Shown here in pieces: positions 1 through 32,773 of a stretch of 32,773 bases of DNA. The position numbers were made by a program, and so were the translations under genes. The stretch is taken from assembly GCA_017478205.1 (NCBI GenBank), contig JAFVDZ010000007.1, forward strand, positions 1 through 32,773, read 5' to 3'. The stretch's first letter is position 1; every line of letters begins with the position of its first letter. The notes under the pieces were generated by a model. It made no database searches. It worked only from the letters and a program-made list of their open reading frames with translations, and had not been told where the DNA came from. The DNA comes from Spirochaetales bacterium. GTDB lineage: Bacteria > Spirochaetota > Spirochaetia > Sphaerochaetales > Sphaerochaetaceae.

Positions 1-75
1 GACATCCAACTCATCTTCAACAATGAGTTTCACTGCTGCAATCTTGAATTCTCTCGTGAAAACTCTTCTCGACAT
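1..75 (-). CDS. IS3-family transposase OrfA, N-terminal part (cut by window edge)
   Basis: Reading leftwards from an ATG at 73-75, the peptide starts MSRRVFTREFKIAAVKLIVE and runs off the window. This is the usual start of an IS3/IS911-type OrfA (transposase_8, helix-turn-helix), the small DNA-binding protein that works with OrfB made by frameshifting. A perfect ribosome-binding site (caggaggag on the minus strand, 82-90) precedes the ATG. The stretch just upstream (about 90-150) contains a minus-strand ttttttggacatg sequence that resembles IS3-family left ends, but I cannot fix the terminal repeat. The element lies beyond the left edge, so I cannot say whether it is intact. Confidence 0.75.
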   Translation of the reverse strand, partial: MSRRVFTREFKIAAVKLIVEDELDV

Positions 76-145
76 GATTTTCTCCTCCTGAATAATCTCT
101 TATTCTCTTAACTTGCTGTCAAGAAAATCATGCCATGTCCAAAAA

Positions 146-274
146 ATGGGAGAGTTTGTACCTTTAGAGACCAAAGAACTGGCACTAAAGATGTTTCGAC
201 AAGGCCTGAGAGCCAGAAAGATTTCTGAGACATTAGGCCTGGACAGGTCTCATGAGTTTCTTTACCTCTGGTAA
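146..274 (+). pseudogene. Transposase-like helix-turn-helix fragment, truncated
   Basis: An ATG at 146 opens a 42-codon frame whose first ~35 residues (METKEL-like start, then LALKMFRQGLRARKISETLG) look like the recognition helices of an IS3/IS30-type transposase. After about residue 35 the similarity stops and the frame runs out of phase into the permease sequence, ending at the TAA at 272-274. It faces away from the minus-strand OrfA at 1-75, so two insertion-element ends appear to abut here. It is probably a dead remnant. No ribosome-binding site is evident. The family assignment is by pattern only and the exact junction, near 245-257, is inferred. Confidence 0.5.
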
Positions 275-554
275 TGGCGTTGTCATCCCAACTCTCATTC
301 CAATCATTCCAAGTCTCAGTGCAAGTTCTTCGGCGCTTGTTACTGCTGTTGGAATGGGTTCTGGAGCCGCAGGAATCTCTCCATTCTCCGTTATTGGTGG
401 TCATATGATGAGCTGCTATGACTCTATCTACAAGCCATTAGAAGAAGATAGAACAAAGACTTTCAACAATCTTCTTCTATTTGCAGTCATGTGTATTGTA
501 TGCAATGCCATCCTTTCTTTGGTTGGTATCTATAGCCTTAGAATTTTTGGGTGA
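252..554 (+). pseudogene. C-terminal remnant of an anion/dicarboxylate-type permease
   Basis: This open frame of 100 codons has two hydrophobic segments (about residues 20-50 and 72-98) and the motif SGNGVVIPTLIPIIPSL. That motif resembles the last part of ion-transporter-superfamily permeases such as MatC/DcuC-like dicarboxylate carriers. Full proteins are about 430 residues, so roughly three quarters is missing on the left, where insertion-element sequence begins. The stop (552-554) overlaps an ATG (554-556), which implies translational coupling to the following amidohydrolase in the ancestral operon. The intact pair probably imported and hydrolysed one organic substrate. The substrate cannot be told from the sequence. 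The ATG at 252 is just an internal methionine, and the remnant is unlikely to be functional. Confidence 0.6.
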
Positions 555-585
555 TGAACGATGATATAGACTTTTAAGAAATTCA

Positions 586-1695
586 GTGATCATTGATAGC
601 GTCTCTGGAGAAAAGACATCCGCTGATATCTTGATTCAGGACGGCATCATCAAGGAAATCGGTTCCGGTCTTACTGCAGAGGCTGGTACAGAGATTGTGA
701 ATCTGGAAGGATCCTATGTCTCTGATGGATGGGTAGAAGCCCATACCCATGTCGAATGGGAAGGTGGACAGGTTGGATTGGATCCAGAAAGAACCTATCC
801 TGCTGATGGTATCACCTATGTTGTTGATGCAGGTACTGATGGCCCCCTGAATTATGAATTTGTCCATAATAAGCTTGCAGCTCTATCGATTCCTGGAAAG
901 TCCTATCTGCATGTAGCACGTTATGGCTCTGTCAGAAGAGGTAAGGAGCTTCTAGAACCAGAACTTCTTGACAAAGAGGCTTTCAGAGCAGCTTACAGGG
1001 ATTTCAGAGATGAGATTATCGGAGTCAAGATCAGAATTGATCCAAGAGTGAATGCCGATATCGTTTCTACCTTGAGGGCCTCAAGAGAACTTGCTGATGA
1101 GTTGGAGCTCCCTCTGATTATCCATCCTACACAATGCCCGGAAAGCTTGGATCTGATTCTCTCTTACATGGGGAAAAATGATGTCTATGCACATACTTAC
1201 TCTGGCATAGCACCATGTATCCTAGATGAAAAAGGAATCGTGAGGGATTGTGTCTGGGAGGCAAGGAAAAGAGGCGTTTGGTTTGATTTGTCTCATGGAA
1301 GCAACAACTTCACATTCGAGGTTGATGCTAAGGCAATGGCTCAGGACTTTGTGGTAGACACAATCTCTACAGATTTGCATTCTGCAAATATTCTCGGAGC
1401 AGTCAAAAGTATGCCTGAGACTATGAGCAAGATGCTCTATCTGGGAATGTCTTTGGAAATCATCATCAACAAGATTACAGAGCAGACAATCAGAATGCTT
1501 GGTCTCAAAGACAAGACTCTTGGCATCAAGGTAGGAAAGAAGGCAGACCTTACTGCTTTCCGCGTAGAATCAGGATGCTTTTCTTTGATAGATAGTGTGA
1601 AGGTTAGTGTTTCCATTGATAAGAGGATTTCAACAGTTGCTACAATCTTTGGAGACAATCTTTATCTTCCAAGAAAGACTGTTTTCTTAAAGTAG
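586..1695 (+). CDS. COG3964-type amidohydrolase (dihydroorotase-like fold), possibly with a 5' frameshift
   Basis: This is a metal-dependent hydrolase of the amidohydrolase superfamily. Counted from the GTG at 586, metal and active-site positions are H53-T-H55, K148 in the GVKIRI motif (likely the carbamylated bridging lysine), H180, H203, the SHGSNNF motif, and D263 in STDLH. This set matches the COG3964 / EF_0837-type group, often annotated as dihydroorotase although tested members cleave other substrates such as acylated hydroxy-acids. The GTG start has no good ribosome-binding site and lacks the usual 'DLLIKNG' first strand. The missing residues are readable upstream in another frame from the coupled ATG at 554 (see findings), so the gene may be a pseudogene or may start weakly at GTG. 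It sits directly after the permease remnant. Confidence 0.8.
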   Translation: MIIDSVSGEKTSADILIQDGIIKEIGSGLTAEAGTEIVNLEGSYVSDGWVEAHTHVEWEGGQVGLDPERTYPADGITYVVDAGTDGPLNYEFVHNKLAALSIPGKSYLHVARYGSVRRGKELLEPELLDKEAFRAAYRDFRDEIIGVKIRIDPRVNADIVSTLRASRELADELELPLIIHPTQCPESLDLILSYMGKNDVYAHTYSGIAPCILDEKGIVRDCVWEARKRGVWFDLSHGSNNFTFEVDAKAMAQDFVVDTISTDLHSANILGAVKSMPETMSKMLYLGMSLEIIINKITEQTIRMLGLKDKTLGIKVGKKADLTAFRVESGCFSLIDSVKVSVSIDKRISTVATIFGDNLYLPRKTVFLK

Positions 1696-1774
1696 ATCAG
1701 AACCTGCAACAACGGATTATATGATTGAATCGGCATCTCTAAGTATTAAACGTCTCCATAAATGACATGATGGA

Positions 1775-1810
1775 AGCCACCTGGTTGGAGGACGACCGGG
1801 TGGCTTTTTT
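1775..1810 (+). terminator. Intrinsic terminator after the amidohydrolase
   Basis: The arms agccacctggt (1775-1785) and accgggtggct (1795-1805) pair over 11 positions with one G-T wobble around a 9-base loop, followed by a run of Ts to 1810. It lies 80 bases after the amidohydrolase stop and is read on the plus strand. Confidence 0.8.
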
Positions 1811-1850
1811 ACACCGCTACTACACACGGACTACACAAAAATGCAGGTAA

Positions 1851-1886
1851 TTTATGGATATTTATGGAGATTTATGGAGATTTATG
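1851..1886 (+). repeat. Tandem 10-bp repeats (tttatggaga), about 3.6 copies
   Basis: Units at 1851, 1861, 1871 and a partial at 1881 share tttatgga(g/t)a. An exact inverted copy of the 11-mer atttatggaga lies at 1753-1763, on the other side of the terminator hairpin. Between them is the sequence ctactacacacggactacac. The 1696-1947 spacer otherwise holds no gene. The 10-bp period places each unit on the same DNA face, as in protein-binding arm sites. Function is unknown. Confidence 0.7.
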
Positions 1887-1947
1887 TGAAAATGACCGTG
1901 TTGGCGTTATGTCAATAACTACATTCCCAGTAAGGATATAAACACTT

Positions 1948-2793
1948 ATGGAGAGAAAAGTTAAAGTCCTATTCGTGTGCCACGGCAATATCTGTAGAAG
2001 CCCTATGGCACAGTATGTATTTCAAAAACAGGTAGAAGAATTAGATCTTGCTGAGTACTTTGAGATAGATAGTGCAGCAACTAGCACAGAGGAGATTGGA
2101 AATGGTGTATATCCTCCTGCAAGAAGAGAGTTAAATCGCCATGGGATTACCAATATCGACCACCGTGCAAGACAGTTCACCAGATCTGATTACAATCACT
2201 TCGATGTCATAAAAGTCATGGATAGAAACAATATGCGCAACATAATGCGTATTATAGGAGATGATCCATTAAATAAGATAGGTATGCTACTTGAATCTGA
2301 GGAGATTGATGATCCTTGGTATACCGGAGATTTTGAGGGTGTTTACAAGCAAATAGAAAGAGGCTCTAGATCACTTCTTGATAGTATCTTTTCCTTCTAT
2401 GGATCTGAAGGTGTAAGAACAGATAAAAAGGTTCTTGAACTGTATGCTCGTCTTCATAGCGCCTGGTGCAGAGAGACATGTGCCCCGAGGATGAGGGAAA
2501 AGTGGACAGAAGAAAATAGAACTCTTGGACAGTGTTCTATTACAGCATTCCTTGTCCAAGATGTCTTGGGTGGTGATGTCTATGGATCATATCTTCCAAG
2601 TGGAGACCTTCATTGCTTTAACAAGATTGATGGAAGGATATATGACTTCACATCAGATCAAATTGAGCACATGAAAATAGAATGTGATTATAGAAGTGGA
2701 AAGCTTCAGGATAGAAGCATTCACTTTGAAAAGGAAGAGAAGAGAAAGCGATATGAGCTCTTGAAGAGGAGAATCAGAGAGTGTGAGAAGTAG
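1948..2793 (+). CDS. Low-molecular-weight protein tyrosine phosphatase fused to a YunG-like domain
   Basis: Residues 5-150 form a low-molecular-weight phosphatase/arsenate-reductase fold. The P-loop C11-HGNIC-R17-S18 has the nucleophilic cysteine and arginine, and D122-P-W-Y carries the general acid. Such cytosolic enzymes dephosphorylate phosphotyrosine proteins or related phosphoesters and are about 150 residues long. This protein has 281: residues ~155-265 resemble the YunG family (HSAWCRETC..., NRTLGQCSITAF, GDLHCFNKI, YDFTSDQ), a small domain of unknown function. The start has an AAGGA about 14 bases upstream, which is weak. The last 20 bases overlap the convergent metallophosphoesterase. 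Base composition is slightly AT-richer than the ribosomal genes, which may mean acquisition. Confidence 0.8.
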   Translation: MERKVKVLFVCHGNICRSPMAQYVFQKQVEELDLAEYFEIDSAATSTEEIGNGVYPPARRELNRHGITNIDHRARQFTRSDYNHFDVIKVMDRNNMRNIMRIIGDDPLNKIGMLLESEEIDDPWYTGDFEGVYKQIERGSRSLLDSIFSFYGSEGVRTDKKVLELYARLHSAWCRETCAPRMREKWTEENRTLGQCSITAFLVQDVLGGDVYGSYLPSGDLHCFNKIDGRIYDFTSDQIEHMKIECDYRSGKLQDRSIHFEKEEKRKRYELLKRRIRECEK

Positions 2794-3454
2794 AAAGCAG
2801 AGCGTCGAGGTTCTCTCTTATCTTCTTCCTTCTCTCTCTGTCTAGAGCGATCCATTCATCTAGCGTGAGTGGCTGGTAGTCTGAGAACATACAGAAAACG
2901 TTTATCATCTGAAATGGTGTTGGAACAAAAATTCCACCTTTGATCTCTCTCTTGTATTTCTCTGCTTCAGCTATGAACTTGTTTATCAATAGCTCATCAA
3001 AGCTATTGTGTACATGTCCATAGAGCATATAGGTGTTGTATTCTCCATTACTGTTCTGTGAGAATTGGCCGTTATAGAACATGATTGGATAGTGTGACAG
3101 GATTACTTTTCTGTTGTTGTCACTTATTTCTGTATAGTGGCTTATCTTTCTGAATCGAGTTGAGGTTGTAAGAAACTTTGATTTCTGGGCAAAGCTATCA
3201 TGGTTCCCGATCATCAACGAGAGCTTTCCATTCAAGCGGTTCAGAATCTTTATCGAGTTTTCGACATTTCCCTGTGAGATATCACCAAGCACGAAGACTT
3301 CATCTGATCTTTTCACCTTTGAATTCCATCTTTCGACCATGTATTCATTCATCTCCTCCACTGATTTGAATGGACGATGGTCGAGGTGGTCTAGTAGTGC
3401 TTCATGGTAAAAATGTAGATCAGAAATGTAGAATCTCATGTCGATATAGTACAT
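2774..3454 (-). CDS. Calcineurin-like metallophosphoesterase
   Basis: All signature motifs of the calcineurin-like phosphoesterase family are present: S11-D12-L-H14, G57-D58 in VFVLGDIS, G83-N84-H85-D86, L119-S-H121-Y-P, and G146-H147-V-H149. The dinuclear metal site should therefore be complete. The short 226-residue form with the opening FYISDLHFYH matches the stand-alone 'YfcE/MJ0936-like' phosphoesterases, often annotated as phosphoesterase or hydrolase. The natural substrate is not predictable. A start at M6 (3439) is possible. The first ATG is favoured because an aaaggaaag stretch precedes it and nothing precedes M6. It is divergent from metN with a 73-base gap and overlaps the preceding gene tail to tail. 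Confidence 0.85.
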   Translation of the reverse strand: MYYIDMRFYISDLHFYHEALLDHLDHRPFKSVEEMNEYMVERWNSKVKRSDEVFVLGDISQGNVENSIKILNRLNGKLSLMIGNHDSFAQKSKFLTTSTRFRKISHYTEISDNNRKVILSHYPIMFYNGQFSQNSNGEYNTYMLYGHVHNSFDELLINKFIAEAEKYKREIKGGIFVPTPFQMINVFCMFSDYQPLTLDEWIALDRERRKKIRENLDALLSTSHTL

Positions 3455-3527
3455 GATTTCACTTTCAATGTCTTTCCTTTAATGATAAGGTATTAGGCAG
3501 TTATTTGAACCCATTCAGGAGATGACT

Positions 3528-4514
3528 ATGCAGATAATCTTAAAAAACCTGAAGCGCTACTATGGAGACCTCCATGCAGTAGAGGATGTATCGCTTACGA
3601 TACCATCTAATACAATATATGGAATCATAGGAAAGTCTGGAGCAGGAAAATCTTCCCTTGTCAGACTTGTTAGCATGCTTGAAAAGCCAGATGCTGGTGA
3701 AATCTACTACGATGACAAGAGAATCGATACTCTCGAAGGTAACGATGTAATTCAAGAGAGAAGAAAGATTGGTATGATCTTCCAGAACTTCAATCTCTTT
3801 TCGTCAAGAAATGCTGAACAGAATATCGCATACCCAATGGAAATATGTGGTATGAGCAAGGAACATATCAAGAAGCGCTGTGCGGAGCTTTTGGAAGTTG
3901 TTGGTCTTGCAGGCAGAGGCGATGCTCCTATTTCCACTCTTTCTGGCGGTCAGAAGCAGCGTGTTGCAATTGCTAGAGCACTTGCTTGTGAACCTGAAAT
4001 CCTCTTCTGTGACGAGGCAACCAGTGCCCTCGATCCTCAGACAACTAGAGCAATTTTGGCACTCATCAAAGAGATTCAGAAGAAGATGAGCCTCACTGTT
4101 GTTATGATCACACACCAGATGGAGGTTGTAAGAGACTCATGTAGCAGAGTTGCAGTCCTTGAGTCTGGACAGGTTGTCGAAGAAGGAAAGGTTACTGATA
4201 TCTTCGCTCATCCTCAAAGTGAAGTCACAAAGGACTTCCTTTCAAATGTAAAGATCAGCAAGAAAGATATCATTCGCTGGTCCAAGGAAGGTGGCAAGTA
4301 TCGCCTTGGTTTCAGAGGTGGAAAGACTGATGATGTTGTAATAAGCAAGGTCACGAAAGAGACTGGGGCAATGTTCAACATCAGAGCTGCGGGAATTCAG
4401 GATGTCGATGGAGAGAAGATCGGTGTAATGATTGTCGATATCGATCCAGAACACGCTGATGTAGCAGTAGAAGCTCTCATCAAGGGCGGAGTTAGTGTGG
4501 AGGAGACCAAATGA
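3528..4514 (+). CDS. metN: Methionine ABC transporter, ATP-binding protein MetN
   Basis: This is the ATPase of the MetNIQ importer, acting at the inner face of the membrane. Counted from the ATG at 3528, Walker A GKSGAGKS is at 35-42, the Q-loop at FQNFN (~85), the signature LSGGQ at 138-142, and Walker B ILFCDE at ~158-163. Residues ~250-328 form the C-terminal NIL regulatory domain, which in MetN binds methionine and inhibits transport. An ATG at 3522 is also in frame but touches the aggag at 3517-3521. The second ATG at 3528 has the ideal 6-base spacing, so it is taken as the start. The 3' end overlaps metI by ATGA. Confidence 0.95.
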   Translation: MQIILKNLKRYYGDLHAVEDVSLTIPSNTIYGIIGKSGAGKSSLVRLVSMLEKPDAGEIYYDDKRIDTLEGNDVIQERRKIGMIFQNFNLFSSRNAEQNIAYPMEICGMSKEHIKKRCAELLEVVGLAGRGDAPISTLSGGQKQRVAIARALACEPEILFCDEATSALDPQTTRAILALIKEIQKKMSLTVVMITHQMEVVRDSCSRVAVLESGQVVEEGKVTDIFAHPQSEVTKDFLSNVKISKKDIIRWSKEGGKYRLGFRGGKTDDVVISKVTKETGAMFNIRAAGIQDVDGEKIGVMIVDIDPEHADVAVEALIKGGVSVEETK

Positions 4515-5176
4515 ATCAGCAGTTAATGAATCTTGTAATGAAGGCAACAGGTGAGACTCTGACAATGGTCTCTCTCTCAACCGTATTTTCTCTCCTTCTT
4601 GGACTTCCAATAGGTGTACTGCTCCATGTAACAAGCAATGAAGACCAGGGAGGAATTATTCCAAACCCTGTGCTTAATAGTGTGCTTGGAAGAATCGTAA
4701 ACGTTTTAAGATCGTTTCCTTTCATCATCTTGATGATTCTCCTCATTCCTCTTTCAAGAGCAATTGTGGGAACAAGTATTGGAACAAAGGCAACTATCGT
4801 GCCTCTTTCAATTGCTGCAGCACCATTTGTTGCAAGAATCATCGAAAGTGCACTTAAAGAGGTCGATCCAGGAGTTATACAGGCAGCTAGAGCTATGGGT
4901 TCTACAAATTGGCAGATAATCATCAAGGTCATGATTCCTGAAGCCATGCCAGCTCTCGTTTCTGGTATCACTCTTACAATCATCAATCTTATCGGTTACT
5001 CTGCAATGGCTGGAGCAATCGGAGGTGGTGGTCTTGGAGACTTGGCAATCCGTTATGGTTACCAGCGCTTCAGACCAGAGTACATGATCTGCTGTGTTGT
5101 CATTATCCTTGTACTTGTCGAGGTCATTCAGGTAATTGGTAATAAGATAGCAGGCAAGATGCTCTCAAGAAGATAA
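4511..5176 (+). CDS. metI: Methionine ABC transporter, permease MetI
   Basis: This 221-residue integral membrane protein has about five hydrophobic segments. The binding-protein-dependent permease (EAA) motif EVDPGVIQAARAMGSTNWQI lies at ~118-137 and contacts MetN. The family is normally 210-230 residues. Its ATG lies inside the metN stop (ATGA at 4511-4514), so the two are translationally coupled, and the ribosome-binding stretch tggaggag lies at the end of metN. A strong terminator follows at once, separating it from metQ. Confidence 0.95.
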   Translation: MNQQLMNLVMKATGETLTMVSLSTVFSLLLGLPIGVLLHVTSNEDQGGIIPNPVLNSVLGRIVNVLRSFPFIILMILLIPLSRAIVGTSIGTKATIVPLSIAAAPFVARIIESALKEVDPGVIQAARAMGSTNWQIIIKVMIPEAMPALVSGITLTIINLIGYSAMAGAIGGGGLGDLAIRYGYQRFRPEYMICCVVIILVLVEVIQVIGNKIAGKMLSRR

Positions 5177-5198
5177 AAAATCATCAAATTACGAAATT

Positions 5199-5240
5199 TT
5201 GTTGCAATACTGGAAAAAAGTGTTGCAACAATTTTTTTTT
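5199..5240 (+). terminator. Intrinsic terminator after metNI
   Basis: Ttgttgcaat (5199-5208) pairs with gttgcaacaa (5222-5231) in 10 bp with one wobble, around a 13-base loop. It is followed by nine Ts (5232-5240). It closes the metN-metI unit. Its right arm also contains the proposed -35 box of the metQ promoter. Confidence 0.75.
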
Positions 5241-5251
5241 GTAACTAATAT
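5223..5251 (+). promoter_or_regulatory. Proposed promoter of the leader peptide-metQ unit
   Basis: TTGCAA (5223-5228) and TAATAT (5246-5251) are separated by 17 bases, close to the sigma-70 consensus. The predicted start of transcription is near 5258, only about 20 bases before the leader-peptide ATG. GTTGCAA occurs twice, 21 bases apart (5201 and 5222), two helical turns, and could also be a regulator site. The box overlaps the metNI terminator, so both readings are possible. Confidence 0.5.
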
Positions 5252-5276
5252 AAGCCTATCTTATAGGAGGTAATAC

Positions 5277-5339
5277 ATGAATTCATTTTTTATTTCTCTC
5301 ATGTGCTTTACCTCTATGATGTGCCCTTGCAGGGCATAA
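5277..5339 (+). CDS. Met/Cys-rich 20-residue leader peptide upstream of metQ
   Basis: An ATG at 5277 follows a near-perfect ribosome-binding site (ataggagg at 5263-5270) and opens 20 codons ending in TAA at 5337-5339. Met occurs at positions 1, 9, 14 and 15, and Cys at 10, 16 and 18, so over a third of the peptide is sulphur amino acids. That is far above chance and sits directly upstream of a methionine-uptake gene. The end of the gene forms a hairpin (tgccc 5322-5326 with gggca 5332-5336). Bases 5308-5317 (ttacctctat) are complementary to its own ribosome-binding site with one bulge. The likely role is control of metQ by ribosome stalling when Met or Cys is scarce. The expression signals are seen; the function is inferred. 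Confidence 0.65.
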   Translation: MNSFFISLMCFTSMMCPCRA

Positions 5340-5387
5340 TATATTCATTTTAAAAATCAAACACATTTTATCAATTTAGAAAAAATT

Positions 5388-5400
5388 CGAGCGTTGCTCG
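5388..5400 (+). promoter_or_regulatory. Hairpin in the metQ leader
   Basis: Cgagc (5388-5392) and gctcg (5396-5400) form a perfect 5-bp stem around gtt, in the AT-rich stretch between the leader peptide and metQ. The following bases (tattgtatatt) are too poor in T to call it a clear terminator. It could be part of a control structure. Confidence 0.4.
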
Positions 5401-5453
5401 TATTGTATATTAACAATCAAAATATCAAATTAAAGATATAGGAGATAATCAAA

Positions 5454-6257
5454 ATGAAAAAAATAGCTGCTGTATTGCTTATCGCACTTATTGCTGTTTC
5501 CCTCTTTGCTGGTGGTGCTTCTGAAAAGAAGTCTGAAAGTGTCATCAAGATCGGTGCAACCCCTGATCCACATGTACCTCTTCTTCAGCTCGTTGTTGAA
5601 GACCTTGCAAAGGAAGGCTACAAGCTTGAAGTTATCGAGTTCACTGACTATGTAACTCCAAACGAAGCTCTCGAGTCTGGTGATTTGGATGCTAACTTCT
5701 TCCAGCACATCCCATACCTCGAATCCTTTAATAATGAAAGAGGTTTCCACCTTGTAAATGCTGGTGGTGTACATGTAGAACCAATCGCTCTCTATTCCAA
5801 GAAGCACAAGGCTCTCTCTGATCTCCCAAACGGTGCAACAATTGCTATTCCTAACGACCCAACCAACGAAGGTAGAGCTCTTCTCCTTTTGCAGAGTGCT
5901 GGTCTCATCACTCTCAAGGATGATGCTGGTCTTGAAGCTGTTCCAGCTGACATCAAGACAAACACTAAGAATCTCAAGTTTGTTGAAATCGAAGCTGCTT
6001 CTCTTCCAAGAACATATGCTGATGTAGATGCTGCTGTCATCAATGGTAACTACGCTATCCCAGCAGGTTTGATCGCAACCAAGGATGGCCTCTTTGTTGA
6101 AGGTGCTGATTCCCCATACGTAAACGTCATCGCAGTCAAGGCTGGTAACGAGAACAATCCTGGTATCGTCGCTCTTGTAAAGGCTTTAAAGACTGACAAG
6201 GTCGCCAAGTATGTTGCAGAGCACTATCCAAATGGTGAAGTTGTACTCGTAAAGTAA
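5454..6257 (+). CDS. metQ: Methionine-binding protein MetQ
   Basis: This is the extracytoplasmic substrate-binding component of the MetNIQ importer (NlpA/MetQ family, 267 residues). After an export signal (positive MKK, hydrophobic core ~4-19) the mature part starts at IKIGATPDPHVPLL. The motifs YVTPNEALESGDLDANFFQH (~62-81) and PNDPTNEGRALLLLQ are typical of the family. Most MetQ proteins are lipoproteins, but here the signal ends SLFAGGASEKK with no cysteine, so it should be cut by signal peptidase I or stay anchored. The start has a strong site, ataggagataat (5438-5449). It is separated from metNI by a terminator and has its own leader. Confidence 0.93.
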   Translation: MKKIAAVLLIALIAVSLFAGGASEKKSESVIKIGATPDPHVPLLQLVVEDLAKEGYKLEVIEFTDYVTPNEALESGDLDANFFQHIPYLESFNNERGFHLVNAGGVHVEPIALYSKKHKALSDLPNGATIAIPNDPTNEGRALLLLQSAGLITLKDDAGLEAVPADIKTNTKNLKFVEIEAASLPRTYADVDAAVINGNYAIPAGLIATKDGLFVEGADSPYVNVIAVKAGNENNPGIVALVKALKTDKVAKYVAEHYPNGEVVLVK

Positions 6258-6281
6258 TTACTTTCTCATTACAAAATTATT

Positions 6282-6324
6282 CAATGGAGTTCTTATCTGA
6301 CGGAGGACTCCATTGTTTTTTTTT
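6282..6324 (+). terminator. Intrinsic terminator after metQ
   Basis: Caatggagt (6282-6290) pairs perfectly with actccattg (6307-6315). A run of nine Ts follows (6316-6324). Confidence 0.9.
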
Positions 6325-6421
6325 CTTACGTAAGAGAGATTTTTTGAGTTCGGGGTTGTTTTATCTAAGTTAATTTGTATGGCAAACAAACATTTTCAGA
6401 AAAATCATTTATTATAAAGGT

Positions 6422-7558
6422 ATGAATGAATTTACAATCCTGCTTGTCTTATTGACTTTCAATATATTATTGCTTGTAATCCTGCTTATCAGAACAGGAA
6501 GAGGCGGTGCAGAAAATCGCCTTCTTCGCCTTGGAAGAGAACAGTCTAGGGAACTTAGCGATTCTCTTTCATCTTTCAGAGAAACTCTCGATAGACGCTT
6601 TGATGTTCTAGATGAGAGAAATAGGAATCTTCAATCTTCTCTCAACCAGAGTATGGATATGATGAGAAGAGACAATTCAGTACAGCTTGAAAGGATGCGT
6701 CTAACTGTAGATGAAAGACTGCAAAGTACTTTGGAAACGAGACTAACTAAGTCCTTTGAACAAGTACAGCAACAGCTTGAATCTGTTTATAAGGGACTTG
6801 GAGAGATGCAGGGGCTTGCTAAGAGTGTTGGTGATCTCTCTCGTCTCTTTTCCAATGTCAAAACACGTGGTGTATGGGGTGAAGTTCAGGTTCAGTCTAT
6901 TTTGTCAGAGGTCCTTACAAATGACCAATATGTGGTAAATTTCCATCCTAGAGCAAAATCTCAAGAGGTTGTGGAGTTTGCGATCAAGCTGCCAGGAAAA
7001 GGCGATAATGAGTCTGTCTACCTTCCTATCGATTCCAAATTCCCTCGTGAAGATTATGAAAATTTCCTTTTTGCGCAGGAAAATGGAGATGTCGAAGGAA
7101 TAAAATTCTATAGAAAGGCGATGCAGGCAAGAGTAATTTCTGAAGCAAGAGATATCAAGGATAAGTATATTAACCCTCCTGTTACTACAGACTTTGCAAT
7201 TCTCTTTTTGCCAACAGAATCTCTCTATGCCGAGCTGCTTTCCATCCCGGGTCTTGCAAGTGAACTTCAAAATTCGTTCCGTATAACCTTGGCAGGGCCA
7301 TCAACTCTAGCTTCTTTGATCAACTCTTTGCAGATGGGTTTCAAGACACTTGCTGTAGAAAAGCGAAGCTATGAGGTCTGGAAGTTGTTTGCAAGGATGA
7401 AGAAGAGCTTCTTGAGTTTCTCTGAAGAGTTGAAGATAGCTGAAAAGAGTGTCGATATGGCTGCGCGCAAGCTTGAAAATCTATCTCAGAAGTCTGGAAA
7501 AATTGAAGCAAGACTTTCCAGTATGGAAATTCCTGAAGTTGACTCTATCGAAGAGTAA
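6422..7558 (+). CDS. rmuC: DNA recombination protein RmuC
   Basis: RmuC-family proteins limit inversions at short inverted repeats and carry a nuclease-like core. Here residues 3-23 form one membrane segment, ~35-135 a long coiled coil rich in Arg, Glu and Gln, and ~140-340 the conserved domain with TRGVWGEVQVQSILSEVL, LPIDSKFPREDYE, and a TTDFAILFLPTESLYAEL segment. The length of 378 is usual. The ATG at 6422 has no properly spaced ribosome-binding site. A -10-like TATTAT (6410-6415) would place transcription start at the ATG, so it may be read from a leaderless message. The gene follows the metQ terminator and is probably its own unit. Confidence 0.92.
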   Translation: MNEFTILLVLLTFNILLLVILLIRTGRGGAENRLLRLGREQSRELSDSLSSFRETLDRRFDVLDERNRNLQSSLNQSMDMMRRDNSVQLERMRLTVDERLQSTLETRLTKSFEQVQQQLESVYKGLGEMQGLAKSVGDLSRLFSNVKTRGVWGEVQVQSILSEVLTNDQYVVNFHPRAKSQEVVEFAIKLPGKGDNESVYLPIDSKFPREDYENFLFAQENGDVEGIKFYRKAMQARVISEARDIKDKYINPPVTTDFAILFLPTESLYAELLSIPGLASELQNSFRITLAGPSTLASLINSLQMGFKTLAVEKRSYEVWKLFARMKKSFLSFSEELKIAEKSVDMAARKLENLSQKSGKIEARLSSMEIPEVDSIEE

Positions 7559-7620
7559 TGTATATTTATACGCTGAATATTGCATAAATAGTTGACTAAC
7601 AGAGCGTCAGTTTTTATTCT
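7557..7620 (+). promoter_or_regulatory. Promoter of the ornithine carbamoyltransferase gene with an ARG-box-like palindrome
   Basis: TTGACT (7592-7597) and TATTCT (7615-7620) are spaced by 17 bases. Just upstream, 7557-7574 contains a palindrome centred on gtatatttatac that agrees with most positions of the E. coli ARG-box consensus. A second partial match (tgaatattgcat) begins at 7574. The spacing between the two is not the usual 21 bases, so the operator is tentative while the promoter is better supported. Confidence 0.5.
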
Positions 7621-7638
7621 TCACATCATAGGAGACTA

Positions 7639-8658
7639 ATGATTATGAACCTCAAGGGAAGAAGCTTTCTTACTCTTAAAGATTATTCTAAAGAAGAGAT
7701 ACTATATCTCATCTCGCTTTCGGCTGAACTCAAGAAGAAAAAGAAGCATCAGGAATGTGCTGATGGTGTTAAAGGAAAGCTTCTTCAGGACAAGAACGTT
7801 GTTCTCCTTTTTGATAAGACATCAACAAGAACACGCTGTTCGTTCGAAGTTGCATGTTTCGATGAAGGTGCCGGAGTTACCTTCCTGACCAATAGCCAGA
7901 TGGGCAAGAAAGAGTCTCTGGAGGATACAGCTAACGTCCTTGGACGAATGTACGATGGTATCGAATACCGTGGTTTTGCACATAAGATTGTAGAAGATCT
8001 TGCTAAGTATTCAGGGGTACCTGTATGGAATGGCCTTACTGATGATGATCATCCAACTCAGGTTCTTGCCGACTTCCTTACAGCACAGGAACATCTGAAC
8101 AAGCCTTTTGAAGAGATGAAGCTCTGCTTTGTTGGTGATGGCAGAAACAATGTTGCAAATGCACTCTTCATTGGAGCAACAAAGGTTGGTATGGATTTTG
8201 CAATAGCTGCCCCTAAATCACTTTTCCCATCCGATAAGCTAAGAAGAGAGTGTGAAGAGTTTGCGAAAGAAAGCGGCTCCAAGATTACAATCACTGATGA
8301 TGTGAAGGAAGCAGTAACGGGTGCAGATGTCATCTATACCGATATCTGGTGTTCTATGGGTGAAGAGGATAAGATGGCTGAGCGTATTGCTCTTTTGAAG
8401 CCTTATCAGGTAAATGACGATCTAATGGCTGCAACTGGTAACCCAAAATGTCTTTTCGAGCATTGTCTTCCTTCTTTCCATGACCTTGAGACCACAATAG
8501 GTAAATATGTAAAGGAAACCTTCGGTCTTGATGAGATGGAAGTAACAGATAAAGTTTTCAGAAGCAAGAATAGCGTTGTATTCGATGAAGCTGAAAACAG
8601 AATGCATACTATCAAGGCTGTAATGGTCGCAACTCTTTCTGATTCGCTGAATTACTGA
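7639..8658 (+). CDS. argF: Ornithine carbamoyltransferase
   Basis: The enzyme joins carbamoyl phosphate and ornithine to give citrulline, or runs in reverse in arginine breakdown. The carbamoyl-phosphate loop S62-T-R-T-R66, the HPTQ motif (138-141), the ornithine-contact D235 in [10 protein letters not shown], and HCLPSFH (275-281) are all present. The last motif is normally HCLPAFH/HCLPAYH, so Ala is replaced by Ser. With 339 residues and the [24 protein letters not shown] block it is close to the E. coli ArgF/ArcB type. Without arcA or arcC nearby, anabolic and catabolic roles cannot be separated, so the symbol could equally be arcB. aggag at 7630-7634 serves the first ATG; the ATG at 7645 is also possible. 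Confidence 0.92.
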
Positions 8659-8672
8659 TAATTTGACTCATT

Positions 8673-8706
8673 CCTGGCAGTGTTTCACTGTCAGGATATT
8701 TTTTTG
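8673..8706 (+). terminator. Intrinsic terminator after ornithine carbamoyltransferase
   Basis: Cctggcagtg and cactgtcagg form a 10-bp stem with one wobble between 8673 and 8695, followed by a T-rich tract ending near 8706. Confidence 0.85.
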
Positions 8707-8812
8707 TCTTCTGTAGATAACATAATCTAGATTTTATTCTAATTTCGGAATGATTATATTAGATAATATATATTTTTATGTTAATCATTCTTTTTTGACA
8801 GAATATCTTTTC

Positions 8813-8841
8813 TTGTTTTTTTTAATCTGACATTGTTAAAT
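8813..8841 (+). promoter_or_regulatory. Possible leaderless promoter of the TetR gene
   Basis: TTGTTT (8813-8818) and TTAAAT (8836-8841) are 17 bases apart and predict a start at about 8848, the A of the ATG. A perfect TTGACA also occurs at 8795-8800 but its spacing to a -10 (22 bases to TAATCT) is too long. No ribosome-binding site is visible before the gene. Confidence 0.35.
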
Positions 8842-8847
8842 ATATGT

Positions 8848-9447
8848 ATGCCTAAGAAAATAGATCACGAAAAAAGAAAGATTAACATTTTGAAGACTGC
8901 TCTTGAGGTATTCTCAGAGGAGGGATACAAGGAAAGTAATCTTTCTCTGATCGCAGATCGCTGTGGGCTTTCTCGTCCAACGCTCTATCAATATTTCAAG
9001 GATAAGGAGCAGATCTATTACTTTGCTGTCAAGTTGATCACAGGCAGAATGTTCACACAGTATTCCTCTGTTGCCTTCGATTCCAAGTATGGTGATGAAG
9101 CAGATAGGATTATCTGGATCTGTGATGACATTATCGATCAAGCTAGGCAGAATGAGGGTGCGCTCCGATCTCTAATGGATGTAATGCTTCAACAGAAGAA
9201 GGAAAACATCGACTTTTCTGAAATTATTGAAAAGAGAACCAAGAAATTATCCATTCTTTTCAAGCGTCTTTTGCGTCTCGGTATCCACAATGGCACTTTC
9301 AAGAAAGAAGTAAATATCGAAATGGTTTCTTCTCATATATACACACTCCTTGAGTGCTTCTGCTTCCAGATTGCTTTCCTTGGAAGCTTTGACAAGGAAA
9401 GCTCAAAGGACTTTGTAGAAACCTATATTCAATTTTTCAGGGCATGA
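8848..9447 (+). CDS. TetR/AcrR-family transcriptional regulator
   Basis: Residues ~10-55 form the TetR helix-turn-helix: ILKTALEVFSEEGYKESNLS, then LIADRCGLSRPTLYQYFKDKEQIYY. These proteins repress nearby or distant genes until a small ligand binds the variable C-terminal half. The 199-residue length is normal. The ATG at 8848 is preferred over an upstream TTG at 8833, which would add five atypical residues. No Shine-Dalgarno is seen. Its target may be itself or clpB downstream (82-base gap, same strand), but nothing in the sequence proves either. Confidence 0.85.
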   Translation: MPKKIDHEKRKINILKTALEVFSEEGYKESNLSLIADRCGLSRPTLYQYFKDKEQIYYFAVKLITGRMFTQYSSVAFDSKYGDEADRIIWICDDIIDQARQNEGALRSLMDVMLQQKKENIDFSEIIEKRTKKLSILFKRLLRLGIHNGTFKKEVNIEMVSSHIYTLLECFCFQIAFLGSFDKESSKDFVETYIQFFRA

Positions 9448-9529
9448 TATTGCCGTTTTGAACTTCTGTTATTACTTTTCACATGTGTGTTAGGGAGCTT
9501 CTTTTAAAGCTGATAAAAGGAGTTTAATT

Positions 9530-12100
9530 ATGGATTTCAGTAAATATACAGTAAAAATGCAGGAGGCCATCCAGCAAGCCGTTGGCTATGCAGGAGATAA
9601 GGGCTCCAGCCAGATTGAAAACAGCCACATTCTCATGTCTCTTCTAGACCAGAAGGAAGGCGTTGCCAGACCTCTTTTTGAGAAGCTTGGCTGCAATGTC
9701 GATTCTATCGAGAATGGACTTGAAAACATTATAGACAGTCTTCCAAAGGCCTATGGTGATGTCCAACGTGGTTTGAGTCAGAGTGCATATGCAACACTTA
9801 TGGCTGCTGAGAAGATTGCAAGAAACTTCAAGGATGAATATGTCTCGGCAGAGCACTTTATCCTTGCAATCTTTGACCAGGGTGGAAAGGAAAAGGATCT
9901 TCTGATAAGACTGGGTGCGTCAAAGGAAGGTATCCTCAAAGCCTTGCAGGCAATTAGAGGAAACCAGAGGGTGACTAGCCAGGATCCTGAAGCAAGTTAT
10001 CAGGTCCTCGATAAATATACTCGCGATATGACTCGCATGGCCCGTGAAGATAAGCTTGACCCTGTCATTGGTCGAGATGAAGAGATCAGAAGGGTAATGC
10101 AGGTCCTTTGTAGAAAGACAAAGAACAACCCTGTTCTTATCGGTGAGCCAGGTGTTGGTAAGACTGCAATCGTAGAGGGCCTTGCTCAGAGAATTGCCAA
10201 GAAGGATGTCCCTGAATCATTGAAGGATAAGAGACTTCTTTCTCTTGATGTCGGTGCTCTCGTTGCAGGTGCTAAGTTCCGAGGTGAATTTGAAGAAAGA
10301 CTTAAAGGTGTAATTACAGAAGTTGCTGCTAGCAATGGAAATGTAATTCTCTTCATCGATGAGCTCCACACAATTGTTGGAGCTGGCGCATCCGAAGGCT
10401 CTACAGATGCATCGAATCTCATCAAACCAGCGCTTGCCAGAGGTGAGCTGCATGCTATCGGTGCGACAACTTTGGACGAGTACAGAAAGTATATCGAGAC
10501 AGATAAAGCACTCGAAAGAAGATTCCAGCCTGTTTATACGAAGGAACCTACAGTAGAAGACACAATTGCAATTCTTCGTGGTCTTCAACCAAAGTATGAG
10601 GTCCATCATGGTGTGAGGATCAAGGATGAGGCGCTAGTTGCTGCTGCAACTCTTTCTGATAGATACATCACCAATAGATTCCTCCCAGATAAGGCAATCG
10701 ACCTTGTCGATGAAGCTGCGAGCCAGCTGAAGATGGAGATTGAAAGCCAGCCTGAGGAACTCGATAAGATCGACAGAAAGATGCTCCAGCTATCTGTTGA
10801 GAAGAGTGCACTTGCAAGAGAAGAAGATCAGGCAAGTAAGGAACGCTTACAAAAGATAGAGCAGGAGCTTTCAGAGCTTAAAGGACAGCACGATGCTCTT
10901 CATTTGCAGTGGCAGAATGAAAAGAGTGCAATTGAGGGCCTCAAGCAGAAAAAGGGTGAAATCGATCGCCTGAGAAGTGAGATGGAAGCGTGCGAAAGGG
11001 ATGCTCGTCTTGAGAGAGCTGCAGAAATCAAATACGGTATCATTCCTCAGAAAATGAAAGAGATTGCTGAGATGGAAGCTGCGCTTGAGAAGAGAAAAGA
11101 TTCAGATCGCCATCTACTTCGTGAAGAGGTCACAGAGGACGATATTGCAAGAATTGTCTCTAACTGGACTGGTGTTCCTGTTGCCAAGATGATGGGCTCT
11201 GAGATGGAAAAATATCTCAATCTGGAGTCGACACTCTCATCTGAGGTCATCGGACAGGATGAAGCTATCAGGGCAGTTGCAAATGCGATCAGAAGAAACA
11301 AGACAGGTATCGGTGATGAACACAGACCTCTTGGTTCCTTCCTGTTCGCAGGTCCAACCGGTGTTGGTAAGACACTGCTTGCCAAGGTTCTCGCATCCTT
11401 CCTCTTTGATGATGAGAAGGCTTTGACCAGGATAGATATGTCTGAATACATGGAGAAGTATTCAGTGTCCCGTCTTATCGGCGCACCTCCTGGATATGTT
11501 GGATACGATCAGGGAGGACAGCTTACAGAGGTCGTCAGAAGAAGACCATACTCTGTAATCTTGTTCGATGAGATCGAAAAGGCACATCCAGATGTATTCA
11601 ATATCCTGCTTCAGGTATTGGATGATGGCCGTCTTACAGATGGACAGGGTAGAGTTGTCGACTTTACAAATACCATCATCATAATGACAAGTAATCTTGG
11701 ATCTCAGGAAATTCTTGCATCCGGAGGCAATTTGGCAAAGGAGAAGGTCCTGTCGATTCTCGAAGGCAGCTTCAAGCCAGAGTTTATAAATCGTATCGAT
11801 GAGATCGTAGTCTTCAATCCACTTGGAAAGGCTCAAGTCGAGAAGATTGTCACACTGCAGCTTGAAATGCTTCGCTCTCGCCTTCAGAAGAGAGGCTACA
11901 GCCTCACTTGGGATAGTGAGATTACTGCATTCATTGGAAAGGTCGGCTTCGACCCAGCCTTTGGTGCAAGACCAATCAGGAGAGCTATCCAGAACGAGAT
12001 CGAAAATGCACTTGCAAAGACAATGCTTTCTGGTGTTCTTACAACAGAAAAGCCAATCAAGCTTGTGCTCGATGGTGAAGATGTCAAGATAGTGCAGTAA
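9530..12100 (+). CDS. clpB: ATP-dependent protein disaggregase ClpB
   Basis: ClpB pulls proteins out of aggregates together with DnaK. The order is complete: double Clp_N repeat (1-145), first AAA+ module with Walker A GEPGVGKT (205-212) and FIDELHT, long middle coiled coil (~400-525) as needed for DnaK contact, and second AAA+ module with Walker A GPTGVGKT (608-615), the pore loop around GYVGYD and [10 protein letters not shown]. The length of 856 matches the family. Aaaagg(ag) at 9514-9520 gives the ATG. I see no CIRCE element or sigma-32-like promoter upstream. Its terminator lies inside the convergent gene. Confidence 0.97.
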
Positions 12101-12644
12101 GCAGTCTATTATAGGCCTCAGGAGTATCTATATCACTCACTGAGGCTATATCCTCCTTATAGAGGTATAGACCATTTTCTTTAAGGAGCATTTTTAATGG
12201 AATGCTCCTTTTTTTTGCCTTCCTGACAATCTCCTTTGTCAATGCAACAGGGTGTCCAGGTATTCCTTCATGGCAGGGTCTTGCACATGGATGTTTTGAA
12301 ATGCTCATTTCAGCTCTCAAAAAGTGTTCTCGTGTTAGTAAGGGTAGGTCAGATGTAGAGATCAATACATCTTCGTCTACCTGATTCAAGGCAGCATCTA
12401 TACTGCTTTCCTGACCTGTTTCATAGAGTGGATTGAAAACTTCTTTTACCTTGTATCTTTTGATGATCTCAAGGATTTTTTCTCGCTCATAACCTGTGAC
12501 TACAAGTACATCATCTGTGTATGTGAGTGCATTTTTTAGTGCTTCTTCAAAAACAGTACTCTCCCTGAATGGAAGGAGGAGTTTGTTTTCTCCTCGCATT
12601 CTTCTTGAAAGACCTGCGGCTAACAGTACAATCTTCATGGACAT
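12084..12644 (-). CDS. MobA/MocA-like nucleotidyltransferase
   Basis: This belongs to the NTP_transf_3 family, whose best-known members attach CMP or GMP to the molybdenum cofactor. The nucleotide loop is at the start (VLLAAGLSRRMRGENKLLLP, ~5-24) with the G-S-R-M-x-x-N-K signature, and the metal-binding STSDLPLL is at ~95-102. The 'GIPGHPVALTKE' segment and 186-residue length agree with MocA/YgfJ-type proteins. No molybdenum-related gene is nearby, so the substrate is open. The start ATG has AAGGGG six bases upstream. Its 3' end overlaps clpB by 17 bases, and it is divergent from the DUF554 gene. Confidence 0.8.
   Translation of the reverse strand: MSMKIVLLAAGLSRRMRGENKLLLPFRESTVFEEALKNALTYTDDVLVVTGYEREKILEIIKRYKVKEVFNPLYETGQESSIDAALNQVDEDVLISTSDLPLLTREHFLRAEMSISKHPCARPCHEGIPGHPVALTKEIVRKAKKRSIPLKMLLKENGLYLYKEDIASVSDIDTPEAYNRLLTALS
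12183..12216 (+). terminator. clpB terminator, located inside the opposite-strand gene
   Basis: Aaggagcatt (12183-12192) pairs perfectly with aatgctcctt (12201-12210) around an 8-base loop, followed by six more Ts. It is oriented to end clpB transcription, about 80 bases after the clpB stop, and is entirely within the coding part of the convergent MocA-like gene. Confidence 0.85.
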
Positions 12645-12666
12645 AGAAACCCCTTGTTTTTATAAT
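12638..12666 (+). promoter_or_regulatory. Promoter of the DUF554 gene
   Basis: TGGACA (12638-12643) and TATAAT (12661-12666) are 17 bases apart, near-consensus. The predicted start of transcription (~12673) leaves only about 4 bases before the ATG at 12677 and no ribosome-binding site. The -35 box overlaps the first codons of the divergent gene. Confidence 0.6.
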
Positions 12667-12676
12667 AGCACACATT

Positions 12677-13372
12677 ATGATAGCAACCTTCATCAACGCA
12701 CTTGCAGTAATATTGGGTGCTTTTTTTGGCTTGATCCTTGGAAAGAAGATAACAGAGAGCTTCAAGACTGTCGTCATGCTCTCTGCTGGTGTTACGACAC
12801 TGGTAATTGGAATAGAGATGGCGCTCGATGCTCCATCCTCGATTGCAAACCTTTTTTCCCTTATCTTGGGTGGCTTTATCGGCTTTGCCTTGAAGATCGA
12901 GGATAGGATACTCTCTCTTGGAGATAGGATCGAACGACTCACAGGAAAAAATGAAGGTAGTGGTTCCTTCGCAAAGGGCTTTCTCAACTCATCCCTCCTG
13001 TTTTGTACAGGAGCAATGAGTATCGTTGGCTCGATTGCGGCAGGTACAAGAGGGGATTACGAACTCATCTTGATAAAGTCTATCATGGATGGTTTCATGG
13101 CTGTTGTATTTGCCTCGACCTATGGTCTTGGTGTATTTGCATCTACCATCGCCATCATAATCTACCAAGGGTTCTTTACTCTCTTTGGTGGAGTGATCGA
13201 GCCACTTCTTGGAAGTGATGGAATTGGTGCAATGGCATCAACAGGTGGCCTTTTACTTATCTTCCTTGCCTTGAATCTTCTTTCGCTCAGAGATTGCAAG
13301 ACTGGAAATTTCCTACCGTCTCTTTTGCTTGCCCCTTTGATGCAGTATCTCTATAGTCTCTTGCCACTCTAG
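12677..13372 (+). CDS. DUF554-family membrane protein
   Basis: This is a 231-residue protein with about seven hydrophobic segments. It carries the family hallmarks GAFFGLILGKKI (~13-24), the internal IGFALKIEDRI, FLNSSLLFCTGAMSIVGSI (~103-121) and DGFMAVVFASTYGLGV (~138-153). DUF554 proteins (YdfK-like) are probable transporters of unknown substrate. The message appears to be leaderless or nearly so. The last 86 bases overlap the 3' end of the opposite-strand gene. Confidence 0.88.
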   Translation: MIATFINALAVILGAFFGLILGKKITESFKTVVMLSAGVTTLVIGIEMALDAPSSIANLFSLILGGFIGFALKIEDRILSLGDRIERLTGKNEGSGSFAKGFLNSSLLFCTGAMSIVGSIAAGTRGDYELILIKSIMDGFMAVVFASTYGLGVFASTIAIIIYQGFFTLFGGVIEPLLGSDGIGAMASTGGLLLIFLALNLLSLRDCKTGNFLPSLLLAPLMQYLYSLLPL

Positions 13373-14054
13373 AGATCAGAAGAAATCCCTTGTCACTTGG
13401 GAAATAACCCGTTCTTTCCTCTCCGATGGCAAAGTCTGGTTGAGGAAGGACCAATCCTGGTGTGATGAAATCTTCATCAGGCAGGACACTCAGTGTTCCA
13501 TCCTCGCCAGTTTGTGTCATCCTCTTCATGGCACCTGATGGAATTGGCCAGCATTTTCCCTTCGAAAAGAGAAGTCCTTCTACCTCCATCCTGCCATCTA
13601 ACATGAAGGTTCTCTGCACAAGACCTGCCTGTGGTGCTATGTATGCCCGAGCAAGAGCTCCCTTCAGCCAAAGAATTTCATCCTCAGTTATCTTTTTCCC
13701 GGTATATATCTTCAATATGCCATCGTTTGCTGTTGCCAGAGTAATAAGTCTGTTTTCTCCACGATTTGTCTTGAGATACTCAAGTACCTTTGTTGCTTCC
13801 TGCTTCCTGTTTGGCAAAAGATGATTCCATAGCTTTGAAAACTCTGTGTTGTTGAGCTTCTTTGCAATTTTGATGCAGCTGTTGTTTTCATCAAGATATG
13901 AAGGGTAGTATGTCTCGATATATCTGTAGAAAGCTGCCAGAGCCGCCCTCTCTCTCCTGCTTAGTTTCTTATCCTTGAGAAGAGCGTCCAAGGCAGTATC
14001 AAGAACCTCCAAACTCTTTCCATTCTTGTTAAATAAGTCAATGAAAGATTCCAT
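13287..14054 (-). CDS. Unrecognised protein of 255 residues
   Basis: I do not recognise a family. The start is solid: aggagg five bases before the ATG at 14052-14054, and coding runs without breaks. The first ~110 residues look helical and charged (KKLSRRERAALAAFYRYIET). Residues ~110-225 look like a mixed beta domain with several Gly/Pro turns (GKCWPIPSGAMKRM, PGLVLPQPDFAIGEERTGYF). There is no signal peptide or membrane segment. The last ~28 residues lie opposite the DUF554 gene, an unusually long tail-to-tail overlap, so this end could be an extension caused by a lost stop. It is downstream of glgP on the same strand but separated by a strong terminator. Confidence 0.65.
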   Translation of the reverse strand: MESFIDLFNKNGKSLEVLDTALDALLKDKKLSRRERAALAAFYRYIETYYPSYLDENNSCIKIAKKLNNTEFSKLWNHLLPNRKQEATKVLEYLKTNRGENRLITLATANDGILKIYTGKKITEDEILWLKGALARAYIAPQAGLVQRTFMLDGRMEVEGLLFSKGKCWPIPSGAMKRMTQTGEDGTLSVLPDEDFITPGLVLPQPDFAIGEERTGYFPSDKGFLLISRVARDYRDTASKGQAKETVGNFQSCNL

Positions 14055-14133
14055 TATGTCCTCCTAGTAGAAATGGTATGAAAAAAGAGGGGAGGAAAAT
14101 GGAAGATGAGAACCCATTTTTCGGTAAATTGGT

Positions 14134-14169
14134 TAAAAAAAATGCATCCCAGGATGACCTGAGATGCAT
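14134..14169 (-). terminator. Intrinsic terminator after glgP
   Basis: On the minus strand atgcatctcagg pairs with cctgggatgcat around a 4-base loop, 12 bp with one wobble, followed by eight Ts (the A run at 14134-14141). It begins about 20 bases after the glgP stop. Confidence 0.9.
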
Positions 14170-14189
14170 AACAATGATCTTTATAGATA

Positions 14190-16715
14190 TTACTTCTTGA
14201 CCTGCTGTGGATTTCTTGCATCCTCAAGAACAGAGTCGGTAGTACTCTTCTTGACCTTGCATGGCTTGATGTTCCAGATCTCATCAGCATACTGCTGGAT
14301 TGTTCTATCGGAAGAGAACTTTCCAGATGCTGCGATATTGAGAATTGCTCTTCTGTTCCATTCATCGAAGCTGTTCTTGTAAAGGTCTGTAGCCTCATTG
14401 TGTCTGTCATTGTACATTCTGAGGTCTGCGCAGACAAAGTACTTGTCACCGTACTCGGTGATTGACTTGATGAGAGAATCGAAGATGCCTGGCTCTGTGA
14501 GGTTGAAGTGACCGGACTCGACAAGCTCCATGGCTCTTCTGATACCCTCATCACCCATGATCCATTCCTCTGGATTGTAATTGTACTTGAGTGCAGAGAT
14601 CTGGCTTTCAGTGTGGCCGAAGATAAAGCAGTTCTCATCTCCAGCTTCCTCAGCGATTTCAACGTTTGCACCATCAAGGGTTCCCATTGTGAGAGCACCA
14701 TTGATCATGAACTTCATGTTACCAGTACCAGAAGCTTCGAGACCTGCAGTGGAAATCTGTTCGGAGATGTTTGTTGCAGGGATGACTCTTTCTGCCATTG
14801 TTACACGGTAGTTAGGCATGAAGTGAACGTTGATGATCTTGTTTACATATGGGTCAGAGTTGATGACTCTTGCAATATTGTTGATGAACTTGATGATGAG
14901 CTTGGCATTTGCATAACCTGGAGCTGCCTTACCGCCGAAGAGGAAGGTAGTTGGTGGGAAGCTATTTCTGTATGCCTCATCATTCTTCATCCTGTCGTAG
15001 ACCATGATTACATTGAGTGCGTTCATAAGCTGTCTCTTGTACTCATGGATTCTCTTTACCTGGACATCGAATAGAGTGTTAGGATCGACGATGATTCCAC
15101 AATCCTTCTTGAGGAAGGCGGCTGCAGATACCTTTGCCTGATACTTGATCTTTGCAAAGTCCTCTCTGAATGCCTTATCGTTTGCGAAAGGCTTGAGGTC
15201 TGCAATCTTTGAGAAATCTGTGATCCATCCATCACCAATTGCTTCTGTAATCTTGTTGGCAAGCAGTGGGTTTGCGTCCAGAAGCCATCTTCTCTGTGTG
15301 ATACCATTTGTCTTATTGTTGAATCTTTCAGGGAAGATAATGTTGAATTCTGGGAACATGCTCTTTACGAGAAGGTCGGAGTGGAGTGCTGCAACACCAT
15401 TGGTGCTGTGGCTACCTATGATAGCAAGGTTTGCCATTCTGACCATCTTTGGATTTGCCTCTTCGATGATGGAGACCTTAGCGATCTTATCATTCTGGAG
15501 AGGGAAGTATGAAGTTGCCTTCTGGATGAAGCGGCTGTTGATTTCATAGATGATCTGGAGGTGTCTTGGAAGCATCTTCTCGATCATTGGAACTGGCCAC
15601 TTCTCGAGAGCTTCTGGCATCAAAGTATGGTTTGTATAGCCAAAAGTCTTCTCTGTGATCTCCCAAGCAGTATCCCAATCGAGACCTTCAAGGTCGATGA
15701 GGATTCTCATCAGCTCTGGTACAGCAATTGATGGGTGAGTATCGTTGAGCTGGATAGCTGCTTTTTCTGGGAACTTCTTCCAGTCGTAGCTTCCGTTTCT
15801 CTTGAATCTTCTTACGATATCAGCAAGTGAACATGCAACAAAGAAGTACTGCTGCTTGAGTCTGAGCTCCTTGCCCATGTAGCCAGTATCGTTTGGATAG
15901 AGTACCTGAGAGATGTTCTCGGCACTAATCTTGTTTCTTACTGCTTCTGTGTAGTCACCAGAGTTGAATTCTGAGAATGAGAATTCATCTGGAGCCTGTG
16001 CAGACCAGAGACGGAGTGTGTTGATTGTCTTGCCACCATAGCCAACGACTGGTGTATCGTAGGCCATACCATTTACCTGTTCAGCTGGTACCCATTTGAA
16101 GGTATCCTTGCCATTCTCTCTGATATACTTTACTTCGCCACCGAAGTAGACTGAGTATACGAGATCAGGGCGCTTGAGCTCCCAAGGATTACCATCCTTG
16201 AGCCAGTTATCTGGCTGCTCAGCCTGCCAGCCATTCTTGATCTGCTGGCGGAAGATTCCATAGTTGTATCTGATACCATAGCCGTAAGCTGGAAGCTCCA
16301 AAGTTGCAAGGGAATCCAGGAAGCAGGCTGCAAGACGGCCAAGACCGCCGTTACCAAGACCAGCATCTGGTTCGACATCCATGAGCTCCTCAAGCTCGTA
16401 GCCAAGAGAGGAAAGGGCTTCCTTGACCTGCTTCTCGATGCCGAGGTTGATGATATTATTGGTCATTGCTCTTCCCATGAGGAATTCAAGTGAGAGGTAA
16501 TATACTCTCTTTGCACTCTTTGCTCTCTGTGTCTTTCTGGAAAGGTCCCACTGGTGGATGATCCTATCTCTTATTGCCATTGCAAGAGCCTGATAATGGC
16601 CCTCTGGGGTTGTATGGTAGACATCTGCATCGAAGCTATACTTGAGCTGCTCTGCAAAGTCCTGGGCAATATCCTTAGTAGTTTTTCCGAATCTTGTGCG
16701 ATTCTCTGCGGACAT
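14190..16715 (-). CDS. glgP: Glycogen/maltodextrin phosphorylase
   Basis: The enzyme releases glucose-1-phosphate from storage or imported alpha-1,4-glucans. The PLP-binding segment EASGTGNMKFMINGALTMGT has the cofactor lysine at K668. The GNGGLGRLAACFLDSLATL stretch and RYNYGIFRQ of family GT35 are also present. The length of 841 is standard. A GTG four codons upstream (16727) is open, but ggagg lies five bases before the ATG at 16713-16715, which settles the start. The promoter is at 16749-16778 and the terminator at 14134-14169, so it is transcribed alone. It suggests glycogen or dextrin use as an energy store. Confidence 0.97.
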   Translation of the reverse strand: MSAENRTRFGKTTKDIAQDFAEQLKYSFDADVYHTTPEGHYQALAMAIRDRIIHQWDLSRKTQRAKSAKRVYYLSLEFLMGRAMTNNIINLGIEKQVKEALSSLGYELEELMDVEPDAGLGNGGLGRLAACFLDSLATLELPAYGYGIRYNYGIFRQQIKNGWQAEQPDNWLKDGNPWELKRPDLVYSVYFGGEVKYIRENGKDTFKWVPAEQVNGMAYDTPVVGYGGKTINTLRLWSAQAPDEFSFSEFNSGDYTEAVRNKISAENISQVLYPNDTGYMGKELRLKQQYFFVACSLADIVRRFKRNGSYDWKKFPEKAAIQLNDTHPSIAVPELMRILIDLEGLDWDTAWEITEKTFGYTNHTLMPEALEKWPVPMIEKMLPRHLQIIYEINSRFIQKATSYFPLQNDKIAKVSIIEEANPKMVRMANLAIIGSHSTNGVAALHSDLLVKSMFPEFNIIFPERFNNKTNGITQRRWLLDANPLLANKITEAIGDGWITDFSKIADLKPFANDKAFREDFAKIKYQAKVSAAAFLKKDCGIIVDPNTLFDVQVKRIHEYKRQLMNALNVIMVYDRMKNDEAYRNSFPPTTFLFGGKAAPGYANAKLIIKFINNIARVINSDPYVNKIINVHFMPNYRVTMAERVIPATNISEQISTAGLEASGTGNMKFMINGALTMGTLDGANVEIAEEAGDENCFIFGHTESQISALKYNYNPEEWIMGDEGIRRAMELVESGHFNLTEPGIFDSLIKSITEYGDKYFVCADLRMYNDRHNEATDLYKNSFDEWNRRAILNIAASGKFSSDRTIQQYADEIWNIKPCKVKKSTTDSVLEDARNPQQVKK

Positions 16716-16748
16716 ACGTTCCTCCACATGTTGTGTTTTAGTCGTCTT

Positions 16749-16778
16749 ACTATAATTAAATTTTTATGAAATGAACAA
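16749..16778 (-). promoter_or_regulatory. Promoter of glgP
   Basis: On the minus strand TTGTTC (16773-16778) and TATAGT (16749-16754) are 18 bases apart (TTATAG gives 17). This leads to a 5' untranslated region of roughly 27 bases. Confidence 0.55.
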
Positions 16779-16813
16779 GTATGTAAAGGCAAACAGGGGA
16801 TAAATCTTTCCCT

Positions 16814-16842
16814 TTGCACCTACTTTTCGAATTTCGTATATA
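16814..16842 (+). promoter_or_regulatory. Promoter of the candidate small RNA
   Basis: TTGCAC (16814-16819) and TATATA (16837-16842) are exactly 17 bases apart, with no coding region following. The predicted start is about 16849. Confidence 0.45.
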
Positions 16843-16848
16843 TATAAA

Positions 16849-16970
16849 TTAAGGAATAAGATATCATAGTTTCAACTCCCATACCTCTGTGATGAAAGCC
16901 ATTGTAGCAGGTCGGAATTCTTTCCCTGATACATAAATTCAATATGGTGGCAGGGTTTTCATCATTTTTT
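16849..16970 (+). ncRNA. Candidate structured small RNA with its own terminator
   Basis: The spacer between glgP and the tRNA operon holds a long-range stem of 11 bp, tgatgaaagcc (16890-16900) with ggttttcatca (16954-16964, one G-T pair), immediately followed by six Ts (16965-16970). Inside it, attg/caat (16901-16904 with 16940-16943) and a bulged hairpin (16908-16911 with 16925-16928, continuing as ggaa with tttc) nest neatly. A promoter-like pair sits upstream and no open frame of note is present. It does not match SRP RNA, 6S RNA, tmRNA or a riboswitch that I can recognise. The structure was found by eye. Confidence 0.4.
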
Positions 16971-17031
16971 GGCAGGGGCCTGGATAGTAACAAATTATTA
17001 AATAGTTATAGCAAAATTATTTTGCATACTA

Positions 17032-17061
17032 TTGACAACTAGCTTGACCTTTGATTATAGT
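17032..17061 (+). promoter_or_regulatory. Promoter of the tRNA-Thr/rpmG/tRNA-Trp/secE/nusG unit
   Basis: A perfect TTGACA (17032-17037) is followed after 18 bases by TATAGT (17056-17061; TTATAG gives 17). Transcription would start near 17068, about 58 bases before tRNA-Thr. Confidence 0.7.
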
Positions 17062-17125
17062 ACATTCTGCATGTTGTATCAGGCCCTACCAACCTGTATA
17101 TGCAGTGCAAAATAAAATCATTATT

Positions 17126-17197
17126 GCCCATGTAGCTCAGTGGTAGAGCACAGCCTTGGTAAGGCTGGGGTCGGCGGTTCAAATCCGCCCGTGGGCT
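17126..17197 (+). tRNA. tRNA-Thr (anticodon GGT)
   Basis: The cloverleaf is complete: acceptor gcccatg with cgtgggc (one wobble), D stem gctc/gagc, anticodon stem cagcc/ggctg with loop ttggtaa (anticodon 17158-17160), and T arm ggcgg-ttcaaat-ccgcc. The discriminator base is T, and the CCA end is not encoded. It is the first gene of the operon. Confidence 0.97.
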
Positions 17198-17235
17198 TTA
17201 CTTTTTTCTAGACGGTTAAGACCGAGGAGATAAAT

Positions 17236-17412
17236 ATGGCAGATAAGAAGAAAGGCCCTGTAGAAAAGATTGCTCTTCAGTGCACAGAGTGCAAGCAGAA
17301 GAACTATACTACTGAGAAGAATAGACGTAATACTCCAGGCAAGCTTGAGCTGATGAAGTATTGTCCATTTGAGCGCAAGCACACTCTTCACAGAGAAACA
17401 AAGATCAAATAA
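17236..17412 (+). CDS. rpmG: 50S ribosomal protein L33
   Basis: This 58-residue protein reads [20 protein letters not shown], then [20 protein letters not shown], the standard L33 pattern. Only three of the four zinc-ribbon cysteines remain (C16, C19, C43); the fourth position is Glu in CPFE. It therefore probably does not bind zinc well. A gaggag site lies at 17224-17229 and the ATG at 17236. It lies between two tRNA genes, as in other spirochaetes, and is co-transcribed with them. Confidence 0.95.
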
Positions 17413-17442
17413 GTCCGAGAGGGCTGATTTCGAGGTACGAGC

Positions 17443-17515
17443 AGGTCAATAGCTCCAACGGTAGAGCACTGGTCTCCAAAACCGGGTGTTGTAGGTTCGA
17501 ATCCTACTTGGCCTG
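17443..17515 (+). tRNA. tRNA-Trp (anticodon CCA) inside a long processing stem
   Basis: Acceptor aggtcaa/ttggcct (one wobble), D stem gctc/gagc, anticodon arm ctggt-ctccaaa-accgg (anticodon 17476-17478) and T arm gtagg-ttcgaat-cctac give a full cloverleaf with discriminator G. CCA is not encoded. The flanks 17431-17442 and 17515-17526 are complementary (12 positions, one mismatch), so the acceptor stem is extended into a hairpin of about 18 bp in the precursor. Confidence 0.97.
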
Positions 17516-17549
17516 CTGGTACCTCGAAAGTAAATGGAGATATGGGTAG

Positions 17550-17729
17550 ATGAACAAGATTGTTAAATATTTCAAAGAATGCGCTCTTGAAATGAAGAAG
17601 GTTTCCTGGCCATCACGTCAGATGGTACTTTCTTCCACCAAGGTCGTCATCGTTGCAACAATTGTTTTCGCTATTGTACTCGGTCTCGTAGATTTCCTCC
17701 TTTTGAAGGGAATCTTCCTGATTTTCTAA
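17550..17729 (+). CDS. secE: Preprotein translocase subunit SecE
   Basis: This 59-residue protein has the SecE amphipathic start KYFKECALEMKKVSWPSRQ (residues 6-24), whose KKVSWPS motif is diagnostic, and one membrane helix (~30-57). It is the small essential clamp around SecY in the export channel. The spirochaete/Gram-positive short form lacks the extra helices found in E. coli. It lies between tRNA-Trp and nusG, the universal position, with 17 bases to nusG. A ggag lies about 10 bases upstream of the ATG. Confidence 0.95.
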   Translation: MNKIVKYFKECALEMKKVSWPSRQMVLSSTKVVIVATIVFAIVLGLVDFLLLKGIFLIF

Positions 17730-17746
17730 AATAAAAGGGAATACAA

Positions 17747-18313
17747 ATGGCTAAAGGTTGGTACATCGTTCATACTTATTCCGGTTACGAACAGAAGATT
17801 CAGAGAACAATCGAGAAGATGAGAGAGATGGACGGTGAATTTGCTCTCACTGTTTCTGATGTCAAGGTTCCTGTTGAGATCGTGACTGAAATCAAGGACG
17901 GCAAGAAAAAAGAGGTCAAGAGGAAGCTTCTTCCTGGCTACATCCTTGTCGAGATCGATTTTCCAGAAGATGCAACCTGGAAGAATGCCTATTCCAAGAT
18001 CAAGAGAATTCAGGGTGTAACAGGCTTTGTTACCGCAATGCCTGGCAAGAAGCCACTCCCAATGAGTGCTTCTGAAATGAAAGAGATCATGCAGAAGACT
18101 GGTGAAATGCCAGCAGAGACAACCTTCAGACCTAAGCAGAACTTCACTGTTGGTGAAGAGGTAAAGATCATTGAAGGTCCATTCGAATCCTTCACTGGTT
18201 CCATCGAGGAGATCGATACAGTCAAGGGTAAGATGAGAGTTTCTGTAGAAATCTTTGGCAGACCAACACCTGTTGAGGTTGAATACTTCCAGGTAGAGAA
18301 GGTCGTTCTCTAA
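17747..18313 (+). CDS. nusG: Transcription termination/antitermination factor NusG
   Basis: NusG binds RNA polymerase, reduces pausing and links it to Rho or the ribosome. The NGN domain covers ~1-115 (GWYIVHTYSGYEQKIQRTIE at the start, then the RNAP-binding LLPGYILVEI), and the KOW domain covers ~130-188 (EEVKIIEGPFESFTGSIEEI). With 188 residues it is of normal size, without a large insertion. It is co-transcribed with secE. A hairpin with a trailing T run follows the stop, before rplK. Confidence 0.97.
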   Translation: MAKGWYIVHTYSGYEQKIQRTIEKMREMDGEFALTVSDVKVPVEIVTEIKDGKKKEVKRKLLPGYILVEIDFPEDATWKNAYSKIKRIQGVTGFVTAMPGKKPLPMSASEMKEIMQKTGEMPAETTFRPKQNFTVGEEVKIIEGPFESFTGSIEEIDTVKGKMRVSVEIFGRPTPVEVEYFQVEKVVL

Positions 18314-18506
18314 TATATACTGTAAGGGACGGAACTTGACGCCGTCCCCTCAGTCGTTTTTTGACATCGTCAAGCTAAAATCTAAATCTCCCCGCACAAG
18401 CACAAGCTGTCCGGGTGGAAGCCAGATCGTATGACTGGCGTTATTACCAGCGTGAAGTACGTTTATCGGTCAACTCAGACCATACTTCAACGTAAGGAGA
18501 AAGAAA
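18314..18506 (+). promoter_or_regulatory. nusG-rplK spacer: hairpin and untranslated leader of rplK
   Basis: A perfect 7-bp stem gggacgg/ccgtccc (18326-18332 with 18342-18348) is followed after 8 bases by six Ts (18357-18362), a partial terminator or attenuator. TTGACA at 18361-18366 with TAAATC at 18383-18388 is a possible promoter, the -10 being poor. The remaining ~120 bases contain ccag (about 18422) pairing with ctgg around a 9-base loop, and no open frame. In other bacteria L1 represses rplKA by binding this leader, and that is possible here but not shown. Confidence 0.5.
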
Positions 18507-18938
18507 ATGGCAAAGAAGAAGGTTACTGCAGTAATCAAGTTGCAGTGTCCTGCCCAGAAGGCTACACCAGCACCACCAATTGGTCCTGCTCTTGGCCCTC
18601 ATGGCGTCAGCGCCCCACAGTTCGTCCAGCAGTTCAACGACAAGACCAAGGGTTATGAACCTGGACTCATCCTCCCAGTTATCATTACAGTCTATGCAGA
18701 TAAGAGTTTTACTTTTATCCTCAAGACTCCTCCTGCTGCAGTTCTTATCAAGAAGGCACTTGGAATCACAACAGCTAGTGGTACACCTAACAAGGTCAAG
18801 GTTGGCAAGCTCACAGATGCTCAGCTCACTGAGATTGCTACTACAAAGCTCCCTGATCTCAATGCATTCACAATCGAGGCTGCTAAGAAGGTCATCGCAG
18901 GTACAGCTCGTTCAATGGGCGTAGAGGTGGAGAAGTAA
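18507..18938 (+). CDS. rplK: 50S ribosomal protein L11
   Basis: L11 binds 23S rRNA at the GTPase centre and is needed for stringent-response sensing by RelA. The 143-residue protein begins [20 protein letters not shown] and has the proline-rich N-terminal [14 protein letters not shown] and the rRNA-binding C-terminal half with GTARSMG near the end. Aaggag is 8 bases before the ATG. The stop and the rplA start are separated by a single base, so the two are coupled. Confidence 0.98.
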
Positions 18939-18939
18939 G

Positions 18940-19620
18940 ATGAAAAGAGGAAAGAAATATCAGGAAGCTGCAAAGAAGGTTGATAGAAATCAGCTTTACT
19001 CAATGCAGGCAGCAGCACAGCTTGTAAAGGATTGTGCTTATGCAAAGTTCACCGAAACTGTCGATCTCTCTGTCACACTTACTCTCAAGAAGGGTCAGAC
19101 TGTTAGAGATACAGTAGTTCTCCCACATCAGTTCCTTGCTCAGAAGAAGATTCTTGTCTTCGCAAAGGGTGAAAAGGCTCAGGAAGCTCTTGATGCCGGC
19201 GCAACCTATGTTGGCGACACAGATCTCATCGAGAAGGTCAGAACTGGTTGGATGGACTTCGATGTTGCAGTTGCAACCCCAGATATGATGAAGGACGTAG
19301 GTCGTCTTGGTCCAGTTCTTGGTAGAAGAGGCCTCATGCCAAACCCAAAGACTCACACTGTTACCTTTGATATCAAGGGTGCTCTTGCTGAGCTCAATAT
19401 GGGCCGTGTAGAGTTCCGTGCTGACAAGACAGGTGTTGTACACCTCGCTGTTGGTAAGGTTGACATGGATGCAGCTAAGATTGCAGAGAACGCATCAGTT
19501 GCTCTTGCTGAGATCATCAGAAAGAAGCCAGTTGATGCAAAGGGAGACTTCATTGTTTCCGTTGCTCTCTCATCAACAATGGGTCCTGGCGTTCGCGTTG
19601 ATTCAAAGGTCAGCGAATAA
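18940..19620 (+). CDS. rplA: 50S ribosomal protein L1
   Basis: L1 forms the mobile stalk at the E site and in many bacteria represses its own operon. The 226-residue protein shows the family blocks FTETVDLSVTLTL, VVLPH, VGRLGPVLGRRGLMPNPK (~125-142) and VEFRADKTGVVHLAVGK. The ATG follows the rplK stop by one base, and the site gtggag lies within rplK. rplJ follows after 19 bases. Confidence 0.98.
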   Translation: MKRGKKYQEAAKKVDRNQLYSMQAAAQLVKDCAYAKFTETVDLSVTLTLKKGQTVRDTVVLPHQFLAQKKILVFAKGEKAQEALDAGATYVGDTDLIEKVRTGWMDFDVAVATPDMMKDVGRLGPVLGRRGLMPNPKTHTVTFDIKGALAELNMGRVEFRADKTGVVHLAVGKVDMDAAKIAENASVALAEIIRKKPVDAKGDFIVSVALSSTMGPGVRVDSKVSE

Positions 19621-19639
19621 GGTAAGGAGGTAGACAAGA

Positions 19640-20164
19640 ATGGAAAATTATCAGACTCGTATTACCCCTGCTAAGGAAGATGCTGTAAAGGCTCTCAAGG
19701 ATGAATTCGAAGGATACAACGGATACATCTTCACAGAGTACAGAGGAATGACTGTTGCACAGCTCACTGATCTCAGAACTGAGCTCAGAAAGAACGATGC
19801 ACAGTACCGCGTCATCAAGAACCGTTTCGCTAAGATCGCAATGAAGGAACTTGGAAAGAGCGGCGCTGAGGAGCAGATGGTAGGTCCTACCGCTGTTGCT
19901 CTCGCTAAGGGTGATGACTCAAACGTTGTTGCTAAGGCTCTCTACGAGTCCATCAAGAACGGTTCCCCAATGCAGGTCAAGGGTGCTCTCATCGACGGAG
20001 AGCTTCTGAGTGCAGATCAGGTGGAGGCACTGTCTAAGCTTCCTACCAAGCTCGAGCTTATTGCTTCTTTGATGGGTACCATGAAGGCACCTGTACAGAA
20101 GCTTGCAGCTACCTTGCTTGCATATGTTGAATCTAAGGGCGGCGTTGCTGCTTCTGAAAACTGA
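19640..20164 (+). CDS. rplJ: 50S ribosomal protein L10
   Basis: L10 anchors L7/L12 dimers to the ribosome. The 174-residue protein has the RNA-binding N-terminal domain with GYIFTEYRGMTVAQLTDLR and LRKNDAQYRVIKNRF, and a C-terminal helix (~135-168) that carries the L12 dimers. Aaggagg ten bases before the ATG is strong. Unlike in E. coli, the rplA-rplJ gap of 19 bases leaves no room for the usual L10 leader. Confidence 0.98.
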   Translation: MENYQTRITPAKEDAVKALKDEFEGYNGYIFTEYRGMTVAQLTDLRTELRKNDAQYRVIKNRFAKIAMKELGKSGAEEQMVGPTAVALAKGDDSNVVAKALYESIKNGSPMQVKGALIDGELLSADQVEALSKLPTKLELIASLMGTMKAPVQKLAATLLAYVESKGGVAASEN

Positions 20165-20169
20165 AAATA

Positions 20170-20210
20170 CAGTCCTAGTCTTCGTTAAATCGTAACCTGC
20201 TAGACTGTCA
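20170..20210 (+). promoter_or_regulatory. Hairpin in the rplJ-rplL spacer
   Basis: Acagt and ctag (20170-20179, with one bulged C) pair with ctag and actgt (20201-20209) to form about 9 bp around a ~20-base loop. There is no T run, so it is not a terminator. It may affect the extra translation L7/L12 needs, or RNA stability. Confidence 0.4.
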
Positions 20211-20233
20211 AAAATATTTAAGGAGAAGATAAT

Positions 20234-20608
20234 ATGGCTACTAAAGAAGAGATCCTCGAGTCTATTGCTCAGATGTCTGTAATGGAGGTCGCTGACCTCA
20301 TCAAGATGATGGAAGAGAAGTTCGGTGTTGTTGCTGCAGCTGCTGCAGTTGCTGCTCCAGGTGCTGCTGCAGGCGCTGCTGCAGAAGTTGAAGAGCAGAC
20401 CGAGTTCAACGTTTCCCTCGTTTCTGTTGATGCTGCAAAGAAGATTGCTTGTATCAAGGAAGTTCGTGCTGTCACAGGTCTTGGCCTAAAGGAAGCTAAG
20501 GAACTTTGTGAGAAGGGTGGCATGCTGAAGGAAGGCGTTTCCAAGGAAGAGGCTGCTCAGATGAAGGAAAAGCTCGAAGCAGCTGGTTGTGTCATCGAGG
20601 TAAAGTAA
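20234..20608 (+). CDS. rplL: 50S ribosomal protein L7/L12
   Basis: This is the multi-copy stalk protein that recruits translation GTPases. The N-terminal dimer domain (1-32) is followed by an Ala/Gly hinge (~35-56, an alternation of [18 protein letters not shown]) and the C-terminal factor-binding domain with [20 protein letters not shown]. The length of 124 is standard. Aaggagaag precedes the ATG. Codon use is strongly biased, as expected for high expression. Confidence 0.98.
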
Positions 20609-20650
20609 GACTCGTTAACTTTTCGAGATCCTTTATGGACCTCGGCAAGA

Positions 20651-20749
20651 TGCCACTGGAGGGGAAAATCCCTCTGGTGGCATATGCTGTCTAAAAAAGA
20701 CAGTGCGCATGAGTGCATTTTGCACTACTAATTTTGACAGTTTTCTGTC
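20651..20749 (+). promoter_or_regulatory. Four consecutive hairpins in the rplL-rpoB spacer
   Basis: Hairpin 1: tgccactggaggg pairs with ccctctggtggca (20651-20682), about 14 bp. Hairpin 2: ctgtct/agacag (20687-20703). Hairpin 3: agtgca/tgcact (20712-20726). Hairpin 4: gacag/ctgtc (20736-20749), ending 8 bases before the rpoB ribosome-binding site. In E. coli this spacer has an attenuator and an RNase III site, so a similar role is likely. The arms of hairpins 2 and 4 are also mutually complementary. Confidence 0.6.
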
Positions 20750-20768
20750 TAATTCGGAGGGTACATTG

Positions 20769-23700
20769 ATGGTTGCCAAAGGCAAAATCATTGAACGTAA
20801 ATACATTGGTTCTGATTTCCAGGAAGTCTGTGAAATGCCAAACCTCATTGGCGTACAGACTGATAGCTATGAGCGCTTCCTGCAGTCAGAGAGAATGAAG
20901 AAGGGCGAACCTCTTGATCCTAACTACGGTCTCGAAGCTGTTTTCAGAAATACATTTCCAATAAAGAGCCAGAATGAAGAGATGACTCTCAACTATGATG
21001 GCTATACTCTTGATTTCGATAACATGAAGTACACTGAGACAGAGTGCAAGAAGAAGAGCGCCACATACAGTGTACCAATTAAGGCAAGAATAAATCTTGA
21101 GCTCAAGAACGGCGAGCTCAGGGAGAAGGAGATCTTCTTTGGCGATATCCCTCTCATGACAGATAGAGGCACCTTCATTGTAAACGGTGCTGAACGTGTT
21201 GTCGTTTCACAGATTCACAGATCTCCTGGTGTAATCTTCCAGAGAGAGAAGGATGTCTATTCTTCAAGAATCATCCCATATCGTGGCTCCTGGCTCGAGT
21301 TCGAGATCGATGAGAAGAGAGATATCATCTGTGCAAAGATCGATAGAAAGAAGCGTATTCTCGGTACTCTCTTCTTGAGAGCAATCGGTGTTGATACAAG
21401 AGAGAAGATTGTTTCTGCATTCTATAAGAGTGAAGAGATTACCTTCGACGAGAATAATAGAGAAGATATCGAAAACCGCTATGCATTCAAGGATATCTAT
21501 GGTGAAGAGGACGGACAGACTGTAAAGCTCGTTCGCTCTGGTGACCAGCTCTTGGCACACACCATCGATAGACTCATTGCAGCTGGTATCAATAAGGTTG
21601 AGGTCGTTGATCTGGATGGTGATGATACTCTCCACTCCAACATGATCCTCAACTGTCTGGACTACGAATCTACAAAGTACACCAGAGAAGGTGAGGATGA
21701 ACCAACCAAGGAAGATTATCTTGGTGTCATCTACGACGTTCTCATGCCTGGTGAAATGATCTCAATGGAGAGAGCTGAAAGAGATCTCCCTGAGATGTTC
21801 TTCACTGACAGAAGATATAACCTCGGTGCTGTAGGTCGCTATAAGTTCAACAAGAAGTTTGGTAATCCTGAAGAGGAGATGAACACAGATTGCACTGTCC
21901 TTACACCAGAGGACATCGTCAATACAATGGGCTATCTCATCAAGGTATTTATCAGAGAGGCAAATATCGATGATATCGACCACCTCGGAAACAGACGTGT
22001 TCGTTCTGTTGGTGAGCTTCTCCAGACACAGCTATCTTCTGCATTCTCAAGAATGGAGAGAATTGCTCGTGAGAGAATGAACCTCGAGGTCGCTGCAACA
22101 GTTCGCCCTCAGGATGTCATCTCCATCAAGCCAGTAGTTGCTGCAATCAGAGAGTTCTTCGGTTCCTCACAGCTTTCACAGTTCATGGACCAGGTAAACC
22201 CACTTGCAGAGCTCACTCACAAGAGAAGACTCAATGCTCTCGGTCCTGGTGGTCTTTCAAGAGACCGTGCAGGCTTCGAAGTTAGAGATGTACACTACAC
22301 ACACTATGGTAGAATGTGTCCTATCGAAACTCCTGAAGGTCCAAACATTGGTCTTATCGTATCTCTTGCAAACTATACCCGCATCAACGAGTATGGTTTC
22401 CTTGAGACCCCATATAGAAAGGTCGTCGACGGTGTTGCAACAAAGACTGTAAAGTATCTCGATGCAACAGACGAAGAGAAATACTTCATCGGCCAGGCTT
22501 CTGCGAAGCTCGATAAGGATGGTCACTTCATCGATTCTGAAGTTCCTGTAAGACATCAGGGTGACTACTCCACAAGAAGACCTGAAGAGATCAAGTACAT
22601 GGACGTTTCCCCTAAGCAAGTAATTTCCGTTGCTGCATCTCTGATTCCATTCCTCGAACACGACGATGCTAACCGTGCCCTCATGGGTTCCAACATGCAG
22701 CGTCAGGCAGTTCCTCTTCTCTTCCCAGAGGCTCCTAGAGTAGGTACCGGTATGGAAAGAAAGACAGCATACGACTCTGGTGTCCTTGTAAAGGCCAAGA
22801 GAGGCGGTGTTGTCGAATACGCATCTGCAAGCCAGATCCGTGTAAAGGTAAATGCTGACGAATGTGAATTCGATGGTGAAGTAGATACATATGAAATCCA
22901 GAAGTTCGAAAGAGCAAACCAGGATACATGTCTTAACCAGAAGACCATTGTCAATGTAGGTCAGGTTGTTGCTAAGGGCACTGTTCTCGCAGATGGTCCT
23001 GCAACCCAGAATGGTGAACTTGCATTGGGTAGAAACATCCTAGTTGGCTTCGTTCCATGGAATGGCTACAACTATGAGGACGCTGTCCTTATCAGTGAAA
23101 GAGTTGTCAGAGAGGATATCTATACCTCTATCCATATCAGTGAGCTGTCTATCGACATTAGAGAGACAAAGCTCGGACCAGAGAAGCTCACAAGAGATAT
23201 TCCAAATACCTCTGAAAGAATGGTCGCAGCTTTGGATGCAGAAGGTATCGTAACAATCGGTACATATGTACGCCCAGGCTCAATCTTGGTTGGTAAGGTA
23301 ACCCCAAAGTCAGTCAGTGATTCCACTCCTGAATTCAAGCTCCTTAACTCCATCTTCGGTGAGAAGGCAAAGGAAGTCAGAGACTCCTCTCTCAAGGTTC
23401 CACACGGAACAGAGGGTACAGTCATCGATATCCAGAGAATGAAGAAGAGCGACAATAGCGAGCTTCCTGCTGGTGTTGAGGAAAAGATTACAGTCCTCAT
23501 CGCAACCAAGAGAAAGCTCACTCAGGGTGATAAGATGGCAGGCCGCCATGGTAACAAGGGTGTCGTATCCAGAATTCTCCCAGAAGAGGATATGCCATAC
23601 ATGGAAGATGGTACTCCACTCGATGTATGTCTCAACCCACTCGGCGTTCCTTCTCGAATGAACATCGGTCAGCTCATGGAGACCCAGCTTGGTTGGGCCG

Positions 23701-24275
23701 CTGTTAAGCTTGACGAGTGGTATTCATCTCCAGTCTTCCAGTCCGCTTCAATGGAGCAGATCGAAGAGAAGATGAAGGAAGCAGGTCTTCCTATCACCAG
23801 TAAGACAACTCTCAGAGATGGTAGAACAGGTATCCCATTTGTAAACCCAGTATTCTGTGGTTACATCTACTACCTTAAGCTCCACCACCTCGTTGACGAC
23901 AAGATGCATGCAAGAAGTACAGGTCCATACTCACTCGTAACTCAGCAGCCACTTGGTGGTAAGGCTCAGTTTGGTGGTCAGAGACTTGGAGAAATGGAGG
24001 TATGGGCACTCGAAGCTTACGGTGCTGCAAACAACCTTCAGGAGCTTCTCACCATCAAGTCCGATGATATGAATGGTAGAGTCAAGATCTATGAGTCCAT
24101 CGTAAAGGGTGACCCAGCACAGCCAGCCGGTATGCCTGAGGCATTCAACGTACTCGTTCAGGAAATCAGAGGCCTTGCTCTTGATATGAGCGTATACGAC
24201 ACCGAAGGAAATCAGGTTGCTCTCACAGAACGTGATCAGCAGATCATCAATAAGAAGGACAAGGGATCCATCTAA
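20769..24275 (+). CDS. rpoB: DNA-directed RNA polymerase subunit beta
   Basis: The beta subunit is 1168 residues, with [14 protein letters not shown] as the start. The frame is open from 20703, but ggaggg lies at 20757-20762 and the upstream codons fall in hairpins, so the ATG at 20769 is chosen. The rifampicin pocket (~465-495) reads [20 protein letters not shown] and then [12 protein letters not shown]: Asn489 replaces E. coli Ser531, Val476 replaces Asn518, and Ala480 replaces Ser522. Other hallmarks are [11 protein letters not shown], the catalytic-side [16 protein letters not shown], and the C-terminal [20 protein letters not shown]. It is followed closely by rpoC (12-base gap). Confidence 0.98.
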
Positions 24276-24287
24276 GGAGAAAAAGGT

Positions 24288-27200
24288 ATGAATGAGATTA
24301 AGGATTTTGACAATATTCGTATAAGACTTGCTTCTCCTGAGCAGATCAAGGCTTGGTCCTATGGTGAAGTCAAGAAGCCAGAGACCATCAACTATAGAAC
24401 TCTCAGACCAGAAAAGGATGGCCTTTTCTGTGAGAGAATCTTCGGTACCACCAAGGAGTGGGAATGCTACTGTGGTAAGTTCAAGTCCATCCGTTACAAG
24501 GGTATGGTATGCGACCGCTGTGGCGTCGAAGTAACAAATACTAAGGTAAGAAGAGAGAGAATGGGTCACATCACTCTCGCTTCTCCTGTATCACATATCT
24601 GGTACTACAGATCTGTTCCATCAAGAATGGCTCTCCTTCTTGGTATCTCCAGAACAGATTTGCAGAGTGTTCTCTACTATGAGAAGTACATCGTAACAGA
24701 TCCAAAGGATGTCGATGCACTCAAACTCAATCAGATTCTCACAGAGGAGCAGTATCTCGAGGCTGTCGATCAGTATGGCGAAGAGATGTTCGAAGCAGGA
24801 ATGGGTGCAGAGGCTATCCGCCTCCTGCTTTCCCGTCTTGACCTCGAAGCACTTTCTGCAACCCTCAGAGAAGAGATGAGAGAGAAGGGCGGTGCAAAGG
24901 ATTCCCGTCTTCTCAAGAGAATCAAGGTTGTAGAAGATTTCCGCGATTCAGGTAACAGACCTGAGTGGATGGTGCTTACTGTAATTCCAGTAATTCCACC
25001 AGATCTCAGACCTATGGTACAGCTCGATGGCGGAAGATTCGCAACAAGTGACCTCAATGACCTTTATAGAAGAGTCATCAACAGAAACAACAGACTTCAG
25101 AGACTTATCTCTTTGCATGCGCCTGATATCATCATCCGCAACGAGAAGAGAATGCTCCAGGAAGCTGTCGATGCACTTTTCGACAACTCAAAGAGAAAGA
25201 GAGTTGTAAAGGGCGCTTCCAACCGTCCTCTCAAGTCCCTTTCCGATATGCTCAAGGGTAAGCAGGGCCGTTTCAGACAGAACCTTCTCGGTAAGAGAGT
25301 TGACTACTCTGGTCGTTCTGTAATTGTTGTAGGTCCAGAGCTTAGAATCCATCAGTGTGGTGTTCCATCAAAGATGGCTCTCGAGCTTTACAAGCCATTC
25401 ATCATGAGAAGACTCGTACAGAAGGATGTCGCTACAAACATCAAGAGAGCTAAGACTCTTGTTGAGCAGGAGACTCCAGAGGTATGGGCAGAGCTTGACG
25501 CAGTTGTAAAGGAGCATCCAGTAATGCTCAACCGTGCGCCTACACTCCACCGTCTTGGTATCCAGGCATTCGAGCCAGTACTTGTCGATGGTAAGGCACT
25601 CAAGCTCCATCCTCTCGTATGTCACGCATTCAACGCTGACTTCGATGGTGACCAGATGGCTATTCACGTTCCTCTCACTCAGGCAGCTCAGCTCGAGTGT
25701 TGGACACTCATGCTCTCTGCAACCAACCTTCTTGACCCAGCTAATGGTAAGCCAATCGTATATCCATCACAGGATATGGTCCTTGGTATCTACTATATGA
25801 CCAAGGAGATGAAGGAAGATCCAGAGAAGGGCTTCACAGTCAAGGGAACTGGTCACTATTACAACAGCCTTGCTGAAATCGAGGCTGCAATCGATCAGGA
25901 AGCAGTAAGCTATAACGCACTTATCAACTTCCGATTCAAGGAAGGTCTGGTAATCGTATCAGCTGATGGATCTAGAGAGATTGCTGATGGAAAGAAGTGG
26001 TTTGCTACCACACCTGGTAGAGTAATCTTCAACTCCTCACTTCCAGAAGGCGTTCCATTCCAGAACTATGTACTTGGTGACAAGCAGCTGAAGAAGGTCA
26101 TCGGAGAGACAATCCGCGATGCAAAGGCATCTGTTGCAATCAAGCTCCTCGATTCCATCAAGGATATTGGTTACAAGTATGCAACTATCTTTGGTGCAAC
26201 AATTGGTCTTTCTGATATGATCATCCCAGATACAAAGAAGCAGCTGGTAGAGGATGCAAACAAGGATCAGTCCGTAATCCTTTCCCAGTATCGTTCTGGT
26301 CAGATCACCCAGGATGAGAGATACAACCGTATCGTCTCCCTCTGGCGTGATACCAACGAAAAGCTCACTGACGACCTTATGACTCAGCTTGAGAAGAACC
26401 AGAATGGCTTCAACCCTCTCTTCTTGATGGCTGCATCTGGTGCTAGAGGTTCTAGAACTCAGATCAGACAGCTCGGTGCTATGAGAGGTAACATGGCAAA
26501 GTCCACTGGTGAGATCATCGAACTTCCAATCAAGTCCAACTTCAAGGAAGGACTTTCAATTATCGAGTTCTTCATCTCCACCAATGGTGCAAGAAAGGGT
26601 CTTTCCGATACTGCACTTAAGACAGCTGAAGCTGGTTACCTTACCAGAAGACTTGTTGATGTCAGCCAGGATGTCGTAATCAACATCGATGACTGTCACA
26701 CCATCAACGGTATCTGGAGAAGTGCAATCAAGGACGGAGACGAAATCGTAGAGCACCTTGCTGATAGAATTATCGGTCGCTGCCCTGTTGACGATGTCAT
26801 CCACCCATTCAGAAGAAATGAAGATGGTTCTGCTATCGTACTTGCAAAGGCAAACGAGCTCATTGATGAGACAATTGCTAAGTCTATCGAAGACGCTGGA
26901 ATCGAAAGAGTCTTCCTTAGAACTGTTCTCACCTGTGAAGCTGAACACGGTGTCTGTGCAAAGTGTTATGGTAGAAACCTCGCAAACAATAGACCAGTCG
27001 ATATCGGTGAAGCTGTCGGTATCATCGCTGCTCAGTCAATCGGTCAGCCTGGTACACAGCTTACAATGAGAACCTTCCATCAGGGTGGTACTGCATCTGC
27101 AGCTGCTGAGGCAAACAAGCTCAGCTTCGACCACATTGTTGTAATTGGTTCCATCACCGGTTCTACAATCGTCCGCGAGTCCGATGGCAGAAAGATATTC

Positions 27201-28670
27201 CCAAGAAAGGGTGCTATCCAGATGTCTTCTGTTCTCAAGGAGATTACCGGTATGTACGACAAGCTCCTTGTCAAGGACGGTGGCCTTATCGCAAAGGATT
27301 CCGTGATCTATGAGAAGAATGGCGAAGAGGTACATTCAGACCTCAACGGTATCTTCAAGGTCATGGATGGAAGAGAGTTCATCCTTGCTCAGCCAGTTGT
27401 CCACAAGGTTGGTCCAGGCTCTGAGCTCTGTGTCGAAGAAAACCAGGTTGTTGAAGCTGGTCATCCAATCGTAGAGTTCGACCCATTCAGTGAACCAATC
27501 CTTGCAGAGCAGAGTGGTACAGTCCTCTTTGCAGACATGAAGGACGACGTTACCTTGATCACTGAGGTCAACGGCGAAACTGGCAATGTCGAAAGAAAGA
27601 TTACCGAGCACAGACTCGAGAACCTCCAGCCTCGTATCATCATCAGAGACGATGAGGGTAACGATATTGAAACCTATACAATGCCAGGTGGTGCTTACAT
27701 CCAGGTTTCTGAGGGAGACAAGATCGGTGCAGGTACAATCCTTGCTAAGCTTTCTAAGGCTTCCCAGAAGACAAACGATATTACCGGTGGTCTTCCAAGA
27801 GTTGGTGAGCTTTTCGAGGCAAGAAGACCAAAGAACCCAGCAGTCCTTGCTCAGGTTTCTGGTACAGTCGAAGTTGGTGAACTCCATAAGGGTAAGGTTG
27901 CTGTTACAGTTACCGACTTCTTTGGTAAGGAGTTCAAGCACCAGGTTCCTGTTACAGCAAACCTCCTTGTAAGAACTGGTGATACTGTAGAAGCAGGCGA
28001 ACCAATCTGTGATGGAGCAAAGAGCCCACACGACATTCTCAACATCCTTGGCGAGAATGCTCTTCAGGCCTTCCTTGTAGATGAGGTTCAGCAGGTTTAC
28101 AGAACACAGGGTGTAGATATCAACGATAAGCACCTCGGCATCATCATTCGTCAGATGCTCAGAAAGGTTCAGATCGTTGATGTTGGTGATACAGACTTCA
28201 TCCACAACCAGCAGGTCGACAAGCATGCCTTCATGGTTGAGAACGAGAGAGTTATTGCAGGCGGTCTCAAGCCAGCTGTTGCAAAGCCACTCTTGCTTTC
28301 AATTACACGTGCTTCCATTGCAATGGGCTCATTTATTTCAGCTGCTTCCTTCCAGGAGACAACTAAGGCCTTGACAGATGCGGCAATTGCTGGTAGTAAA
28401 GATGAGTTGAGAGGTCTCAAGGAGAACGTTATCATTGGACACCTCATTCCAGCTGGTACTGGTATGAAGAAGTACAGAAACGTTGAACTTGAAGACGAGA
28501 AGCTGCTCGAGGAGCTCAAGAATAAGGTCGATGAAGCCAAGGCTAGTTTGAAAGCTGAGGAAATCGACGACAGTGACTTCGATGCAGCAGAGCTTGCAGA
28601 TATGAGAACTGTAGGAGATCAGGCCGAATTCGAGGCTGCTGGCCTTGATGAGGAGGAAGATAACGAATAA
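24288..28670 (+). CDS. rpoC: DNA-directed RNA polymerase subunit beta'
   Basis: The beta' subunit has 1460 residues. The zinc-binding cysteines of the N-terminal ribbon are C60, C62, C75 and C78. The catalytic magnesium triad is D451, D453 and D455 in [10 protein letters not shown]. The bridge helix and trigger loop lie around [20 protein letters not shown] and [13 protein letters not shown]. The second zinc site has [13 protein letters not shown]. The ATG has aaggag seven bases upstream, coupled to rpoB. The tail (~1400-1460) is acidic ([16 protein letters not shown]...), longer than in E. coli. Confidence 0.98.
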
Positions 28671-28737
28671 GCTGCCTGTTGGCTCTTATTTGTCCTTCGT
28701 GGTCAACGATCTCATGCTGACTGCAGTTTTTGATAGA

Positions 28738-28783
28738 GGTGCCGCTTGTGCGGCGCCGATCTCCATATGTGAGAATGGAGATC
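28738..28783 (+). promoter_or_regulatory. Two abutting hairpins before rpsL
   Basis: Ggtgccgc/gcggcgcc (28738-28757, 8 bp with one wobble, ttgt loop) is followed with no gap by gatctccat/atggagatc (28758-28783, perfect 9 bp, 8-base loop). They could stack into one coaxial rod. There is no T run, and the aaggag of rpsL begins 8 bases later. Possible roles are RNase III processing between rpoC and rpsL or protein binding. Confidence 0.6.
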
Positions 28784-28809
28784 AAACAAATTAAGGAGTG
28801 TATCGAAAG

Positions 28810-29184
28810 ATGCCTACTATTAATCAGCTTATTAGAAAGGGTAGAACTAGTCAGAAGAAGAAGACTAAGTCCCCAGCTCTTGAAGGATGCCCACAGAAGA
28901 GAGGTACCTGTACAAGAGTTATGACCGTAACCCCTAAGAAGCCAAACTCAGCTCTTAGAAAGGTTGCTCGTGTAAGACTTTCAAACGGTATTGAAGTCAC
29001 CGCTTACATCCCTGGTATTGGCCACAATCTCCAGGAGCACTCTGTTGTTCTCATCAGAGGCGGACGTGTAAAGGACCTTCCTGGTGTACGTTATCACATC
29101 ATCCGTGGTAGCAAGGATACACTTGGTGTTGCTGACAGAAAGAGAAGCCGCTCTAAGTACGGTGCAAAGAAGCCAAAGGCTTGA
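28810..29184 (+). CDS. rpsL: 30S ribosomal protein S12
   Basis: S12 sits at the decoding centre. The 124-residue protein starts [11 protein letters not shown] and shows [11 protein letters not shown] (streptomycin-contact lysine equivalent to K42) and [13 protein letters not shown] (K87 equivalent), both wild type, so streptomycin sensitivity is expected. A GTG at 28798 is in frame but lies against the aaggag. The ATG at 28810, giving the universal N-terminus, is preferred despite a 12-base spacing. rpsG follows after 18 bases. Confidence 0.98.
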
Positions 29185-29202
29185 TAGGAGGGAAAGAGAA
29201 CT

Positions 29203-29670
29203 ATGTCTAGAGCAAAAACCCCAGTCAGGCCAGAGCGCCGTGACGTTGTTTATAACAGCGTAGCAGTCGAAAAGTTCATTTGTCGCATGATGCTCAACGG
29301 AAAGAAGAACCTTTCCACAAGCATTCTCTACGATGCAATGAAGCAGATCGAAGAGAAGGCAGGTCAGCCAGCACTCGAAGTCTTTAACAAGGCAGTTGAC
29401 AATGTAAAGCCAATGGTCGAAGTTAAGGCAAGAAGAGTTGGTGGTGCAACCTATCAGGTTCCAACCGAGATCAGAGAGTCCAGAAGAGAAGCTCTTTCAA
29501 TGAGATGGATCATCGCAGCTGCAAGAGCTAGATCCGGAAAGAGCATGGCAGAAAAGCTCTCCAACGAGCTCCTTGATGCATTCAATTCAACAGGTGCAGC
29601 TTTCAAGAAGAAGGAAGATATGCACAAGAATGCAGATGCAAACAAGGCATTCAGCCACATCAGATTCTAA
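29203..29670 (+). CDS. rpsG: 30S ribosomal protein S7
   Basis: S7 nucleates the 30S head and binds mRNA at the E site. The 155-residue protein carries the family blocks [29 protein letters not shown] and the C-terminal FSHIRF. The ATG follows taggaggg. In most bacteria fusA and tuf come next. Here the operon ends with a strong terminator and fusA is not in the window. Confidence 0.98.
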
Positions 29671-29691
29671 TTTTTGGAATCATGAAAAAGA

Positions 29692-29721
29692 AGGCAGTCC
29701 TGAGTGGCTGCCTCTTTTTTT
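29692..29721 (+). terminator. Intrinsic terminator after rpsG
   Basis: Aggcagtc/ggctgcct (29692-29713, 8 bp with one wobble, 6-base loop) is followed by seven Ts. It marks the end of the rpoB-rpsG transcription unit. Confidence 0.9.
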
Positions 29722-29732
29722 GACAATAGAAA

Positions 29733-29758
29733 AGGGGGATTGGTCATCCCAATCCCCT
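29733..29758 (-). terminator. Intrinsic terminator of the TSCPD gene
   Basis: Ggggattgg/ccaatcccc (9 bp) is followed, when read on the minus strand, by ctttt. It lies 18 bases beyond the stop of the reverse gene, back to back with the rpsG terminator. Confidence 0.65.
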
Positions 29759-29775
29759 AATACATATATAATATA

Positions 29776-30027
29776 TTAGTTGTTTCTTGCTTCCTTGATT
29801 GCCTTTGCAAGCTGATCTGCACAGCTTGTAGATCTGAAGCCGCATGTATTTCCTTCAAGTAGTGATGCAACTTCATTGGCATCCTGACCTTCGATTAGTT
29901 TCCCAATGGCTTTCAAGTTTCCATTGCAACCACCCTGGAAGGAAACATCGTGAAGCTTTCCATCTTCATCGATCTTGAAGCTGATACTATGTGCACATGT
30001 TCCTTTTGTTCTGTATGTTATTTCCAT
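29776..30027 (-). CDS. TSCPD-domain protein (TIGR03905 type)
   Basis: This is an 83-residue cysteine-rich protein with C11 in TKGTCAHSI, C34 in GGCNGNLKAIGKLI, C62 in NTCGFRSTSC and C69. The last block followed by ADQLAKAI matches the TSCPD domain, a small module otherwise found at the C-terminus of B12-dependent ribonucleotide reductases. The stand-alone form (TIGR03905) has unknown function; metal or Fe-S binding through the cysteines is plausible. An upstream ATG (30069) is in frame, but aaggag lies just before the ATG at 30025-30027, so the short form is taken. It is inserted on the opposite strand between rpsG and tuf. Confidence 0.85.
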   Translation of the reverse strand: MEITYRTKGTCAHSISFKIDEDGKLHDVSFQGGCNGNLKAIGKLIEGQDANEVASLLEGNTCGFRSTSCADQLAKAIKEARNN

Positions 30028-30529
30028 CTTCTTTCTCCTTCGATTAAAATAGCTATAATAGAGAGACAAGACAAGCTATATTCAAATAAATCAGATAATG
30101 TTTTACTATCATAAGTGAACTGTCTTGGTTATATAAAAGTAATATTAATTGTCTCTTCAGGCCAGCTGTTTGAAATGTAATCTAGGAATAAAAATAAACA
30201 ATTAGAATAGGTATTGACCTTTTCTTATTAAACCTATATTGTTCTTATCGTGTCCGTACTGGGGTACGTATGTATCTGTATGGACTTGCGAGCCAAACCG
30301 ACTCAAATCCGAATGGGTTAAAGTAAGGTGGTTCCAGATATATAGGTTTTTTGAATAACTTATACGTATGTCGTCAGGATTGAAAGTTGCCTGCCGACCT
30401 CTGGATTCCTTCCTGCCTTAGCCACGCTAGGATAATTAAAAGTCAGTTTGCACCTCGAATATTGATAAAGGCACGGGCCTTTATAATAAAATACTGAATT
30501 TGTGACGTATCAGTCACAAGGAGGAACTG
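30028..30529 (+). promoter_or_regulatory. Promoter and long structured leader of tuf
   Basis: TTGACC (30214-30219) and TATTGT (30237-30242), 17 bases apart, give a start near 30249 and a leader of about 280 bases. A second -10 candidate, TTTATAATAA (30481-30490), with TTGATA at 30462, could give a shorter leader. Hairpins within the leader: gtccgtac/gtatggac (30252-30285), gtcgtcagg/cctgccgac (30370-30398, one mismatch), and cctagc-type pairing near 30415-30431. A 9-base direct repeat tacgtatgt occurs at 30265 and 30363. The part before 30210 is AT-rich with agagacaa/ttgtctct (30062 and 30149) inverted. No gene is seen in it. Confidence 0.5.
30500..30519 (+). promoter_or_regulatory. Hairpin abutting the tuf ribosome-binding site
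   Basis: Ttgtgac (30500-30506) and gtcacaa (30513-30519) form a perfect 7-bp stem with a 6-base loop. The stem overlaps the first base or two of aaggagg (30518-30523), the Shine-Dalgarno of tuf. It may be a protein operator or an RNA element that sets initiation. Confidence 0.6.
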
Positions 30530-31720
30530 ATGGCTAAGGAAAAATTCGTCAGAACAAAGCCACATGTAAACGTTGGTACTATCGGTCATGTTGACCATGG
30601 TAAGACCACTCTCACAGCAGCTATTACCGCTCACTGTGCAAGACTCTTCGGCGATAAGGCCCTTGCTTATGATGCAATCGATAACGCACCAGAAGAGAAG
30701 GAAAGAGGTATCACAATCAACACCAGACACGTTGAGTATCAGTCTACAAACAGACACTATGCTCATGTTGACTGCCCGGGCCACGCTGACTATGTAAAGA
30801 ACATGATCACTGGTGCTGCTCAGATGGATGGTGCAATCATCGTAGTTGCTGCTACTGATGGTGCTATGGCTCAGACAAAGGAGCACATCCTTCTCGCAAG
30901 ACAGGTTGGTGTACCAGCTATCGTCGTATTCATCAACAAGTGTGACCAGGTCGATGACCCAGAGCTCATTGATCTCGTTGAAGAAGAGATGAGAGACCTT
31001 CTCAACTCCTATGGTTTCGATGGTGACAACTGCCCAGTTATTAGAGGTTCTGCTTACGAAGCAATGACCAACCCAGACGATCCAGAGAAGACAAAGTGTC
31101 TCGATGAGCTTCTTGCTGCAATGGATTCCTACATCCCACTCCCAGAGAGAGCAATTGATAAGCCATTCATTATGCCTATCGAGGATATCTTCTCCATCTC
31201 CGGTAGAGGTACTGTTGTAACTGGTAGAATCGAGCAGGGCGTTCTTCACGTCAACGATCCAGTTTCCATCGTTGGTATCAAGGAGACTAAGGACTCCGTA
31301 TGTACTGGCGTTGAGATGTTCAACAAGACTCTTGACGAAGGTCAGGCTGGTGATAACGTTGGTGCTCTCCTCAGAGGCGTTGATAAGAAGGAAGTTGTTA
31401 GAGGTCAGGTACTTGCTAAGCCAGGTTCAATCACTCCTCACACAAAGTTCACAGGTACTATCTACGTACTCAGCAAGGAAGAGGGTGGCAGACACTCACC
31501 ATTCTTCACTGGTTACAGACCACAGTTCTATTTCAGAACTACCGATATCACTGGTACCGTTTCTCTCCCAGCAGGTAAGGAAATGGTTATGCCTGGTGAT
31601 AACACAACAATCGATGTTGAGCTCATCCACGGTGTAGCTATGGATAAGGGTCTCAGATTCGCTATCCGTGAGGGTGGTAGAACTGTTGCATCCGGCCAGG
31701 TTACCGAGATCAAGGACTGA
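30530..31720 (+). CDS. tuf: Elongation factor Tu
   Basis: EF-Tu delivers aminoacyl-tRNA to the ribosome as its GTP form. The P-loop is G19-HVDHGK-T26, switch I has [15 protein letters not shown]3 is DCPGH, and G4 is NKCD. The length of 396 is normal. The region [10 protein letters not shown] replaces the usual DGPMPQTREH, a form I associate with spirochaetes. It has its own promoter and a long leader instead of following fusA. Codon use is strongly biased. Confidence 0.98.
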
Positions 31721-31737
31721 AGCTAATATTAACTTGT

Positions 31738-31757
31738 CGGAGTCATGAGTGACTCCG
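31738..31757 (+). promoter_or_regulatory. Perfect hairpin in the tuf-rpsJ spacer
   Basis: Cggagtca (31738-31745) pairs with tgactccg (31750-31757) in 8 bp around a tgag loop. No T run follows at proper distance, so it is not a terminator. It is the only strong structure in front of the S10 operon genes. Confidence 0.6.
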
Positions 31758-31786
31758 GCAAGAGATTTTTGGAGATTTTTAAGAAA

Positions 31787-32095
31787 ATGGCAAATGAAAG
31801 AATTCGCGTCAGACTCAGAGGCTTCGATGTTGAACTTGTAGAACAGAGCTCTAAGTCAATTGTTCAGACCGTAGTCAAGGCCGGTGCTAAGGTTTCTGGT
31901 CCTGTACCACTTCCAACTCGCACTAATAGATATACTGTCCTGAGGTCCCCACACGTTAACAAGAAGGCTCGCGAACAGTTCGAGATGAGAACACACAAGA
32001 GATTGATTGACATTTTGGAGCCAACTCCTAAGGTAGTTGAAGCTCTTATGAAGCTCGAACTCCCAGCTGGTGTGGACGTAGAAATTAAGCAGTGA
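31787..32095 (+). CDS. rpsJ: 30S ribosomal protein S10
   Basis: S10 is also the NusE partner of NusG-NusB in antitermination. The 102-residue protein starts [15 protein letters not shown], the usual N-terminus, and ends with [13 protein letters not shown]. An ATG at 31745 is in frame but lies inside a hairpin with a ribosome-binding spacing of about 2 bases and would add an atypical 14 residues. The ATG at 31787, ggag at 31771-31774, is chosen from family length. It is the first gene of the S10 operon but here is directly behind tuf. Confidence 0.96.
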
Positions 32096-32109
32096 AGTTG
32101 AGGTAAGAG

Positions 32110-32730
32110 ATGTTAGGGCTTATCGGCAAAAAAATAGGAATGACACAGGTTTTTGATGCAAACGGCATCCTCACACCTGTGACTGTTATAAAGATTGAGG
32201 ACAACGTAGTCGTTGCCAACCGAACAGAGGAGAAGAATGGTTATTCTGCTGCTGTTCTCGGTTCCGGCGACGTTAAGAAGAATCGTGTATCCAGGCCATA
32301 TGCAGGTCAGTTCGGTGACGTATGTGAGCCAAAGAAGACTGTTATGGAAATGAGAGACTTCGATAAGGAAGTTTCTGTTGGCGAGGTACTCGGTGTTGAT
32401 ACTTTCAAGGATGTCACTTTTGTTGACGTAACTGGCACTTCCAAGGGTAAGGGCTATCAGGGCGGTATGAAGCGCTACGGTTTCGGTGGCGGTCGTGCAA
32501 CTCATGGTTCTAAGTTCCACAGAGATCTTGGTGGTACAGCAATGTCCACAACTCCAGCTAGAACCTTCAAGGGTCATCGTATGGCTGGTCACATGGGTGA
32601 TGAGAAAGTTACAGTTCAGAATCTGAAAGTAATCGCTGTTGACAGCGAGATGCAGGTTCTTATGGTCAAGGGTGCAATTCCTGGTCCAAACCAGAGCACT
32701 GTTGTCGTAAGAAAGGCAATTAAGAAATAA
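32110..32730 (+). CDS. rplC: 50S ribosomal protein L3
   Basis: The 206-residue protein starts [14 protein letters not shown], with central [22 protein letters not shown] (~115-136) and the tip loop around [18 protein letters not shown], close to the peptidyl-transferase centre. The ATG has a weak gaggta site 12 bases upstream. It lies between rpsJ and rplD as in the universal S10 operon. Confidence 0.98.
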
Positions 32731-32747
32731 GGGTAGTGGAGCAAGAT

Positions 32748-32773
32748 ATGGAAGCTAAAGTTTATTCAACAGC
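32748..32773 (+). CDS. rplD: 50S ribosomal protein L4, first codons only
   Basis: After the site gtggag (32736-32741) an ATG at 32748-32750 opens MEAKVYST and runs off the window. The position right after rplC, 17 bases downstream, identifies it as rplD. Only eight full codons are visible. Confidence 0.8.

Follow-up and report, generated by a model that had tools for sequence, protein, structure and literature searches.

The metI-metQ interval and its short leader frame

The interval between metI and metQ was analyzed in a 32,773-nt stretch of contig JAFVDZ010000007.1 from a Spirochaetales bacterium, referred to below as the window. Two genes of a methionine ABC transporter flank a short open reading frame (ORF), and the following features were located.

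4511-5176, + strand: metI, methionine ABC transporter permease (profile match)
5199-5231, + strand: terminator-like hairpin of 13 pairs followed by the T-run TTTTTTTTTG, at the end of metNI (hairpin scan)
5223-5251, + strand: predicted metQ promoter, TTGCAA (5223-5228), 17 nt, TAATAT (5246-5251), recognized by eye
5265-5270, + strand: AGGAGG, the Shine-Dalgarno sequence of the leader (SD1), with the expected 5' end of the mRNA about 7 nt away
5277-5339, + strand: leader ORF of 20 aa, MNSFFISLMCFTSMMCPCRA; the same kind of frame is kept in 82 genomes
5308-5317, + strand: ttacctctat, anti-Shine-Dalgarno (anti-SD) element inside the leader ORF, directly before and into the Met codons
5316-5324, + strand: Met-Met-Cys codons, Met-Met-Met in most relatives
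5320-5338, + strand: hairpin across the leader stop codon, core TGCCCT-TGC-AGGGCA; TGCCC-nnnn-GGGCA in relatives
5340-5375, + strand: tract 3' of the leader stop, G-poor, U-rich and then C/A-rich; possible anti-RBS or Rho site
5388-5400, + strand: small hairpin CGAGC-GTT-GCTCG between leader and metQ (hairpin scan and RNA folding)
5438-5449, + strand: ribosome-binding site (RBS) of metQ (from the sequence)
5454-6257, + strand: metQ, methionine ABC transporter substrate-binding lipoprotein (profile match)

The leader peptide of the window contains four Met residues (the start included) and three Cys residues, metQ starts at 5454, 114 nt past the leader stop, and the RBS strings of the leader (ataggaggtaat, 5263-5274) and of metQ (ataggagataat, 5438-5449) are one base apart. 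A preliminary description of this DNA had reported the same 20-codon frame, Shine-Dalgarno sequence, residue counts, gap and one-base difference, and all of these coordinates were verified. The fold of the RNA from 5257 to 5470 was better than that of 199 of 200 shuffled sequences (z -3.2), and in its best structure SD1 is paired with 5308-5317 and the stop codon lies in the hairpin. Rfam searches at gathering and relaxed thresholds returned nothing relevant, SAM riboswitches and the T-box being unmatched, in agreement with the earlier statement that no SAM-riboswitch pattern is visible at the locus.

Transcription of metQ is predicted, by eye, to start near A5258. The promoter that the preliminary description had placed before the leader finds support in a promoter-like sequence at the same place in relatives (e.g., TTGCAT-17-CATAAT), but is absent from the list produced by a stricter consensus scan of the window. 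Its -35 element falls on the 3' side of the stem of the metI terminator hairpin (5199-5231). The promoter spacer upstream of the leader is also conserved in many relatives, such as loci L112-L124, as TTGCATA-ctcTTGCAg-ttttATGCATAAT, and its TGCAT repeats could be the operator of a regulator.

Distribution of the leader and the genes that follow it

The sample comprised 139 genomes of one spirochaete family, many of them metagenome-assembled, and a search with MetI yielded the metI-metQ spacers of most relatives. A covariance model placed the leader at 93 loci in 82 of the 139 genomes, belonging to 8 genera, and with it the small frame, Met codons and self-pairing seen in the preliminary description proved to be conserved. 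Weak family matches at E of at least 0.012 are not part of this count, having been set aside as false after reading showed them to be starts of signal peptides or of other coding sequences. A comparable leader ORF was present in all 47 metI-metQ spacers of 120-520 nt, among which the window is entered twice (L001 and L002), and in none of the 40 spacers of up to 120 nt. One set of loci (A1) had initially been chosen by a pattern demanding a Shine-Dalgarno sequence and the stop hairpin. Among named members of the family, Candidatus Ornithospirochaeta carries the leader; Sphaerochaeta is without it.

A model search of 80 metQ loci, including those of Treponema, detected no leader outside the family, and among 393 genomes across the phylum real matches were confined to family members; two further matches, at E 0.0017 and 0.0087, came from other families and were rejected as false on proving to be coding starts. 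One pattern scan of viral contigs also gave no leader. The leader sequences are not independent, because all members come from one bacterial family. The joint occurrence of the frame, Met run, self-pairing and stop hairpin in 82 genomes is far more than chance would produce.

The leader is not restricted to the metI-metQ interval. Taking the names of downstream genes from NCBIfam and Pfam matches, it also precedes a second MetQ/NlpA-type protein (L146-L150, L159 and L161), metN (L151), metY (L154), metA (L160) and, in two genomes of one genus, an oligopeptide-type binding protein of the SBP_bac_5 family (L152 and L153). These copies before both uptake and synthesis genes mark a predicted methionine regulon. 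The SBP_bac_5 protein is a candidate transporter of methionine-containing peptides. At L155, a leader-like frame, MNISSFATKYLLSSMCISMLMPGRA, stands before a gene of the iron-containing alcohol dehydrogenase family, which has no known methionine role. The second MetQ-like protein has about 300 aa, and the two parts of its match to the MetQ/NlpA profile are exchanged: at L146, residues 29-157 align with profile positions 131-257 and residues 198-298 with positions 32-132. This order suggests circular permutation of a methionine-binding protein.

The window's genome, rated 97.5% complete, contains no match to MetE or MetH, and methionine uptake is therefore probably needed. Judging by its gene content, the host is likely a methionine auxotroph relying on uptake.

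Constraints on the peptide and on the RNA

The leader peptides resemble each other only at their end, where a Met-rich stretch, usually MMMSSMMMP, is followed by x-R/W/G-A and the stop; the N-terminal half is not conserved. The frame was open in every locus read, and its length, 17-25 aa, differs by whole codons. In 76 leaders, Met made up 26% of the residues after the start, with a median of five besides the start and at least three in all 76. Cys accounted for only 3.6%, which marks the Cys codons in the window as a local variant; of the Met/Cys signal put forward in the preliminary description, the Met part was supported and the Cys part was not. Two to four Met codons lie between the anti-SD element and the hairpin, and single ones are swapped for Cys, Leu or Arg, exchanges that pairing does not demand.

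The complementarity of SD1 to the anti-SD element before the last Met run was followed across species. The native duplex had -15.4 kcal/mol, against -12.5 kcal/mol with partners swapped between species, and was the better one in 45 of 51 cases; in 50 of the 51 its stability also exceeded the mean for synonymous recodings. Double-change cells between the two strands numbered 46, compared with 30.3 +/- 4.1 in shuffles, and the covariation score reached 0.237 versus 0.191, every slid register scoring lower. Ser codons beside the Met run and anti-SD element were TCC or TCT in 109 of 114 instances, compared with about 40% in the downstream genes, which suggests selection to maintain the pairing. 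Comparison thus shows that both compensatory and synonymous changes maintain the pairing.

The stop hairpin TGCCC-nnnn-GGGCA is present even where the frame ends early within it (MMMP*; L087, L101 and L102), and is therefore not there for the amino acids that it encodes. Both the RNA and the coding content of the leader are thus constrained. Other consensus hairpins further downstream (GGTCCC..GGGAC and ACGG..CCGT) were considered and discarded as clade-specific only.

Candidate mechanism, alternatives and known systems

The locus shows the features of the amino-acid-sensing leader class: a short ORF with a start codon, a Shine-Dalgarno sequence and a run of the regulated amino acid's codons; a position before uptake and synthesis genes of the same amino acid; and an overlap of the ORF with a conserved pairing that ribosome position could alter. 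The comparative data favor, as the probable reading, a cis-acting, methionine-specific (Met-codon-sensing) leader peptide. The tiny Met-packed gene looks like a previously undescribed methionine sensor acting through translation.

In the mechanism proposed, the metQ mRNA would begin a few bases 5' of the strong SD1 of the approximately 20-codon frame. With charged Met-tRNA plentiful, the ribosome would pass the Met run, the anti-SD element would re-pair with SD1, and the leader would close, keeping the downstream gene low. With Met-tRNA short, the ribosome would stall at the Met codons with its body over the anti-SD element, leaving SD1 open and raising the downstream gene. A methionine leader would be a special case, as the initiation of all proteins also draws on Met-tRNA. 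The last step is the weakest; in its preferred form, an open SD1 and leader ribosomes would relieve downstream repression by competing for a pyrimidine tract able to hold the downstream RBS, by shielding the 5' end of the mRNA, or by both. Translation, Rho and mRNA stability are candidate output routes. The chances appear evenly balanced for the fuller proposal that this is the first methionine-specific and the first spirochaete leader-peptide regulon, where an anti-SD element under the stalling codons would let the sensor ORF repress its own initiation; starvation would then hold the leader open, as positive feedback, and switch on the genes for uptake and synthesis. The unit is compact, would mark the methionine regulon of poorly studied gut spirochaetes, and illustrates the logic of a leader shutting its own ribosome-binding site.

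Folding simulations are consistent with the first part of this scheme, as the unpaired fraction of SD1 rose from 0.21 in the free RNA to 0.40-0.42 with a ribosome footprint at either Met run. The downstream Shine-Dalgarno sequence showed a small and inconsistent change across the simulated states. The tract after the leader stop contains about 1% G from +3 to +11 at 76 loci, and C rises to as much as 36% just beyond. It forms 5.9 pairs with the downstream RBS, compared with 2.6 when the whole spacer is shuffled, but the excess is gone when the same 32 nt of the tract are shuffled (z +0.22); the pairing survives this shuffle and therefore reflects composition only, not base order. The tract could hold the downstream RBS, as a compositional possibility only.

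A Rho site in this tract is the main rival to such a role. Attenuation of transcription, dependent on Rho or on a hairpin, would have the stop hairpin, together with the pyrimidine-rich, G-free tract after it, terminate transcription early unless leader ribosomes prevent it. The base composition of the tract is consistent with this, as are the presence of rho in the window's genome and an interval between leader and metQ that, on the + strand, has no canonical intrinsic terminator save the weak CGAGC hairpin. However, the conserved stop hairpin has no adjoining U-run, the U-rich tract beginning about 5 nt past it, unlike in an intrinsic terminator, and a stall before the stop codon offers no evident way of protecting the tract with the right sign. 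This alternative is possible but unlikely. The intrinsic terminator/antiterminator pair of a classical transcription attenuator was not found between leader and metQ in the window.

Arrest by the nascent peptide, with the ..S-M-M-M-P end sensing methionine or SAM in the ribosome tunnel, is distinctly unlikely. The Met run is almost always followed by Pro, some leaders stop there (MMMP*), and Pro before the stop is common in arrest peptides; however, CCC also serves as the 5' strand of the stop hairpin, and this role by itself accounts for the Pro, and the number of Met codons varies from two to four with Cys, Leu or Arg replacing single ones.

The preliminary description had instead proposed that ttacctctat pairs with both RBSs and switches between them. 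The near-identity of the two strings in the window speaks for such an alternation, as do the 3.8 pairs that the anti-SD element forms with the downstream RBS when SD1 is masked, compared with 2.8 in spacer-shuffled controls. Pairing with the leader's own site was borne out (-12.3 kcal/mol), but that with the metQ site reaches only -4.5 kcal/mol, weaker than for 13 of 17 unrelated RBS regions of the window, and the metQ RBSs of relatives are unlike SD1. In relatives, the element co-varies with SD1. A simulated stalled ribosome masking the anti-SD element raised accessibility of the metQ site at 24 of 76 loci and lowered it at 10. The alternating switch is very unlikely.

That the ORF is incidental to a thermosensor or a small-molecule riboswitch is highly improbable: the conserved sequestration of SD1 recalls SAM riboswitches that mask a Shine-Dalgarno sequence, but no Rfam model matches, the codons aside, there is no visible conserved core of unpaired bases, and the leaders differ by whole codons with the frame open at all loci read. 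A peptide acting in trans, such as a metal-binding one, would suit the Met/Cys-rich composition and is barely conceivable given the variable N-terminal half and the link of the unit to methionine genes and RNA-level pairing.

RNA control of methionine is known through SAM riboswitches and T-boxes, and to our knowledge no leader peptide based on Met codons is known. Literature searches found no Met leader peptide described; subscription papers lay outside their coverage, so that the methionine-sensing leader is likely, though not proven, to be novel. Naville and Gautheret (2010; PMC2965389) noted that, prior to the Firmicutes case they presented, there were no amino-acid leader peptides outside Proteobacteria and Actinobacteria, and the spirochaete leader falls outside the groups with such leaders reported by then. 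It resembles the enterobacterial-type hisL, pheL and trpL in being a short ORF, rich in codons of the regulated amino acid, at the mRNA start of its metabolic genes, but differs in the amino acid, in that no intrinsic terminator/antiterminator pair was found, and in the sequestration of SD1 by the leader's own coding sequence. In Actinobacteria, Seliverstov and colleagues (PMC1262725) described Cys and Leu leaders and none before methionine operons. Those Cys leaders and the LEU element share with the present one the lack of an evident terminator, the involvement of either a sulphur amino acid (Cys) or RBS pairing, and a proposed role of Rho; however, the spirochaete leader concerns methionine in a different phylum, and the Leu run of the LEU element pairs with the Shine-Dalgarno sequence of the downstream gene, whereas the spirochaete leader pairs with its own. 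The erm and cat translational attenuators are similar in that a stall in a leader ORF re-pairs RNA masking ribosome-binding sites, but their signal is an antibiotic, and no consistent masking of the downstream RBS emerged from the simulations of the spirochaete leader. The S-box (SAM-I), SAM-III and met T-box likewise control methionine uptake or synthesis genes through RNA, but the leader matches no Rfam model. No SAM-I riboswitch occurs in the window's genome; they are present in 19 of the 139 family genomes, several of which also carry the leader.
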